Shown here in pieces: positions 1 to 64,000 of a stretch of 64,000 nt of DNA (the stretch's first letter is position 1; every line of letters starts with the position of its first letter). Position numbers and translations under genes: made by a program. Origin of the DNA: Saccharofermentans sp. (GTDB lineage Bacteria > Bacillota > Clostridia > Saccharofermentanales > Saccharofermentanaceae). The notes beneath the pieces are model-generated. The model worked only from the letters and a program-made list of their open reading frames with translations. It was not told where the DNA came from and did not search any database. Location of the stretch: positions 1 through 64,000 of the forward strand of contig JAKSRD010000007.1 in assembly GCA_024403795.1 (NCBI GenBank). The letters are read 5' to 3'.

Positions 1-165
1 TTTTACTACAAAAAAAGTCCCGGAGGACTCCGTTTGGGACTTTCCCGGGACAAAATAACGTTTTTACTACAAAAAAAGTCCCGGAGGACTCCGTTTGGGA
101 CTTTCCCGGGACAAAAAAACGTTTCTACTGCAAAAAAAGTCCCGGAGGACTCCGTTTGGGACTTC
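1..165. repeat. Tandem ~60-bp hairpin repeat (unit A), three copies
   Basis: Two full copies and one 3'-truncated copy of a 60-61 bp unit follow each other directly. Each unit starts with TTTTACTACAAAAAAAGTCC and can fold through AAAGTCCC/GGGACTTT with an inner GGAG/CTCC pair; a second GTCCCGG/CCGGGAC pairing is also possible. The same unit returns in the opposite orientation at 60185-60299. There is no spacer structure, so it is not CRISPR. Function unknown. Confidence 0.9.
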
Positions 166-215
166 TGAGCGAAAAATACAAAATCCGTGTATGGATCTGT
201 AACGAATTAGTACGA

Positions 216-277
216 TTTCAGGATTTCCTCACGACACCGCTTTATCTTGAACAATTTCAGAAATTTCCTCACGACAC
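216..277. repeat. Direct repeat TTTCAG..TTTCCTCACGACAC, two copies
   Basis: Two copies of about 22 bp, 40 bp apart, share TTTCCTCACGACAC. A looser relative (ATTTAGGATTTCGCCAC) lies beside the unit A copies near 60330, so this may belong to the same composite repeat. The rest of 166-450 shows no gene. Confidence 0.6.
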
Positions 278-394
278 ACACAAACATAAAGGCTCTGCAG
301 TAAATCTCTGTTCGGCTTAAAAGCAGCCCTTAAAAGCAGCCAAGCGTGTTGGTTATGGTTACCGCAACGATGACTACTCTTTTTTACTCTTGTT

Positions 395-450
395 CGTTAT
401 ATTTCAATTCCTTCGAATTACATGCTAATCCCAAGGAAAGTGTGAAGAAC
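395..450 (+). repeat. Repeat unit B, copy 1
   Basis: CGTTATATTTCAATTCCTTC and the following ~35 bases reappear, imperfectly, as the reverse complement at 60129-60183, where the unit directly abuts unit A. Here about 230 bp separates the two units. Confidence 0.75.
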
Positions 451-777
451 CTAATTATAGACTGCAGCTCCGTGATCGACCAACAGGTATACATCACCTG
501 ATCGAACTGCTTCGATCTCCTCACCGACACAGAACTCCTTATTTGATACGCTTCTTGTGTCGGAACTCAAACGGATGTAGTAGATCTCGCCGTTATCTAC
601 ACCCGGACGTACTACTACATATTTTCCCTGACAGCCGTAAGGATTCGCCGGATATGCTCTGACAGTTCCTCTAAGTGTCATCTTTTCACCTTTGTCAAAA
701 CTGCTTCTCCTCTTCAGATCTTTTCTGACTTTTAGCGGGAACATCACTAGAGATACCGCCGCAACCTGATCATTCAT
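451..777 (-). CDS. Unknown 108-residue protein
   Basis: Not recognised. The ATG at 777 is preceded by GGAGA at a 9-nt distance, which supports this start. The protein is soluble, with no signal peptide or membrane segment; the middle (about residues 34-75) is rich in short beta-type stretches and Gly/Pro/Tyr. It begins 22 bp after the metallo-beta-lactamase-fold gene and is probably the last gene of the hydrogenase maturation operon. No link to hydrogenase assembly can be shown from sequence. Confidence 0.6.
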   Translation of the reverse strand: MNDQVAAVSLVMFPLKVRKDLKRRSSFDKGEKMTLRGTVRAYPANPYGCQGKYVVVRPGVDNGEIYYIRLSSDTRSVSNKEFCVGEEIEAVRSGDVYLLVDHGAAVYN

Positions 778-799
778 ATCACAAAGTCTCCTATATCAC

Positions 800-1390
800 T
801 CAAAACACTATTTCCGGCCAATGCGCAAAATATATCCGGTTCGCCCCGCGATAAATGATATTCTCCCAATCATATCTGATCGCGCATCGCATCTTCTCAT
901 CAGCTTCAAAAGCCGGTTCGTGTTGCTTCGCTACCAGATCACCGACAAAACAGCTGTGGTCATCCAGGAGCAACGTAACGCTGTCCGGACTGTGGCTGGG
1001 CGTGCTGATGATCTCTCCGCTTATGCCGATCTCCTTAAGAAATACCCTACTCTCCTTGCATGTTATCAGCCGCGCATTTTCTTCCCTGACCGGCACGTAC
1101 GGTATTCTGTCCCGTTCGAAAATATAATCCGAAGAATGCACATACTCTTTCTGCACATCGATAAGGAGCAGCTTTACGCCCATCTCCATCAGTTCTCCGA
1201 TAAGTCCCATGTGATCCGGATGCCAGTGCGTCGCAAGAACATAAGAGATGTCCTTAACTTCTATTCCCTGCTGCTTGATCGCTTTGAAGAAAGAATTAAT
1301 ATTCCCGGCATAGTCGGTGTCCACAAGAAGACCACCGTTATTACCGGGAATATAAAATGTATTGGTATTTCCGTATTTGATCTTCAGCAT
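800..1390 (-). CDS. MBL-fold metallo-hydrolase
   Basis: A 196-residue metallo-beta-lactamase-fold hydrolase. The metal-binding HxHxDH motif is HWHPDH at residues 55-60. Further expected ligands are the His of TPSHSPDS (about 133), the Asp of FVGDLV (about 150) and the His of FAHW near the C-terminus. Proteins of this length and layout include glyoxalase-II-like and persulfide-type hydrolases, and sequence alone does not fix the substrate. It lies about 60 bp after hydF in the same orientation and may be cotranscribed with it. It is a single-domain cytosolic protein without a signal peptide. Confidence 0.85.
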   Translation of the reverse strand: MLKIKYGNTNTFYIPGNNGGLLVDTDYAGNINSFFKAIKQQGIEVKDISYVLATHWHPDHMGLIGELMEMGVKLLLIDVQKEYVHSSDYIFERDRIPYVPVREENARLITCKESRVFLKEIGISGEIISTPSHSPDSVTLLLDDHSCFVGDLVAKQHEPAFEADEKMRCAIRYDWENIIYRGANRIYFAHWPEIVF

Positions 1391-1453
1391 TCTCGCCTCC
1401 GGGCATTTAATAGATTACGGATATATCATACACGATTTGTTTTGATTATTTAC

Positions 1454-2605
1454 TTACTGAAAGCTCATCACCCTGTCCAATATGCCTTTCATCTTACCGA
1501 TGGCGATCCCGTAGTTGGTCATGGGAACACCCTGCGTCTTCGCCTTAAGATAACGGCTCTGCGCTTCACTCTCACCGAGCATGCATCCGCCGCAGTGAAT
1601 TATCAGATCATACGAAGACAGATCAGCCGGAAATTCGAGTCCTGAAGTAAAGGTGAAATCGATCTCCTTTCCGGTGTATTCCCTGATCCAGCCGGGAAGC
1701 TTGACCGTACCGATATCTTCACACTGACGGTGGTGTGTACAGCCTTCGCTTATAAGTACTGATGCTCCGTCAGTAAGTTTATCGAGCATCTGCGCACCGT
1801 CGACTGACTGATCGAGGATTCCTTTGAACCGCGCCATCAGTATTGAGAACGAAGTAAGCGGAACATCAGCAGGAACAATTCTCGCGACCTTGCCGAAAAC
1901 CTGACTGTCGGTTATTACCATCTTCACCGTACCGACTTTCGAAAGAGCGATATCAAGTTCGGTATCCTTCACGACAACCGGTATCGCACCTGCACCAAGT
2001 AAGTCACGGATCACCATCTGCTGAGGAAGTATCAGACGATCCTTGGGTGCCGACTTATCTATCGGAACCACAAGCACAACAATATCACCTTTCTCTACCA
2101 GATCAGATACGAGCGGACGGACTTCACGCTGCTTTATGATCGAAGTGATTTTGTTCTTCAGGTCCTCTATGCCGTTGCCTTCCAGAGAACTTACGGTAAT
2201 CGTATCAATCAGTTCTTCAGGCATCTTAAAAGAATCCAGATCACTCTTACTGATAACTGTGACCGAAGGTATTCTGCGCTTCTTAAATTCCTCCAAAAGG
2301 ATCTTCTCATCTTCGCCGATTCCGACCGTTCCGTCGATTACAAGAACGGCAATATCGGTCTCATCTATGACTCTCAGACTCCGTTCGATCCTTTTCGCAC
2401 CGAGCTGACCTTCATCATCTATACCCGGGGTGTCGATCACCACGACCGGACCTAACGGCAGAAGCTCCATTGTCTTGCGGACAGGGTCCGTCGTCGTACC
2501 CGGAACATCGGATACGATCGACATTGCCTGTGAAGTGAACCTGTTAACAAGGCTTGATTTGCCGGCGTTGCGGCGCCCGAAGAAAGCTATGTGTGTTCTC
2601 TCCAT
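1454..2605 (-). CDS. hydF: [FeFe]-hydrogenase maturation GTPase HydF
   Basis: HydF (383 residues) is the GTPase scaffold on which the 2Fe subcluster made by HydE and HydG is assembled and passed to HydA. The N-terminal G domain has a P-loop at residues 10-18 (GRRNAGKSS), the DTPG switch motif and an SKSD specificity motif. The C-terminal part carries the family's FeS ligands: CxH in EGCTHH and, about 50 residues later, HCxxC in IIHCGGC. Length is typical. It is third of the maturation genes (hydE, hydG, hydF), 32 bp after hydG. No hydrogenase structural gene is in the window, so hydA must lie elsewhere. Confidence 0.97.
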   Translation of the reverse strand: MERTHIAFFGRRNAGKSSLVNRFTSQAMSIVSDVPGTTTDPVRKTMELLPLGPVVVIDTPGIDDEGQLGAKRIERSLRVIDETDIAVLVIDGTVGIGEDEKILLEEFKKRRIPSVTVISKSDLDSFKMPEELIDTITVSSLEGNGIEDLKNKITSIIKQREVRPLVSDLVEKGDIVVLVVPIDKSAPKDRLILPQQMVIRDLLGAGAIPVVVKDTELDIALSKVGTVKMVITDSQVFGKVARIVPADVPLTSFSILMARFKGILDQSVDGAQMLDKLTDGASVLISEGCTHHRQCEDIGTVKLPGWIREYTGKEIDFTFTSGLEFPADLSSYDLIIHCGGCMLGESEAQSRYLKAKTQGVPMTNYGIAIGKMKGILDRVMSFQ

Positions 2606-2637
2606 TTGTTACCTCTCAAAAACAGAATGCAGACTTA

Positions 2638-4053
2638 TCAGAACCTGAAATCGCGCTCGCCGTTCTCGATAGCGGCAAGTCTGTCGCGAAGCACGGCACG
2701 CGCCTTCTCGTTTGTGACATCCGGAATGTTCTTCTCAATAAGGAGGTTACCTGCCGCACGTGTCTCCGGAGAAGCGTAGTCAACGAGGTATTCCTTGAGT
2801 GTCATGAGGGCATTCGGCAGGCAGCAGTTCTGGATCTGCTTTGATTTGCAGAGTGCCATGAACCTGTCGCCCGTTCTGCCTTCGCGATAGCATGCGGTAC
2901 AGAAAGACGGAACATAGTCCATATCGATGAGCCACTTCATTACTTCGTCGAGAGAACGCTTATCGGAGATGTCGAACTGAACTGTATCTTCAGGTCTCTC
3001 TTCTTGTGTGTAGCCTCCGACAGAAGTTCTTGAACCGCCTGAGATCTGTGAGATCCCGAGGTGAAGGACACGTTCTCTTGAACGCTGTGACTCACGTGTG
3101 GAGACGATCATGCCGGTATAAGGAACGGCTATCCTGATGCAGGCAACGATTTTCGCGAAGGTATCATCATCGATCGCATTGGTGAATTCATTTATGTCGA
3201 CGTCGTCTGCAGGACAGATCCTCGGAACGGAGATCGTGTGCGGGCCTACGCCGTGAACTGCTTCAAGGTGCTCCGCATGCATGAGAAGGCCTGCAAATTC
3301 GTAGCGGTATTTATCAAGACCGAAGAGCACACCGAGTCCGACATCGTCGATCCCGCCTTCCATCGCTCTGTCCATGGCTTCCGTGTGATATGCGTAATCG
3401 TGTTTGGGGCCTGTCGGATGAAGGATCCCGTATGACTCCTTGTGATATGTCTCCTGGAAGAGAATGTATGTGCCGATGCCGGCCTCATGGAGCTTGCGGT
3501 AATTCTCGACTGTAGTTGCAGCGATATTGACATTAACTCTCCTGATGGCACCGTTCTTATGCTTGATGGAATAGATCGTCTTGATGCTCTCGAGGATATA
3601 CTCGATAGGGTTATTTACAGGGTCCTCGCCGGCTTCGATCGCAAGTCTCTTGTGTCCCATATCCTGAAGGGCGATGACCTCGTCCCTGATCTGCTCCTGA
3701 GTGAGCTTAACTCTCGGAATGCTCTTGTTCTTGCCGTGATAAGGGCAGTAGATGCATCCGTTTACGCAATAGTTCGATAAGTATAACGGCGCGAAAAGAA
3801 CAATCCTGTTACCGTAGAAGTCCTTCTTGATCTGCTCTGCCAGACGGTAGATCTCCTCATTCTTCTCCGGGATATCACATGCGAGCAAGACTGACGCGTC
3901 GCGGTGGCTTAATCCTTTTCTTTCTCTCGCCTTCTCAAGGATCTCGTCGATCACTTTCGCATTGCTCTTATTCTCATCGGCATACTTAAGAGATTCCAGG
4001 ATCTCGCCGTCGTCGATAAACTCTTCTGCCTTTAATGATTTAGGGTCATACAT
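2638..4053 (-). CDS. hydG: [FeFe]-hydrogenase maturase HydG (radical SAM tyrosine lyase)
   Basis: HydG (471 residues) cleaves tyrosine to supply the CO and CN ligands of the hydrogenase H-cluster. The radical-SAM CX3CX2C motif is visible as CVNGCIYC near residue 100. The C-terminal auxiliary cluster motif CX2CX22C begins at CTACYREGR (about residue 392). Together they separate HydG from its relative ThiH. The ATG at 4053 is preceded by AAAAGGAG. A 70-bp gap with a hairpin separates it from hydE, so its expression may be tuned independently. Confidence 0.97.
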   Translation of the reverse strand: MYDPKSLKAEEFIDDGEILESLKYADENKSNAKVIDEILEKARERKGLSHRDASVLLACDIPEKNEEIYRLAEQIKKDFYGNRIVLFAPLYLSNYCVNGCIYCPYHGKNKSIPRVKLTQEQIRDEVIALQDMGHKRLAIEAGEDPVNNPIEYILESIKTIYSIKHKNGAIRRVNVNIAATTVENYRKLHEAGIGTYILFQETYHKESYGILHPTGPKHDYAYHTEAMDRAMEGGIDDVGLGVLFGLDKYRYEFAGLLMHAEHLEAVHGVGPHTISVPRICPADDVDINEFTNAIDDDTFAKIVACIRIAVPYTGMIVSTRESQRSRERVLHLGISQISGGSRTSVGGYTQEERPEDTVQFDISDKRSLDEVMKWLIDMDYVPSFCTACYREGRTGDRFMALCKSKQIQNCCLPNALMTLKEYLVDYASPETRAAGNLLIEKNIPDVTNEKARAVLRDRLAAIENGERDFRF

Positions 4054-4081
4054 ATAAAAATCTCCTTTTTAACATTGTTAC

Positions 4082-4130
4082 AAAACCGCTGAAAGCCTTA
4101 TAAACATTGGCTTTGTGAATTTTTCAGCGA
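4082..4130 (-). terminator. Hairpin between hydE and hydG, possible attenuator
   Basis: On the minus strand CGCTGAAA pairs with TTTCAGCG, followed by GTTTTGT. An inner AAAGCC/GGCTTT pairing is also possible. It lies after the hydE stop and before the hydG ribosome binding site. The T-run is weak, so partial termination or RNA stabilisation is as likely as a full terminator. Confidence 0.4.
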
Positions 4131-5185
4131 TTGAGGATAAATTCTGCGTTATCACCACGGTCAGTAACGATCTCATAGCCGATCGAACGCATTTCTTCTT
4201 TAAGTGAGTTCAGATATTCCGCGGCCTCTGCACCGGAACAAGCCTTATTGTCGTACAGGTTGTACTTCGCTCTGACATCTTCGGGAGAGAGATTCGGCAT
4301 GACGACATTCGCGCCTGCCAGGATCCCAAGTTCTCTTCCATGAGGATCTATCGTGCCGAGTGCGGTCGTTGCGGGAAGCAGGACCGACGGCAGCATAAGT
4401 CTGATCACACTGAGCAGATACAACGTCAGGTCAAGATCTCCGTGCGGATGACCGGCAAAGCATGTATCCTTATGCGGTATGAACGGACCAATTCCGACCA
4501 TCTCGGGACGAAGAGCCTTCAGGAACATCAGGTCGTCTGCAATGTTTTCGATAGTCTGGTAAGGTGAACCTACCATGAATCCCGCGCCGGTCTGAAAGCC
4601 GATATCCTTAAGATCAAAAAGGCAGCGCTTTCTGTTATCGGCTGAGAGCGTTGAGGGATGAAGCTTTGCATAATGTTCACTGTCAGCCGTCTCGTGCCTC
4701 AAGAGATATCTGTCACAACCCGCATCGAAGAAAGCCTGATAAGACTTACGGCTCTTCTCTCCGATTGACAAAGTGACGGCAAGATCAGGATGCTCACTTT
4801 TTATTGAACTGACAATGTCCGTTATCAGTTCATCTGTGAAGAAAGCATCTTCCCCTCCTTGCAGGACGATCGTTCTGAATCCCGACATATATCCATGCGA
4901 AGCACACGCCAGGATCTCATTTTTTGTGAGTCTGTAGCGTGAAGCATTCTTATTGCTGTGCCTGATACCGCAATAGTAGCAATCGTTCCTGCAAAAGCTC
5001 GTAAACTCGACAAGGCCTCTTATGAAGATCCTGTTTCCGTAGATACTTTTAGCAGTCTCTGATGCTTTAGAAGCCAAAAGAGCCTGTGTATCCTTATTAC
5101 GATTATTGAGAAGTACGATCGCCTCTTCGCGTGTTATGTTTCCTTCAGTCAGCAGTTTATCTGTTACTTGCTGAAGTTCAGTCAT
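4124..5185 (-). CDS. hydE: [FeFe]-hydrogenase maturase HydE (radical SAM)
   Basis: HydE (353 residues) is the radical SAM enzyme that acts on an organometallic cysteine intermediate to help build the dithiomethylamine-bridged diiron unit. The radical SAM motif CRNDCYYC (CX3CX2C) lies near residue 64 within FTSFCRNDCYYCGIR, with QGGEDAFFTDE downstream, as in HydE/BioB relatives. Its start overlaps the 3' end of the upstream 85-residue regulator gene by 8 bp, showing tight coupling. Length is normal. Confidence 0.96.
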   Translation of the reverse strand: MTELQQVTDKLLTEGNITREEAIVLLNNRNKDTQALLASKASETAKSIYGNRIFIRGLVEFTSFCRNDCYYCGIRHSNKNASRYRLTKNEILACASHGYMSGFRTIVLQGGEDAFFTDELITDIVSSIKSEHPDLAVTLSIGEKSRKSYQAFFDAGCDRYLLRHETADSEHYAKLHPSTLSADNRKRCLFDLKDIGFQTGAGFMVGSPYQTIENIADDLMFLKALRPEMVGIGPFIPHKDTCFAGHPHGDLDLTLYLLSVIRLMLPSVLLPATTALGTIDPHGRELGILAGANVVMPNLSPEDVRAKYNLYDNKACSGAEAAEYLNSLKEEMRSIGYEIVTDRGDNAEFILNR

Positions 5186-5435
5186 TCCGCGTAAGTCTCG
5201 AGTATGTTATCTTGGCCGATACGCCTTCTAACATGCCGAGCTTACCGGATACTGAGCTGATCAGTGATTCCGGAGCGTCGACAACAACACTTATGATGGA
5301 TATATCCCTCTCACGATAAGGAATACCCATTCTCCCGATGACGTAATCCCTTACGTCATGAAGTATGTCATTAATCTGTGACACTGATTCCGGATTCTCG
5401 ACAATAATGCCGATGATGGCAACTCTAGTCTCCAT
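5178..5435 (-). CDS. TM1266-family iron-only hydrogenase system regulator
   Basis: An 85-residue ACT/NikR-C-like small protein of the TM1266 family, which is found almost only beside hydEFG genes and is annotated as a putative iron-only hydrogenase regulator. Visible features are the N-terminal strand METRVAIIGIIVE, the helix VSQINDILHD and YVIGRMGIPYRERDISII. The ATG is preceded by AGGAGGTCAA. It is the first gene of the maturation operon and overlaps hydE by 8 bp. Its biochemical role is not established; no DNA-binding domain is visible. Confidence 0.88.
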   Translation of the reverse strand: METRVAIIGIIVENPESVSQINDILHDVRDYVIGRMGIPYRERDISIISVVVDAPESLISSVSGKLGMLEGVSAKITYSRLTRND

Positions 5436-5543
5436 TTGACCTCCTTTCGCTCTTCAAAAAAGCAAACAAGGTTCTGAAGCATATTAAGTATAGAGATTTA
5501 CTTAAAGCCTTCCGCGTCAGGCAAAAACCTTCCGCACTCAGAA

Positions 5544-5561
5544 CTGTTACATAGTTAACAT
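5544..5561. promoter_or_regulatory. Candidate Rex operator upstream of the hydrogenase maturation operon
   Basis: TGTTACATAGTTAACA (5545-5560) is a near-palindrome. On the minus strand it reads TGTTAACTATGTAACA and matches the Rex half-site pattern TGTTAA-N4-TTAACA with one mismatch. Rex is the NADH/NAD+-sensing repressor of fermentation and hydrogenase genes in Clostridia. It lies about 110 bp upstream of the first gene of the operon. A CRP/FNR-type site with TGTTA-N6-TAACA spacing is the alternative reading. Confidence 0.5.
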
Positions 5562-5614
5562 CAGCAAGCAGAATAAGTCAAATGGATAGGACTGTTTTCT
5601 AAAGCAACTGCGGG

Positions 5615-6793
5615 TCAGTCGCTTTTCTTCTTTCCGAGCATCACGCGCTTAGCCGCTTTGTAGTAGATCTTATTGAAGAAAGGTCTGAGCTGCTTGTCGG
5701 CTTCCTTAAGTTTCTCTCTGATCGGGATGCTCTGCGGGCAATGCTTCTCGCACTTGCCGCACCCTACGCAAAGTGATGCGTCAGCAGGTGTCATACGGAG
5801 TGCGACCGTCTGGAAATATTCCTGCCTTCCCGAACTCTTGCTTTCAGAATACATGTGGTTATAGCAGGAGAATATCGCCGGTATGTCGACGCCCTGCGGA
5901 CAAGGCATGCAGTAACGACATCCCGTACAGTTAACTTTGGTGGTATCAAGGATGTAGGAACGGATCTTCGCGATAAAATCCAGATCCTCCTGACCATAGT
6001 CACCGACCTTCGCATCTGATGCGATCCGGCAGTTCTCTTCGACCATCTCCACGGAATTCATTCCCGAGAGGACACAGGTAATCTCCTCCTGATTCCAAAG
6101 CCACCTGAATGCCCATTCTGCAGGAGTTCTTCCGTGAGGTTCTGCCGCGATCTCGCGCTTGGCCTTCTCAGGAAGAAGGTCGACCAGCTTACCGCCGCGC
6201 AACGGCTCCATTATGAAGATCTTAAGTCCCTTCTCATAAGCTGCCTTTACGCCTTCGCGACCGGCCTGAGTATGCTCATCAAAGTAATTATACTGAACGA
6301 GACAGCAATCCCAGTCGTAAGCATTCAGAATGCTCTTGAACGAAGCCGTGTTTCCGTGGAAAGAGAAGCCGACGTTACGGATCTGTCCGCTCTTCTTTTT
6401 CTCGGCGATCCAATCTTCGATCCCTACCGCCTTAAGCTTCTCCCACTGCGCGATATCGGTCATGTGGTGCATAAGATAGTAATCAACATAATCTGTCCTT
6501 AAGCGTTTGAGTTCTTCGTTGAAAAACTTGTCAAGTCCTTCGCGGTTCCTGATCAGATACTGCGGAAGCTTGGTCGCAAGATTGATCTTGTCTCTTATCC
6601 CGTTCTTCTCGATTATGCGGCCGACGATCTCTTCGCTTCCGGGATAGATATAAGCCGTATCAAAGTAATTCACGCCCAATTCATAGGCTCTCATGAATTC
6701 CTTCTCAGCTTTATCGAAGTCGATGGAGGAACCGTTCTTGGTAAATCTCATGCATCCGTATCCCAGGATGGAAATATCTCTTCGTTGCTGCAT
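5615..6793 (-). CDS. Aldo/keto reductase with C-terminal ferredoxin domain
   Basis: A 392-residue fusion. Residues 1 to about 270 are an aldo/keto reductase TIM barrel, with the catalytic region FDTAYIYPGSEE (Asp, Tyr), Lys in NLATKLP and His in YYLMHH. After a linker come CTGCRYCMPCP and CVGCGKCEKHCP, two 4Fe-4S ferredoxin motifs. This architecture is common in anaerobes and suggests electron exchange with ferredoxin as well as NAD(P)H; the substrate is unknown. It ends about 55 bp before the candidate Rex site of the hydrogenase operon and is transcribed the same way. Confidence 0.92.
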   Translation of the reverse strand: MQQRRDISILGYGCMRFTKNGSSIDFDKAEKEFMRAYELGVNYFDTAYIYPGSEEIVGRIIEKNGIRDKINLATKLPQYLIRNREGLDKFFNEELKRLRTDYVDYYLMHHMTDIAQWEKLKAVGIEDWIAEKKKSGQIRNVGFSFHGNTASFKSILNAYDWDCCLVQYNYFDEHTQAGREGVKAAYEKGLKIFIMEPLRGGKLVDLLPEKAKREIAAEPHGRTPAEWAFRWLWNQEEITCVLSGMNSVEMVEENCRIASDAKVGDYGQEDLDFIAKIRSYILDTTKVNCTGCRYCMPCPQGVDIPAIFSCYNHMYSESKSSGRQEYFQTVALRMTPADASLCVGCGKCEKHCPQSIPIREKLKEADKQLRPFFNKIYYKAAKRVMLGKKKSD

Positions 6794-6939
6794 ACAAAAT
6801 CACCTCTTGGGGTAATTATACATTTTTGCAGGCTTGTATAAAAAATGACGCAGCATTCCCTAACTTTTTAAAAAATAAAGTCAGACACACATGTTAAAAT
6901 TAATTTAGTTTTGATCGCATCGAAAACAGGCTGTTGTAT

Positions 6940-8874
6940 ATGAAGGATTCACTTGCGCGTAAGATTACGGTACCTTTTTTTCTGATCTTTATGATGCTGA
7001 CATTTGTACTTGCAGGTGTCGGCTATCTTCATGTAAGACACAGTGTCCTCGACCAGGTTCAGACGGACATGCATTCGAATGTCGTCGATCTCGAGACCAG
7101 ACTTACTGATTACACAGAGGCTTCTCGAGGTGCGTTCATAGATGAATTCCATAAACACGCTCTCGAGATGTGTGATTCATACAACCTGGACTATATTGCC
7201 ATTTCAGTGCCGTTCGGCAATCTAAAAGAAGCAAAATACTTAGCAGTCGTAGAAAATGACGGAATACTCGACCCCGAGAAGATCAAAGATACGGGTTCCA
7301 CGCTCGGAACTTATCTTCTGGAAGGTGCGGAGTACAATGTCTGGAGCGAAAGTAAAGAGTTTGACTTCTTTACATGGAATGTCGATGATTCAAACGAGAT
7401 CGGGATCGTCACCAAGATAAAAGGACCCGATAATAAAGATTATCTGTTGACCGTTGATAAGTCGGTCCACTACATAAATACACTCTCAAGGAACTACTTC
7501 ACAGGAATGGCAGCGGTTATCCTGCTGCTATTCGTATTGATGACCATCGTCTTATATATCGTTATCAAAGTGCGCGTATCAACCCCTGCAAGATCCATCT
7601 CGACCGCCATGGAACAATTCGCGGTAAACGGCGAACACACCACTATCCTGCTTCCTCAGAACGATGAATTCGGAGTGATCAATCAGGCATTCAATAAGAT
7701 GGTCACGGATATCGACAATTATGTGAACAGCATCTCCAAGTTAAGCCACGAGAGAGAGAGGCAGCTGGCAGAGATCGAGATCGCCGGCAAGATCCAGAAA
7801 GGTTTCCTCCCTCCCGAACATCCGGACTTCAAAGAACTTGAGATCAATTCCACCATGATCCCCGCCAAATACATCGGAGGCGACATCTACGACTTCAAAA
7901 AGATCGATGACACGCATTACTACCTGATGATCGCAGACGTTGCGGGTAAGGGTCTCAGCGCCTCTCTGTACATGGCGGTAATGCTGACAAACATGAGGCA
8001 GTTCGCACTTAACAATCCGAACCCGTCGCTTATCCTGCGTCAGGCAAATAATTATCTCGCTGCAAAAAATCCCGAGAGCGTTTTCCTCAGTGCATTCGTA
8101 GCGGTCTACAACACTTCCGATAACACCCTTACCTACTCAAGTGCCGGTCACAACCCGCCTTATATTCTCGGCAAAAGATTCCAAAAACTCGACAACGCCA
8201 ACGGAACCGTATTAGGTCTGTTCGAGAACGAAGAATATACGAATGTGGCTATCCGTCTTGAACCCGATGACATGTTATTCCTTTATACCGACGGCATAAC
8301 CGAGGCACTTAATCGCAGGAAAGAATTCTATACGGAAGAGCGACTCGAATCTCTTTTACGCGATTATCACGGAGGAGATCTCATCAGCACGATTCTGAAA
8401 AGTCTCAAGAGCTTTGTTCTTAACACCGAGCAAAGTGATGACATAACAATGGTTGCCGTCCGCGTCAGGAATGAGAATGAGCTCGTTCTCAAAGGAACGA
8501 TCGAAGAATTCGAACAGATAAAGCATTCGCTCCTCCAAAGCGACATTCCCGAAGACGACAAACTGCCGCTCTGTCTGGCGGCAGAAGAAATTTATTCCAA
8601 TATCTGTGCATACGGATATGATCCCGAAGAAAAGTCACGCAAGGTGCATTTTACTTTGCAGACAAAGGGCGATATCGTCATGACATTCCGTGATAACGGT
8701 ACTCCTTACAATCCGCTCGAGGATATTCGTGATGACATCGAGAATTACGATCCGGAGAACGAAGAAGGCGGACTCGGAAAATATATTGCTTTCAACATTG
8801 CGGATGATGTTAAGTATAATTATACAAACAACGAGAATACTCTCGAGATCACAAAGCGAAGAAAGGAGAGTTGA
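6940..8874 (+). CDS. Membrane SpoIIE-type serine phosphatase with HAMP and HATPase domains
   Basis: A 644-residue sensor-effector of the partner-switching type. In order: a membrane segment at about residues 8-28, an extracytoplasmic sensor of about 150 residues, a second membrane segment (about 188-210), a HAMP linker, a PP2C/SpoIIE phosphatase and a C-terminal anti-sigma-like HATPase. Phosphatase motifs include GGDIYDF, ADVAGKG, YTDGITEA and QSDDIT. The kinase-like domain has AAEEIYSNIC, DNGTPYNP and EGGLGKY. The ATG at 6940 is preferred over the TTG two codons earlier. The STAS partner gene follows at once, so phosphatase, kinase and antagonist form one switch. The target is unknown. Confidence 0.92.
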   Translation: MKDSLARKITVPFFLIFMMLTFVLAGVGYLHVRHSVLDQVQTDMHSNVVDLETRLTDYTEASRGAFIDEFHKHALEMCDSYNLDYIAISVPFGNLKEAKYLAVVENDGILDPEKIKDTGSTLGTYLLEGAEYNVWSESKEFDFFTWNVDDSNEIGIVTKIKGPDNKDYLLTVDKSVHYINTLSRNYFTGMAAVILLLFVLMTIVLYIVIKVRVSTPARSISTAMEQFAVNGEHTTILLPQNDEFGVINQAFNKMVTDIDNYVNSISKLSHERERQLAEIEIAGKIQKGFLPPEHPDFKELEINSTMIPAKYIGGDIYDFKKIDDTHYYLMIADVAGKGLSASLYMAVMLTNMRQFALNNPNPSLILRQANNYLAAKNPESVFLSAFVAVYNTSDNTLTYSSAGHNPPYILGKRFQKLDNANGTVLGLFENEEYTNVAIRLEPDDMLFLYTDGITEALNRRKEFYTEERLESLLRDYHGGDLISTILKSLKSFVLNTEQSDDITMVAVRVRNENELVLKGTIEEFEQIKHSLLQSDIPEDDKLPLCLAAEEIYSNICAYGYDPEEKSRKVHFTLQTKGDIVMTFRDNGTPYNPLEDIRDDIENYDPENEEGGLGKYIAFNIADDVKYNYTNNENTLEITKRRKES

Positions 8875-8875
8875 T

Positions 8876-9181
8876 ATGACTATCAACAAGACTTTTGAGA
8901 ACGGAATCCTTACACTCAGCTTCGAAGGCTGGTTCAATACAGAGACGGCTCCGGAAGCAGATCCGTTTATCGGCAATCTGGACGAAGGCACTGAACATCT
9001 CATCTTTGATTTTGAGAAGCTCGAATATATCTCTTCTGCGGGTCTTCGTAAAGTCGCAGCAGCAGCTAAGAACGCAAGAGGGATCGGTGCCGACTTTAAG
9101 ATCATCAATGTCGGTCTTGCCGTAATGAGTGTCCTTAAGATGACCGGCTTTACCAACAAATTCACGATCGACGCGAAGTGA
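8876..9181 (+). CDS. STAS-domain anti-sigma factor antagonist
   Basis: A 101-residue STAS protein of the SpoIIAA/RsbV type. The phosphorylatable serine lies in LEYISSAGLRKV (about residues 53-64), the expected site for the kinase and phosphatase of the upstream protein. The gene starts right after the upstream stop with GAAAGGAGAG as ribosome binding site. It is probably the phospho-switch partner of the SpoIIE/HATPase protein. Confidence 0.9.
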   Translation: MTINKTFENGILTLSFEGWFNTETAPEADPFIGNLDEGTEHLIFDFEKLEYISSAGLRKVAAAAKNARGIGADFKIINVGLAVMSVLKMTGFTNKFTIDAK

Positions 9182-9184
9182 TCC

Positions 9185-9654
9185 ATGAATACAAATAAGC
9201 TTGACCGAATCTCACCGAATGCAAAGTTACATCACGATGAGACGTTTTCTGCTATCTGTCCGTTAAGTGAAGCACAGCGTGCAGTATATCTTGATTGTTT
9301 GGAGGAACCGGGATCCGATTCCTATATCGTGATCTACGACAACATGCTTACAGGAGACATTGACGTCAAGCGATTCATGGAGTGCATTAAGCGTTCCGTC
9401 GCTAATCATCCCGTTTTCGATGTCGTTATCGACATCATTGACGGAATTCCGTCAATGTTAGAAAACATCCCGTATTCACTCCCGACATGGTAGATGTCAG
9501 GTATGTGGAGACAGATGACATTGCAAGCGAGACTGATAATCTCTTTACGACTAACATCCTCTATCGTATCGGCTTCTCCTGGCCGCTTGTGGAAGATGCT
9601 TATCTCGAGCGTGCGATCGCAAGCCTCAAGTCACTCGGTTTCTTCGACCGGTAA
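9185..9654 (+). pseudogene. Broken NRPS-type condensation-domain gene
   Basis: The first reading frame (9185-9493) starts like a non-ribosomal peptide synthetase condensation domain: PLSEAQRAVYLDCLEEPGS resembles the C1 motif. It stops after 102 residues. Another frame then reads on as HPVFTPDMVDVRYVETDD and ends at 9654 (...LKSLGFFDR). One frameshift plus loss of the rest of a large gene explains this. It starts 3 bp after the STAS gene, so the switch operon probably once carried a large synthetase. Confidence 0.6.
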
Positions 9655-9716
9655 TGATGCTTACGGCAGCCTGACGGAGCAGTTTGGCAACATTTACGGC
9701 GATAAGACAATACGAA

Positions 9717-9756
9717 AAAGTCTTACCGTTTGATATATTTCCAAACGGTAAACTTT
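9717..9756 (+). terminator. Hairpin after the SpoIIE-STAS operon
   Basis: TTACCGTTTG (9723-9732) pairs with CAAACGGTAA (9742-9751), and AAAGT/ACTTT extends the stem around a bulged C. The following bases are pyrimidine-rich but not a clean T-run. Confidence 0.5.
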
Positions 9757-9826
9757 CTACAAATTCTATTTCTTTTGTAAAATAATTATGATAATTTAGA
9801 ATCATCGTTTTACGGAGGAATGGACT

Positions 9827-10204
9827 ATGGGATTCTCGGAATCGCTGACGGAAGCGTTAGAGTATTCAAGGAATTACGAATTCGGCAAAGAGATGACTTT
9901 AGATGAAGTCTACAGCGTCATTCTGGACTCCGATATTCCTAAAGAGATCACCGGCGAGTACATCCTCAAGAATAGTCTGTTCAACAAGAAGATTATCTTC
10001 ATCGGTCCCAAAGACTGCACCGGTGAGCTTACCGTAAAAGGCACTAAAGCCAAGCTTACAAAGATAACCAAACAGACAGGTTCAGGCCTGACGGTCAACG
10101 GGATCCCCGTAACCGCCGGAGCAAAAGGCGCCCTCGACAACACAAATCTTGAGAATACATTCTTCAAAGCACTTGCCGATGCACTCGGCGAGATATTGAG
10201 ATAA
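9827..10204 (+). CDS. Unknown 125-residue protein
   Basis: Not recognised. A good ribosome binding site (ACGGAGG, 9 nt before the ATG) and a terminator 20 bp after the stop show a free-standing real gene. The N-terminal half is acidic and helical; residues 52-110 alternate short strands with Gly/Thr/Lys-rich turns. There is no signal peptide or membrane segment. Confidence 0.7.
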   Translation: MGFSESLTEALEYSRNYEFGKEMTLDEVYSVILDSDIPKEITGEYILKNSLFNKKIIFIGPKDCTGELTVKGTKAKLTKITKQTGSGLTVNGIPVTAGAKGALDNTNLENTFFKALADALGEILR

Positions 10205-10223
10205 GATAAATAAACACACCAAC

Positions 10224-10268
10224 AAGGAGCTGTCCCAACGCGTTCAGGTCGCCGCGGGGCAGCTTCTT
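10224..10268 (+). terminator. Terminator hairpin between convergent genes
   Basis: AAGGAGCTGTCCC pairs with GGGGCAGCTTCTT, with G-U pairs, around a 20-nt loop. It lies between the plus-strand unknown gene and the minus-strand TetR gene and can serve both. Confidence 0.6.
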
Positions 10269-10287
10269 CGTTTATCCCCCGCATTTA

Positions 10288-10863
10288 TCAGAAGATCAGT
10301 CTCCCCTCGGGATCATTCCAGCTGAACGAAGTCTTTACGCCCTTCATGCACGCGATCGATGCCATGCCGTGGATCATCGACCATATCCTGATGAGCTCGA
10401 TCTCCTGCTCTTCAGCGGTCCTCTCCAGTCCCTTCTCCTCAAGATGGGCAAGATACAATCTTCTCAGCATGAGGAACGGCGCGAAATCATCCTCGCGCTC
10501 CTTTCCCGGTTTAAGATGAGCACTGATATTCTGATCGCCGAAAACAAATGCAAAATAGTCGGGCTTCTTACTGAAGAAAGACACGTATGCACTTCCCATC
10601 GCGACGATCGCCTCATCCGCCGTGGCGCTCTCTGCCGTAGCCGCCTCAAGCTTGCTCATGAATCTGCCGATAACATCATCCTTGATCGCGGCAACGAGTG
10701 CTTCCTTGTTCTCAAAATGCGCATATGGTGCAGCATGCGACACATTGCACGCAGCCGCAACTTTGCGCAGCGAGAGATTCTCTTCGCCCTCTTTGTTGAT
10801 TATCTTTATTCCGGCATCAATAAGTGATTGTCTCAGATTCTCGTGATGGTAGCCGTCTGCCAA
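10288..10863 (-). CDS. TetR-family transcriptional regulator
   Basis: A 191-residue TetR repressor. The N-terminal helix-turn-helix spans about residues 8-55: NLRQSLIDAGIKIINKEG, LSLRKVAAACNVSHAAPYAHF, then KEALVAAI. The C-terminal part resembles the WHG-type ligand domain (SAYVSFFSKKPDYFAFVFG). Translation starts at a TTG with GGGAG 8 nt upstream. An inverted repeat just upstream (10896-10926) is a candidate self-operator. The nearest possible target is the hydrolase gene at 10957, transcribed in the same direction; the ligand is unknown. Confidence 0.9.
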   Translation of the reverse strand: MADGYHHENLRQSLIDAGIKIINKEGEENLSLRKVAAACNVSHAAPYAHFENKEALVAAIKDDVIGRFMSKLEAATAESATADEAIVAMGSAYVSFFSKKPDYFAFVFGDQNISAHLKPGKEREDDFAPFLMLRRLYLAHLEEKGLERTAEEQEIELIRIWSMIHGMASIACMKGVKTSFSWNDPEGRLIF

Positions 10864-10895
10864 GTCCGCATCTCCCTGTGTTATAATTTCTGCTC

Positions 10896-10926
10896 GAAAA
10901 CTATTCTTTAAATCAATTTAGTTTTC
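10896..10926. promoter_or_regulatory. Inverted repeat, candidate TetR operator
   Basis: GAAAACTA (10896-10903) and TAGTTTTC (10919-10926) are perfect inverted half-sites with a 15-bp spacer. They lie 33 bp upstream of the TetR start and after the 568-codon upstream frame, as expected for autoregulation. Confidence 0.5.
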
Positions 10927-10956
10927 ACTGCAATATTCTAACACTAATCGATAAAC

Positions 10957-12633
10957 TTACTTGAAAGTATCCTTCGTGATCGTCAATTTTTTATCATAAT
11001 TCGCGTCGGTACACATCACTACCGTGAAGTTATCAAGATCATATACACAAGACCACTCTGTTCCGATACCGTTTGACGCCTTGTTGTCATAACCGACATC
11101 TGCCAGGAAGCCCATCGCCTCTTCAGAAGAAGCAACACAACCGCATTTGTCGAGGTCTTCCATGATCACCTCGTAACGTCCGTCACCCTCTTCTTCACCA
11201 TAGAATGAAGTATCCGAGATAATGAAATTTGTACAAGCCGGTGCCTCGGTAACATGCATCTCATCGCCCAGCCACTCGACAACAACGCTCTTTCCCGTCT
11301 TATCCGTCATAAAAAGATGGAAAGTCGCACCAAGCATGGTATTCATGTCAAACTGATCAAGTAAAGCAACCGCCTCATCAACCGTCGCACACTTGTCGAG
11401 CGTGGCTCTTACTGCAACATTAAGGAGGATATCCTTGCGTCCCGTATCCTGATGTATCTCATCGAATTCAAGCTGAAGTATCGACACGCCGAATCCCGCT
11501 TCGTTCATTCCCTCAACGATCATGTAGGGCATTGCCAAAGTAGCGGCACGGCCTATAAAAGAGTCAGTCGGGATCATGCCCTCTTCGTTACCTATGTTAA
11601 CAATATGGAGATCCACCATTCCGATGGACTCGTAACCGTCCTCGGGATCGCAATAGATCATGAGGCAATCTGCTTCAGGATAATCGGTGTTTCTTCCCAT
11701 CAGATGTCTGCCGTCAGTATCGGTAACCGCAAATGCCGCACAACCGAAGAGATTCTCTTTCATCGAGATCGGAAGACCGTGATATATCTCACCGGCAGCC
11801 CAGTCAAGAAGCTCATTTTCCGTAGTGAGATTTGCTTCAAGGACTTCGTCCAGCTTATAGTCAGAAGTGCATTTAAGCGAATACACTCCTTCAGAGTATT
11901 GCTTCAAGGATGTTACGGTAGCAAGTTCTTTTCTGAACACGATCAGCGTAGCGCAGATCGAGATCAAAAGAACTCCCGCAAAACCGATAATGATCGTTCT
12001 TGCCTTGAGCTTAAAAGAAAGCGCGCAAACAAGTGCAACCAAAGCGCCGACGATCGCTGCAATCAACCCAACTGTCTTCAGTAGCGCAAAGTTAACGGAA
12101 TGACCGGCATCAATGACCAGATGAGACATAGAGTCATCGAACGCTTTATTTCCTTCAGCAGAGGCAAGATACTCACATGTATCTACAAACGCCGGATCGG
12201 CATCCGGTTTCTCTTTAACGATTTCATAAATGGACTGATAGTAGTTCGCAAAAAAAGCCAGTACGTATTCTCTTGTATCATCCGGACACGCTTTAACAGT
12301 GACATCGACCAAGAGCCTGCCCTCATCATCCTTATCGGCTACATATAAGCCTGCTGAATATTTATCGAGCTTCAGTCCTGTTACGATGATCGTAATACCT
12401 TCTTCGCCTGTACTGTCATAACAATCATATGTTGAGATCGAATCATCAATAGCATTCAAGTACTCCAAGTCGATAGCAACCGTACCTTTCGCTCCTTCCT
12501 TGAATGAATCAGGATCCCAAAGATCGATTATGTTGTTGCTCGCATTCGTACCTAATATTGTTCCGGCAACAAAAACTCCCGCGCCTGCAAGTGCAACTAT
12601 CAACGAGATTATCAGCACTACTTTCTTAGCCAT
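10957..12633 (-). CDS. Membrane-anchored Ntn-type linear amide C-N hydrolase
   Basis: A 558-residue protein. The start at 12633 (MAKKVV) is chosen because GGGGGA lies 5 nt upstream; a start ten codons earlier lacks such a site. An N-terminal membrane segment (2-24) is followed by about 160 extracytoplasmic residues, two further membrane segments (about 185-233) and a C-terminal Ntn hydrolase domain. That domain resembles the choloylglycine hydrolase/penicillin acylase/C45 group: a candidate nucleophile Cys298 in FGCAAF, then GRNTDYPEADC and NFIISDTSF. Such enzymes cut amides such as conjugated bile acids or acyl-homoserine lactones. In this protein Cys298 is not N-terminal, so activity would need cleavage before it. 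Confidence 0.75.
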   Translation of the reverse strand: MAKKVVLIISLIVALAGAGVFVAGTILGTNASNNIIDLWDPDSFKEGAKGTVAIDLEYLNAIDDSISTYDCYDSTGEEGITIIVTGLKLDKYSAGLYVADKDDEGRLLVDVTVKACPDDTREYVLAFFANYYQSIYEIVKEKPDADPAFVDTCEYLASAEGNKAFDDSMSHLVIDAGHSVNFALLKTVGLIAAIVGALVALVCALSFKLKARTIIIGFAGVLLISICATLIVFRKELATVTSLKQYSEGVYSLKCTSDYKLDEVLEANLTTENELLDWAAGEIYHGLPISMKENLFGCAAFAVTDTDGRHLMGRNTDYPEADCLMIYCDPEDGYESIGMVDLHIVNIGNEEGMIPTDSFIGRAATLAMPYMIVEGMNEAGFGVSILQLEFDEIHQDTGRKDILLNVAVRATLDKCATVDEAVALLDQFDMNTMLGATFHLFMTDKTGKSVVVEWLGDEMHVTEAPACTNFIISDTSFYGEEEGDGRYEVIMEDLDKCGCVASSEEAMGFLADVGYDNKASNGIGTEWSCVYDLDNFTVVMCTDANYDKKLTITKDTFK

Positions 12634-12831
12634 ACTATCCCCCAAAGATTCGTTAATCTTCAAGTATCCTTACATTATAATTTATGAGTGTCAAGGAAGT
12701 ATCGGTGCACTGCAGAATAACCACCGCAATCATTAAACACGCAGAACGATTTATGACGCTTTCACATGATCGGAAGCAGTATGCCATTACTCATTTTCCG
12801 CCTTGGATCGGTCCTCCTAAGTGCCTGTTTC

Positions 12832-13125
12832 TTTGTCGGTTTGCTCAGGTGCTTTGTCGGTTTCTCTTCGTCCTATCGAGACTTTCTTGTCACTTTTTGT
12901 CGCAATTCACACTTTTTCAAAGTTACTTTGTCTTACATCTTGTCGTTCATAGCACGCTTTTGTCTGTAGCGTGGTTTTGTCGATGTAATCGACAAAACAC
13001 GACAAAAACGCACAACAGATGCGACAAGGTTCCGTACAAAAACAACAATGTCTCGCATTAAGACGACAAAACACATCAAAAGCCCGCAATGAACACTGAA
13101 AACACCGCATAAAAAACGACAAGGA
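12832..13125. repeat. Mirror-symmetric TTTGTCG / CGACAAA array
   Basis: The first half carries repeated TTTGTCG-like words (12832, 12853, 12897, about 12940, 12977) and the second half carries their complement CGACAAA (12990, 13000, 13062) or CGACAA (13021, 13117). At the centre TTTTGTCGAT (12975-12984) and ATCGACAAAA (12988-12997) form a perfect 10-bp palindrome. No gene is visible; reading frames here are low-complexity and lack ribosome binding sites. I see nothing clear in 12634-12830. Confidence 0.8.
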
Positions 13126-13289
13126 AACAGACTTCATCGATCGTTATTTTACGGGTCGATGCATCAAGAAGATCAAGTTAAAAAGGTCTCTTCGGAAAGT
13201 TGAGAGAATAAAGAATTAACAAGCAGCAAGAAAACAGGCTTCGACTATAAGGAGGACGATTAGTGATTTACACAGGATCGATAAATATC

Positions 13290-13655
13290 AATTCCACGCA
13301 AATGCATTCTGATGACGGGCAATAGCACCTGAAGGCTTCGCCGTCAATGGTCGTAAACTTGCCTTCGCGCCATTGACTGCTCGCCTTTGCAGGTGCTGAA
13401 TCAGTGCTCAAGAGGTCGGATGCCCGACCTCGCATCTTGTGCTGCCGGTCTTTACAACTATCGATACTATTCGCAACCGGCCTAAACACCCGAAACAGAT
13501 CAGCCGACTGCTGTCAAGGCCGTCAGCATTCGCCAGAATGTGCCGCAGGCAGCCTTGACGACTTCAAGGCGGATCTGTACAAAGACTCCGTCCGGTTGCG
13601 ATGAGTCAATCACAAGAACAATAAATGCCCGGCAACACCTGCCGGGCATAATCGT
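13290..13655. ncRNA. Strongly structured RNA candidate of unknown class
   Basis: At least six long complementary pairs nest in an RNA-like way. AGCACCTG (13324-13331) pairs with CAGGTGCT (13390-13397), extended by AAGGC/GCCTT. GTCAATGG (13343) pairs with CCATTGAC (13370). GAGGTCGG (13412) pairs with CCGACCTC (13424) around a 4-nt loop. TCGCAACCGG (13471) pairs with CCGGTTGCGA (13592) and encloses ACAGATC (13495)/GATCTGT (13572), which encloses GTCAAGGC (13513)/GCCTTGAC (13552). No reading frame here looks like protein. Strand is not certain. It does not match RNase P, tmRNA, SRP or 6S as I know them. Confidence 0.65.
13625..13649 (-). terminator. Terminator hairpin downstream of the M13-ABC operon
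   Basis: ATGCCCGGCA/TGCCGGGCAT, a 10-bp GC-rich stem with a 5-nt loop. The minus-strand 3' side (TTTATTGTTCTT) is the more T-rich, which fits termination of the operon ending at 13691. It could also end the structured RNA if that is on the plus strand. Confidence 0.6.
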
Positions 13656-13690
13656 CTTTAGTTATTGATCAGACTGATAATATCAATAGG

Positions 13691-14503
13691 TCAAGCTTCT
13701 GCATTTGCATCTGATGCATCATTTGCTTCAGTACCGGCTTCAGCATCAACAACTTCACCAGCACTTACGCCGTCAGAAGCCGCTTTTTCGATGCCTACTG
13801 TCGCAGCAACAGCATCTATGTCAGCGTCTGAATCAACTGTCTTTCCGTTCTCGAGGAATACGGTTCTTGTGCCGTATTTTGCACAGTCTGCAGAGTGTGT
13901 TACCTGAAGGATCGTAAGGCCCTTCTCTTTGTTGAGTCTTGCGAAGAGATCCATGATCTCCTTTGTGGATGCGGCATCAAGGTTACCTGTAGGCTCGTCT
14001 GCGAGAATGATGGAAGGATTGCCGAGTACTGCTCTTGCGATTGCAACTCTCTGCTGCTGTCCGCCGGAGAGCGTGTTAGGCATTGCCTTGCGCTTAGCGG
14101 TGAGTCCGGTGATCTCAAGGATCTCGTCGAGTTCCTTCTTAAGCTCGGACTTCTTCTTGCCGTTGATCGTCTGAGGAAGAAGGATGTTATCCTGAACGTT
14201 GAGATTCATTACGAGATTGTAGAACTGGAATACAAAGCCCATGTTCTTGAGACGGATATCGGAGAGCGCCTTGTCCTTCAAAGTACCGATGTCTTTACCG
14301 CAGACGGTGATGTTCCCTTCGTAATTGCGGTCAAGTCCTCCGATGAGATAGAGAAGCGTCGACTTACCGGAACCGGATGCACCCATGAGGGAGACGAATT
14401 CGCCTTCCTCGACGGACATGCATGCACCGTTCAATACTTGGTTGAGGCTCTCACCTTTACCGAATGTCTTGCTTACGTTGTTTACTTCAATTATCTTACC
14501 CAT
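13691..14503 (-). CDS. ABC transporter ATP-binding protein (LolD/MacB type)
   Basis: The ATPase of an exporter, 270 residues. Walker A is GASGSGKST (about 40-48), the signature LSGGQQQR, and Walker B ILADEP. The first 225 residues fit the LolD/MacB/FtsE-like group, which pairs with FtsX-type permeases such as its upstream neighbour. Unusual is a C-terminal tail of about 45 residues made almost only of Ala, Asp, Glu, Ser, Val and Gly, which is not part of the ATPase fold. It starts 19 bp after the permease stop and is last in the operon with the M13 peptidase. Confidence 0.93.
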
Positions 14504-14522
14504 TTTATTTATCTCCCTTAAA

Positions 14523-16979
14523 TTACTCGTACTTAATCTGTTCTGCTATCTTCATCTTCCTGAGATTCTTTATCGGGAAGAGTACCGTTGCCGAGAATGC
14601 CAAAGCAAGAAGGATGAAGAATAATACATTGATCATCGGATTGATCGCGATGTTTATGTGGATCGACTCTGAACTGCTGAGTCCGGCATTTACAACATAT
14701 GTTAAGAGTGTTCCGCACAGCGTACCGATACCGGAAGCCGTGAATGAAGTGATGAGCACTTCCTTCCAAAGAATGGAGGCGAGCTTAGCTTTGTTCATTG
14801 CGGTGGAGAGCATTACGGCGCACTCCTTCTTTCTTCCTTCAAAGCCGATAAGCTGATTGGTGATCATGCCGATCGCAGTCATTACGAATGCTATTACGAC
14901 TACGGCTATGGTTATTGCGTTAGAAGAACGATTATCATTCTCGAGGCTGTCATTCAGTTCCTGTAAAGTCTGAACCGCAGTAAACGTTCCCTTGCCGTAG
15001 GTCTCGAGTTTTCCTTTCAACTCATCCGGATTGTCGCATTTAACGAGGACCTCTCCGGGGATGTCTGAAAAGATCGCCTGATACTCCTTCAAAGAGATAA
15101 CAAATGTATCGGCCGCATCCATAGTAAGTGTGTTAGTTGTCAATGCCTGTATCGTGTATTCTCTGGCAATCGGAAAAACACCTTCGGGATCGATCGTTAA
15201 CGTGATCTTGTCGCCGACCTTGTAGCCTTTTCGCTCAGCAAAACCCTCACCGACTATGATGTTTCCGGGTTCTATGCTGTCAGGCATGTTTTCAAAACCG
15301 GTGTAGTATTTGAAACCGCCGTCAGGCATTCCGTAGATGAATCTCATTGCAATGGCATCGCTGTCATCAATGGAGACAAAAGTCGTGCAGTAATACAAAG
15401 CCTCAACATCCTCGACACCGTCCAAATGTTCGATGTAGGAATAATGCTTCATTTCCATTGTCGTGGTAAGCGTCAGATCGTTCACATAAGGCACCTTATC
15501 CATTGACTCAGAAAGACCAGATGCAATGGCAAAGATTACGATGCACATTGCAGCTGCCGTAACACTTAAGATACCGCTGCTGACCGTACTCTTACGTGAG
15601 ATGGCTTCTGTTGCCGCCAGGGACCATGAAGCGCTACCGGCATTATCGGCAAGCTTTCTGATACCGCTCGTAACAAGTCTTAAGATGACCGGGAAAAGAA
15701 GTGCAAGTGCCGCAATGGAAGCGAATACACATCCGATCGCACCGATTATGTTAGTTCTGAAGAAGAACAATACTACTGCTAATACAAAACATACAAGACC
15801 TGCAATGAATCCTGACTTGCTGAAATCATATTTTGTATCTCTGTTGTCAAAGATAATATCTCTTACAGATGTGTTCAATGCCTTAAGGATGGCTCTTAAC
15901 GGAAGTGCGCATTCGATAACGATCGCACCCAGAACAACACCGATTATCATTCCGATGCTGAGCGGCGGGATGGTGACATTGACAACCGTACCCTGCACTC
16001 CAGCAGAGAAGAAGAAGCCTAAAGCAACGCTTCTGATAAGTGAGTAGAGCGCCACTGCAGGGATGCTTCCCAGCAAAGCATAGAGTGTATTCTCAAGCAA
16101 AAGGATCAATCCCGTGCGTGTACTGCTCATTCCGAGGCTTCTGAGTGTTCCGATAAAGGACATTCTCTCGGAAACGATCCTGTTGCAGATCGAAGCCGTT
16201 ACAAAAACAACGAGAAGAAGTGCAACAGCAAACAGGATGTAGAAGATCGACTGAATCTCATCGAAGACCGACAACTGCGAATCACTCAAGGACAGTTCCT
16301 GAATGGATATGCCCGGATAGGCATCTTTCAAGATATCTTCTGCCTCTTCGATCCTGCTGTCATCTATGACATCGATCATTAACATGTCAGGTTCTTTATC
16401 ACCGCAACAAAGGATATCGCTCGTGTTGAGATTTATTATCGCGCTGTTTTGCTGAAGCAACGGATTCTTTACGTCTTCAGGAATAGTGCCGCCCACGGTA
16501 AGCTCTACCTCGTTATCGGCTCTGTCGTGAAGCGTGATCTTATCACCGGCTTCGTATTCGTATTCTTCGGCAAATGTATAAGAAAGCCAGATCTCGTTAT
16601 CTTTGACATCGATGCCGGAGATGAATTCCATCTTATCAGCGACTTCAAGATCAACACCGAATATGGTAAGAGTGTCTGTGGAAACATAGCAATACTCGCC
16701 GTCGATCTTGTTATAAACGATCTCGTTATTGCCGTACACTTCCATATATTCCGCTTCCGGAAATCCGTCAGGAAGATTGTCCATTCCGGTGGTATTTACA
16801 TAGAAATCCGCCTTGGATACTCCGCCAAGAAAACCCTTGAGTACATCGGTAATGCTGCTCAAAAGGTCAAAACACAGAAAACCGGAAATGCTGCATACAA
16901 AGATTGAGAAAACCACAAGCAAGGTACGAAGCGGTTTACAGAATATGTTCTTTAATGAAGTTTTCAATATAGTATTCAT
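14523..16979 (-). CDS. FtsX/MacB-type ABC permease
   Basis: An 818-residue permease with two FtsX-like membrane blocks. A first membrane segment (about 17-37) precedes a large extracytoplasmic domain, a membrane block at about 240-370 and further segments near 395-450. A second N-terminal-like segment (about 475-500) leads to another extracytoplasmic domain and a last membrane block (about 700-810). This is the usual layout of bacitracin/lipoprotein-type exporters and mechanotransmission ABC systems. It lies between the M13 peptidase and the ATPase with gaps of about 20 bp, so all three are likely cotranscribed. Confidence 0.92.
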   Translation of the reverse strand: MNTILKTSLKNIFCKPLRTLLVVFSIFVCSISGFLCFDLLSSITDVLKGFLGGVSKADFYVNTTGMDNLPDGFPEAEYMEVYGNNEIVYNKIDGEYCYVSTDTLTIFGVDLEVADKMEFISGIDVKDNEIWLSYTFAEEYEYEAGDKITLHDRADNEVELTVGGTIPEDVKNPLLQQNSAIINLNTSDILCCGDKEPDMLMIDVIDDSRIEEAEDILKDAYPGISIQELSLSDSQLSVFDEIQSIFYILFAVALLLVVFVTASICNRIVSERMSFIGTLRSLGMSSTRTGLILLLENTLYALLGSIPAVALYSLIRSVALGFFFSAGVQGTVVNVTIPPLSIGMIIGVVLGAIVIECALPLRAILKALNTSVRDIIFDNRDTKYDFSKSGFIAGLVCFVLAVVLFFFRTNIIGAIGCVFASIAALALLFPVILRLVTSGIRKLADNAGSASWSLAATEAISRKSTVSSGILSVTAAAMCIVIFAIASGLSESMDKVPYVNDLTLTTTMEMKHYSYIEHLDGVEDVEALYYCTTFVSIDDSDAIAMRFIYGMPDGGFKYYTGFENMPDSIEPGNIIVGEGFAERKGYKVGDKITLTIDPEGVFPIAREYTIQALTTNTLTMDAADTFVISLKEYQAIFSDIPGEVLVKCDNPDELKGKLETYGKGTFTAVQTLQELNDSLENDNRSSNAITIAVVVIAFVMTAIGMITNQLIGFEGRKKECAVMLSTAMNKAKLASILWKEVLITSFTASGIGTLCGTLLTYVVNAGLSSSESIHINIAINPMINVLFFILLALAFSATVLFPIKNLRKMKIAEQIKYE

Positions 16980-16997
16980 TCAGTTCACCTCCCCCTA

Positions 16998-18992
16998 TCA
17001 ATGCCATCTTGAGATACGGTCTTCAGGCGCGATATACATACCGTCGCCCTCCTTGATGCCGTATGTCTCATAGAATGCTTCCGTAGTGGAAAGGACCGCG
17101 TTAACTCTGACAAAAGAAGGACTGTGAACGTCATAAGCAATCTGACTTATGATCGCATCATCAGTACTGATACTGCCCCAGATGACTGCATAGTTAGTAA
17201 AGAGCTTTTCTCTGTCTTCTTTCGTTTTTGCCAGCGAAATAATGCACTCCATGGCACCGAGATCAGCATAGTTCTCGCCTAATGTCTGCTCGCCGTCTAC
17301 ATGGTATAGTCCGAAAACAACGAAGTTATCTTCGAAGTAGCTGACAGCCTTCTCATTACGCTCAAGGAGTGTGTTCATGTCAGACTCCGGGATCCATGAT
17401 GGATCGTATTCGCCCTTCGAATTAATGAGGATGCAGTTACTGTCGAATGCATGGCCCATCTCATGAGCAATGACCATTCCAAGACCGCCGAGATTTGTAT
17501 AATAATCCGCCTTGCTGTCAAAGAAAGGTGCATTTGTAATGGCACATGTGATCAGGATGGTGTTATGCATAGGATTGTAGCATGCATTGAACTGCTGCAT
17601 GGGCATACCTGCATCTTTTCGCGATGCAGGCTCATTGATCTTATCAAGAGACTTCTGTCGCGTATACTTTCCATAGTTCAAATTGAGCTCGTAGTAATTC
17701 GCGCCGCAGATATTTGCAAATTCCGCATTGTTGTGTCGCTCAGTATCAGCACCTGTGATATAGATGATATTCTCAAGCTTCTTGAGAAGTTCTGATCTTG
17801 TCCCCTCGCTGAGCCATGAAGCATCGTTAATAAGCTTGCGGTAACCGTCTCTGATGTCATCGCACATTGCGATCAAAGCGTCATCCGTCTCTTTTGTATA
17901 GTAACGTTCAACATAGATCGGATCGGTCTCAGACATAAAATTTGCGCAAATATCTTTAAGTGCCTGCTCTTCGACGGAAGAGTAGTCCTTATACAAATAT
18001 CCGGCAAGCTGCGAATAATGAGGTGCAATGTATCTCGAATATGTCGAATAGATATATCCGAGTTCCCACACCTTAAGCGCATTAAGGTTATCCTCGGTCA
18101 AAACACCGTTAAGTGCTTCAAGCTGAGTCTTATCATAAACACAACAACTCTCGATCTTAGAAGGATCAAGACCAAGTTCCTTAAGATAAGAATCAAGATC
18201 GATATTTGTGAATACAGACTTCAGCTGATCACCGGATAAGACCGTCATATACGGATACAGCATATCGGCTTCTAACATTTCAAGATTCGTTCCTGCATAG
18301 AGATCGATCGTAAGATAAGCGAGTTCTCTGCCGTACTGCTCAGCCGTATCCTTGTCATAATTGCGGGTAGACGCGATGATCTGGCCGCTTTCCTGAACCG
18401 AATCGATCACAAAACTGCTATCACGGATGGACGTAAACGGAACGTTGAGGACATTGTTAAACTGTACAAAAGTCAGCACGTTCTCAGTAGGTTTAAACGG
18501 GTTTACGTCTACGCCCATGTTCAACAATCCGTTAACATTGTATTCGCGAATGAGCTTTGCATCCGTCTTAAGAAGTTCATCAACCGAAGATGCCGAATCA
18601 ACCTCTTCGATCATGGCCATAAGGTCCTCAGGAATCGGCTCATTCTCAAAATCATAGCTCATGAAATACTCATAAGCAGTCTTGATAATGTATTCTTCAC
18701 TGCCCTTGGCGTATCCGTCCCCCACAACGACATCCTTGACGATTCCCTTCAACTGATCATCGATCGTTTCCTGCTTGAAAGCAAGGTTCATGCTGGATGC
18801 ACCATACTCGAATTCAGTTGTCTCGAAGAATTCTTCATTTACGTATCTGAAGAAATCGTCCTCAGGTTTTGCCGGCCCCAGTTCCGCTACTGTTGTCTCT
18901 TCCGATTCCGTCGGTAACGCAATCGCAGTACATCCTGCAAGGAAAGACATACTCATAACAGCGGAAATAATAATTGTTCCCGTTCGTTTCAT
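16998..18992 (-). CDS. M13-family zinc metallopeptidase lipoprotein
   Basis: A 664-residue neprilysin/PepO-like peptidase. The signal peptide ends in a lipobox (FLAGC, Cys21), so the enzyme should be anchored outside the membrane. The zinc site HEMGH is at residues 510-514 and the third ligand Glu573 lies in ENYADLGAME; the end YIAPEDRISRW resembles the family's conserved C-terminus. M13 enzymes cut short peptides. It is first in an operon with an FtsX-type exporter, which suggests joint handling of a peptide. Confidence 0.93.
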   Translation of the reverse strand: MKRTGTIIISAVMSMSFLAGCTAIALPTESEETTVAELGPAKPEDDFFRYVNEEFFETTEFEYGASSMNLAFKQETIDDQLKGIVKDVVVGDGYAKGSEEYIIKTAYEYFMSYDFENEPIPEDLMAMIEEVDSASSVDELLKTDAKLIREYNVNGLLNMGVDVNPFKPTENVLTFVQFNNVLNVPFTSIRDSSFVIDSVQESGQIIASTRNYDKDTAEQYGRELAYLTIDLYAGTNLEMLEADMLYPYMTVLSGDQLKSVFTNIDLDSYLKELGLDPSKIESCCVYDKTQLEALNGVLTEDNLNALKVWELGYIYSTYSRYIAPHYSQLAGYLYKDYSSVEEQALKDICANFMSETDPIYVERYYTKETDDALIAMCDDIRDGYRKLINDASWLSEGTRSELLKKLENIIYITGADTERHNNAEFANICGANYYELNLNYGKYTRQKSLDKINEPASRKDAGMPMQQFNACYNPMHNTILITCAITNAPFFDSKADYYTNLGGLGMVIAHEMGHAFDSNCILINSKGEYDPSWIPESDMNTLLERNEKAVSYFEDNFVVFGLYHVDGEQTLGENYADLGAMECIISLAKTKEDREKLFTNYAVIWGSISTDDAIISQIAYDVHSPSFVRVNAVLSTTEAFYETYGIKEGDGMYIAPEDRISRWH

Positions 18993-19028
18993 TACACTTC
19001 TCCTATTATTTGTAATTGCACAAGTTAT

Positions 19029-19042
19029 GTTACTTAAGTAAC
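19029..19042. promoter_or_regulatory. 14-bp perfect palindrome upstream of the M13 operon
   Basis: GTTACTTAAGTAAC lies about 37 bp upstream of the M13 start, where an operator would be expected. The regulator is not known. Confidence 0.35.
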
Positions 19043-19189
19043 CTTAACCCCCATAAATGCAAACCTTAATATAACATTAACTTTTTACTATTCTATTAAC
19101 GAAGAGATAAGATTTTTTTGGATTATCTTAATAGTTATCTCTGGTTATTTATGGTTATCAATAATTATCGAAAAGCAATATTCTCCGCA

Positions 19190-20299
19190 CTATACCTTTG
19201 AAAACACCAATCCTGCAAGAGGCGACATCACGATCATCAGCATCGAGAAGCAGAATGAATTAACGGATATCAATGTTGCGCGCTGTTCCGGCGGAATCAT
19301 CTCATTAAGTGCAATGTCAGACCTTATCTGTAATACATCATCGGCGAATGCCGTCAGGAATCCTCCGATCGTCATCAGATACCATATACCCGTAAACTCG
19401 CTCACAAGCCCTGTAAGCGCGAGCGAGAGGCAGAACACAAAGAGAGTGGTAAGAGATACCTTTCTCACTTTCTGTGCGATCACAGCGCCTAATATGCCGC
19501 CCAGGGACATAATGAAGAGGAGCGGTCCCAATGCCCACTCGGGAATTCCCGTCATCGGAAGCTTTGCCTGAAGGAAGAACAACAGAAGAACATCAATACC
19601 TCCGACAAAAGCATTCCTGAATATGAGACCTGCAACCCTCCTGTTACCTTTAAGGAACACAAAGCTTCCCCGGCATACATCCTTGATACGCTTTCCGAGT
19701 GTATCTCCTGACTTTTTAAGAATGACCTTATTCTCACGCAGGAACAAAAGAGACACCATATTTACGAGAGAGATGCCGATGGAGAGCATCTGTGCATTTC
19801 TGTTGCCCATAATGACGGCCAGTCCCGCACAAAGCGTCGCAAGGCCGTTGGATATCCTGTAGATCGTGGTCTGGGCGGAAACATACTTGTCGTATCTGTT
19901 CTGCTCTCCCGCTTCAAGCAAAGTGTCATACGCGATCGCGCTGTCACTTCCTGATATGAAGTTATAGGACAGCGCAGAGAAACATACAGATATGCATGCA
20001 GCCGCAAAACCCGGAACAAATCCTCTGACAACAGCCGACAATATCGACATGACACAGCTTATGAGCAAGCTCTTCTTGCGTCCAAACACATCGGCGAACA
20101 TGCCTGACGGGATCTCCGCAAGGATACTTGTGATGTGGAATGCAGTCTCAGCAAAACCAACCTGGACCAAAGAATACCCGTCAGCAACAAGCAGCAATAC
20201 CCAAGCCGCACCGGCAATTGATATGTTATTAAAAAAATTCGACAGATAGAGCAGCCCGAGCTGTCTCTTAACATTAGTTTTTATATTAGTATCAGACAT
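19190..20299 (-). CDS. MFS transporter, short C-terminus
   Basis: A 369-residue major facilitator with about 11 hydrophobic segments. The loop 2-3 motif is IPSGMFADVFGRKKSL (about 60-75), as in drug/solute efflux proteins of the multidrug type. Usual members have about 400 residues and 12 helices; this one stops at SPLAGLVFSKV, within what should be helix 11 or 12. It may be slightly truncated. The start is preceded by GAAGGAG. A 130-nt leader with a short ORF and inverted repeats precedes it, which suggests attenuation as in some antibiotic-resistance genes. Confidence 0.85.
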   Translation of the reverse strand: MSDTNIKTNVKRQLGLLYLSNFFNNISIAGAAWVLLLVADGYSLVQVGFAETAFHITSILAEIPSGMFADVFGRKKSLLISCVMSILSAVVRGFVPGFAAACISVCFSALSYNFISGSDSAIAYDTLLEAGEQNRYDKYVSAQTTIYRISNGLATLCAGLAVIMGNRNAQMLSIGISLVNMVSLLFLRENKVILKKSGDTLGKRIKDVCRGSFVFLKGNRRVAGLIFRNAFVGGIDVLLLFFLQAKLPMTGIPEWALGPLLFIMSLGGILGAVIAQKVRKVSLTTLFVFCLSLALTGLVSEFTGIWYLMTIGGFLTAFADDVLQIRSDIALNEMIPPEQRATLISVNSFCFSMLMIVMSPLAGLVFSKV

Positions 20300-20315
20300 A
20301 AAAAATCTCCTTCAA

Positions 20316-20433
20316 TTCATCTTAAGAATCAAGGAGAAGTCTCATCAGATCAGTATGTAAAAAGTGAATTATTTACTTCAAATGGGCAGACTTCTCCTAT
20401 AGGATGCTTTTACATCGCCGTTCATAAGATGAA
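20316..20433 (-). promoter_or_regulatory. Leader with nested inverted repeats and a 15-codon ORF
   Basis: Two complementary pairs nest: TTCATCTTA (20316-20324) with TAAGATGAA (20425-20433), and GGAGAAGTCT (20333-20342) with AGACTTCTCC (20388-20397). A minus-strand ORF at 20378-20425 encodes MNGDVKASYRRSLPI and runs through one arm of the inner stem, so ribosome stalling on it could change the fold. This is the layout of translation-dependent attenuators of resistance genes; the short ORF has only a weak ribosome binding site. Confidence 0.5.
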
Positions 20434-20605
20434 TGTTAGATGTGATCCAATGCATAAAAGAAGCGCCTTTCATAATAGTATTATCGGGAGTATAACACAC
20501 CGACAGAAATCACTCAACTTAGTCTTTCATCATCATTCGCAGAATTTTACTCAAATGGGTTATATTAAGAATTTACGTAAAGATTTGTTTACGCAAATCC
20601 AAAAA

Positions 20606-20790
20606 TTCTGTTGCAAATTCTCTAAAAGTGCAACAGAAGATTGTTATTTTGGCTTGTTCTGTTGCAAGTGCCGATGGTATGTTGCAACAGAAGGACTCGA
20701 TTTTGGGGCGTTCTGTTGCGAATTCTCGAAAAGTGCAACAGAAGGAGCTGCTATAACCGCATTCTGTTGCATCGATAATGTTCTGTTGCA
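20606..20790. repeat. Inverted-repeat array with TTCTGTTGC core
   Basis: Three inverted pairs TTCTGTTGC...GCAACAGAA occupy 20606-20638, 20657-20692 and 20711-20743, each with a 13-15 bp centre. Two directly repeated half-sites follow (20762, 20781). Copies 1 and 3 share nearly the same centre (AATTCTC.AAAAG). Open frames in this stretch are by-products of the repeats. Confidence 0.85.
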
Positions 20791-20824
20791 ACCAAATCAT
20801 TCACGCGATTTGCGTTAAAAAACA

Positions 20825-20858
20825 TTACGCAAAGCTTCCAAATAACAGCTTTGCGTAA
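20825..20858 (-). terminator. Terminator of the HD-NUDIX pair
   Basis: TTACGCAAAGC/GCTTTGCGTAA, an 11-bp stem with a 12-nt loop, followed on the minus strand by TGTTTTTT. Confidence 0.75.
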
Positions 20859-20903
20859 AATGAAAACCCGTTAGCGGTTCATCCCGGTAAAAAGACTCGC
20901 CTA

Positions 20904-21395
20904 TTACCAGTTCTTCTCCTCGTGGAACGCAAGTGTCTCACCTTCGTAGCAGAACTTCATGGTAAAGATCCCTGCATCCTTCTTACTGCCGAAGAGATAA
21001 TCGAACATGATCTTATCGCCCTCCCAGATCGGAAGTGAATCGATCTCAGCAAGCGGTATCCAGCAAAGCTCTCCTTCGTTGCAAGACTTGCCGTCAAGTT
21101 CAAACTCCGAAGCAACGGATGCCGTGAATACATGCATATATTCAGTCGGATATTCAGAAGATACAAAAGTAATCAGTCCACGATAATTGAAGTTCTCAAG
21201 TGAGGAAACTTCAATAGCAGCCTCTTCAAAAAGCTCTCGCAGCACACATTCTTCAGGCGACTCATCGGATTCGAAGTGTCCTCCGATACCGAGATACTTA
21301 TTCAAGTTCATGTCACTCTTGCGTGTCTTACGGATAAAGAGACAGTCTGATCCGCGTGTAATATAGATCAATGTCGTGAGATTATCTACTCTCAT
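20904..21395 (-). CDS. NUDIX hydrolase (MutT-like)
   Basis: A 163-residue NUDIX hydrolase. The Nudix box GX5EX7REUXEEXGU is recognisable from GGHFESDESPEE to RELFEEAAIEV (about 38-62); the usual Gly near the end of the box is Ala. It probably removes the beta-phosphate or pyrophosphate from an oxidised or modified nucleotide (8-oxo-dGTP type), but substrate is not readable. It lies 11 bp after the HD-domain gene and shares its terminator. Confidence 0.9.
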   Translation of the reverse strand: MRVDNLTTLIYITRGSDCLFIRKTRKSDMNLNKYLGIGGHFESDESPEECVLRELFEEAAIEVSSLENFNYRGLITFVSSEYPTEYMHVFTASVASEFELDGKSCNEGELCWIPLAEIDSLPIWEGDKIMFDYLFGSKKDAGIFTMKFCYEGETLAFHEEKNW

Positions 21396-21406
21396 GGAAG
21401 AACCTG

Positions 21407-21988
21407 TCAGTTGACTGCTGCAGTCTCACCGTAATCAACAGAATAATCGCCGTTAAGAAGAGCGATCCTGAAGTTAATACGATAGATGAGATAAGAAGAG
21501 ATGTCCACATTGAATGTCTCAGCAAGTGCGCACCACTTATCTGCTATGGTAACTATAAAGCTCTCGCGATGCATGGGCAGAAATGGTGTCAACGGGAACA
21601 TATGCTTCTTGATGATATCGCGCTCGATGTCATTAAGCTCAAAATCTCTGTCGGCATTCCTGCAAGCAATACCCGGATGTGTAAAACCGTGAACATTTCT
21701 TCCCGGAGCCTTATCATGCCAATCGTAAAGGAAGTAGTCGTGGAGAAGCGCACCTCTTACAAGGCTTCTCTTATCCACCTTGATCCCGAGCGTCTTCTCG
21801 ATTGAATTGGCAATAAGCAGACTGATCTTGGCAACGCCGAGGCAGTGCTCGAAAACCGTTGTCTCACCATGTTGGATATAATTTCTGGTGGCCTGCGCCT
21901 CAGGACTTACGATGATCTCCTTACCATAGGAGAACAATTCCTTAGCCAGTCTGTATTCAGTTATGCGCTTAGCAAAATGAATAGCCAA
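21407..21988 (-). CDS. HD-domain phosphohydrolase
   Basis: A 193-residue HD-superfamily protein. Metal ligands are His46/His48-region (GETTVFEHCLGVAKIS), the HD pair in GALLHDYFLYDWHDKA (about 82-97) and later His/Asp residues (HMFPLTPFLP, ADKWCALAE). Family members of this size hydrolyse nucleotides or other phosphate esters. It is cotranscribed with a NUDIX gene, which suggests nucleotide clean-up. Confidence 0.85.
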   Translation of the reverse strand: MAIHFAKRITEYRLAKELFSYGKEIIVSPEAQATRNYIQHGETTVFEHCLGVAKISLLIANSIEKTLGIKVDKRSLVRGALLHDYFLYDWHDKAPGRNVHGFTHPGIACRNADRDFELNDIERDIIKKHMFPLTPFLPMHRESFIVTIADKWCALAETFNVDISSYLIYRINFRIALLNGDYSVDYGETAAVN

Positions 21989-22268
21989 TCTGATTTACCC
22001 CTTATCACCTGATATTCATTCTTGTTACAGGATAAGAATAGCACAATCCGGGAATGCATGATTCACAAAATTGTGGCATTTTTGCAAATTTAATTATCAT
22101 CAAAATGCTTACTGAACAATCCCTACAACAAACGATATTTTTTAGGCGCCGCAAAAAAGCATCACTATAAGCAAGATAAAGATTTACTCGGGTTACTGCA
22201 ACGACATTGTCTTTACGAGGAAACTTCATGTGTATGATGTCTCCTAAAGTCTTAACCATCACATAATG

Positions 22269-22805
22269 TCAGATAATTACAAATACGGCAATTGCATATA
22301 TTGATACTGTCATCAAAATGTGTCCTATCAGTAAAACTCCGGTCTTTTGTTTGCGCAATAACACTGCCGTCAAAACACCGCCGATAGTAAGCCAGCAAAT
22401 TCCAAATACTATGCCTTTGATTATCCCGCGTTGAATGATTGGTTCGCGAACCTTATCAGCATTAATTCGATATTCGTCAAGTATCTGTGTTATCAGATTT
22501 TGTTCAACAAAATCTTCAGGCACAGCCATTATCAGTTCATATGAATCCGAATCCGGATCTTGATACTCAAAATTAATCAAATCAGAACTCAATAGAACAG
22601 GAATAACCTTCGTTCCGGCAGGAACAACAATTGAATTATCAGGCCATTCGTTTGTTATCTCCCTACAGGTGGTCAATTGTATACCTTCAGGTATCTCATT
22701 ATCCACTGCTACTTTCATACTTTTAACTGAAGCCAAATGCCTCGCTATAGCAAATATTCCTAGGCACTCAACAAATATAATGATGATACAAAGTAATCTT
22801 TTCAT
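22269..22805 (-). CDS. Unknown membrane protein with two or three helices
   Basis: 178 residues from the ATG at 22805, which overlaps the stop of the upstream small gene by one base (TAATG) and is preceded by GGGAG. An N-terminal helix (MKRLLCIIIIFVECLGIFAI) anchors an extracytoplasmic domain of about 95 residues, followed by two membrane helices at about 118-138 and 151-176. The fold is not recognised. Coupled translation with the 66-residue gene indicates the two act together. Confidence 0.65.
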   Translation of the reverse strand: MKRLLCIIIIFVECLGIFAIARHLASVKSMKVAVDNEIPEGIQLTTCREITNEWPDNSIVVPAGTKVIPVLLSSDLINFEYQDPDSDSYELIMAVPEDFVEQNLITQILDEYRINADKVREPIIQRGIIKGIVFGICWLTIGGVLTAVLLRKQKTGVLLIGHILMTVSIYAIAVFVII

Positions 22806-23005
22806 TAGACCCGCTCCCATGGTAACAAATAAGTACATTGGCCAATATATGTATACTGTATTTTTCCAGACGTATCTTTTTCAAGCAAATAAATCCCATG
22901 TTCAGCATCAGTCCACGGCATTTTTGATACAACCCTATACATTATCGGACCATCACAAGCCCATACGCGTTCAATTAATTCCACTTTTGCTAATCCTTTA
23001 GCCAT
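22805..23005 (-). CDS. Small unknown protein (66 residues)
   Basis: Not recognised. It reads MAKGLAKVELIERVWACDG and continues with Trp/Tyr-rich beta-type sequence, ending PWERV. Its stop overlaps the start of the next membrane protein gene by one base, the best evidence that it is real. The ribosome binding site is weak, so the exact start is uncertain. Confidence 0.5.
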   Translation of the reverse strand: MAKGLAKVELIERVWACDGPIMYRVVSKMPWTDAEHGIYLLEKDTSGKIQYTYIGQCTYLLPWERV

Positions 23006-23031
23006 TGATATATCATTATCAAAGCACCAAC

Positions 23032-23757
23032 TTACTTAAAATAGCTCTTTCTGACTCTGAGATTCCACCAAATCTTCCAGGTGTCCGTGAACATCTTCCA
23101 GATATCCTTGAACTTAATACGGCCGAAGGATTCACCTCTGGTAAAGTTCAATTCAACGGGCATCTCAATGAGCTTTGCTTTCTTCTTCGAAGACATGGCA
23201 AGGAGCTCGATATCGAAGGCATAGCCGTCGATCCTTCGTAACGGTACGATGTCTCTGATAAGCGAACCTTTGTAAAGCTTAAGTCCCGTCTGAGTATCGT
23301 GGCACTTGAGGCCAAAGAGGACCTTAAGCATGATGTAGTAACAGAAGGAGAATACTTTTCGAGCAAAAGGATAATCAAGCTTGGAATCCTTATGCATCTT
23401 GGATCCGATGACGATATCGGCACCGGATCGCTGCATCTCAAGGAAGTAACTTTGGATCATGTCAGGAGAAAGATCGAGGTCGGCATCGATAAAGCCGACG
23501 ACGTCTCCCTTACTGTTCGAAGCACCCCAGGAGACTGCTCCGCCCTTTCCGCGGTTGACTTCATAGCCGAAGTCTTTGATATTCGGATTGTCAGCAGCAG
23601 CACGTGCAACCTCGGCACCCGTATTATCACGGCTTCCGTCGTTGACCGCAATAATCTCATAGTCAGACACAAACGCCTTAAGCGCCTTATCTATGGTCAT
23701 GAGATTGTCGTATATGTGTTCGCCTTCGTTATAGGCAGGAACAACGATGCTGAGCAT
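23032..23757 (-). CDS. Family 2 glycosyltransferase (DPG synthase-like)
   Basis: A 241-residue GT2 enzyme resembling dolichyl/undecaprenyl-phosphate glucosyltransferases. The N-terminus SIVVPAYNEGEHIYDNL is the nucleotide-binding strand, VNDGSRDNT follows, and the metal motif is DADLD (about 93-97). KCHDTQTGLKLYKGS and the C-terminal RGESFGRIKFKDI match polyprenyl-phosphate hexose synthases. No C-terminal membrane helices are present. It probably charges a lipid carrier with a sugar for wall or surface glycan synthesis. Confidence 0.9.
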   Translation of the reverse strand: MLSIVVPAYNEGEHIYDNLMTIDKALKAFVSDYEIIAVNDGSRDNTGAEVARAAADNPNIKDFGYEVNRGKGGAVSWGASNSKGDVVGFIDADLDLSPDMIQSYFLEMQRSGADIVIGSKMHKDSKLDYPFARKVFSFCYYIMLKVLFGLKCHDTQTGLKLYKGSLIRDIVPLRRIDGYAFDIELLAMSSKKKAKLIEMPVELNFTRGESFGRIKFKDIWKMFTDTWKIWWNLRVRKSYFK

Positions 23758-23792
23758 AATTCACCTTTGCAGTAATCAGGATTTTTGCGGTA

Positions 23793-24659
23793 TCAGAAGC
23801 TTCCGCCTCCGCCACCGGAGAAGCCGCCTCCTCCGCAGGAGGAACCGCCGCCGCCGCCGCCAAAGCCGCCACTTGAACTGCTTGACTCTATAGTAACAAC
23901 ACTACGGCTCTCAAATACATCCTTCTCTTCAAGCTGATTCGGGATCATTGCATACTCGCTCATATAAGGAACACAGTCGAGCCTGCGCTTGGGTCTTGTC
24001 AGCAACGTAACAAGTAATGCTATTCCCATGGGGAAAAACAAGGTGAAGAAAATTATATAACCATAGTTCTTGTAGTTATAGCCACCGAGATCTTCCGTGA
24101 GCCCGAGAAGTGCCTGACCGTAATCACCTGAACCGAGAAGCTGAGTGTATTTCGTGAACAAACCGGTGCACTCTTCATTCGAGACGGCAAAATGAGCCGT
24201 ACCGTATGTATAGATCCAGAACCTTCTGGAACCGGGCTGGTCTAATGTCAGATCGATCAGGATGCAAACGCCGGAATTGTTCTGAAGCGGCACTGAAGTA
24301 ATGTGATCGTTGTAAAAATCCTGAGCATATTTTGCTGCTCCCGATTCCGTATCGGAATAACCGGCACCCTTATTTCTCGTAGTAACGACAATAACATTGA
24401 TATCTTTGTTCTTCGAGAGATTACAAGCTTCATCGTAGATATCTTCGTACATGCTCTCAGTCAGAATGTCAGCATCATCTACGACCTTAACGGTCTTTGC
24501 CGGTGAGAGATTCATGAATATGTAGAGTACGGTGCTTGCGATAATGACGCAGAGCAACGCAATTCCGACACCGATCGAAGCTCCGTTAAGTTCGGCCAAC
24601 AAAGATACCTTCGGAGCAGCTACGGGCTTGAACTCGATATTTTCTTTATTCTCGCTCAT
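23793..24659 (-). CDS. TPM-domain membrane protein with Gly-rich tail
   Basis: A 288-residue protein. A cytosolic N-terminus and a membrane segment (about 30-50) lead to a TPM (YgcG-like) domain outside: VVDDADILTESMYEDIYDEA, INVIVVTTRNKGAG. A second membrane segment lies at about 200-222. The C-terminal 30 residues are almost only Gly and Ser, as in many YgcG relatives. Its ATG overlaps the stop of the zinc-ribbon gene by 4 bp, so the two are translationally coupled. The TPM domain is linked to membrane-protein quality control in other organisms; the role here is inferred. Confidence 0.8.
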   Translation of the reverse strand: MSENKENIEFKPVAAPKVSLLAELNGASIGVGIALLCVIIASTVLYIFMNLSPAKTVKVVDDADILTESMYEDIYDEACNLSKNKDINVIVVTTRNKGAGYSDTESGAAKYAQDFYNDHITSVPLQNNSGVCILIDLTLDQPGSRRFWIYTYGTAHFAVSNEECTGLFTKYTQLLGSGDYGQALLGLTEDLGGYNYKNYGYIIFFTLFFPMGIALLVTLLTRPKRRLDCVPYMSEYAMIPNQLEEKDVFESRSVVTIESSSSSGGFGGGGGGSSCGGGGFSGGGGGSF

Positions 24660-25759
24660 CCCCAGATCCCCCTCATAAAGATTCCAAGAAGAATTCTTGC
24701 TACAACAGCAAAGATTCCCAACAGAACAAAGAATAACATGACCCTCTTGACCGGGCTTACGGGAAGTTCACCTGCAACTTCTCCTGTCTGTCCGTTCATC
24801 GCAAAATAATAGTTCTTATTGTGATACTGATAGGATAAAAACCATACCGGCAACAGTGCATAATTAGCTTCCATTTTCTCGAGCTTGCTCCGATTCTCCT
24901 TAATCGTATGCTCGTCGTATTTGCCCATCAAAGACTTCCTTATCAACTGTGACATTCCTTTGACTCCGCGCTCCGTTGCACGTGTGGCAAGATCCTCAGG
25001 TGACTGGTCATATCTGTCGGCATAGAATCCCGGAAGATATCTGTAATCGTACGGAATAAGTCCTCTGAAATCGTAGGGTTCGATTGCCTCCATCAATTCA
25101 TCGCTTATTCTCGTCTCACCGTCAAGCGGTACAAAATTCCATACTGCTTTTCCGGTGCGTTCAAACGAATATGTATCAGTAATCCTTTTATCGCCGACGC
25201 AGGTTACCTTCTTGGCAGTACCCGCTGCGTGGATATCCGCTTCAATATCAAAGAGCCAGAACGGCACATAAAGACCGGTAAGCTTGGCAATATTCTTCTT
25301 GGAGACAAATCCGAAAGGCGTCCATCTGCCTTTCCCTGCCCATTTTACAAATGCTGCTTCAGCTACATCTCTTGAGAACTTGAACGGGATCATGTAAGTC
25401 GGCTGGAATCTCTCCGTAAGTCTCTTTCCCACGAGTGCGGGAGAACCACAGAAAGCACAAAATGTAGCTGCCGTATGAACATCCGTTACGACCTTGGCAC
25501 CGCATGAATTGCAGACAAATTCGGTCTGTTCGGGTGCTTCTTCGTTTACCGGTTCGGATACCGCTTCAGCAGTTTTATGAGCTGGTTCCGCACCTGATTC
25601 CGAAGCTGCTTCGGGAGCTTTTTGTTCCAACTCTTCTACCGTAACATCAAGGGTTGACGGATTGAAAGACTGTCCGCAATTGGGGCAATCAAGCAGCTGT
25701 GTATCTGCATTAAGCGTAAGATTCGATCCGCAACTCGGACACTTTATCGTATCTGCCAT
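24656..25759 (-). CDS. Zinc-ribbon membrane protein
   Basis: A 367-residue protein with two zinc ribbons: CPSCGSNL...CPNCG (about 6-29) and CNSCGAKV...CAFCGSP (about 83-107), joined by an acidic Glu/Ala linker. A beta-rich domain of about 200 residues follows, and the C-terminus has one membrane segment (VMLFFVLLGIFAVVARILLG). Such proteins are often annotated as TFIIB-like or PriA-like only because of the ribbons. It is upstream of and coupled to the TPM-domain gene, suggesting a membrane complex. Confidence 0.75.
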   Translation of the reverse strand: MADTIKCPSCGSNLTLNADTQLLDCPNCGQSFNPSTLDVTVEELEQKAPEAASESGAEPAHKTAEAVSEPVNEEAPEQTEFVCNSCGAKVVTDVHTAATFCAFCGSPALVGKRLTERFQPTYMIPFKFSRDVAEAAFVKWAGKGRWTPFGFVSKKNIAKLTGLYVPFWLFDIEADIHAAGTAKKVTCVGDKRITDTYSFERTGKAVWNFVPLDGETRISDELMEAIEPYDFRGLIPYDYRYLPGFYADRYDQSPEDLATRATERGVKGMSQLIRKSLMGKYDEHTIKENRSKLEKMEANYALLPVWFLSYQYHNKNYYFAMNGQTGEVAGELPVSPVKRVMLFFVLLGIFAVVARILLGIFMRGIWG

Positions 25760-25805
25760 ATTCTATCCCTCCTATCCAAGAAGTATAACATACCGTGTTT
25801 CCGGC

Positions 25806-26522
25806 TCAGGCTTCCGTCTCGGTCAAAGCCTTCAAGGTTTTCGCGTGGCTCCTCTCAGAATGAGGATAGCTGCACGCCTTATATTCTGCGCCTTGACGCT
25901 TGCATATTGTCTCAACAAACAGCTCGGCGATCTTAGGATTCTTAAGCAGGACCGGTCCGAGAAGACTTATTCCCAGGAGATTGTTCCTGCGTGCCATATC
26001 CTTCTTCATAGGAACCGTTCCGATAACCTTTATCACATTGCAAACAAGATCCGTATCATCCGAAGGTACACCTGCACGGTTAACAAATCCGACATAACGC
26101 TCGCCCGAAGCGGTGTCTTCGAGAATAACATCACCGGTATAACGCTTCTCGCGCTGCTCTTTGAAGGCAAAGCCGAATATTCCGAGACCTTCCGTCACAC
26201 GGCCGTCGGCAGTGGTAATGCTCTTGCCGAGAATATCGTAGCTGTTGCCGGTAAACAGCATCGGAACGCCGTCATCTATTGCCTTCTTAAGACCTTCCGC
26301 AAATTTCTTCAGATGTGCTGCGGCAAGATCTCGGTTCGACTCAAAGCCTGAACCCATATACACGAAATCAACGCCTTCAAAATCGATCTTCTCATCTGTT
26401 ATCGTCTTCTCGACGATCTCTACGACAAATCCCTGATCCTTAAGTCTCTTCTCGAGGATCCTCACATTGCCGTTATCGCCGTAAAGGTTCATGAAATCGG
26501 GATACAGATAGAGTATCTTCAT
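25806..26522 (-). CDS. gatD: GatD-like glutamine amidotransferase lacking catalytic Cys and His
   Basis: 238 residues, beside murT with a 4-bp overlap (ATGA). GatD normally hydrolyses glutamine and feeds ammonia to MurT, which amidates D-Glu in lipid II. Here the nucleophile motif (CGGYQ in GatD) is replaced by TGNSYD (91-96) and the catalytic His in YLHGP by Leu188 (SLLGP). The fold is otherwise kept (LYPDFMNLYGDNGN, LGPVLLKNP). So it should not hydrolyse glutamine by the usual mechanism; free ammonia or a regulatory role is possible. Confidence 0.85.
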   Translation of the reverse strand: MKILYLYPDFMNLYGDNGNVRILEKRLKDQGFVVEIVEKTITDEKIDFEGVDFVYMGSGFESNRDLAAAHLKKFAEGLKKAIDDGVPMLFTGNSYDILGKSITTADGRVTEGLGIFGFAFKEQREKRYTGDVILEDTASGERYVGFVNRAGVPSDDTDLVCNVIKVIGTVPMKKDMARRNNLLGISLLGPVLLKNPKIAELFVETICKRQGAEYKACSYPHSERSHAKTLKALTETEA

Positions 26523-27868
26523 GCAAGTTCCCTCCTTGTAACAATGGAGAGGATCTTCTCTTTATCGGAGAAACAAGTAATTACATAAAGGAACGAATCC
26601 GCATTATCTTTGCAGTAATCTGCTGCTTCCTGTACGGTCTCGAAAACCTTTACCTTTGATTGATCGATCCCCGCAAGTTCAAATCTTACGGCAAGATCAT
26701 CACAATACTGTCCGACCAGGATCACATTATCAAGCTCTGCTTCATTAAGCTTCTCAAAGTTGATATCCCAAAGCCAGCTTGAATCGGATGTGTAGTACTT
26801 ACGGCTGATCGCATCCACGATGAACATAACGCTCTTCTTGCGTGGATCATTTACGACTACGTCTATGGAACGGTCATAAGATACTGAATTCTCATGCTTG
26901 GAAAGAAGAAGTCTTCCTTCCGTTTTGCCTAACGTAAAATCAGAGATCCTTCCTGACTTAAGAACATAGCCGGCAAGTGACTCGGTAACCTTTTCCGGTT
27001 CGATGCCCAAAGCAACCGATGCGGTAAAAGCCGCCAGGATGTTATAAGCATGGTAGATTCCCGTAAAGAAGACCGGAATATCGTAACTGTCATCTATGGT
27101 AATGAAAGCATTGCCTTCCTTCACGCCTGTCTTCGTAAGCGCGTGTTCCGTCTTATGTCTCTCAAAACCACAGGAAGTGCACTTGTATTTGCCGATGTGA
27201 TTGAAGTGGTAATACTGATAATGCATCGGCTTCTTGCAGACGGGACAATACTTACCGTCATCATAGATTCCTTCATGTGTGATCGTATCACTGTCCAAGA
27301 TATCGGCACCGTAGTAAATGGTACCCTCTCTGTCTTTGCCATAGCTTGCGACCAACGGATCATCAGCATTCAGGATGAGCGTCATGTCATCGTATATTGC
27401 TTCGCTGATGATGTCTCTGATCCATTCAGGATGGCCGTTCCTCGTCATCTGGTCTCTGTAAAGGTTATTGACCATAAAGTACTTCGGATGGAAATACTTG
27501 AAGATGTGTCTTGAATATCTCTCATCCGCTTCAAGAAGAACGACATCACTCTTGACCTTGCCGGACATGGTCGATGCGCCGATAAGGAACGTTACGACAC
27601 CTTCGATCTGATTGGAACCCTCTTTGTTGTAAGCAACCTTAAGACCGTTGCTCTTGAGGATATGTGCGATCATCTCTACGGAAGAAGTCTTACCATTGGA
27701 ACCGGATACCGCGATAGACAGCTCAGGGAGCTGCAAATATGACAAAATGTCAGGACAAACCTTAAGTGCATATTTCCCGGGGATGCTCGAACCCCGGCCA
27801 AGCAGTTTTGCCAAGCTTCTGACGATCTTGCAGATAAGGATTGCTGTAAAAACTCTTACTCTCTTCAT
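26519..27868 (-). CDS. murT: Lipid II isoglutaminyl synthase subunit MurT
   Basis: MurT (449 residues), the Mur-ligase-like partner of GatD. The ATP P-loop is GSNGKTSS (about 57-64). The typical inserted zinc ribbon is CPVCKKPMHYQYY...CTSCGFER (about 208-235), and the C-terminal DUF1727 domain is present (SYDRSIDVVVNDPRKKS). Length and layout are normal, in contrast to its GatD partner. The start lacks a clear ribosome binding site. Confidence 0.93.
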   Translation of the reverse strand: MKRVRVFTAILICKIVRSLAKLLGRGSSIPGKYALKVCPDILSYLQLPELSIAVSGSNGKTSSVEMIAHILKSNGLKVAYNKEGSNQIEGVVTFLIGASTMSGKVKSDVVLLEADERYSRHIFKYFHPKYFMVNNLYRDQMTRNGHPEWIRDIISEAIYDDMTLILNADDPLVASYGKDREGTIYYGADILDSDTITHEGIYDDGKYCPVCKKPMHYQYYHFNHIGKYKCTSCGFERHKTEHALTKTGVKEGNAFITIDDSYDIPVFFTGIYHAYNILAAFTASVALGIEPEKVTESLAGYVLKSGRISDFTLGKTEGRLLLSKHENSVSYDRSIDVVVNDPRKKSVMFIVDAISRKYYTSDSSWLWDINFEKLNEAELDNVILVGQYCDDLAVRFELAGIDQSKVKVFETVQEAADYCKDNADSFLYVITCFSDKEKILSIVTRRELA

Positions 27869-27932
27869 ACGGAATGAATTGTATCACAATTAGAGACAAG
27901 TTGCTTATTATAATATGACGCTCCGGAAACGC

Positions 27933-27960
27933 TTGACTTTCGCAGGTTCGCATATATAAT
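27933..27960 (+). promoter_or_regulatory. Sigma-A type promoter of the metal-binding lipoprotein gene
   Basis: TTGACT (27933-27938) and TATAAT (27955-27960) with a 16-bp spacer, directly followed by the Fur-like box. Confidence 0.75.
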
Positions 27961-27975
27961 TGAGAACGATTATCA
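27961..27975 (+). promoter_or_regulatory. Fur-type operator
   Basis: TGAGAACGATTATCA matches the 7-1-7 Fur consensus TGATAATNATTATCA at 12 of 14 positions. It sits directly behind the -10 box, where a repressor would block transcription. A Zur or PerR reading fits less well. Confidence 0.65.
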
Positions 27976-28015
27976 TATTCATTTTCGAGCACTTAGATTC
28001 AGATTCGGAGGTCAC

Positions 28016-28993
28016 ATGTTAAAGAGATTTCTCGCAGTTTTCACTGCTGTTTTCGTCACCGTCAGCAGTTTTGCAGCTTGCAGCACCGGTAGCGGAAAAG
28101 CCTACGGAAATGGGCACTTTAACATTGTTACAACCATCTTTCCCGAGTACGACTGGGTTATGAATGTACTTGGAGATAACCCTGCCGGCGCTGATGTCAC
28201 TCTGCTCCTTGACGGCAGTGCCGATCTTCACAGCTACCAACCTTCTGCGGCAGATATCATGAAGATCTCGACCTGCGATATGCTGGTCTATGTCGGCGGA
28301 CAATCCGGCTCATGGATCGACGACGCGCTCAAACAGAAGACCAATCCTGACATGATCGTCATAAACCTCATGGATACATTAGGTGACTCCCTCAAAGAAG
28401 AAGAGATCGTCGAAGGCATGCAGGGCGAGGAAGAGGAAGAATCTGACGGAGACATCGAATACGACGAACACACATGGCTCTCTCTTCGCAACGCAGCAAA
28501 ACTCGTTAATGTAATATCTGAAGGCTTGCAGAAAGCTGATCCGGCAAACGCTTCCGTCTATGCTTCAAATGCCTCTTCTTATAGCAATAAGCTGAATGAT
28601 CTTGATGCAGAATATCAGGCTGTCGTAAACAGCGCAGCACGCAAGACCGTTTTATTCGGTGACCGTTTCCCATTCAGGTATCTCACCGATGATTACGGAC
28701 TCGAATATTACGCGGCCTTCGTAGGTTGTTCGGCAGAATCCGAGGCAAGCTTTGCAACGATAACCTTCTTATCACAAAAGATCGACGAACTTGCTCTTCC
28801 GGTTGTCCTTACCATCGAAGGAGACAATCACAGGATTGCAGAGACGATCATCGAGAACACCAAAACAAAGGATCAGAAGATCCTCATAATGGACTCAATG
28901 CAGTCTGTATCTAAGAAAGACATCGAAAACGGTACAACTTACCTGTCCGTTATGGAAAATAATCTCGAGGTGCTCAAAGAAGCACTCGGTTGA
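28016..28993 (+). CDS. Metal ABC transporter substrate-binding lipoprotein (ZnuA-like)
   Basis: A 325-residue cluster-A1 type metal-binding protein. The signal peptide ends FAACS, so it is a lipoprotein. Metal ligands expected in this family are His in DLHSYQPS and EHTWLS; the third region reads GDRFPFRYLTDDYG, the Asp/Arg variant of the usual His motif. An acidic stretch (EEEEESDGD) lies where many ZnuA proteins have a His-rich loop. No ATPase or permease gene adjoins, so it must use a transporter encoded elsewhere. The Fur-type box suggests control by metal. Confidence 0.88.
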   Translation: MLKRFLAVFTAVFVTVSSFAACSTGSGKAYGNGHFNIVTTIFPEYDWVMNVLGDNPAGADVTLLLDGSADLHSYQPSAADIMKISTCDMLVYVGGQSGSWIDDALKQKTNPDMIVINLMDTLGDSLKEEEIVEGMQGEEEEESDGDIEYDEHTWLSLRNAAKLVNVISEGLQKADPANASVYASNASSYSNKLNDLDAEYQAVVNSAARKTVLFGDRFPFRYLTDDYGLEYYAAFVGCSAESEASFATITFLSQKIDELALPVVLTIEGDNHRIAETIIENTKTKDQKILIMDSMQSVSKKDIENGTTYLSVMENNLEVLKEALG

Positions 28994-29011
28994 TCCGCAA
29001 ACGGATCAACC
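28988..29011. terminator. Hairpin over the stop codons of two convergent genes
   Basis: GGTTGATCCG/CGGATCAACC, 10 bp with a CAAA loop. It includes the TGA of the plus-strand lipoprotein gene and of the minus-strand DUF3592 gene. No T-run follows on either side. Confidence 0.55.
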
Positions 29012-29386
29012 CTTAACGATCTTTCCGATTACGACTACAAGACCCAAAGCAAGGCTGATAACAGCATAGATGATGTCTGTGTAGCTGCCTGCCTCGTCAA
29101 CATACTTCTCGTTCTTGGGATTGAAGATAACCGTTACCGTATCACCGATCTGATGCTTATACTTTCCGGGATTATCAACAGCGACACTGCTTGTGATCCT
29201 GTATTCCTGACCCTCATATGTGAATTGATACAACGGATATGTAGCGTTTCCTTCCTGTTGGAAGCTGATAAGTTCTGCAGGAACGCTGATTCCCTTCTTA
29301 CGATCGGATATACCCTTGATAAGCAGATAGACACCGCAAATAATAGCCAGACCGCCGATAGCCCATAACCAAATTGAATTACTCAT
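29006..29386 (-). CDS. DUF3592-like membrane protein
   Basis: 126 residues: an N-terminal membrane helix (about 5-24), a beta-rich domain with the DUF3592 pattern (YPLYQFTYEGQEYRITSS, IGDTVTVIFNPKNEKYV) and a C-terminal helix (about 103-122). The domain's function is unknown. It is a single gene. Confidence 0.75.
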   Translation of the reverse strand: MSNSIWLWAIGGLAIICGVYLLIKGISDRKKGISVPAELISFQQEGNATYPLYQFTYEGQEYRITSSVAVDNPGKYKHQIGDTVTVIFNPKNEKYVDEAGSYTDIIYAVISLALGLVVVIGKIVKG

Positions 29387-29515
29387 ACTCCATTACCCAC
29401 CTTTATATCTATGTAAAGCATTATCAGTATATTTTTTAATATTCAAATCGCAATACTATATCTGTTGTTTTTATGTTCTATGTAAGCTGAATTGCGGTTT
29501 TCCTATAACCGCGCA

Positions 29516-30562
29516 TCACTTCCGGATAACGCCGCCGCCGATAACACGTCCTTCTTCATCGTAGAATACTGCCGACTGTCCCGGTGCCACTCCCTTCACC
29601 GGCTCATCAAGAGTAACCCTGACACAGCCGTCTTCCAGCGCTTCAATTGTTGCCGTACGTTCGGGCTGATGGTAACGTGCCTTAACTTTGCATCTGATGT
29701 TCGTACCCGGATCAGGCACATCAATACTCAGATAATTCACTTCATCGCAGACGAAAGAAGAACACATTACCGAGCTCTCACTGCCAAGGACTACGGTATT
29801 ATCTTCAGGACATATCTTCAAAACAAATGCGGGATACCCGAGTGCAATACCCAATCCTTTTCGCTGACCCACGGTATAATTCCAGATACCTCCGTGTTTA
29901 CCGAGAATATTACCCGCTTCATCAACAAAGTAACCTTCACCGTCAGTTGTGCGGTTCGTATTCTCTTCTATGAATTGTGCATGCTTACCGTCGGGAATAA
30001 AGCAGATATCCTGCGAGTCACCTTTATGTGCAATATCAAGACCTGCGCTTTCCGCCATCGCCCTGATCTCATCTTTGGTAAAACTTCCGAGAGGCAAGAT
30101 CGTTCCGGCGAGCTGCTCCTGAGTAAGCTTATAGAGCATGTACGTCTGGTCTTTTACATTCTGTGATGCTTTACGAACAGTGTATCTTCCGTTCTCGAGC
30201 TTCTCTAAATAAGCATAATGACCTGTCGCGATCTTCTCTGCTCCAATCTGAGCAGCTGCTTTCTCAAGCATTGCAAACTTAATATATCGGTTACACTCAA
30301 TACACGGATTCGGAGTCTTTCCTTTGAGGTATGAATCAATAAACGGATCGATCACACACTCTCTGAATTCCGTCGAACAATCGTAAGACAGGAACTCAAT
30401 TCCGAGAAGCTCACAAGTATGTCTTGCATCTTCTTCATCTGCGCTCTCAGAACCCAAAGTACGGAGCGTAACACCCGTTACCTCAAACCCCTGCTGCTTC
30501 AGAAGATATGCCGCAACGGCACTGTCGACTCCGCCTGACATTCCAACTACGACTTTTGTCAT
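29516..30562 (-). CDS. mnmA: tRNA-specific 2-thiouridylase MnmA
   Basis: 348 residues from the ATG at 30562, which has AGAGG 7 nt upstream; an in-frame extension to 30715 lacks family similarity. The PP-loop is VGMSGGVDSA (about 6-15). The catalytic cysteines are in NPCIECNRY (about 98) and DSQDICFIPDG (about 195). MnmA puts sulfur on U34 of tRNA for Lys, Glu and Gln. All expected motifs are present; no cysteine desulfurase gene adjoins. Confidence 0.96.
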   Translation of the reverse strand: MTKVVVGMSGGVDSAVAAYLLKQQGFEVTGVTLRTLGSESADEEDARHTCELLGIEFLSYDCSTEFRECVIDPFIDSYLKGKTPNPCIECNRYIKFAMLEKAAAQIGAEKIATGHYAYLEKLENGRYTVRKASQNVKDQTYMLYKLTQEQLAGTILPLGSFTKDEIRAMAESAGLDIAHKGDSQDICFIPDGKHAQFIEENTNRTTDGEGYFVDEAGNILGKHGGIWNYTVGQRKGLGIALGYPAFVLKICPEDNTVVLGSESSVMCSSFVCDEVNYLSIDVPDPGTNIRCKVKARYHQPERTATIEALEDGCVRVTLDEPVKGVAPGQSAVFYDEEGRVIGGGVIRK

Positions 30563-30751
30563 CTTAACCTCTGCTCCATAGAAATCTTTGATAATAATCG
30601 CACATGTATGGTTTATGGGCAACTCCGTATCGTTCCAATTCGGGCTAAGATCATGCAAAACATAATGCAGGTGCAGCAGGTCCTGCATGATGTTCGGCAG
30701 CGTTTTCCGCATCAAGTAGAACTCATTGCTGATTCTACGATCAGCTATTGC

Positions 30752-31153
30752 TCAGTCTCTTTTTCCCGTCTGAATGAACTTTATCAGATCTTCAACATTG
30801 TCGAAGTCGTCATAGTCGCCAATTATGCCTTCCCTGTGATAGACGATCCCGGCATTCTCATTGATCTCGAGACGGTCAAGGAGAGCTTCGATACCATAGC
30901 GGCGAACATATTCGGTAAAAGCAAGCGGCTTGATCTTCTCAGCGAACAATCCCTTGCGGCAAGAACTGTCACTGCATGCCCAGCAACCTTGAAGTTCCTT
31001 CGAGATACAGCATTTACGGTTCTCGCACCAACCGGCATCCTGACACCAGTCGAGTTCGATGAAGCCGTCTTCTCCGCATCCCTTACACTTTACATTCTCA
31101 GAGCAAAGACAACATGCAAGTCCGCATCTGGCTATTCCCAATTCACGTTTCAT
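30752..31153 (-). CDS. DUF3795 cysteine-rich protein
   Basis: 133 residues with 13 cysteines in the N-terminal 70: CGLACCLCSENVKCKGCG, CQDAGWC, KCCISKELQGCWAC. This matches DUF3795, small Cys-rich proteins of anaerobes that probably bind zinc or an FeS cluster. Function unknown. It overlaps the glycerate kinase stop by 4 bp (ATGA), so the two are cotranscribed. Confidence 0.85.
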   Translation of the reverse strand: MKRELGIARCGLACCLCSENVKCKGCGEDGFIELDWCQDAGWCENRKCCISKELQGCWACSDSSCRKGLFAEKIKPLAFTEYVRRYGIEALLDRLEINENAGIVYHREGIIGDYDDFDNVEDLIKFIQTGKRD

Positions 31154-32262
31154 ATAAGTTCCTCCATCATTGTTCTTGCAGCATCGGTCAAAGCAGCCGA
31201 TGCATTCTCTTTCTCAAGCATTGACGACGTAACCACACCGTTGCGGTATGTCGGACAGATCATGTCGATCCCTTTCTCGTAGCATATGTCTGCATCATCT
31301 GACATTACACCGCAGAAGGCTATTACTTTCTTGTTATACTTTTTGGCGATTGTTGCGACTCCGTAAGGAGCTTTGCCCATTACAGTCTGAGCATCGATCC
31401 TTCCTTCGCCGGTGATCACGATATCACTTTCGGAGATAACTTTCTCAAGACCGGAAGCATCTGTAATGACATCGATCCCACGTTCCGGAACTGCACCGAG
31501 GAATGTCTGAAATGCAAATCCCAATCCTCCTGCAGCGCCTGTCGAGACTGCCCCCGAATCTCCTCCGGCAACATCCGCATAATGCTGCAGCCAGGAATCC
31601 ATGTCGGCAATCTGTTCTTCCGTCGCGCCTTTCTGTGGCCCGAAGATCTTACTGCAGCCGTTCGGTCCGCAAAGAGGATTCTTAACATCACACAAAAGTC
31701 TGAAGCTGCATTCTTTCAGCTCAGGCACAACATTATCGCAAGATATTCGTGCCAACACCTTAAGTCCTTCAGCGCCTCGCGGGATGCAGTTGCCTGCTTC
31801 ATCAAGGAATTCATAACCGAGTGCTTCCAGCATTCCGGCACCGCCATCATTCGTGGCACTTCCGCCAAGACCGATGATAAAGCTCCTGATGCCTTCATTT
31901 ATTGCATTTCTGATAAGTTGACCAACTCCGTAAGTTGATGCGTGTACAGGATCGTATTGTTCCCTGCCAAGAAGAGTGATCCCGGCAGCAGATGCCATCT
32001 CTATAACTGCCGTATTACCGTCGATAATTCCCCATTCAGCCATAATAGTGCGTCCAAGAGGTCCTTCAACTTCAGCCGCGCGAAAAATGCCGCCGCGTGC
32101 CGTAACCAATGCTCGGACCGTACCTTCACCGCCATCGGCGATCGGACAGATAAAGACCTCACACTCCCGACAAGCACCTTTAATGCCTGCCTTGATGGCC
32201 TCAGCTGCTTCAAGTGAGGTAAGACTTCCTTTGAAGGAATCAGTTGCTATTGCTATTCGCAT
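31150..32262 (-). CDS. glxK: Glycerate kinase (GlxK/GarK family)
   Basis: 370 residues from the ATG at 32262 (MRIAIATDSFKGSLTS), the family's typical N-terminus; the in-frame extension to 32484 lies in the EAL gene and is not used. Motifs include PIADGGEGT, GLGGSATNDGGAGML and TGEGRIDAQT. It phosphorylates D-glycerate to 2-phosphoglycerate. It overlaps the 3' end of the EAL gene by about 20 bp. Confidence 0.94.
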   Translation of the reverse strand: MRIAIATDSFKGSLTSLEAAEAIKAGIKGACRECEVFICPIADGGEGTVRALVTARGGIFRAAEVEGPLGRTIMAEWGIIDGNTAVIEMASAAGITLLGREQYDPVHASTYGVGQLIRNAINEGIRSFIIGLGGSATNDGGAGMLEALGYEFLDEAGNCIPRGAEGLKVLARISCDNVVPELKECSFRLLCDVKNPLCGPNGCSKIFGPQKGATEEQIADMDSWLQHYADVAGGDSGAVSTGAAGGLGFAFQTFLGAVPERGIDVITDASGLEKVISESDIVITGEGRIDAQTVMGKAPYGVATIAKKYNKKVIAFCGVMSDDADICYEKGIDMICPTYRNGVVTSSMLEKENASAALTDAARTMMEELI

Positions 32263-34264
32263 CCGTAGGTACAACTTCTGCAACCGGAGCCGGCTGCACA
32301 TAATTAGGATCCTTGCACATTCTGCTCTCAAATTCTTCCTTAGGAAGAGGCTTATCAAAGTAATAACCCTGAATGAGGTCACATCCTGCGTTAGCAAGGA
32401 AATCGACCTGTTCCTTCCGTTCAACGCCTTCGGCAACGGTCTCAAGATTAAGAGATTTTGCAAGTTCGATAGCCTTAGCAACAATCAGCTCACCACGTGC
32501 CTGAGTCTCTTCTCCGGAGAAGAAACCCGCATCAAGCTTCAGAACATCAAGCGAGAGATCCTTAAGTGAGTTCAAGGATGAATAACCGGAACCGAAGTCA
32601 TCCATGGAGACCAGGAAACCCATCTGCTGAAGCTTGGTAACCGTACTGAGCAAGACTTTCTTATCATCGAAGAACGCACTCTCCGTGAGCTCGATCTCAA
32701 TGAGATTATGGGGAGTTCCCCACTGATCAACAAGTGCACAGATATGTTCTGCAAGCTGAGGCTGCATAAAATGAGCTCTCGACACGTTGACAGAGATCGG
32801 AACCACTTTAAAACCGCTGCGTATCCATTCAGACTGAAGCTTTGCAACGTGAGAGATCATATAGTCATCGATCTTTACGATCGAACCGTTCTCTTCACAG
32901 ATAGGAATGAATTTTCCGGGCGACACAAGGCCTTGATCCGCGTTGTTCCATCTGATAAGAGCTTCTCCGGCTCTCATCTCCGATTTCTTAGGATCATACT
33001 TAGGCTGGATATATACCAGGAATTCCTCATTAGCCAAGGCTGAATCCAATTCTGTCTCAACCTTGTTAAGCCAGAAGAATTTTTCCTTTGTAGCCTCATC
33101 AAAATATGAAGCTCTGTAAGCACTGCTCTCATCAAGAGAACTGCATGCCAATTCAGCGAAGTAATAGTAGTCTTCTACACTTTCAGTCTTGACCGCAAGC
33201 TTTTTGGGCTTGTCAAGAATATAGCAACCGACATATACCTCATTATTCATTTTACTGACAATTGCATTAACCACATTGGCAACAGCATTAATATCGCCAC
33301 GTCTGGCTACAATACCGATACTGTCATCACCGTATCTTGCAATCAGATCATTTTTACCGAGCAAAGGCTTCAACAAATAATAAGTGTCAAAGATCAGTTG
33401 ATCGGCAGCAGCCGAGCCTACACAAGATTTGATGTGATCATAATTACTGCACTTGACAGACAATATTCCAAACATTCCGGAACTGCGTTTAAGCATCTCA
33501 TCAGCTTTGGTTGTCAGGAACAACCAGTTACGGGAAAGAGTCTTATCATCAAAATACAAAGCATTCTGAAGTCTGGTATTTCTTACCGCCGACAATGCGA
33601 TATTAACTATAAGTACTATTGCAACTATCCAAATCAATAACAAGAACATGGTAAATACAATTACAATTCCCATTAATGAACTGACAGGGAATAGTATCGG
33701 TGCATGAACTAACAGTTCACCTTCTTCGCACGACACACCGGTCGGAAACCACGCGCAAAACAATTCCAAGTAATCATCCTGTGAAGCAGATTCAAGTGCT
33801 ACAACAAACAAATCAAGATCACTGAAACGCAAATCCCCTTCGTTTTCTATGACAAGCACACCACTGCCAAGTGTCTCAGACATGGCATCATAATCGCTTT
33901 GCGTTATATAAAGATTATAATTTTTGAAATAGTGCCAGTTCTCTTCAGCGGACATAAAGTTGGCATCACTGTTGCTCAGCACCTGCTTACGACCACTGAG
34001 GACAACTACCTCCAGATCACTGTTTTCGACAGCTTTCCGTATATCATTATCAAAATATACGGCACTGTCTACGAGATTTTGTGCCTGCTCTATTGCTATT
34101 TTTCTTGAGAATTCAAAGCTCATCTTTCTGTTCAACTCAATATTAGTCAGCAAACAATATATCGCCAAGAAAGAGATTCCTAAAACACCGACGAAGAACA
34201 AAATAACAGGAAGCGCTATACTCCTTTTCCTGAACTTGCGAAGTGCTTTTTTACGAGTCTTCAT
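32240..34264 (-). CDS. Membrane GGDEF-EAL protein, likely c-di-GMP phosphodiesterase
   Basis: 674 residues. Two membrane segments (about 16-40 and 195-225) flank an extracytoplasmic sensor; then a degenerate GGDEF domain (the active loop reads RYGDDS) and an intact EAL domain. EAL motifs: GEALIRW, VNVSRAHF, EIELTES, MDDFGSGYSSL, LKLDAGF, VAEGVERKEQ, IQGYYFDKPLP. The protein should degrade c-di-GMP and not make it; the GGDEF part may bind GTP as a regulator. The last 20 residues are low-complexity (Val/Pro/Asn). Confidence 0.92.
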   Translation of the reverse strand: MKTRKKALRKFRKRSIALPVILFFVGVLGISFLAIYCLLTNIELNRKMSFEFSRKIAIEQAQNLVDSAVYFDNDIRKAVENSDLEVVVLSGRKQVLSNSDANFMSAEENWHYFKNYNLYITQSDYDAMSETLGSGVLVIENEGDLRFSDLDLFVVALESASQDDYLELFCAWFPTGVSCEEGELLVHAPILFPVSSLMGIVIVFTMFLLLIWIVAIVLIVNIALSAVRNTRLQNALYFDDKTLSRNWLFLTTKADEMLKRSSGMFGILSVKCSNYDHIKSCVGSAAADQLIFDTYYLLKPLLGKNDLIARYGDDSIGIVARRGDINAVANVVNAIVSKMNNEVYVGCYILDKPKKLAVKTESVEDYYYFAELACSSLDESSAYRASYFDEATKEKFFWLNKVETELDSALANEEFLVYIQPKYDPKKSEMRAGEALIRWNNADQGLVSPGKFIPICEENGSIVKIDDYMISHVAKLQSEWIRSGFKVVPISVNVSRAHFMQPQLAEHICALVDQWGTPHNLIEIELTESAFFDDKKVLLSTVTKLQQMGFLVSMDDFGSGYSSLNSLKDLSLDVLKLDAGFFSGEETQARGELIVAKAIELAKSLNLETVAEGVERKEQVDFLANAGCDLIQGYYFDKPLPKEEFESRMCKDPNYVQPAPVAEVVPTDANSNSN

Positions 34265-34409
34265 AAGCAGTGCCCCTTTGCCATACTATTTAATTCCTAC
34301 CCCTTTTAAATGCAAACGCATCTTCTGTAAATATACAATGATACAGAAGGGTGGTCAATTGTTATTACCTTTATGTTATATAAAAGTAAATACTTGTCAG
34401 TTCTTGAAC

Positions 34410-34452
34410 AAAAAGGATGCCGTTAAGTGAATTTGATCACTTGCCGGCATCC
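34410..34452 (-). terminator. Terminator of the amino-acid permease gene
   Basis: On the minus strand GGATGCCG pairs with CGGCATCC around an inner AAGTGA/TCACTT stem, followed by TTTTTG. Confidence 0.85.
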
Positions 34453-34490
34453 CCTGTAATTCTTTTCCGGATATTCGATTCAGTATGTGA

Positions 34491-35933
34491 TTACTTGAAC
34501 TTCTTGCGCTGCATGAAGTAGAAAACGACTCCCAAAGCAACCCAGACAGCAAGCATAATATAACTCTCCTTGCAGAAATGAACTCCGTCCAAGCCCGGAA
34601 TCGGGACAAGCTGAAGGACCATGAACGTAAGTGAGAACAAGACACCTACGACTGAGAGAACAACAAGCAACGGCGTACCGTCTTTCTCTCTCCTAAGGCG
34701 GATAAAGGTTGAAGCAGATGTGAAGAAATAACCAATGGAAGCACCGATCGCACTCATGTCCACAAACCAACCTAATGCCTCACGACCGAGTACAGGTCCA
34801 GAAAGAGATACGATAATACAGAAGATCATTGCATTCTTAGGTGTCTGATACTTGGGATCAATCTTGCCGAACCACCCGGGAAGATATCCTTCCTTACTCA
34901 TCGAATACATAAGACGGCTGGATGCGAGATAGAAACCCATCATACCTGAAAGCACTGCTGATGACACACCGAGACCTATAAGGGCCTTACCGAAAGTGCC
35001 GAGAAGCTCTTCTGCAGCAACAAGAAGCACCCAGTCACCGTTCATTACACGTTCCGGCCAATTCTCGAGTGCGGCTGCCGCAACAGTATTATTTGATACA
35101 TAGACAAAGCAGCCGAATGCTATGGCAATACACATTATCCCCATAACCTTCTTGTAGCTGAACTTGAATTCCTCGGCAGCCTGAGGAATTGTATCGAATC
35201 CGACAAATGCCCAAGGTGCGATCGCAAATGTTGCAAGAATTGCTGCAGCAATGTTCGTGTTCTTGTAGTCCCCTATATTTGCGGCAGTAGCCTGTGCTGC
35301 AGTAGCTGCAGCCTTATCAAATCCCCATACAGGCTCGAGATTAATTCCCTTAGCTTTTGCAGAGAACAACGCTGTAAAACAAAGTGTGAAAGCGCACACT
35401 GCAAGTGTTGCGGCAAGGATCGTCTGAATAATTGCGGCTTTCTTAACGCCGATGATATTAAGAATACCGAAGATGATCAGGATCGCTGCTGCAAGGAGAG
35501 TCTCACCCATATAAACATCAAATCCTGCAATCTGATAGTGCCAGCCGAACTTCAGAATATTCGCTTCTCCGTCAAGGCCGTCAACGATCAAGCCGATGGC
35601 CGTTGAATTCATCGGAACATTGGTTAAGTAAGCCACTACCAGGAACCAGCCGCAAAGATATGCAGCATTCTTTCCGAAGTAACTTCTCGTAAAGGTGAAC
35701 TCGCCGCCTGCCTTAGGATGCTTAGGCACCATGTAAGCATAGCTGAAAGCGATGATTACCATTACAAGCGCACCGAGAACCATGGCGATTGCCGTTCCTG
35801 CAACACCTGAATTCGGAAGGAATTTCTTTCCCGGATTAATGAATGAGCCCCATCCGATAATACAACCGAATGCGATCGCCCAGACATGGAGCGGACTCAG
35901 CTCTTTATTAAGTCCTGCATTGTTCTCGCTCAT
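34491..35933 (-). CDS. APC-family amino acid permease
   Basis: 480 residues, about 12 membrane helices. The first helix carries AFGCIIGWGSFINPGKKFLP, the APC signature region (usually IGTGIF). A helix 6-type motif FVGFDTIPQAAEEF is typical. The substrate cannot be read from sequence. It is a single gene with its own terminator. Confidence 0.9.
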   Translation of the reverse strand: MSENNAGLNKELSPLHVWAIAFGCIIGWGSFINPGKKFLPNSGVAGTAIAMVLGALVMVIIAFSYAYMVPKHPKAGGEFTFTRSYFGKNAAYLCGWFLVVAYLTNVPMNSTAIGLIVDGLDGEANILKFGWHYQIAGFDVYMGETLLAAAILIIFGILNIIGVKKAAIIQTILAATLAVCAFTLCFTALFSAKAKGINLEPVWGFDKAAATAAQATAANIGDYKNTNIAAAILATFAIAPWAFVGFDTIPQAAEEFKFSYKKVMGIMCIAIAFGCFVYVSNNTVAAAALENWPERVMNGDWVLLVAAEELLGTFGKALIGLGVSSAVLSGMMGFYLASSRLMYSMSKEGYLPGWFGKIDPKYQTPKNAMIFCIIVSLSGPVLGREALGWFVDMSAIGASIGYFFTSASTFIRLRREKDGTPLLVVLSVVGVLFSLTFMVLQLVPIPGLDGVHFCKESYIMLAVWVALGVVFYFMQRKKFK

Positions 35934-36011
35934 GTAACCTCCTCTAATCTGTAATTATTCACTTTTAAATTACTCATCACATTTTCTGAACATATGCACC
36001 TTACTTTTGTG

Positions 36012-36059
36012 CAAAAAAGAGCGGAATCGAAGTTCTGTTCAGAAATCTTCGAGACCGCT
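36012..36059 (-). terminator. Terminator of the cytidylyltransferase gene
   Basis: AGCGG-TCTCGAAG pairs with CTTCGATTCCGCT on the minus strand, followed by CTTTTTTG. Confidence 0.8.
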
Positions 36060-36069
36060 TTATGTTGAA

Positions 36070-36966
36070 TCAACAACCGGTATCGTACAGCTTGTCAATG
36101 CTCTTCAGTTCATTGAAAGTATCGATCTCTACGACATCTTCAAATTTGCAATCACGGATCTGCACCTTGTAATTCTCTTTCTTATATACCATCGGCACCT
36201 GTTCCCAATATCTTTCCTTGCCACCGGGGCTATGGAAAACTTCGTCGATATCTGTTGCAAGTTTTGCTCCGTCTTCGGCATTCCAATAAGAGATACCTAC
36301 CATCTGATGGCAATTGACGCCTCCGACCTTCTCCTCAATAACAACACCCTTGTCATTAGTAATAAGGCACCAGTCATCGGTTCTTTCGACAGGAATACCC
36401 AGGAAATTAGAAGAATACTCATACTTCCTGATCAGCTTCTTGTTAGCAAGCAAAAGATCAGCTTCAAGAACATAGGCATTCTGCAACAGATACTTTACAC
36501 ATGCCGCTGAAGAAATATTGTTTGCTTCATTGTATGTGGGGTTCTCAACGAACTTAATGTTCGGATACTTGTAAAGGAGCTGGTCGAACTGCTCTCCGAG
36601 ATATCCTCTTACTATGACGATCTCAGGAATCTCAGCAGCAACAACAGCATCAAGAAGTGTGTCAATGATCCTTGTACCGTGAACTCTAACGAGCGGCTTA
36701 GGTGTATTAAACGTGATCGGAACCATTCTTGAACCGAATCCTGCTGCGATAAATACAGCACGCTTAACTCTGTAAGGCTCCAAGGCATCTACTCCCTGGC
36801 CTGTGATCTTGCCGTTGTCGTAATAGCCTTTATCCGTAAGGTCCTTGATAACTTTGTTTATGGTACCTACAGAGAGATTCAATGTATCAGACAGTTCTCT
36901 CTGAGTAACCGATTTATCTGATTCAGTCAGATAGACCAGAATGTCGAATTCTTTCTTTGAAAGCAT
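36070..36966 (-). CDS. HTH-nucleotidyltransferase fusion (LicC-like)
   Basis: 298 residues from the ATG at 36966 (GGGG 9 nt upstream). Residues 1-60 are a winged-helix domain of the MarR/ArsR kind (SVTQRELSDTLNLSVGTINKVIKDL). The rest is a nucleotidyltransferase like the choline-phosphate cytidylyltransferase LicC: FIAAGFGSRMVPIT (about 75), then NTPKPLVRVHGTRIIDTLL and the VLEADLLL region. The product is probably a CDP- or NDP-activated group for surface glycan or phosphocholine decoration. The HTH suggests that it also regulates transcription or senses its product. Confidence 0.85.
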   Translation of the reverse strand: MLSKKEFDILVYLTESDKSVTQRELSDTLNLSVGTINKVIKDLTDKGYYDNGKITGQGVDALEPYRVKRAVFIAAGFGSRMVPITFNTPKPLVRVHGTRIIDTLLDAVVAAEIPEIVIVRGYLGEQFDQLLYKYPNIKFVENPTYNEANNISSAACVKYLLQNAYVLEADLLLANKKLIRKYEYSSNFLGIPVERTDDWCLITNDKGVVIEEKVGGVNCHQMVGISYWNAEDGAKLATDIDEVFHSPGGKERYWEQVPMVYKKENYKVQIRDCKFEDVVEIDTFNELKSIDKLYDTGC

Positions 36967-37088
36967 GATAATACCCCAATATATGTTCATTAGTCTACTA
37001 ATTTTAGCAGGCAATGAACAGAAGTCAATTCGACTTTAAGGCAAAATCAACGAATTTACGCCCTAAGTAACTGATAAGAATGTTCAAT

Positions 37089-38516
37089 TCATGCAGCGCC
37101 GTGGCTTCCGACATATGTATGCCCGTCCGGTGAGACATCCCAAAAGATATTCTTCAATACGACATGCTCGCCGTTGAGATCCATCTCGTCAAGCGTATAG
37201 AAAACGATCCGTGTATCACCTACATCGTCGTGATTTCCGGAACATGCCATCACGGGCATGGTCTCATCTTCGAAGTATATGTTGTAGCTGCCATCCTCAA
37301 ATTCTTCCACCTTAACGACAGGTTCAAGTTCATAGAACCATTCTTTACCGTCGTAGCCGTATTTTGCAGCCACCTCTTCAACGAATTCATCCGTGATCTC
37401 TGCAGGTATCGAATTCTCGCCTGAATTACCAAGCTTTTCCATGGCTTCTTTTTTCTCTTCCTCCGAGCCAAACAGAAGTGTGACAATGTTAACGCCCTGC
37501 AGGTTCTTTGTAAGTTGTCTCTCATCAGCAAGTCTGTCGCTGGTAAAGAACACGATCGCCATTGCAATCGCGACGACAAAACAGATCAGTGAGATGATCA
37601 GACCCTGTCTCTTAACCTCCGTTGCTTTGCGGTAGATATCCTCCGGGTTGGCAGGATCGATGGAGATCGTCAAAGGACCCAGATCGACATCAGCATCAAC
37701 GCCGTTGAACATTCGGTCATAAACGCCCTTATACGACTTGCCCTGATACTCATATTCAAATATCGGAGATGTCTCGAAAACATAATAACGATGCATCGTT
37801 CCGTTGGTATGCGATGTGCGCAGTTCAACATTTCTGACATATCCTACGCATTCGGCAGAAACTTCCTGTGTATACTTTTTATTCTTAAGACCATTGCTCT
37901 TAAAGAAGCCTATCAGCATCATTAAGCCGACAACGGCAAACAGTACGATCGCCATGAGCGTTAAAGCATTTCCCATGCCGAGCACTCCGGCAAACATGAG
38001 CGGGATCGCTGCAGCAAGACCGACGATGCCCATTATGAGGCCGGCACTTTTCGATGCACGTGCATTATTACCCTCGTAATGCGTGTAACCTTTGTTATTT
38101 CCCTGATAAACCGAATAAAAACCAAAGAAAGAGAATCCAAGCAAGAACACTCCGATGCACGCAACAACATGACCTGACACAGCAGTACCGATCACCGCGA
38201 TCAACATAACGATGAAAATAATGAGCGGTATCTTGGAAGCCTTCTTCTTGTTCTGAGCCTCCGCTCCGGCTCCGCTCGCCTGACTGCTGTTACGCGCAAT
38301 CTGCTCCGCACGCTGAACTAAGGCTTTCTGTTCATCATTCGAATAGATGTCTTCAAGATCATCGCCTTTAAGTTCATTCTTCAGTTTCTTGAACCCTATC
38401 TGGATCAGATCGCTGTTAACACTCTTATAATCCCGGATCAGATCGTTCTTCTCGGTTGGTGTGAGAGTTTTCTGCGTACTGACAAATTGACCCGCAAGGC
38501 CTTCTTCAAATCTCAT
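37089..38516 (-). CDS. Multi-span membrane protein with DUF3592-like domain
   Basis: 475 residues. A helical charged N-terminus (1-70) is followed by two membrane helices (about 95-137), two more (about 155-210), a beta-rich DUF3592-like part (FEYEYQGKSYKGVYDRMF, about 255-275), one helix (about 305-328) and an outside domain of about 140 residues. Function unknown. Confidence 0.75.
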   Translation of the reverse strand: MRFEEGLAGQFVSTQKTLTPTEKNDLIRDYKSVNSDLIQIGFKKLKNELKGDDLEDIYSNDEQKALVQRAEQIARNSSQASGAGAEAQNKKKASKIPLIIFIVMLIAVIGTAVSGHVVACIGVFLLGFSFFGFYSVYQGNNKGYTHYEGNNARASKSAGLIMGIVGLAAAIPLMFAGVLGMGNALTLMAIVLFAVVGLMMLIGFFKSNGLKNKKYTQEVSAECVGYVRNVELRTSHTNGTMHRYYVFETSPIFEYEYQGKSYKGVYDRMFNGVDADVDLGPLTISIDPANPEDIYRKATEVKRQGLIISLICFVVAIAMAIVFFTSDRLADERQLTKNLQGVNIVTLLFGSEEEKKEAMEKLGNSGENSIPAEITDEFVEEVAAKYGYDGKEWFYELEPVVKVEEFEDGSYNIYFEDETMPVMACSGNHDDVGDTRIVFYTLDEMDLNGEHVVLKNIFWDVSPDGHTYVGSHGAA

Positions 38517-38658
38517 ATTCTTTTCCCCTTACCTATTTTTCCCATGTTTGAGAACGCACATAAACCTCAAACAGCTTTGTATTTTAGCACTATCGGCAAA
38601 AAGTTGTATCACTTTCTTCTTTCCATTCGTATAAACGGGTAAAAGGAGGAACAAGACT

Positions 38659-38856
38659 ATGGAGAACAAACTTACTCAGCTATTCGACTATCAGAAGTTC
38701 GAGAATAATCCCAAGCTTGAAGGGATTATACAAGATACCAAGAAGCGTTACGCACAGCTTCTGTCAGATGACGATCTCTATCAGGTCAGCGCAGCAGGCG
38801 AAGCAGAAAATACAACAGAGACATTCGATTTCAGAAAGGACAACAACAATGGATAA
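38659..38856 (+). CDS. Small leader-type peptide 1 (65 residues)
   Basis: 65 residues, strong ribosome binding site (AAAAGGAGG). Near residue 36 it has LLSDDDLYQVSAAGE, which resembles the LSDxELxxVxGG leader end of Nif11/double-glycine peptides, with Ala-Gly as cleavage pair; the core would be about 20 residues (EAENTTETFDFRKDNNNG). Its end overlaps the next peptide gene by 8 bp. This is a candidate ribosomal peptide precursor; no maturation enzyme adjoins. Confidence 0.6.
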   Translation: MENKLTQLFDYQKFENNPKLEGIIQDTKKRYAQLLSDDDLYQVSAAGEAENTTETFDFRKDNNNG

Positions 38857-39052
38857 CGAGCATATTAACGAGAAAGAACTCGAGAACGTAAACGGAGGAT
38901 TTATCCCGCCATTACCGCCTTCGGCACCGCTCAAAGTCACCGGCATCAACAGTTCTTACGATTCACCGCGGATCGATGATATAAATAAACTTGAAGGAAT
39001 CAATGTACCCGTAGTCCCATTGGTTCCTGATAAAGAGATAAGGAACAATTGA
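38849..39052 (+). CDS. Double-glycine leader peptide 2 (67 residues)
   Basis: 67 residues beginning MDNEHINEKELENVNGG: a short acidic leader ending in the double-Gly motif ELxxVxGG typical of bacteriocin-like peptides exported by peptidase-containing ABC transporters. The 50-residue core is Pro-, Asn- and Val-rich without Cys (FIPPLPPSAPLKVTG...). AAAGGA lies 9 nt upstream. It overlaps peptide 1 and ends in front of a terminator, so the two form a small operon. No peptidase-ABC transporter is in the window. Confidence 0.75.
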   Translation: MDNEHINEKELENVNGGFIPPLPPSAPLKVTGINSSYDSPRIDDINKLEGINVPVVPLVPDKEIRNN

Positions 39053-39057
39053 CGCAG

Positions 39058-39092
39058 AACCGGTTAAGCACAATAGGACTTAACCGGTTTTG
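39058..39092 (+). terminator. Terminator of the peptide pair
   Basis: AACCGGTTAAG/CTTAACCGGTT with TTTGTC behind it, 6 bp after the second peptide's stop. Confidence 0.85.
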
Positions 39093-39257
39093 TCATGTCA
39101 TGGCTGAGGAAACGGCATGAGATCTTCCGCCTTTCAAAAACAAGCTCCTGAGAACATGAGCAATGCCAGGATCATCTGCAAAAGCATTGCCGAGATGAAC
39201 ACGATGGCAATGATCGCCCGCCAAAACTGTACTTTTCAAAGTATCCGGCAATTCCCT

Positions 39258-39680
39258 TTACTCTTCGTCCCTTATCTTCTCCAGTACACTGTTGATCCTC
39301 TTATCTTCCGCACGGAAAAGAAGTTTTGTCACTACCCATACCAGAACATAGACGATTATGAACATTACCGAAGTATAAATGAAATACCGAAGTGACGTGT
39401 ACCACTTGAACACATAGCCGGCAGCCATTACCATAACATAACAACAGATGCCGTGGAGCACTATTCTCGGAATGCTGAAATACCCTTCACCGTCTTTTAT
39501 CAACAACAAAGAAGGTATTGCCGTAAGTATTGCCACGATCACGACAGACAACGGCATATACCAACTGAACCCAATCACGTCTCCCGCCAGGTAAGCGATA
39601 AGGCCCTCCAGACCGATTATGACTACCATAAAGAACGCGATGACAAATGTCTGTATCGATAGTATTCGCAGTTTTCCCAT
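39258..39680 (-). CDS. DUF3021 membrane protein
   Basis: 140 residues, four membrane helices (about 8-30, 37-58, 73-93, 96-120). DUF3021 proteins are almost always encoded directly after a LytTR regulator and probably control it at the membrane. The gene starts 1 bp after the LytTR stop and is last in the ABC-LytTR operon. Confidence 0.88.
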   Translation of the reverse strand: MGKLRILSIQTFVIAFFMVVIIGLEGLIAYLAGDVIGFSWYMPLSVVIVAILTAIPSLLLIKDGEGYFSIPRIVLHGICCYVMVMAAGYVFKWYTSLRYFIYTSVMFIIVYVLVWVVTKLLFRAEDKRINSVLEKIRDEE

Positions 39681-39681
39681 A

Positions 39682-40116
39682 TCAAAGCCCCAGTCTTTTC
39701 TTCAAGTCTTTCACGTAGCTTCTGCTGATGACGATAACTTCATCATTAAGCAGCGTGGCATTCATTCTGGCGTTGTCACCGGATCTTACATTCTTGATCT
39801 TACGGCTGTTGAGGATCATGGATTTGGAGCATCTGAAGAATCTGAAATCCAATGTCTCCTCAAGTTCATAGAGCTTGCCACGTAATGCATAGCAGTCGTT
39901 TTTTGTATAAGCGTAAGTCCGTTCGTCAACAGATTCAATGTAATAGATATCGTTCATTTTGACAGGAACTTTAGTATCATCCTTGATACCGATGATGATG
40001 TTCTCACCGTTTTCCAGAAGTGCGACAGCAGTCTTAATGCTCTCGGTCATTTCCGAAGCATTAATGACTGCTGATTCTTCGCTTTTGCCGCTAACCCGGT
40101 TAACTGTTACCTTCAA
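39682..40116 (-). CDS. LytTR-domain transcriptional regulator
   Basis: 144 residues from a TTG at 40116 (LKVTVNRVSG), which is preceded by GGGG and fits the usual start of small LytTR proteins; longer starts would overlap the permease gene. The LytTR DNA-binding domain covers about 45-144: DIYYIESVDERTYAYT, LEETLDFRFFRCSKSMILN. With DUF3021 behind and an ABC exporter before it, it likely controls this exporter operon. Confidence 0.88.
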   Translation of the reverse strand: MKVTVNRVSGKSEESAVINASEMTESIKTAVALLENGENIIIGIKDDTKVPVKMNDIYYIESVDERTYAYTKNDCYALRGKLYELEETLDFRFFRCSKSMILNSRKIKNVRSGDNARMNATLLNDEVIVISRSYVKDLKKRLGL

Positions 40117-40129
40117 AGCCGATACCCCG

Positions 40130-41041
40130 TTATCTTCTCTTGTACACCTTGGGATAGATAATACCCAAAGCAACAAGGACAACTATAGTAAACATAGTAA
40201 CATATATAAGGGTGTTTGATGTCGACCAGTCATTCTCAAAAAGCCTCATGGACAGGGAGAAAGATTCTCTTACGGCCTTCACGAACATTCCGTCATCGAT
40301 ACCGTTAAGATCGCCGTCAATGTGATTCAGCACACCGTTAAGAAGCACATTCCTGATAAGGCTTGTGATACCTGTCTGCGGGAATACGTTACATATCGTC
40401 TGAATCTTCTCGGAGAACTGATGAAGCGGGATATAAGCGCCTATCACGAAGCCTGAAGCCGCTGACAGAAGTCCGAAGAAAGCTGTGCTTGTCGAAGACT
40501 TCTTTATGAAGATGACAATGAGCATGAACAAAGCCGTAGAACAGACAGAACCAAGGAAGTTGATCCCGAGGAGCATAACGACATCGGATACGCCGAGATA
40601 CATGTTGAAGTTGCAGCAGAGGATGATCAGTCCGGCAGTCATTATTACTGTCGTCATGATAAATGCACTAAGTGCAGATGCAGTAAAGTATGAGAGTATG
40701 ATCTGCACTCTGCTCATCGGAGTTGCCGAGATATCGTAATCGACTTTCTTCTCCCTGTCATTGATTATCGTAGTAAGTGTGCAGAACGGAACCGTAATAA
40801 GACTTGATCCCATTACGCCCGCAAGAAGAAGTCCGTTCGCGATCGAGTCAAGATCTTTGGCATCAAGAAGACCTTTAAGCATTTCAGCTTCGCCTTCAAG
40901 TGCATCAACAAAGGTTCCCTTCAAGAAAAGAATGTACAGCACGAATACGATCACAGGTGTGAGCATTGAGAAAAAGATCGCCGCCACATCCTTGAAATAG
41001 ATAAGCAGATTTCTCTTCGTTAATCCAATAAAACTGTTCAT
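40130..41041 (-). CDS. ABC-2 type permease
   Basis: 303 residues, six helices: the first at about 20-40 (VAAIFFSMLTPVIVFVLYILF), then an outside loop and five helices at about 100-165, 170-200, 270-298. Typical partner of an ABC-2 drug or peptide exporter ATPase. The start overlaps the ATPase stop by 4 bp (ATGA). Confidence 0.9.
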   Translation of the reverse strand: MNSFIGLTKRNLLIYFKDVAAIFFSMLTPVIVFVLYILFLKGTFVDALEGEAEMLKGLLDAKDLDSIANGLLLAGVMGSSLITVPFCTLTTIINDREKKVDYDISATPMSRVQIILSYFTASALSAFIMTTVIMTAGLIILCCNFNMYLGVSDVVMLLGINFLGSVCSTALFMLIVIFIKKSSTSTAFFGLLSAASGFVIGAYIPLHQFSEKIQTICNVFPQTGITSLIRNVLLNGVLNHIDGDLNGIDDGMFVKAVRESFSLSMRLFENDWSTSNTLIYVTMFTIVVLVALGIIYPKVYKRR

Positions 41042-41949
41042 TGCATAAACTCCTTTCCCGTAAGCTTGAGGAAGACATCATCCATGCTTCCTTTCAGCAC
41101 CTCATAGTCACTGATCGATTCCCTGTTCCTGTATAGGAATGACGTGATGGTCTCGCTGTCCGTATCTTCTTTTATGATGTTGTAATGATCGGCATCGTAG
41201 GTGTATTCACATCCGGAAAGGATTTTCGCGTTCTCTTCGGATTCTTCCGCATACCAGATAACTCTGGACTTTGCATATCTGCTCTTGAGAGATGCAGGCG
41301 TGCCTTCAGCGATGATCTTTCCTTTATCAAGGATCACGACATGATCGGCATCCTTCGTCTCTTCCATATAGTGAGTCGTGAGAAATATCGTAAGATGCTT
41401 CTCGCGCCTTAAGTAATTGATGTAATCCCAGACGATCTTACGTGACATCGGATCAAGACCTGTCGTAGGTTCATCAAGAAAAAGGATCCTCGGCTTGTTG
41501 ATAAGTGCTCTCACGATATCGACACGCCTTCTCTGCCCGCCTGACAATGTCTCATATCTTTGCTTCCATATCTCATCCAGCTTGAATGCCTCGCGGAATT
41601 CTTCGAGCCTTCCGGCAATCTCTTTCTTGCTGTATCCGTAGTACGAACCTCTCGAGAACAGGTTTTCCTTAACAGTCAGCTTTCCGTCAAGGACCGAATT
41701 CTGGAAGACGATACCGATCGAATCCCTTATCTTGTTATCGTCTTTCCCGAGTTTATTTCCGAACAGAATGACCTCACCGGAAGTTTTCTCAAGGATGGTG
41801 CAGAGGATATTGATGGTCGTCGATTTGCCTGCACCGTTCTCCCCGAGAAAAGCAAACAGTTCACCTTCTTTAACTTCAAAACTGATATCATCTACTGCAA
41901 GATGATCTTTATACTTCTTGCAGAGACCTTTAACCGTTACAGCGTTCAT
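41038..41949 (-). CDS. ABC exporter ATP-binding protein (DrrA type)
   Basis: 303 residues. Walker A GENGAGKST (about 35-43), signature LSGGQRRRV, Walker B ILFLDEPTTGLDP, switch His in TTHYMEE. The C-terminal extension of about 80 residues is of the drug-resistance (DrrA/CcmA) kind. First gene of the operon ATPase-permease-LytTR-DUF3021. Confidence 0.93.
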   Translation of the reverse strand: MNAVTVKGLCKKYKDHLAVDDISFEVKEGELFAFLGENGAGKSTTINILCTILEKTSGEVILFGNKLGKDDNKIRDSIGIVFQNSVLDGKLTVKENLFSRGSYYGYSKKEIAGRLEEFREAFKLDEIWKQRYETLSGGQRRRVDIVRALINKPRILFLDEPTTGLDPMSRKIVWDYINYLRREKHLTIFLTTHYMEETKDADHVVILDKGKIIAEGTPASLKSRYAKSRVIWYAEESEENAKILSGCEYTYDADHYNIIKEDTDSETITSFLYRNRESISDYEVLKGSMDDVFLKLTGKEFMQ

Positions 41950-42024
41950 TTATTCCCTCCGATCATTCACCGTTTATAAGCCGTAATTCTTCTTACGGGT
42001 GGATAATATCTGAGGTGCAGCGCG

Positions 42025-42056
42025 AAAAAAAGTGCAGCTCGGGTAAGCTGCACTTT
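42025..42056 (-). terminator. Terminator of the sigma-ABC operon
   Basis: AAAGTGCAGCT/AGCTGCACTTT with a short loop, then TTTTTTT on the minus strand. It lies 40 bp after the permease stop. Confidence 0.9.
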
Positions 42057-42096
42057 GATAATGGTAAGATGCAAAAAATGTCGTCTTCCGATAAGT

Positions 42097-43281
42097 TTAT
42101 CTGCTCTGAACCTGTGATTTCTTATATGACAGAACAAGGAACAGTACAAGGATTATCGACAGGCCGAGATACAGGATCGTCGTTAATTCAACATTATTGA
42201 AAACTCCGTATCTATATGTGTTACAGAACGTTCCGTAGTATAGCGCCATTGACGGTCTCAGCTGCCAGAGCTTCGCGATAAGGCCCAGCTTACTCGGCAC
42301 ATTGAACAGCCCCGCAAAGATGATTCCCGCATGGATCGCCATTGTCGCAACCGCCGATTTTGTAAGGTGTGATAACACCATGTTCGTAATGGCAAAGAAG
42401 ATGCTCGACAATATTGCGAGACCGGCATAAATGAGGATCATTTCTCCGATGGTAATGTTCCACGGCGAAGACGGAATAATGATCTGGATAGGAGCATTCC
42501 AGCCATCCGCTCCATAGAACAGGAATTCAATTCCGATACAGGAGCCCAGAAGAACCAGCGTCTGCAGCAGTGCGGCTGTAATGCTTGCAGCGATCTTCAC
42601 AAGACAGATAGGTGTTCTTCCGTTCTTTGCAGACAGTATCATCGCATCGGTCCTGTGAGTCTTCTCATCCGCAAAAACACCCGAGAGAGCTATTGCAATA
42701 TTCAGGATCAGAGCCCATCCGATAATGAACAGCACGTCAAGAACATTCTGATAAGACAGTGCATATGAATATTCGATCGGCTTCTCCACCTTATCAAACC
42801 ACTGAAGCCATTCATCAACTTCCTCCTGAGTACAGCCGAGTTCCAGTCCGTCTGATTCAATGTCTTTTCTCATCTTCTCATAGAACTCGTCAGCCGTTAC
42901 GTCGATAACCGCATCCTTGCTTCTGACAGTGTTATAGATGACATCATATAACGCTTTCATTCCGGCAGATTCTGCAGCTCTCTTGTATGCTTCTCCGCGG
43001 TCATATTCAAGCAGACTGTTGTACTGATCGGGGTGCTCATCGAGTTCTTTTTGTACCGTGCTGTGGAACATCTCAAAGAATTCATCATCCATCTTCTGTC
43101 CCGAGATTGCACCCAAAGTCTTTTCCTGCTGCTTCACATACACGCCCTTGCCGTCTGCCGAGAAGTTCGTAAATCCGACCAGGAGCACCAATGCCAGACT
43201 GAGCAGCAATGCTATCCACACCGACTTCTTGGAAAGTATCTTCCTAAGTTCGGCTTTATACAAAACAGCCATCTTACTCAT
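42097..43281 (-). CDS. ABC-2 type permease
   Basis: 394 residues from the ATG at 43281, with GGAGG 8 nt upstream; it overlaps the ATPase gene by 8 bp. A first helix (about 18-38), a large outside domain of about 150 residues, then five helices to the C-terminus (KKSQVQSR). It forms an exporter with the ATPase just upstream; the substrate is not readable. Confidence 0.88.
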   Translation of the reverse strand: MSKMAVLYKAELRKILSKKSVWIALLLSLALVLLVGFTNFSADGKGVYVKQQEKTLGAISGQKMDDEFFEMFHSTVQKELDEHPDQYNSLLEYDRGEAYKRAAESAGMKALYDVIYNTVRSKDAVIDVTADEFYEKMRKDIESDGLELGCTQEEVDEWLQWFDKVEKPIEYSYALSYQNVLDVLFIIGWALILNIAIALSGVFADEKTHRTDAMILSAKNGRTPICLVKIAASITAALLQTLVLLGSCIGIEFLFYGADGWNAPIQIIIPSSPWNITIGEMILIYAGLAILSSIFFAITNMVLSHLTKSAVATMAIHAGIIFAGLFNVPSKLGLIAKLWQLRPSMALYYGTFCNTYRYGVFNNVELTTILYLGLSIILVLFLVLSYKKSQVQSR

Positions 43282-43978
43282 CCTCACTTCCTCCGAACTC
43301 TTTAAGATAGAATGTCTCCAGATCCTCGTTAATGTCTGAGATATTTCCGTCAAAGATGATATTGCCTTCCTTCATCATGAGGATCCTGTCGGCAATATGC
43401 TCGACGTCCGACACAATGTGCGTAGAAAGGATGACTATCGCATCTTTTCCAAGCTCTGCTATGAGATTTCTGAACCTTACTCTCTCCTTCGGATCAAGTC
43501 CGGAAGTGGGCTCATCCAGGATAAGGATCTTCGGGTCGTTAAGAACAGCCTGCGCGATTCCAAGACGCTGCTTCATTCCGCCCGAATATGTCTTGATCTT
43601 CTTATTCGCAGCATTCTCCAAATTAACGGTCTTTAACAGCTCATTACACTTTCTCTTAGCTTCTGACTTATCAAGACCTTTGAGCGCCGCCATATACATC
43701 AGGAAATCCATTCCGGTAAAATTCGGATAGTACCCGAAGTCCTGAGGAAGATAACCCAATGCATCCCTGTACATCTCATCTGAAGCATCCATGCCTTCAA
43801 AGCTGATGGTGCCGCTGCTGGGATTCAGTATTCCGCAGATCATTCTCATCAGAGTCGTCTTACCCGCACCGTTTGCTCCCAGCAATCCGATGACACCCGG
43901 CTTAAGATTTACCGTTATCCTGTCAACCGCTATTTTGCTCGCATACTGCTTTGTAACGCGGTCCAAAATCAATTCCAT
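43274..43978 (-). CDS. ABC transporter ATP-binding protein
   Basis: 234 residues from the ATG at 43978; the in-frame upstream part belongs to the overlapping membrane gene. Walker A GANGAGKTT (about 34-42), signature YSGGMKQRL, Walker B ILILDEPTSGLDP. It overlaps both neighbours by about 10 bp, so the four-gene operon is tightly coupled. Confidence 0.92.
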   Translation of the reverse strand: MELILDRVTKQYASKIAVDRITVNLKPGVIGLLGANGAGKTTLMRMICGILNPSSGTISFEGMDASDEMYRDALGYLPQDFGYYPNFTGMDFLMYMAALKGLDKSEAKRKCNELLKTVNLENAANKKIKTYSGGMKQRLGIAQAVLNDPKILILDEPTSGLDPKERVRFRNLIAELGKDAIVILSTHIVSDVEHIADRILMMKEGNIIFDGNISDINEDLETFYLKEFGGSEDE

Positions 43979-44685
43979 GCAAAATCCTCTCTTTCTCTCG
44001 TATAAAGAACACTTTCCCTCACTGCTAATGCCGTTACCGCCGCAAAAACGATCGTAATAACGAACGGTTCGATCACATTGAGACTGATTGCCTTCTTCAT
44101 CAACACAGGAAGCACACAGGACAAGAGCGTAACCGCAAAACATCCGATGATATTCTCTTTCACATGCCATCTTCTCGTTATCAGAAGGTTCCCGAAAACA
44201 CTTATCATGTAAGGCGTTCCGACTACTCCGATGAGCACGAACAGATTGCAGTCCGTCTTCCTGCTAAGCAGCACTGAGATTGCAACGATAAACAGTAGTG
44301 TAGTTATTCCAAGAATGAACATGCGGACAGATTTTACGAATCTCAGCGAGAACCTGCTCGCCCCTTCCAGTTCCTGCATTCCATATCTCTCGGATCTTCC
44401 GAGTCCCGAAGTCAGGATCAGCGCAAGGATCGGCATGGAACCGGAAACAAACCATGTCGTTTCCAAGTTGTCGAACCTCGTGATAAGGAAAAACACCGCG
44501 ATCAGCAATGCTGCAGAGATCAACGACTGTACTCCCATATATCTGAATTCCGTAAGGAGTATGTCCCACAGCCGTGTAGAACGTTTTCCGTATTTTCTCA
44601 GGAAATCATACTCGCTGTCAGTCGGTGTTATCTTATATGCATTCTTCAACGCTCTTTTTATCTCTTTATCGTTCATTTGATTCAC
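43969..44685 (-). CDS. Membrane protein of a sigma-ABC operon
   Basis: 238 residues with a charged N-terminal part (about 1-50) and six membrane helices. Not recognised as a family. It overlaps the sigma gene by about 20 bp, the place where anti-sigma factors are usually encoded. An anti-sigma role is only inferred from position; no zinc-binding HxxxCxxC motif is visible. Confidence 0.8.
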   Translation of the reverse strand: MNQMNDKEIKRALKNAYKITPTDSEYDFLRKYGKRSTRLWDILLTEFRYMGVQSLISAALLIAVFFLITRFDNLETTWFVSGSMPILALILTSGLGRSERYGMQELEGASRFSLRFVKSVRMFILGITTLLFIVAISVLLSRKTDCNLFVLIGVVGTPYMISVFGNLLITRRWHVKENIIGCFAVTLLSCVLPVLMKKAISLNVIEPFVITIVFAAVTALAVRESVLYTREREDFAWN

Positions 44686-45133
44686 CTCCCAGTTCCCTTC
44701 TGAGAATAGCCAAACCTTCTTTCAGTCTTCGATGAACTGCAAATCTGGACATTCCCACGATCTTAGCAATATCAGTAACATTCATCTCGTTTCTGTACCT
44801 GAGTACGATCAGTTCTTTCAGATCCCGGGGAAGCTTATTCAGTGCATCTTCGATCGCCATAGACTCCAACATCTCTTCCGGTTCATATTGCGGATCTGCC
44901 GCAAGTTCCGGGCACTCATCAATATCAGCCGATTCGGGTCTTCTGAATTCATCCATGCACAGGTTCCTGGCAATGGCATACAGATAAGCAAGCTCCTTAT
45001 TCGTATCCTGATATGTATGGCTTTGCCAGAACTTAAGATAAGTCTCCTGAACGATATCTTCCGAGAGCATCCTGTCCTTCGTCAGCATATAACAGTAACC
45101 GAGGAGTTTCTCGTATTGTTCTTTTAAATCCAT
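44666..45133 (-). CDS. ECF-like RNA polymerase sigma factor
   Basis: 155 residues. Region 2: YCYMLTKDRMLSEDIVQETYLKFWQS; region 4: LRYRNEMNVTDIAKIVGMSRFAVHRRLKEG. AGGAGG lies upstream of the ATG. It heads an operon with a membrane protein, ABC ATPase and permease, a common layout for antimicrobial sensing or detoxification. The promoter upstream does not match the one of the sigma gene at 61665. Confidence 0.93.
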   Translation of the reverse strand: MDLKEQYEKLLGYCYMLTKDRMLSEDIVQETYLKFWQSHTYQDTNKELAYLYAIARNLCMDEFRRPESADIDECPELAADPQYEPEEMLESMAIEDALNKLPRDLKELIVLRYRNEMNVTDIAKIVGMSRFAVHRRLKEGLAILRRELGGESNER

Positions 45134-45254
45134 GGATCCGTTTCTCCTCCTCTATATACTTAACGGAATCAGGCCGGCATGTGTGCGGTCTTTTTTCTCA
45201 AACATTCTAATATAAACAACAAAGCCGCGTTTGCATCTTGGCGCTTTCGTGTTA

Positions 45255-45276
45255 TTGTATTAGTTAAGTAGTACAA
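45255..45276 (+). promoter_or_regulatory. YtrA-type GntR operator
   Basis: A 22-bp imperfect palindrome: TTGTATTAGTT reads against AAGTAGTACAA, with 18 of 22 positions symmetric. It lies 33 bp before the start of the permease gene of an operon that encodes a YtrA-type GntR regulator, so autoregulation is likely. Confidence 0.6.
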
Positions 45277-45309
45277 TTAATTCAATATTGTTTTACCATG
45301 AGGAATTTT

Positions 45310-46140
45310 ATGTTTAGAAAGATCTATTTAAAGGACCTGAGGGATCACATTAAGCTCCTCGGCTGGTTTTGGGCAGTTTATTTGATCCTCTGTGTGGCTT
45401 GGGCTATGCAACAGATCTTTTCGATCATCCCGATCTCTTGGGATTGGATATTCACGGCTATGTTTAGCCTCGCTTTTGCTATCGCATTGATCAATATATT
45501 CCTCGTTTTTGACATCGGTGTCGGCAGCATGTACAAAAACAGAGGTTACTTCACTCATACGCTTCCGTGTTCTGCAAGAACCACAGGAAACGCCAAACTG
45601 CTGTCATTACTGACAGTAGAAGAGATGTCTGTATTGATCTGCCTGGTACCGCTCTTTGTGATAGGCTCGATAAGTTTTCATCAATCTGTCGACTGGCATT
45701 GGAATCCGGAATTATTCGAAGTGGCTCATGCATTCAAAGAAGCAGAAGTGTTCTCAACAGAACTGGACTATTTGACGATCCTTGTTTTCGCGATATTTTG
45801 CACCGCAGCATTGACATCTGTATTAATGTGCACCTTCAGTATCATTTTGAACCGTCCGTGCATCAAGAATGCACTCCTCGGATCTGCTTTCTTTGTCCTT
45901 GTATTCGCGGCCTGCGCAAAGATCGACACAATCACGGCGCATGCCACTGAATCCCCCGAGTTAACACGCCAACATTACCTTGAAGCAAAAAGCGCCATGA
46001 AAGTGATCAATTCGTACAAAGCTGCAGATATCAGTTATCACAACACATTGATCACCGCCATTACAGTCACATGCATCGCCGTTACAACAGTCTCGCTCAT
46101 ATTAATGAACATCAGACTCAGGAAAGTAAATATCCATTGA
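45310..46140 (+). CDS. ABC-2 type permease of a GntR-ABC operon
   Basis: 276 residues from the ATG at 45310, with GAGGA upstream. Helices at about 16-38, 42-66, 95-120, 155-185, 190-210 and 240-268. It is the permease of the exporter whose ATPase is the third gene; unusually, the permease comes first. Confidence 0.85.
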   Translation: MFRKIYLKDLRDHIKLLGWFWAVYLILCVAWAMQQIFSIIPISWDWIFTAMFSLAFAIALINIFLVFDIGVGSMYKNRGYFTHTLPCSARTTGNAKLLSLLTVEEMSVLICLVPLFVIGSISFHQSVDWHWNPELFEVAHAFKEAEVFSTELDYLTILVFAIFCTAALTSVLMCTFSIILNRPCIKNALLGSAFFVLVFAACAKIDTITAHATESPELTRQHYLEAKSAMKVINSYKAADISYHNTLITAITVTCIAVTTVSLILMNIRLRKVNIH

Positions 46141-46149
46141 GGTGACATC

Positions 46150-46503
46150 ATGAGTTGGACATTTGATGAGAACAAACCGATATTCCAGCAGATTACTGAT
46201 CACATTGCAGGAGGCATCGTGTCAGGTAAATACAAACCGGGCGAGAAACTCCCGTCAGTACGAGAGCTTGCACTTGAAGCAGGAGTAAATCCCAATACAA
46301 TGCAGCGTGCCATGTCAACCGTGGAATACATGGGACTGATAGTAACCAACCGCACTTCAGGACGGATCGTCACAGAAGACAGGGTGTTCTTAACGAGATA
46401 CAGGAAAAGCATGCTTTCACAGGCTGCCTCTGACTATTTTGCCAAAGCCGGTGAACTCGGATTTACAAGAGAAGAAGCTATTGCTTATCTGAAGGAGAAG
46501 TAA
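46150..46503 (+). CDS. GntR-family regulator (YtrA subfamily)
   Basis: 117 residues. The N-terminal winged helix is complete (IFQQITDHIAGGIVSGKYKPGEKLPSVRE, VNPNTMQRAMSTVE); there is only a short C-terminal tail, as in the YtrA subfamily. Such repressors control the ABC exporter encoded with them, often induced by cell-wall antibiotics. A fitting operator lies at 45255-45276. Confidence 0.92.
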   Translation: MSWTFDENKPIFQQITDHIAGGIVSGKYKPGEKLPSVRELALEAGVNPNTMQRAMSTVEYMGLIVTNRTSGRIVTEDRVFLTRYRKSMLSQAASDYFAKAGELGFTREEAIAYLKEK

Positions 46504-46504
46504 C

Positions 46505-47215
46505 ATGGAGAATATACTGGAAGTCAAAAATCTGTGTAAGAGCTACGGCAGGAAGAACGTACTTAACGATATATCATTTACCATCGCTCCAGGCAAGATT
46601 GTCGGTCTTCTGGCTCCGAACGGCGAGGGCAAAACGACATTGATAAAACTCATCGCAGGACTTATTACTCAGAACTCAGGAAGCATCACGGTATGCGGCA
46701 AACGCATCGGGCGCGAGAGTAAAGCCATTGTCAGCTATATGGCTGACAGGAATGTTTTCGCCGACTTAACTAAGGTAAAAGAAGCAATCGACAACTACGA
46801 ATACTTTTTTGCAGACTTTGACCGCGAGAAAGCCGAACGCTTCATCAAGCAGACGAGCATCTCGCTGAATGATCGTGTCGGCAAGCTCTCAAAAGGAAAG
46901 ACCGAGCTTCTCTACATGATGCTTACCCTAAGCCGCAAGGCCGGACTTTATGTTCTTGATGAACCTCTTGCCAATGTTGACCCGGCGAAGAGAGAATACA
47001 TCATCAACACAATGCTGAAGGAATTCAATGAGGATTCCTCCATCCTCATCTCAACTCACCTGATCGCAGACGTCGAGAATGTGTTGGACGAAGTCATTAT
47101 CCTCAGCAATAACAAACTCCTGATCCACGACACAGCAGATAACATAAGAGAGACAAATAATTGTTCATTGAACGAGTTCTTTAAGAAGACTTTTGCCGTT
47201 AACTTCGATGTCTGA
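46505..47215 (+). CDS. ABC transporter ATP-binding protein (YtrB-like)
   Basis: 236 residues. Walker A is APNGEGKTT (about 38-46), Walker B GLYVLDEPLANVDP. The signature reads LSKGKTELL instead of LSGGQ, as in YtrB-like ATPases of GntR-linked exporters. It starts 1 bp after the GntR stop. Confidence 0.9.
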   Translation: MENILEVKNLCKSYGRKNVLNDISFTIAPGKIVGLLAPNGEGKTTLIKLIAGLITQNSGSITVCGKRIGRESKAIVSYMADRNVFADLTKVKEAIDNYEYFFADFDREKAERFIKQTSISLNDRVGKLSKGKTELLYMMLTLSRKAGLYVLDEPLANVDPAKREYIINTMLKEFNEDSSILISTHLIADVENVLDEVIILSNNKLLIHDTADNIRETNNCSLNEFFKKTFAVNFDV

Positions 47216-47406
47216 ACGAAGATAACCGTAGGCATAGGGCGTTGCGCGGAAAATAGGGTTTCCGTGCATATCTCCGGATCAAGCAAACAAAAAGGAGCTG
47301 CCTCAGTTTCATCGTATGTTGTGTAATTACCTTCAGGGCAAACCATCATATAGTAATGATCATAGCCTTCTGCTAGTTATCAGTTACAAACCAGGATCCG
47401 TATCGC

Positions 47407-47610
47407 TCATTCCTTCAGCGACTTGTAATACAGCATGCAATGGCAGAAGCCCTCGTAATTCGGGTCTGCGATCTGTTCACGGAATTCCTTGCAGATACAC
47501 TTGGTATCCTCAGTCTTCTCCCTGCGGCACGGACAATATCCGCCGGACTTCTCAAGTCCTTCCTTAACAACACGAACAATCTCTTCGTTGGGGTTAAATT
47601 CTATCTTCAT
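47407..47610 (-). CDS. FTR-like protein (ferredoxin-thioredoxin reductase catalytic chain)
   Basis: 67 residues from the ATG at 47610, with GGAG upstream. The cysteine pattern CPC...CICKEF...FCHC (YCPCRREKTEDTKC, GFCHCMLYY) is that of the catalytic FTR chain, which holds a 4Fe-4S cluster beside a redox disulfide. It is shorter than plant FTR but similar to stand-alone versions in anaerobes. It starts 14 bp after the GH43 gene. Confidence 0.8.
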   Translation of the reverse strand: MKIEFNPNEEIVRVVKEGLEKSGGYCPCRREKTEDTKCICKEFREQIADPNYEGFCHCMLYYKSLKE

Positions 47611-47624
47611 AAAAACATCTCCGA

Positions 47625-49244
47625 TCAATTAGCATCATTCCGGTTCGTAATGAATCTGAAGTCTGAGAATCCGGCCTGCCCGCCGGTCACTTTCCGTGAA
47701 TAAACGAACAATCCGAATCTTGCACCGGTAAAGTGATCTAACCGGAAGGTCAGCTTGTGAGCTGTGCCGATACTTTTCCATTCGCCGTCTGCAAATAACT
47801 TACAGTCAGCTTCATCTTTCTCTCCTTCAAGATCCGCCTCTATCCTAACGCGAACTTTATGCTCCGAATCCTTCAGCGGCACACATTCGACCGCATCGCC
47901 CTTAACCGAACTCAACTCCCAGGTTCCCTCACGGCTGATATGAGAATACATCACCGCATATAGTTCTTCACCCCGTTTCTCTACGCCTACCCAGCAATAA
48001 TCGCCCTGAAGAACGCACAATCCCGCGCAATCGCCGTCGTTAAGTTCCTTAGCATCGACTTCAACTTCAGCGACGCAAAAGGGATAGACCATCCGCTGCG
48101 TAAGAGTATTGCGCGCATGGTTCAGATTCAGGCTCAGCTTATCGGTCCTTATCCGAAGCTGCCCCGCTTCTTCATCTCTGTATACCAGATCAAGCTTCGG
48201 TTCGTGATTGAACTGCCAGATATCTCGAAAACCAAAAGTCGAGTACTTCTCTCTGTAAGGCTTCTCGGTCACCTTAACTTCTTCGCCCCAGCCGAATCCG
48301 TAACGGAAATCATCCGAATCACTGAGCGGTGCATAAGCATAGTTCTCAGGACAAGACGAAGATACGGGGAGCGTAACTCTGTTCGGCACTTTACCTTCCA
48401 TGCCCAAGACCGGTTCATTCTCTTTCCATGTCACGGGCACCAGAACAGGAATGCGGCCTATGGCACCGCTGTCCTGGAAGAGTACGGCATTCCACGTTCC
48501 GTCGACGCCTCTGACGATCCCGCCTTGTGCTATGCCGGAATCTCTGAAGCCCATGTCATCATTCAGGATATCACCGCCGATGAAATCGTCTTCCAACGAA
48601 TCAGCAGAAAAGCATGCTTCAACTCTCCTCCATCTGCCGGGGAGAGAATGTATCAGGAACAAATAGTATCTGCCGTTTATCTTATACAGATGCGAGCCTT
48701 CGTATCCGAGAGATGTCTCCTCAGAATCCTTCAGAAGCAGCCTCTGAAGCCCGCCTTCTTTAGGTCCTGTCATCTCTTCATCAAGTTCAGTCAGCCGGAT
48801 CTGCCTGTTACCGTATACGACAAAGACCCTGCCGTCATCATCAAACAGTAACGAGCAATCGTGATAGAAGCCCTCAATCTCACTTTTGCGCCACGGACCT
48901 TCGATCTTGTCTGCACGGTACAAATATGTTTTCTGCGTATCATTACAGACAAATACGACGTAGAAAGTGCCCTCGTGATATCGAAGGCTTGCCGCCCACA
49001 TTCCCTTGCCGTAGATATGCTTCTCTCCTGTCAGAGTCTGACCCTCCGTGCTATCCAGAAGGTCAAAGACATTTGCAGCATGTTCCCAGTGAATAAGATC
49101 AAAGGAACGAAGAATCTGTCCTCCCGGCATGAAATGCATCGTTGTGGAGATCATATAATAGATGCCGTCAACGAAGATCACGTCCGGATCCGGATAATCC
49201 ATCTTCAGGATCGGATTGTCACCTGTTGTCAGTCTGCTGCTCAT
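47625..49244 (-). CDS. Glycoside hydrolase family 43 (beta-xylosidase/arabinofuranosidase type)
   Basis: 539 residues, cytosolic (no signal peptide). The five-bladed propeller spans about 1-300 with the catalytic base Asp19 in YPDPDV, the pKa-modulating Asp in YHDCSLLFDDDG and the acid Glu in GYEGSHLYK. The C-terminal 200 residues are a beta-sandwich of the kind seen in GH43 xylosidases. It would cut imported xylo- or arabino-oligosaccharides. No transporter gene adjoins; the neighbours are a leader peptide upstream and an FTR-like gene downstream. Confidence 0.92.
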   Translation of the reverse strand: MSSRLTTGDNPILKMDYPDPDVIFVDGIYYMISTTMHFMPGGQILRSFDLIHWEHAANVFDLLDSTEGQTLTGEKHIYGKGMWAASLRYHEGTFYVVFVCNDTQKTYLYRADKIEGPWRKSEIEGFYHDCSLLFDDDGRVFVVYGNRQIRLTELDEEMTGPKEGGLQRLLLKDSEETSLGYEGSHLYKINGRYYLFLIHSLPGRWRRVEACFSADSLEDDFIGGDILNDDMGFRDSGIAQGGIVRGVDGTWNAVLFQDSGAIGRIPVLVPVTWKENEPVLGMEGKVPNRVTLPVSSSCPENYAYAPLSDSDDFRYGFGWGEEVKVTEKPYREKYSTFGFRDIWQFNHEPKLDLVYRDEEAGQLRIRTDKLSLNLNHARNTLTQRMVYPFCVAEVEVDAKELNDGDCAGLCVLQGDYCWVGVEKRGEELYAVMYSHISREGTWELSSVKGDAVECVPLKDSEHKVRVRIEADLEGEKDEADCKLFADGEWKSIGTAHKLTFRLDHFTGARFGLFVYSRKVTGGQAGFSDFRFITNRNDAN

Positions 49245-49249
49245 ATATT

Positions 49250-49402
49250 TCAGCTCATGTAGCCGGAGCAGTTCTCACTTCTCTGCGCTTCCTTCGGTTC
49301 CTTGCGATTCATCAGCATCTGCTCATCGCTTTGCTGCGGAGTCAAGCTGCCGCCTGAGACCTTAGTCAGCTCTTCTTCATTAAGTATTTTCTTATCGTCC
49401 AT
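49250..49402 (-). CDS. Double-glycine leader peptide 3 (50 residues)
   Basis: A 50-residue ORF starting at ATG 49402 (GGAG 8 nt upstream): MDDKKILNEEELTKVSGG, then a 32-residue core with one Cys (SLTPQQSDEQ...ENCSGYMS). EELTKVSGG is a classic double-glycine leader end. It ends 5 bp before the GH43 start, so the two seem cotranscribed. It is too short for routine gene callers. Candidate secreted peptide or signal; no dedicated exporter is near. Confidence 0.7.
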   Translation of the reverse strand: MDDKKILNEEELTKVSGGSLTPQQSDEQMLMNRKEPKEAQRSENCSGYMS

Positions 49403-49483
49403 ATTCTTTCTCCGGGCCTGATACTGATATCTCTTTGTACGATACAGAATAGAATATGGCCAGCAAAAAGTCTATCTAAAGAT

Positions 49484-51469
49484 TCAGGCTCTCCTATGTC
49501 CGCCGACATTAATGACTTCTCTGAGTCGTAACGGCGAATCGATCTGATTCATTATTCCTTCAAGATCATCACAATGAGAAGGCAACGAGAAATTCCAGTC
49601 CATGTTGCCAACGCCTTTACCGACAACATATTCATAACATCCTGACTTAGCATCTATACCGGATACTATCACGGATTCATCCAAATAGGCTGACACTGCA
49701 CCGCGTCTGTAACTCAAAGCAACAAAATCATTGTTGATCAAGCGGCCGTCAAAGGCCGGCAGTCTTCTGAGACCGATGTTATTAACCGAACAGAAGAATC
49801 TGCATCTCACCTTTATCCTCAATATATCAGCTGCGTATCTCAATTTATCTTGGAGATTAAACCGAACACTTGAATACCCGATCGGAACTCTGGCATCATT
49901 GCTATTCTCATCAGGATCGGCATAACCGCTTGATGTACCGCCGTAAATGATCAGATACACCCTACCGTCTTCTGCTTCGGCAAGTGAGATATTGCAGTTT
50001 TCTTCTTTACAAAATCTCTCGAGTTTGCAAATACTCTCAGTCATGATCCGTGACAGATCTGCTTGATTTCCGGCTACGGAGATACTGCGGTTTGCTCTTC
50101 TTTCTTTAGGGGTCTCATACGGGTCAACTCCCGTACGTCTCACTTCAGCAAACAGAACTCCGAAGGCAATGCGTTGATTCTCTTCCCTGATATCCCAATA
50201 ACCCTTAAACGTCGCAAATGCTCTGTCGAACATACCTGAACAAGAAATCGGTTCACCTGTCTTTTCATCAATATGCGCACCGGGAAGAACACTGAATCTG
50301 TATTTATCTGTATTGCAGCTCAGTTTGGAGCACAAACTTCTCACACGCCCCCGCATTTCCTCGGTTTGATCCTCAAATGAACCGTTGAGCCAGAGGACAT
50401 TAGAATTATGTTCAAAGAGCGAGAATCCGGCAGCCGGAGTAAGTGCTAATTTCTTAGTAGACTGTTGAAGGTTCATCTGCGCGTCGCTCACCCTTTTTAC
50501 AAAATTTCTTCTCATGAATTCAGGATAAAGAATATGAACATTGCCAAGGTTTGCAAGAGCAAAACGCTCAATGCAGGTATCGACGGCATTTATCTCATAG
50601 AGATACCCGCTCTCGTATACACTCTCAAGAGTATTCTCTTTGGGTGTGATAACTGTATCACCGAAATACTTACGAGCAGCATTTACTCCGTTATCATTCA
50701 TCCACACAGTTGCCAGGACTATGGTACCGTTCTCCATGTCAGGATTCATCTCAAGATATCGGTTAACTCTCTGATTCTTCATATTAAGGCGGGTAAATAT
50801 AGCCGAATCGTCAACTTTTGCCTGCTCCGCAATATTGTCAGTTTTGGCTATATCAGCAACCGGTATGACGACAGTATCATCGTGATCGATACATATCAGA
50901 TACCAGCTGTCATTCTTAAGGACCAGAGTGTATGGTTCAACGATCATCTCGCAACCGTCAACAGTTAAGACGCTGAGCTTCTCTTTCTTCTCGATAGACC
51001 AATATATTGCATCAAGTTTTTTATTCAGTTTTGCTGCCTCAGCATCAGTCAAAGGCCTCGGGAGAGCGATCTTCTTAAACGATTCATAGGCCTCCACGCC
51101 GTCGGTCTGGATCTTGGCTGATACGCCTGCAAGTCTTCTTAACTTCGGTATAAGCTTATTCTTCTCAGACGTGGTCAGATTCTTTGTTGAAAGAACATGG
51201 AATATCAGCTGCTGGATCTCTCCGATATTGAATTCGGGTTCGGCATAGTATCCCAAAGTATATTCAGTGCCGTCTTCTCTTGAGATCGCGTTGCGGCCGA
51301 TAAGTCCGCTGTCACAAAGCATGCGCAGATAATTTGCAGTCGTTTTGCGCTTAGAGCGTTCCAACCCGAGAAGTCTCTCAAGTTCAACCTGTGTGATCGC
51401 ATGATCTGAATCAGTATTCTCTCTGATCGCCTCCAGAAGTTCAATCAGCAAAATCTTATTATCTTCCAT
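49484..51469 (-). CDS. Long WYL-domain regulator
   Basis: 661 residues, twice the usual size. N-terminal winged helix (1-70: ITQVELERLLGLERSKRKTTANYLRML), a WYL-type ligand domain with EPYTLVLKNDSWYLICI (about 175), then WCX-like sequence to about 310. The C-terminal 350 residues are not recognised (start near SLFEHNSNVLWLNG). WYL proteins often bind nucleotides or nucleic acid and regulate defence or DNA-damage genes. Confidence 0.8.
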   Translation of the reverse strand: MEDNKILLIELLEAIRENTDSDHAITQVELERLLGLERSKRKTTANYLRMLCDSGLIGRNAISREDGTEYTLGYYAEPEFNIGEIQQLIFHVLSTKNLTTSEKNKLIPKLRRLAGVSAKIQTDGVEAYESFKKIALPRPLTDAEAAKLNKKLDAIYWSIEKKEKLSVLTVDGCEMIVEPYTLVLKNDSWYLICIDHDDTVVIPVADIAKTDNIAEQAKVDDSAIFTRLNMKNQRVNRYLEMNPDMENGTIVLATVWMNDNGVNAARKYFGDTVITPKENTLESVYESGYLYEINAVDTCIERFALANLGNVHILYPEFMRRNFVKRVSDAQMNLQQSTKKLALTPAAGFSLFEHNSNVLWLNGSFEDQTEEMRGRVRSLCSKLSCNTDKYRFSVLPGAHIDEKTGEPISCSGMFDRAFATFKGYWDIREENQRIAFGVLFAEVRRTGVDPYETPKERRANRSISVAGNQADLSRIMTESICKLERFCKEENCNISLAEAEDGRVYLIIYGGTSSGYADPDENSNDARVPIGYSSVRFNLQDKLRYAADILRIKVRCRFFCSVNNIGLRRLPAFDGRLINNDFVALSYRRGAVSAYLDESVIVSGIDAKSGCYEYVVGKGVGNMDWNFSLPSHCDDLEGIMNQIDSPLRLREVINVGGHRRA

Positions 51470-51646
51470 AAGCGGCCTCCCTTATCGCCTTCACGATGAC
51501 AACGATTCTCAAAGATCCTCCATTGAGTAATTCATAACCCAATGTTCCTTAACTGCATATTACACAAGTACATGGGAACAATTTTACTCATGTCCGATTT
51601 CTTGCAAATCCATTTTCCTACTCGAAAACCTTACATTCACACTATA

Positions 51647-52744
51647 TCATCCCGGTATGTTTTTGCAGTCCGAATAATCGTCCACGTCACTCACGGTTTG
51701 AAAGGATTCGATATATCTGCAAACGTATATTTCTCTGGTAGGATTCAATATGCGCACTTTCCCGATCGTCTCGTGTATCCTTGATTCAGACTGTTCCTCA
51801 TCGGCTACAATGAAAATAACCTCAGAACGTGCTAACGCCATCAAGCATCTGACCGCATCACTTTCAGTCGACCGCAGATCGATCTCGATCTTATCGTCTC
51901 TTTCCACATCTTCAAAGTAATGCTGAAATCTTTCAGAGTTGAGACACATCAAAAGTCTCTTGGGTATACCTTCGAACAGTGACAGCACCCGGTAATTCAA
52001 CTGGCTGTCATCGAACATACGGATTATGGAACCGGAAAGATGCTTTATATATCGCTTTGAATAGATCCTCTCAAATGCCTGCACAATCTGTTCGTTTGGA
52101 TAGTAGCTCCATTGAGGTGCATTTAACAATACGGCAGATTTCTCCATGAATTCATCCGATTTGACATAAGTACAAAACGCAGTTTTCTGTTCGTCTGAAG
52201 CATCTTTTTTGAACCTGTATCCGATGTGATAGACTTTGTCGAACACGGTATCTTTACGTAAGCTCGGATAGACACAATCCATAAGTGACTTTTTGGCTTC
52301 AAGTCTCGCAATATATTCTCTTAACCGGGTAATATCTCTTTCCGTATAGTCATAATCATATACATCTTCGTCGATCAACCGCGTTATCTTGTCAAACTCA
52401 GAATACCGGCCGGTTGCAACGATAGCGGTCAAGTCTTCTGCGATCAGACAAGCAGCTTTAAACTCAACAGGAACATCGTCATACAAATACGCCCGCTCAT
52501 GGAAAGCGCAGATCTCAGAGTGAAGCTCAACATAAGTCTGATAGAGATCCATGTCTTCACCAAATCTTTCACTCAATTCTAAAAGACACGCATGCGTATC
52601 TGAAGCCAACTTCGTAAACTCTTCAAGATCAAAATCATCTCCGTTCAGGACGCCGACAACAGATTCACGCCAAAAGTTCCATTGAACGATCAGTTCATTG
52701 ATCACCCAATTTAATTCCTGATCACTCATAATGCTGAAATTCAT
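51647..52744 (-). CDS. Unknown 365-residue protein
   Basis: Not recognised. Mostly helical and acidic, no signal peptide or membrane segment. The last 90 residues (IEIDLRSTESDAVRCLMAL, VIFIVADEEQSESRIH, EIYVCRYIES) look like an alpha/beta unit. It lies upstream of the WYL regulator on the same strand, 177 bp apart. Confidence 0.7.
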   Translation of the reverse strand: MNFSIMSDQELNWVINELIVQWNFWRESVVGVLNGDDFDLEEFTKLASDTHACLLELSERFGEDMDLYQTYVELHSEICAFHERAYLYDDVPVEFKAACLIAEDLTAIVATGRYSEFDKITRLIDEDVYDYDYTERDITRLREYIARLEAKKSLMDCVYPSLRKDTVFDKVYHIGYRFKKDASDEQKTAFCTYVKSDEFMEKSAVLLNAPQWSYYPNEQIVQAFERIYSKRYIKHLSGSIIRMFDDSQLNYRVLSLFEGIPKRLLMCLNSERFQHYFEDVERDDKIEIDLRSTESDAVRCLMALARSEVIFIVADEEQSESRIHETIGKVRILNPTREIYVCRYIESFQTVSDVDDYSDCKNIPG

Positions 52745-52840
52745 AAAGACAACACCTCACGATCCTGCCGGCAGCCTGTCGGCAAGATCATGATAGATCA
52801 GAGCATGAGCAAAGATTTGCGCATCACCGTGGAATGCGGA

Positions 52841-53728
52841 TCACTTAAGTCCCTTTTCCTCTTCGATCCTTGCGGCGTAACTCTTCCCGGCTATGTACTC
52901 CTTGAAGCTTCTTCCGGGCACTTCGGTATCGCCGTAACAATCAACGGTCATGGTGAACTTGGAGAACTTCATGACATCGGACTTGCCTTCCTTCTTGATT
53001 TTCGGGAGGTTTGCAAGAATATCCATCATAAAAGGGGCCACCATCTTAACAGGACCGTTTGTAACACCGTCTGCATTGTAGAACATCTCGGCGATCTCGG
53101 CGTAAGTATATGTCTCGGTACCGCCTACGTTATATGTCTTGTTCTGATCCTGCATGGTCTTAAGGATGAACTTTGCAAAGTCAGGAGTATCGATGACATT
53201 TGCCTTGGGCATGTTCTTTACCTTAAGGAGCTGGACCGATTTTGTCTTTATCATCGGCCAGAACACGTGTGCGATGTCATAGAAATATCCGGTAGGACGA
53301 TAGATGACATACTGAAGTCCTGACTTCTTAAGATCCTGTTCCAGAAGGAACTTGCTGTTTACCATCGGGACCTTGTCGCCCTTATCGGCATTGATGACAG
53401 AGATATAATCGAACTGTTTTACTCCGGCCTTCTTGGCTTCATTAAGCAGGTTGAGATTACCGTGATAATCGATATCGTAGTTAGAGAATCTTGTGGAAGC
53501 AGTGGTAAGACCTACTGTTGTTATGACAATATCGACACCGTCACAAAGTCCGTTCAGCGACGCGGGATCCGTAACATCGATCTTCTTTGTCTCGAAGCGG
53601 CTCTGATCCATATCCTCAGGTATTCGAAGAACCGCATCTGCGGCAACGATCTCATTATCCGTTGCACATAGTGCGCGCAGAATCTCGCTGCCTAACTTAC
53701 CAAAAGCTCCTGCAAGTAAAATCTTCAT
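52841..53728 (-). CDS. NmrA-like NAD(P)-binding protein
   Basis: 295 residues from the ATG at 53728 (MKILLAGAFGKLG); the ATG two codons upstream is also possible because GGAG lies before both. Rossmann dinucleotide motif GAFGKLGSEIL at about 7-17, and YRPTGYFYDI in the middle. The usual SDR catalytic YxxxK is not evident, which fits the atypical SDR/NmrA group. It starts 15 bp after the EFR1 gene. Confidence 0.85.
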   Translation of the reverse strand: MKILLAGAFGKLGSEILRALCATDNEIVAADAVLRIPEDMDQSRFETKKIDVTDPASLNGLCDGVDIVITTVGLTTASTRFSNYDIDYHGNLNLLNEAKKAGVKQFDYISVINADKGDKVPMVNSKFLLEQDLKKSGLQYVIYRPTGYFYDIAHVFWPMIKTKSVQLLKVKNMPKANVIDTPDFAKFILKTMQDQNKTYNVGGTETYTYAEIAEMFYNADGVTNGPVKMVAPFMMDILANLPKIKKEGKSDVMKFSKFTMTVDCYGDTEVPGRSFKEYIAGKSYAARIEEEKGLK

Positions 53729-53743
53729 GGTCATATTCTCCTG

Positions 53744-54508
53744 TCAATTTTGTTTCTCGTATTTTTTGCAGACGTATCTCTCTTTGCCTGCGCTCTTACC
53801 ACACTCAATTGCCTGCTTGGGACAGTTGTTAACGCACGCCATACAATGAATACATTTCTTGATCCATTTCGGTTTACCGTTCTCAATGACTATGCTGTTC
53901 ATGGGACAATTCTTCTCACAAAGTCCGCAGCTGACACACGCATCGGAAGCAGAGAATTTCTTGGTTCCGGTTCCCCAGGCGTTATACATTTTCTCGACGG
54001 GTTTTGTTATTCCGTACTCGAAAACATTGACCGGCTTTCCCTCAAGCGGCTGTCCGTTTCTTATCGATTCGGCACAATGTTTTACTGCTTCCAAAGCTCC
54101 GCTGTAGAGTTTCTCGTACTCTTCCCTGGGCGTCATCGTAAACATGTAGATATAGTTCTGCGGCATGTTGATCTTGACACTGCCCATATATTTCTTATCC
54201 GTAAGAGTCTTCTTGATGATGGAAGATGCCTCGTTCGGAGTGATACCCATCGCAGCCTTACAAGTTGCAAAGAAATAACATTTCTCGTTGCCGTTGAAAT
54301 GCGATCTCCGGATAAAGTCCTTTACGACGACGGGAATGGCTGACAGATAAATGGGGAAGACAAATACATAAGGCTTATCGCTCGTAAATGTGCCGGCTTT
54401 ATTCTCCTTGATATACGGAAGAATGTTGACAGTGTCATCATCCAGTTGGTCAGCAAGTGCTTCGGCTACAAAACGGCTGTTGCCGGTACCGGTAAAGTAA
54501 AGAATCAT
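53744..54508 (-). CDS. EFR1-family flavodoxin-ferredoxin protein
   Basis: 254 residues. The N-terminal 150 form a flavodoxin domain (YFTGTGNSRFVAEAL binds FMN phosphate). The C-terminal part has two 4Fe-4S motifs, CVSCGLCEKNCP and CIHCMACVNNCP. EFR1 proteins move electrons in anaerobes; the partner is not known. It follows the PPOX gene with a 9-bp gap. Confidence 0.93.
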   Translation of the reverse strand: MILYFTGTGNSRFVAEALADQLDDDTVNILPYIKENKAGTFTSDKPYVFVFPIYLSAIPVVVKDFIRRSHFNGNEKCYFFATCKAAMGITPNEASSIIKKTLTDKKYMGSVKINMPQNYIYMFTMTPREEYEKLYSGALEAVKHCAESIRNGQPLEGKPVNVFEYGITKPVEKMYNAWGTGTKKFSASDACVSCGLCEKNCPMNSIVIENGKPKWIKKCIHCMACVNNCPKQAIECGKSAGKERYVCKKYEKQN

Positions 54509-54517
54509 AAATGCCCC

Positions 54518-55051
54518 CTATGATCTCGTCAGGATCACTTCCTGATTATTTGCATATCCCAAAGATTTGAGTTCTGAATCCAACACCTTAATTCGGTCAG
54601 GTATAACCTTTAAAAGATACATCGGTTCACCCGCATCACAGAGCTTCTGAAAGTATTCTTCCTTTATCGGATATCTTGCGTGCTTTGAGACCTCAAGATA
54701 CTCCTCGCCCATGATCTCAGGGAATTCAACTTCACCGTATACCTGTACCGATTTGAGATTACCAAAATCTCCGGCATGGTCATATACCGAGATGCAAACT
54801 TTACGGTTAGTCTCAAGGTTAACGAACTTATCGCCGCCCTCTGAATAGATGTAGACATATCCGTTATGGAAGATATAGTGTACCGGCGTCGCATCAACAA
54901 ATGACTCGCCTGCCGTGGCAATAACGCACGAAGGGAACGAACTCAATATTCGGTCTGCAGAATCAAGTATGACTCGGGGGTCATCACAGATCTTGGAATT
55001 CTTCTTTTTCCAAAAGGATTTTGCCTGTTCAAAATCAATCTTGTAAGCCAT
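54518..55051 (-). CDS. Pyridoxamine 5'-phosphate oxidase-like flavin protein
   Basis: 177 residues from the ATG at 55051. Split-barrel fold with FMN-binding pattern: SFPSCVIATAGESFVDATPVHYIFHNGYVYIYSEGGDKF (short pieces, about 40-80). Members of this size bind flavin or heme and reduce small molecules. It lies next to the EFR1 redox gene, so the two may share electrons. Confidence 0.85.
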   Translation of the reverse strand: MAYKIDFEQAKSFWKKKNSKICDDPRVILDSADRILSSFPSCVIATAGESFVDATPVHYIFHNGYVYIYSEGGDKFVNLETNRKVCISVYDHAGDFGNLKSVQVYGEVEFPEIMGEEYLEVSKHARYPIKEEYFQKLCDAGEPMYLLKVIPDRIKVLDSELKSLGYANNQEVILTRS

Positions 55052-55160
55052 AGAAATCACCGCTTTCAGGAACTCATACTATCAACAACAGGTATAGTAT
55101 AGAGTTATGTCAGAGTCTATGTCAAAGCTATTTTTTCATATCAAGAGATTTTAAACAAAC

Positions 55161-55197
55161 GATCTCGGAAGTGTCTGAACAACAGCCTTCCGAGATC
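55161..55197 (-). terminator. Terminator after the acetyltransferase gene
   Basis: GATCTCGGAAG/CTTCCGAGATC stem, then GTTTGTTT on the minus strand. Confidence 0.8.
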
Positions 55198-55207
55198 AAC
55201 GCAACAC

Positions 55208-55711
55208 TTAAAGCTTTAAGACATTTTTGACTATCTCGCACTTCTCGCCCTGATAGTCACCGACACCTTCGAAGAGATTAGTGAAGCCGCATTTCTCCAT
55301 CACCTTTACCGAAGCGATATTCTCAGCAAGACATATGCCGTAGATCTCTTTTATTCCTTTACGCTCGGCAATATAAGGCATAAACGCAGATACGGCTTCA
55401 GTCGCATATCCGTTACCCGTGTACTTCTTTGCAATGTGATATCCGATCTCCCATCCTTCATCGATCGGTGCCAACTGAACATAACCTATGTTGTCGCCAA
55501 CTTTTGTAAACACCGGATATACGAGCGGTCCGTCCTCTGACCCATACTGACTCATAAGGAATTCTACAGTCTCTCTTGCTTCTTCAACAGTCTCGAAAAC
55601 CTCGTCCGGCACAAATCTTCTGTTATCTTCATCCAGTGAATTCTCATGAACTGCCTGCGCCATGTCGATATCGAATTCTCTGATTATAAGTCTTTCAGTC
55701 TCGATCAGCAT
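55208..55711 (-). CDS. GNAT acetyltransferase (RimJ/RimL-like)
   Basis: 167 residues. N-terminal TERLIIREFD is typical of the RimJ/RimL group, and the acetyl-CoA loop is YHIAKKYTGNGYATEAV (Q/RxxGxG/A variant). IASVKVMEKCGF is motif B. Substrate unknown. It lies 55 bp after luxC, probably the same transcript. Confidence 0.92.
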   Translation of the reverse strand: MLIETERLIIREFDIDMAQAVHENSLDEDNRRFVPDEVFETVEEARETVEFLMSQYGSEDGPLVYPVFTKVGDNIGYVQLAPIDEGWEIGYHIAKKYTGNGYATEAVSAFMPYIAERKGIKEIYGICLAENIASVKVMEKCGFTNLFEGVGDYQGEKCEIVKNVLKL

Positions 55712-55766
55712 AAAGTAACCTCGCTTTCATTTATTGCTCTGCTTTTATTCTCGTTTCTGCTCATTC

Positions 55767-57047
55767 TCACTTCTCGATATTGATCAATCTTGTATATCGA
55801 AGAAGCGGGAACTCTCCGTCATGGGATTCGCCGTCAAAATAGAATGACATGTTCCCGGCGCGCGTTACACGCTCGACTCCGGATCTCAATATCTTCATGG
55901 CTAATTCTTCCCGGACATCCGGAGAACATATCAATCCTGCAGTCTGCAGATATTCCTTCTTAGAACGGAGAACCCGGGTGATCTCAGTTCTCGGAAGCGG
56001 CTTTACATATACATTTCCAAACATATATGAGAGTTCGAGTTCACTGTCCGGAACTGCCGTCACGCTTACATTATTTCCATAGAACACGACTTCGTCTTTT
56101 GAGGAATAATCTCCCCCGATGAAGTCATCGTAAAGCTGCACGCGTCTCTTGATGGAGAGTTCTGCCACAGCACCGATATCATCCACCGGATACTTTGCGG
56201 CAGCCTTATTGAGATAATTGGTGAACTCTTCGGCAAACATCTTAACCTCATCAAAGTTGTCAGTGTCAACATAGATCACCTGACACGAACTGCAAAGAAG
56301 CTGCTTCGTTACCATAATGTGTTCGGCAAGTTCCTGAAGTTCAGTCTCTTTGTCCTCATAACCGGAGACATATGCGAAGCCGAGTTTATGTCCCCATTCG
56401 ATAAGTCTTGTACCTGGTTTTGCCAGACTTCTTACGGCTGTCACAGCTTCATCTCCGCCCCAGACAACAATGCCGTCTGCCATGTCAGCCATCTTCTTCA
56501 TGGCGACGACATCAGATGACGGCGTATCAAAGATGTAGATGTAATCCTTAAGTCTCGGTTCGAATTCCAGGAGTATCTCCATGGCCTTGATCGTCAGTCC
56601 GTTATCCACGCTCGGCAGCTTGAGGATGTTGATGTTGCCTGCAAGAAGACCTTCTGCAATGCTTACGACGGGAAGCGCATCCATATTGCCTGCAGCAATG
56701 TGGAAGAGAACGCCGAGCGGCACTCTGTCGCAGCTGATCCTGTTCGACTCAAAAAGTTCGGACTTCTTCTCGCCCAATTCGACCTTAAGCTTATATTCAA
56801 GGTACTCGCGGCTCATCATGCGCACGGCAAGATCAATATACTCATCCTTTCCGCTCATCTCGATCGAAGAGATCAGTTCAGCGAATTCGCCGTTTGCGAT
56901 CCGCTTCCCGAGATTATCAAATGCATCGATCACAATCTGAGGATCGAGCGGTTCTTCCATCAAAGTCTTATTAAGTTTCCCTGGAAGAGCATTCAGCAGG
57001 TCATTCTGTTCAGAGGTCTCGAGAACCACACCATTGGCAAGTATCAT
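55767..57047 (-). CDS. luxC: LuxC-type acyl-CoA reductase
   Basis: 426 residues. The fold is aldehyde-dehydrogenase-like: GVLFHIAAGNMDALPVVS (about 112) and the nucleophile Cys252 in KQLLCSSCQ. LuxC reduces an acyl group, handed over by LuxE, to the fatty aldehyde. It overlaps luxE by 4 bp (ATGA). No luciferase (luxAB) gene is present, so the aldehyde serves another purpose. Confidence 0.9.
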   Translation of the reverse strand: MILANGVVLETSEQNDLLNALPGKLNKTLMEEPLDPQIVIDAFDNLGKRIANGEFAELISSIEMSGKDEYIDLAVRMMSREYLEYKLKVELGEKKSELFESNRISCDRVPLGVLFHIAAGNMDALPVVSIAEGLLAGNINILKLPSVDNGLTIKAMEILLEFEPRLKDYIYIFDTPSSDVVAMKKMADMADGIVVWGGDEAVTAVRSLAKPGTRLIEWGHKLGFAYVSGYEDKETELQELAEHIMVTKQLLCSSCQVIYVDTDNFDEVKMFAEEFTNYLNKAAAKYPVDDIGAVAELSIKRRVQLYDDFIGGDYSSKDEVVFYGNNVSVTAVPDSELELSYMFGNVYVKPLPRTEITRVLRSKKEYLQTAGLICSPDVREELAMKILRSGVERVTRAGNMSFYFDGESHDGEFPLLRYTRLINIEK

Positions 57048-58192
57048 TTCTCTCCTCCTTCGATAACCTTTGATAACGCATTCGTGTTAAGCAGATCCGC
57101 TGCACCTGCAGCACATGTCTTTACATCTTTAAGTCCGACTCGTCCGATGATCTCCAGATACGGAGACTCAATACCGCATCCGCATTTGCAGCCGTCATGA
57201 AGTATGCCGAGATCATCCGGCATTACGCTCAAAAGCGGCGTTGCCTTATACAAAGGCGTTATCAGATTAACCAGTCCCGTCTGTCCGTTCGGAAGCGGTT
57301 CAAAAGTGTTAACGTCTCGTATTATGACACGTGAATAGACCGGCACATGGAAGTGGTGATTGGGACAGTCGGCATAGAGGATCGGATGCTCAACGGCACC
57401 ATAGTACTCGATGATGTTCTCCTCTTCGACGCCGAGTGTTTTTCGAGCCAATTCATAGAAAGTCTTCTTATCAACGGCTTCCTTATAGAACTGCTTCCAA
57501 CCTCCCGCCAGCATGATCTTGGAGTTCTTCGGCAGTTTTACGCTGATGCCGCGCTCCTCCATCATCTGCATCACGAAGAATGTATAAGAAGGAAAGCCCA
57601 TAAATCTGACAGGTGCTTTCTTAGTGCTGTACTTCTGAATTGCTTCAAGAACAGTCTCGAGATCAGGCTCATACTTACCGTCTGAATACTTGAGCGCATA
57701 TGTTCTGTGAAGAGCCGGTGCCAGGAGCGTCGTCAGGAAAGCGGTTTTCGATACCGCCGTCTTATTCGATCTCTTAGGCTGATAACCGAAAACTATGTAA
57801 TTGCACGGTCTTGCAGAGATCAGCTTCCAATGCTTCAGGATCTTAAGCGACATTATCATGGCCGACCATAAGCTTCCGAGATCGAACCATATCTCAGAGA
57901 ACTTTCCGTTCGTTCCGGAAGAAGTAGCCTTATACAAATGCTTTGTGCTCTTATACGATGTTATCCTGTGAGTCTTAAAGAACAATGTCGGAAGAAAAGG
58001 TATCCTTGCAACGCCGTCGATGTCCTTAACATCATCAGGACTGAAATTCATTCCGTCCAGGATCTTGCGGTAGTCTTCCGAGTTATCATACTGGAATCTG
58101 CAGTTCTCGCGCATGGCATCAACAAAAAGGCTCTCTGACCCTTTTATGTCGTAGATATTCTTATATCTGAGAAGCCTGCTGACTGACCTCAT
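57044..58192 (-). CDS. luxE: LuxE-type acyl-protein synthetase
   Basis: 382 residues. LuxE adenylates a fatty acid and transfers the acyl group to a cysteine and on to LuxC. Motifs: SSGTNGKFSE (about 91-100), PFLPTLFFKTH, IEYYGAVEHP. It heads the pair and starts 3 bp after the small lipoprotein gene. Confidence 0.9.
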   Translation of the reverse strand: MRSVSRLLRYKNIYDIKGSESLFVDAMRENCRFQYDNSEDYRKILDGMNFSPDDVKDIDGVARIPFLPTLFFKTHRITSYKSTKHLYKATSSGTNGKFSEIWFDLGSLWSAMIMSLKILKHWKLISARPCNYIVFGYQPKRSNKTAVSKTAFLTTLLAPALHRTYALKYSDGKYEPDLETVLEAIQKYSTKKAPVRFMGFPSYTFFVMQMMEERGISVKLPKNSKIMLAGGWKQFYKEAVDKKTFYELARKTLGVEEENIIEYYGAVEHPILYADCPNHHFHVPVYSRVIIRDVNTFEPLPNGQTGLVNLITPLYKATPLLSVMPDDLGILHDGCKCGCGIESPYLEIIGRVGLKDVKTCAAGAADLLNTNALSKVIEGGEK

Positions 58193-58194
58193 TC

Positions 58195-58611
58195 TCAGTC
58201 CTCACGTTCAAACCAATAGGTGTGCGTTTCGCCGTCTTCGTTTTCGGACTCATACCAGAAGTTATCCGCATCAGCGAAGGTTATCTGCATAAAATTTATT
58301 CCGGGACCCATATCCAGATCATAGGTCCTGAAGCCGGTCTTTTTGAGCTTCAGATCGATCTCGATTATCTCACCGAAGCCGTCGAATTTATATGTTACAT
58401 CCTCTCCGTCAATATCGAACTCAATGTCGACGCCGGATTTATGAAAGTCGCGCGCCGAATTAACTTCACCGTTCTCATCGATCCTTTTGGATAACACCCA
58501 ATGGCCGTCCGTATCGATCGGCATTAATATGCAGCCGCTCAGTATCGACATGCACACGATTGCTGCCATCGAGACTGTTAACGCCCTCTTCAAAGTATTA
58601 CTCATATTCAT
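58195..58611 (-). CDS. Small lipoprotein
   Basis: 138 residues with signal peptide and lipobox (ILSGC, about residue 27). The mature part is beta-rich and acidic (lipocalin-like size), ending YWFERED. Not recognised further. It is 2 bp upstream of luxE and may be in the same transcript. Confidence 0.75.
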   Translation of the reverse strand: MNMSNTLKRALTVSMAAIVCMSILSGCILMPIDTDGHWVLSKRIDENGEVNSARDFHKSGVDIEFDIDGEDVTYKFDGFGEIIEIDLKLKKTGFRTYDLDMGPGINFMQITFADADNFWYESENEDGETHTYWFERED

Positions 58612-58701
58612 TACCCCCCATGAGTCTCTACCCTTCTATTCTATACACTTTTTCTGATTTTCCAATCTCTCGAAAAGCACAAGCAATCATAACATAATAC
58701 A

Positions 58702-58730
58702 GCCCGCTTGGCAGATGGTGCCAACCGGGC
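58702..58730 (-). terminator. Terminator of the paralogue gene
   Basis: GCCCGGTTGGCA/TGCCAAGCGGGC stem on the minus strand, then TGTATTATGTT. Confidence 0.65.
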
Positions 58731-58760
58731 AGCGTAAGACAGATCAAGTAAGATCGTCCA

Positions 58761-59987
58761 TTATTTCAGATGTGAGAAATTGTAATTTGTATGATCGTAT
58801 CTCTCGATCTCGTGAGCATCACCATCGGCAAACTCGTAGACTACAGTCTCCTCAACATCACCGCCCTGACCGAGGATAAGGATAAGATATATCGAATCCT
58901 CGCTTGTCTCGATTATTGCGTTATCGATTATGCAGTCAGCGCCGATACTGAGCTCTGCTTCACCATAGCGGATAATGTATTCCGCATATCCGACTTCATT
59001 TTCTTCTCTCTTATCGATATCAAAGGTCTTTCCGGATCTGGGAAGAACAAGTCCTACATCATAGTCGTTGCCATACTGATAGAACTCATCGAACTCCGGA
59101 ATCCAGAACATTCCGCAATCATAAACATAACTTCCGATCGTGGGATCTTCAGTATTCTCAGTAGGCGCTGCTGTCGGTGTCACTTCAGGTGCTGAGGTGT
59201 CGTCTGCAGAAGTATCGGCAGGTTTGCTTGATGCATTTGAAGCAGGTTCACTTGTTGCATCGGGATCAGCTGCAGGAGCACCGTCTTCATTCAGATATAT
59301 CCAGCTGCCTGATATCTGATCGTCAATAAACTTCTTAGTGTCAGCATCAGCTTTCCCGATCGAATAACAGAAGATGCCGTTTGTCTCATAGCTGATCTCA
59401 TTTCCGTCCGGAGCAACAGCAGTTGCAGGATAGTTTTTGGCATACAAACCGAGCGTGTCAGCTTCAATAGAACCGTCTTCATAACAGATCTCCACATTGA
59501 TCTGTACGTCCTTCAACATATAGGTTAAAGAAGCACATGCAAACCCATCATTCACATCATTTGAAAGGAGCGCATAGAGATCGGTACGCTCGCTCATTGA
59601 ATCACTTACGGTGATATTGAATGCTGAAGAACTGTCCGTATCATTACCCGTGTATGCGTTAACGACCTCATAAGAGACAGTTTCAACACCCTCATAATCC
59701 AGCGGAACAAGGATGCTTATCTCATAAGATACATTCCCGTTAACATCAAAGTAGTACTCGATCTTACCGGCAGCCTCGCAGAAATCAACGACACCGGCTT
59801 TTGCGAGGAACGTCGAATCTGCGCTGTCATCTCTTCCGACAGCAAACTTATATACTGCAAATATGCCTGACACGGTAACAGCCGCTGCGACTCCCGTCCT
59901 TGCAATATTCATGATCATTTTATTAGCTGAATTACTGCGATGACAACCGTAATCTGACATCTTATCTATGGGTGCGTGCTTTCTCAT
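58761..59987 (-). CDS. Membrane-anchored protein, paralogue of the ECF-linked protein
   Basis: 408 residues. One membrane segment (about 27-47), an outside domain to about 240, a Ser/Pro/Thr/Ala linker (about 245-285) and a C-terminal domain of about 115 residues. The outside domain matches the protein at 60536-61636: SERTDLYALL/TDRMDLFYLL, LTYMLKDVQINVEI/LTYMTRDLVITVEV, LGLYAKNY/LGLFAKQY, DTKKFIDDQI/ETKKFIGDQI. AGGAAG precedes the ATG. The promoter at 60062-60094 is nearly the same as that of the sigma gene. Confidence 0.8.
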   Translation of the reverse strand: MRKHAPIDKMSDYGCHRSNSANKMIMNIARTGVAAAVTVSGIFAVYKFAVGRDDSADSTFLAKAGVVDFCEAAGKIEYYFDVNGNVSYEISILVPLDYEGVETVSYEVVNAYTGNDTDSSSAFNITVSDSMSERTDLYALLSNDVNDGFACASLTYMLKDVQINVEICYEDGSIEADTLGLYAKNYPATAVAPDGNEISYETNGIFCYSIGKADADTKKFIDDQISGSWIYLNEDGAPAADPDATSEPASNASSKPADTSADDTSAPEVTPTAAPTENTEDPTIGSYVYDCGMFWIPEFDEFYQYGNDYDVGLVLPRSGKTFDIDKREENEVGYAEYIIRYGEAELSIGADCIIDNAIIETSEDSIYLILILGQGGDVEETVVYEFADGDAHEIERYDHTNYNFSHLK

Positions 59988-60061
59988 AATGTGTTCTTCC
60001 TTTCGCGCATGAACTGCGTTTGTAATTTCTATGCAAGAATGACTTCTTTATCTCGCTCTAT

Positions 60062-60094
60062 CTATTAGACGGAGCAAGAATGCATTTGGTCTCA
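60062..60094 (-). promoter_or_regulatory. ECF-type promoter of the paralogue gene
   Basis: On the minus strand TGAGACC (60094-60088), 16 bp, then CGTCTAATAG (60071-60062). This fits ECF promoters (TGAAAC-like -35, CGTC-type -10) and matches 62214-62246 almost base for base, also in the flanks. Confidence 0.75.
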
Positions 60095-60128
60095 AAGAAT
60101 TTTCCGAGGGGCGAAATTTATATTGGGG

Positions 60129-60183
60129 GCTCTTCACTCTTCCCTTGGGATCAGCATAAATTCGAAGGAATTGAAATATAACG
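60129..60183 (-). repeat. Repeat unit B, copy 2
   Basis: Reverse complement of 395-450 with some changes; here directly next to unit A. Confidence 0.75.
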
Positions 60184-60184
60184 A

Positions 60185-60299
60185 CCTCCGGGACTTTTTT
60201 TGTAGTAAAAACGTTTTTTTGTCCCGGGAAAGTCCCAAAAGGAGTCCTCCGGGACTTTTTTTGTAGTAAAAAACGTTGTTTTGTCCCGGGAAAGTCCCA
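60185..60299. repeat. Repeat unit A, inverted copies
   Basis: One full and two partial copies of the hairpin unit of 1-165 in the opposite orientation (GTAGTAAAAAACGTT, GTCCCGGGAAAGTCCC). Confidence 0.9.
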
Positions 60300-60350
60300 G
60301 GGCCCAGTGTTGACGATTTAGGACGAATTTAGGATTTCGCCACTTCAGGC

Positions 60351-60455
60351 GCGGTCAGACCTCCTATTCAGGTTTTCGCCGTAATGCAGTCAGACCTCCT
60401 ATTCAGGTTTCCGCCGTAACGCGGTCAGACCTCCTATTCAGGTTTCCGCCGTCAA
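60351..60455. repeat. 35-bp tandem repeat, three exact-length copies
   Basis: Copies at 60351-60385, 60386-60420 and 60421-60455 differ at few positions; each contains GTCAGACCTCCTATTCAGGT. No gene lies in 59988-60535. Confidence 0.92.
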
Positions 60456-60463
60456 CCTAAGCA

Positions 60464-60513
60464 GCAAAAAGAACCTTTCCGATGGCTTATGCATAAGCGC
60501 TCGAAAAGGTTCT
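60464..60513 (-). terminator. Terminator of the sigma-membrane protein operon
   Basis: AGAACCTTTTCGAG/...GGAAAGGTTCT stem with an inner CGCTTATGCATAAGC stem, then TTTTTG on the minus strand. Confidence 0.85.
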
Positions 60514-60535
60514 CCGCATTAACAAAAAGGTTCTG

Positions 60536-61636
60536 TCACACCGGCTCGCTGTAGTATTCAGGCACGCGCGAATCAGGTCCTGTCTTACCGTCGTTAAGAT
60601 CATATGTCTTGATGTAATCCTCGACACAAGCGATCTGATCTCCTATGAATTTCTTTGTCTCTTCGTCAACGTTGTTGATCTCATAACAGAAGAAACCGCT
60701 AACCGTATATGTGTAACTGGTTCCGTCTTCAGTTACGTCCTGAGCAGAATACTGCTTGGCAAAAAGCCCGAGTTCTCTCGTTGAAGTTGTTCCGTTCTCG
60801 AATGTTACTTCTACCGTTATTACCAAGTCTCTCGTCATATAGGTAAGTGCAGCGTCAGTTACTTCGTCGCTTACCGGGTATCCGAGCAGATAGAAGAGAT
60901 CCATTCGATCAGTAAGATCGTTAACGATGTTTATTGCGTATTTGGAATCTTTCTGCACTCCATAATCCATGGAGAACGAATCGTAGTATTCGACGATCGT
61001 CGTGCCAAGATAATTGCCGGCCGTGTCATAGCCCTCATCGTATGTCGAAGCATCGTGCGGATCCTGATTCGCACTTCCGCCGCTTACGATCGAAGAACTG
61101 TCAATGCTTACGACCTGAAAGCAGCCGTCATTCACTTTATATGAAACGCTTTTGATATTGTCGCCTGCGACGCTTATCGGCATCTCGATCGAATAACTGA
61201 CATTACCGTACCAATCTTCGTAGTGATTGAAGCTTTTCTCAGCAGGGTCCTCGCTCATCGGAAGCACTCTGCCGAAGTCGAGTTCATCTGCACATACCAT
61301 GATCGTGAATTGACTGCCGACACCGCCGATGTTCTTTCCGGTAAAATATGCTATTGCGACTGCTACGACCGCCACCGTAACGACAGCTGCAACAGAGGTG
61401 GTAATCAACTTAACGATCGTTGCCCTCGGCAACTTCTTTGAAGCAGTGTTCTTCGGCGTTTCTGAATGCTTCTGTATAGCTTCTAAATGCTTCGGCTTAG
61501 CTTCGGCGGCAGCTTCAGGCTCTTTTGCGGTCTCTTCATCCTGACGTGCATATATCTGAGCAAAGGCAAGGTTTGCTTTCTGCTGCACGATACTAGGTAT
61601 CTCCGCGTCCTGCTGGAATATATTCTTGTTACTCAT
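60536..61636 (-). CDS. Membrane protein cotranscribed with the ECF sigma factor
   Basis: 366 residues. A cytosolic N-terminal part of about 70 (Glu/Lys/Ala-rich), one membrane helix (about 74-95) and an outside domain of about 260. This one-helix layout directly after an ECF gene is that of anti-sigma factors, but no known anti-sigma domain is recognisable. It starts 28 bp after the sigma stop and has a paralogue at 58761-59987. Confidence 0.8.
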   Translation of the reverse strand: MSNKNIFQQDAEIPSIVQQKANLAFAQIYARQDEETAKEPEAAAEAKPKHLEAIQKHSETPKNTASKKLPRATIVKLITTSVAAVVTVAVVAVAIAYFTGKNIGGVGSQFTIMVCADELDFGRVLPMSEDPAEKSFNHYEDWYGNVSYSIEMPISVAGDNIKSVSYKVNDGCFQVVSIDSSSIVSGGSANQDPHDASTYDEGYDTAGNYLGTTIVEYYDSFSMDYGVQKDSKYAINIVNDLTDRMDLFYLLGYPVSDEVTDAALTYMTRDLVITVEVTFENGTTSTRELGLFAKQYSAQDVTEDGTSYTYTVSGFFCYEINNVDEETKKFIGDQIACVEDYIKTYDLNDGKTGPDSRVPEYYSEPV

Positions 61637-61664
61637 CTTTCTCTCCTGTTGACTGTCTGATGTC

Positions 61665-62168
61665 CTAAACTCCGTAGTACTTGGCCAGCGCCTCGCGCCC
61701 TCGCTGCAACCATGTGGTTACCGTACTTTTCGGTATGTTAAGCATCTCTGCGATCTCTTTTGTACCGTATTCTTCTAAGTAGTAGAGTGTGATCACGGTT
61801 CGGTATTTCTCGTCGATGGAATTAAGTGCATCCTTCAGTTCGACGTTGTATTCGTCCGTGACCGAAGGTTCTTCCCACTCCTCGAGGTCCGTCTGCCGCT
61901 TCCTCACGTCCAGGATCGCATAGCAGTTATTTATCAGGATCCTCGTCATCCATGTCTTAAAATACTTGTCTTCTTTCAGCGTGCCGAGCTTCTCGTAACA
62001 GTTAAGGATCGTCTCTCCGACGGCATCGGCGACGTCCTCGTCGTTCATCAGGATCGACAGGCCGACCTTGTACATCTCCTGCATGTGGCCTTGCATCAGC
62101 GCGGCGAAAGCATCCTTGTCATGATTTTTCGCGAGCTTCACAAGACGCATCGTCTCATCAATTTGCAT
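61665..62168 (-). CDS. ECF RNA polymerase sigma factor
   Basis: 167 residues. Region 2: DVADAVGETILNCYEKLGTL, KYFKTWMTRILINNCYAI; region 4: LYYLEEYGTKEIAEMLNIPKSTVTTWLQRGR. The upstream promoter (62214-62246) is shared with the paralogue gene, which points to autoregulation. Confidence 0.95.
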   Translation of the reverse strand: MQIDETMRLVKLAKNHDKDAFAALMQGHMQEMYKVGLSILMNDEDVADAVGETILNCYEKLGTLKEDKYFKTWMTRILINNCYAILDVRKRQTDLEEWEEPSVTDEYNVELKDALNSIDEKYRTVITLYYLEEYGTKEIAEMLNIPKSTVTTWLQRGREALAKYYGV

Positions 62169-62213
62169 TATCTGTCTCCGTGTACACTTCCAAACGTTTT
62201 TCGCGTTCTCTAT

Positions 62214-62246
62214 CTATTAGATGGATCAAGAACGCGTTTGGTCTCA
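62214..62246 (-). promoter_or_regulatory. ECF-type promoter of the sigma gene
   Basis: TGAGACC (62246-62240), 16 bp, CATCTAATAG (62223-62214) on the minus strand, 46 bp before the sigma start. Confidence 0.75.
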
Positions 62247-62380
62247 AATATCTCGAAAAAATTTCTGAACAATATCCACCCTCAAATTCAATTATTCTAA
62301 CATTCATATCCGAAAGCTGTATTACCGATCCTGTTCAGAATGCGCTGCTCCTGCCGGTCATATCGGCAGAAGTATCCGTC

Positions 62381-62412
62381 CAAAACAAAGGACCGTCTCA
62401 AGACAGCCCTTT
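62381..62412 (-). terminator. Terminator of the DUF975/CmpB gene
   Basis: AAAGGGCTGTC/GACGGTCCTTT, an 11-bp stem with a TTGA loop, then GTTTTG on the minus strand. Confidence 0.85.
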
Positions 62413-62416
62413 CAGA

Positions 62417-64000
62417 TCAATTTGCAGTTTCCTTTATCGCTTCGATCTCCGCGGCAACTTCGGAATCACCGATCGTTACACCTGCGCCCTTGTTCGGGTG
62501 GAAGGCCGACCAACCGGCATCGACGAGGAATAATGCCACGAGCACGATGCATATGGGTTTCCTGCTCTTCATCGTGAGGCGGCTGTACAGATTGTCCAGC
62601 ATAGGAGCAAAAATATATGTAAAGCCGACACCTGCAAGACCGAAGACGAACAGACCTTCAAGACAGATCCTGCCGTTTATGTTGAGGAAGTAACCGGTAT
62701 AATCCCACCACTTCGCGTCAAAGAGAAGTTCAAGGACCCACGAAGTTAAGTATTCCAGGATGCCGCAGGCAACAACAGTAACGCCGAACATGACGAGGGG
62801 ATTCTTACGGAAAGGCTTGAGCAATACGATGATTATGAGTCCGCCGAAGCCGTATATCGGAAGCCATGGACCGGTCAAAGTACCGCGGTTGGCAAGGACG
62901 CCTTCATTAAGGAGTGTGTAGAACACTTCCCATACCCATCCGACAAAAGCGAATGAGAAAAAGAACAGGATGATGGTCGTAAATGAATAGTCACGCTCGT
63001 AATCTATCTTGATCCAAGTGCGCTTAATGCGTGTGCTGATCTTATAAGCATCCTCGGGATAAGCATTCTTAACGAGTTCGGGAATAGTAAGCGTCTCATC
63101 GAACAGTAACTTCGACTTGATCTCAGGATCAGTCTTAAGCTCGCGAAGTGTCATGTAGATCTCAGCATAAGCACATTCCTTGACAGGATTGACGACGAAT
63201 ACGTTCAGGAAGTTATATGTGAAAGAAGACAGGATATAGCCGACAAAGCAAATGAGATCCAACGCGAAGATCCTTCTCTTCTCGCCGAATGCAAGCTTCT
63301 TGGAAAGCTTGAAGGCTTCCTTCCACTCGATATCCGGATTCTCAGCCAGGATATAAGGGATCATGGCATATTCGTAACGCTTAACGAAGCCTCCGATGAT
63401 CGTGAAGTTCCAAAGAAGTTGGAAAATGTAACGAAGGAACATTACCTTGGCAACATTATTGGTCTTGCCGAATTTATAGACGAACAAGAGCTTATCCGGC
63501 TTAGTATCCAAATATCTTCTGTGTTCCATGAAGTATCTGCATTTACCGACGACCAGGATATTACGAACAAGAATGTTGAAGACAAGAAGAAGTGCCGCGA
63601 AACAGAATATAACGATCGATCTCGATATCTTGTCTTTGAACAAAAGTGAATTGATTCCGTTAAGGACTCCGAATCCTACCGAGCCTGAAGAAGTGATCTC
63701 ATTTACAAAGACCGACACGACGCCTCGCGAATACTTCTGTGCAGTTGATTTGGCAAGCCTCGTGTCTATATGAAGAAACTCAAGTTCATTGATCAGGTCT
63801 TCGATTACTTCGGCATTTGACTTGCCGGTAGCTCTGTCGTATACGGCCTGAAGCTCGGCATTCTCAACCGTTGAACTGGTGCCGATCACCGCGTTCTTGG
63901 TGCTGAATGAATAACCTCCGACAATGATGGAAACCATAAAGACTATAAGCACATTCATGAAGTAGTGCTTCTTGAACGCAGTCCAGGAATCCTTTACTAT
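62417..64000 (-). CDS. DUF975-CmpB membrane protein, 5' end outside the window
   Basis: At least 527 residues; the frame is open to the window edge and the 14 codons before the first ATG (63958) read IVKDSWTAFKKHYF, the usual DUF975 start, so the gene is cut by the window. N-terminal half DUF975 (helices, IPYILAENPDIEWKEAFKLSKKL); C-terminal half CmpB/type IV ABC-like (VGWVWEVFYTLLNEG, GTLTGPWLPIYGFGGL, WDYTGYFLNINGRICLEG). Function unknown. Confidence 0.85.
   Translation of the reverse strand: MVKDSWTAFKKHYFMNVLIVFMVSIIVGGYSFSTKNAVIGTSSTVENAELQAVYDRATGKSNAEVIEDLINELEFLHIDTRLAKSTAQKYSRGVVSVFVNEITSSGSVGFGVLNGINSLLFKDKISRSIVIFCFAALLLVFNILVRNILVVGKCRYFMEHRRYLDTKPDKLLFVYKFGKTNNVAKVMFLRYIFQLLWNFTIIGGFVKRYEYAMIPYILAENPDIEWKEAFKLSKKLAFGEKRRIFALDLICFVGYILSSFTYNFLNVFVVNPVKECAYAEIYMTLRELKTDPEIKSKLLFDETLTIPELVKNAYPEDAYKISTRIKRTWIKIDYERDYSFTTIILFFFSFAFVGWVWEVFYTLLNEGVLANRGTLTGPWLPIYGFGGLIIIVLLKPFRKNPLVMFGVTVVACGILEYLTSWVLELLFDAKWWDYTGYFLNINGRICLEGLFVFGLAGVGFTYIFAPMLDNLYSRLTMKSRKPICIVLVALFLVDAGWSAFHPNKGAGVTIGDSEVAAEIEAIKETAN

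Follow-up and report, generated by a model that had tools for sequence, protein, structure and literature searches.

A covarying two-module repeat of Saccharofermentans is probably a gene-less mobile DNA element linked to a new nuclease family

A 283-bp feature at positions 13323-13605 of the window (the whole 64,000-nucleotide stretch of Saccharofermentans DNA analysed here) is, with a probability of about two in three, a non-autonomous mobile DNA element of a new nuclease-linked family, gene-less in the manner of MITEs and REPINs. It would be built from two terminal modules in inverted-end orientation, one of L type and one of R type, which enclose no gene. The element is dispersed, is modular in two parts, keeps a defined polarity at nuclease genes, covaries symmetrically with respect to the DNA strands, and differs in presence between genomes. 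The features of the region are listed below; arrowheads (> and <) give the orientation of modules and genes.

13323-13605, + strand: composite L>R> element, 283 bp, with 11 bp between the modules and no ORF of its own
13323-13457, + strand: L module, imperfect palindrome; covariance model R2, 147.9 bits; covariation in 51 copies; occurs alone and at nuclease-element ends
13323: outer boundary of L, TAGCACCTG
13325-13331 and 13390-13396: L helix P1, outer hairpin, GCACCTG with CAGGTGC
13343-13350 and 13370-13377: inner helix within P1, GTCAATGG with CCATTGAC
13403-13412 and 13482-13491, + strand: possible cross-module pairing, imperfect here, AGTGCTCAAG with CTAAACACCC, from composites compared by sequence
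13412-13419 and 13424-13431: L helix P2, tetraloop hairpin, GAGGTCGG with CCGACCTC
13432-13445: L helix P3, GCATCTTGTGCTGC
13469-13605, + strand: R module, three-level palindrome; covariance model R1, 147.4 bits; covariation in 33 copies; occurs alone and as R<gene>R>
13471-13482 and 13590-13601: R closing helix, TCGCAACCGGCC with GTCCGGTTGCGA
13496-13506 and 13570-13578: R second level, CAGATC region with GATCTG region
13513-13521 and near 13551-13559: R third level, GTCAAGGCC with the GCCTTGAC strand
13526-13541: R innermost hairpin, GCATTC with GAATGT
near 13603: outer boundary of R, GGTTGCGAT
12833-13122, no strand assigned: neighbouring second repeat, five TTGTCG followed by five inverted CGACAA, palindrome centre near 12985 (Poisson 3e-13, post hoc)
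13625-13649, - strand: terminator-like hairpin outside the element, immediately 3' of the ABC gene (13691-14503); its T-tail is better on the - strand

When both strands are read and folded, the region shows all the helices that an earlier note on this DNA had named. The minimum free energy of the + strand is -146.2 kcal/mol; shuffles average -109.5 (z -7.3), and none of 100 attains the observed value. The - strand also folds well (z -5.2), as the DNA is nearly palindromic. There is no gene inside the stretch, and its GC content (0.555 at 13324-13604) exceeds that of the flanks (0.405 upstream, 0.484 downstream), both as first described. The GC-rich hairpin at 13625-13649, previously considered a possible closing part of the structure, is instead a separate, terminator-like hairpin that faces the ABC operon. 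All neighbouring genes lie on the - strand: a choloylglycine-hydrolase-like membrane protein at 10957-12633, and an ABC ATPase with an FtsX/MacB-type permease at 13691-16979.

When reversed, the R module has its motifs in the same order as L (GCCGTCAAGG...CCTTGACTGC, followed by GTGTTCA), which makes R a probable inverted and diverged form of L. A candidate pseudoknot between the two modules, AGTGTTCAAG with CTGAACACC, is changed on both sides in the lineage of loci L007 and L008, but not in L012. Similarity of L and R at this candidate is expected in any case should R be related to L by inversion and divergence.

In its own, incomplete genome, a DNA search places the element at three sites: the window, a 94% copy on contig C4 and a partial 88% copy on contig C10 (5423-5622), which contains L. 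The C4 copy (43101-43407) matches the window copy over 307 bp and has unrelated flanks; the similarity ends at 13309 and 13614, with no likeness beyond. Among 99 genomes searched in this way, the element is found in 16 of the 59 from Saccharofermentans, its own included, and in none of the 40 from other genera. Its hosts are rumen and gut Clostridia of this genus. Since many copies hold only L or only R, two covariance models were built, which detect R in 24 and L in 23 of 85 genomes of the genus. Most copies of both modules stand alone with no detected partner (42 clusters for L, 40 for R). The remaining arrangements are L>R> pairs, L>...L< pairs and the ends of gene-carrying elements of ~1.2 kb. 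Twelve L>R> composites were found, ten of them with a spacing of 10-11 bp, while the L>...L< doublets measure ~570-680 bp and contain no nuclease ORF. Nearly all sampled modules (34 of 36) lie outside ATG-initiated ORFs of at least 120 aa, and copies favour intergenic spots beside gene ends and terminators.

Occupancy differs between related genomes. At one gene end, L>R> is present in genome G054, and L without R in G026 and G045; in eight more distant genomes the gene end that carries L>R> in G054 (site B) gives no BLAST match to the element. A short R-like sequence seen by eye at site B in G121 may be a kept remnant. A second site, compared between G026 and G045 (site A), was considered as an empty site and rejected in favour of decay, as G045 keeps a remnant of R. 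These remnants, in G045 and perhaps in G121, indicate that decay is mixed with insertion. At the loci inspected we found no clean single-event empty site and recognised no target-site duplication, the boundaries being blurred by flanking repeats. A joined-flank search with four more doublets returned a conserved nuclease hot spot and no clean empty sites. Loci retrieved from relatives through the ABC gene have neither the hydrolase neighbour nor the element.

Pairing is conserved across the copies, as the earlier note had proposed to check on homologous regions. In R, 95.9% of 1374 cells pair in 33 copies, with two-sided changes at 25 of 42 pairs; in L, 94.8% of 1883 cells pair in 51 copies, with two-sided changes at 31 of 38 pairs. 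None of 500 shuffles matches the observed covariation for either module, and sliding the partner by 1-3 columns lowers pairing to 28-45% in both. This covariation excludes chance, and the conserved structure is real. Covariation is a hallmark sought in structured RNA, but it is also expected of DNA palindromes.

Mispairs can help to distinguish the two cases. If selection acts on an RNA, G-U should be tolerated on the RNA strand; a DNA palindrome has no such strand. In the modules taken together, G-U (G-T in DNA) and A-C appositions occur 41:55. The numbers are 13 and 16 in R, with one invariant column left out, and 28 and 39 in L; strand-specific tolerance of G-U over A-C is absent on either strand. 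In contrast, the SRP RNA of the same genus (30 loci) has 43 G-U and 3 A-C appositions. The difference between modules and SRP RNA gives a Fisher p of 1.4e-9, which is indicative only, because the cells of related sequences are not independent. Selection thus seems to act on DNA palindromes, and the symmetric mispairs, together with the inverted modules at both ends of elements, argue for DNA rather than RNA. Even strong covariation between bacterial genes is, taken alone, no proof of an RNA, and comparing G-U with A-C by strand is a simple test that can help to separate the two.

We consider it unlikely that the feature is a large structured non-coding RNA, as the earlier note had proposed. 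Such an RNA would form a new class encoded in several copies, of which some lie 3' of a nuclease gene that the RNA works with, comparable to the omega and reRNAs of IscB and TnpB. Besides the covariation of both modules, this reading draws on the frequent position of modules 20-100 bp 3' of a nuclease gene, on a whole L>R> composite that follows such a gene on the same strand in genome G034, and on one invariant G-U column in R. Against it stand the mispairs, the separate occurrence of the halves as independently dispersed palindromic modules, and the inversion of L at both element ends, by which any transcript would carry sense and antisense forms. Promoter-like sites are absent from 12600-13800, which is weak evidence. 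Rfam gives no match in the whole window at the gathering score, and at E<=10 the region yields only sub-threshold chance matches, none of them to raiA, OLE, ROOL, GOLLD or HEARO; membership in the known large classes that had been suggested (raiA, OLE, ROOL) is therefore not borne out. The RNA reading is disfavoured rather than disproved, and the earlier interpretation as a whole is partly supported.

The mobile-element reading derives its main evidence from a family of nuclease genes bordered by the same modules. Directly read examples comprise L>gene>L< elements of ~1.2 kb with a 267-aa ORF, and R<gene>R> elements of ~1.15 kb with an ORF of 241-249 aa. Full-length relatives measure ~1.15-1.24 kb and have a single gene, for a protein of 241-267 aa, with inverted L or R at the ends. 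A tabulation of modules and ORFs contains nine gene>L<, seven L>...L<, three R<gene>R>, three L>gene>L< and two gene>R> arrangements, and single cases of L>gene, R<gene and gene>L>R>. Roughly 27 of ~150 modules adjoin a nuclease gene, compared with ~0.3 expected by chance under a rough uniform model. Their polarity is consistent: L> lies 5' and L< 3' of the gene, R< lies 5' and R> 3', and the sole exception is the G034 composite. L> is never found alone 3' of the gene and R> never 5' of it. No L- or R-ended element with a recognisable transposase was seen, and at many nuclease genes neither an L nor an R module was detected.

The nuclease genes form at least three groups, and the two ORF groups described above are homologous at ~25% identity. 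The protein belongs to an undescribed family that is not represented in Pfam; neither Pfam nor NCBIfam has a family above cut-off, and a sequence-profile search of the PDB returned nothing meaningful. Weak matches exist to resolvase/endonuclease families in PHROGs and to the C-terminal end of the candidate system PDC-S68 in PADLOC. Two distant relatives from the window's own genome (L140, 1492-2334; L141, 1057-1842) resemble the same C-terminal end of this candidate defence protein with their C-terminal half (E about 1e-25). An AlphaFold2 model built from 37 sequences has a pLDDT of 89. Its residues 116-254 superpose on I-Bth0305I with a Z-score of 9.0 (94 residues, rmsd 2.8), followed by Bax1 (8.2), TnsA (8.1) and Vsr (7.2); the best scores, ~8-9, are modest, and Foldseek alone gave a weak result. 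The residues S143, E146, D178 and E193 are conserved or almost conserved. SxxE, PD and E are kept in the family, and the usual lysine of PD-(D/E)XK is replaced (EI[LF]G or EHxG). On the basis of the model, we predict a PD-(D/E)XK nuclease fold.

Within the order, 129 of 188 genomes carry the family, as do nearly all genomes of the genus, and a single genome may have as many as 14 matches. Almost every Saccharofermentans genome contains several copies, and the family is rare in the phylum. Its cultured carriers include Ruminococcaceae bacterium YAD3003 and AB4001. Viral contigs and phage and plasmid collections gave no match. The element ORFs have no match to the Y1 HUH transposase (Pfam Transposase_17) or to TnpA/TnpB families, so they do not qualify as IS200/IS605.

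We infer that the enzyme reads the palindromic ends, in the form of a duplex, a cruciform or single-strand hairpins, cleaves the DNA at these ends and moves the gene-less copies in trans. RAYT transposases are thought to do likewise for REPs and REPINs. Compensatory changes might be kept because the enzyme must read the hairpin, or template switching might correct the palindrome. Hybrid L+R elements would need one enzyme for both end types, or two enzymes.

Inverted REPs lie on both sides of RAYT genes, and complementary mutations preserve the REP palindromes (PMC2817692). The Saccharofermentans modules resemble the REP/REPIN-RAYT system (PMC2817692, PMC3116915) in that the palindromes are dispersed and intergenic, inverted pairs flank a gene, complementary mutations keep the palindrome, gene-less doublets are dispersed, and at least one nuclease group is inherited vertically at a fixed chromosomal spot. 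They differ in their size (~137 bp, comprising several helices, as against 20-40 bp) and in the predicted PD-(D/E)XK fold in place of a Y1 HUH transposase. With the MITEs of classical insertion sequences they share short, gene-less, multicopy forms and inverted ends common to a gene-carrying element, but here there is no DDE transposase, no target-site duplication was seen, the ends are very long and structured, and there are two end types. Homing endonucleases of the EDxHD / PD-(D/E)XK type such as I-Bth0305I have a comparable predicted catalytic fold, a small nuclease with an N-terminal part, and a selfish-looking spread. Unlike these, the nuclease described here is bounded by long palindromic modules, was not seen in viral contigs and is too distant in sequence for a PDB profile search. 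HEARO/OMEGA RNAs with IscB or TnpB likewise present a structured element of ~200-300 nt that is tied to a nuclease gene and also occurs alone; the modules differ from them in lacking an Rfam match, a RuvC/HNH family match and RNA strand bias, and in being inverted at both ends.

We tentatively suggest, at somewhat less than even odds, a new class of bacterial transposable element in which a small EDxHD/TnsA-like nuclease recognises multi-hairpin ends of ~137 bp to move DNA, gene-less doublets such as the one in the window included, in functional parallel to REP-RAYT and with an unrelated fold. Populations of palindromic repeats would then be linked to a nuclease with no relation to HUH or DDE transposases, providing a second, independently evolved model for the spread and persistence of such repeats. 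Nothing on such elements in Saccharofermentans was found in the part of the literature covered.

An alternative to which we give little weight is that the modules are host-useful dispersed palindromes, similar to REP or BOX, that act in regulator binding, at 3' ends or in supercoiling and were spread by past recombination, the nuclease being uninvolved or having been domesticated as a regulator. In Streptococcus pneumoniae, BOX elements are modular, dispersed intergenic repeats that fold, as the modules do; the likeness is one of description only, and unlike the modules BOX elements are not known to have a nuclease partner. A host function would fit the preference for gene ends and terminators, the conserved chromosomal spot of group-3 nuclease genes in many genomes, and the operator-like motifs upstream of groups 1 and 3 (TGAGACT...AGTCTCA in group 1, TTGTCG repeated at steps of 9-10 bp in group 3). 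It does not account for oriented, inverted modules around nuclease genes well above chance, nor for 94% identical copies in unrelated contexts, which point to nuclease-linked mobility.

The spot in question lies between genes X and Y (L369-L388), where many Saccharofermentans genomes carry a group-3 nuclease gene. In genomes G099 and G005 the spot is occupied by a gene-less doublet, and others show shorter spacers. TTGTCG is common to the 12833-13122 array of the window, the sites upstream of group-3 genes and the interiors of L>...L< doublets, which suggests that the arrays are putative binding sites of the group-3 nuclease. Triple direct repeats of TTGTCG precede group-3 genes at L138 (1401-1425) and L139 (2253-2277), both from the window's own genome, and at L369-L382, in many cases accompanied by an inverted CGACAA close to the -10 region. 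From their position, these upstream repeats look like autoregulation.

It is very improbable that another transposase, for example that of an insertion sequence with hairpin ends, moves the element with the nuclease gene as a passenger: solitary modules do far outnumber nuclease-linked ones and some modules are bordered by other palindromic arrays, but in the examined elements of ~1.2 kb no full-size plausible gene other than that of the nuclease lies between the modules. Nuclease elements are also flanked on the outside by arrays of short palindromic motifs (L093, L103, L151, L153, L154 and L163, and the right side of L296). These may be target sites or a further layer of binding sites, and their motifs differ from element to element: TTCACGGC, GTTCACCGA, CCCGGC, TACGGC, TTACTGTA and TTACTTGCTGA.
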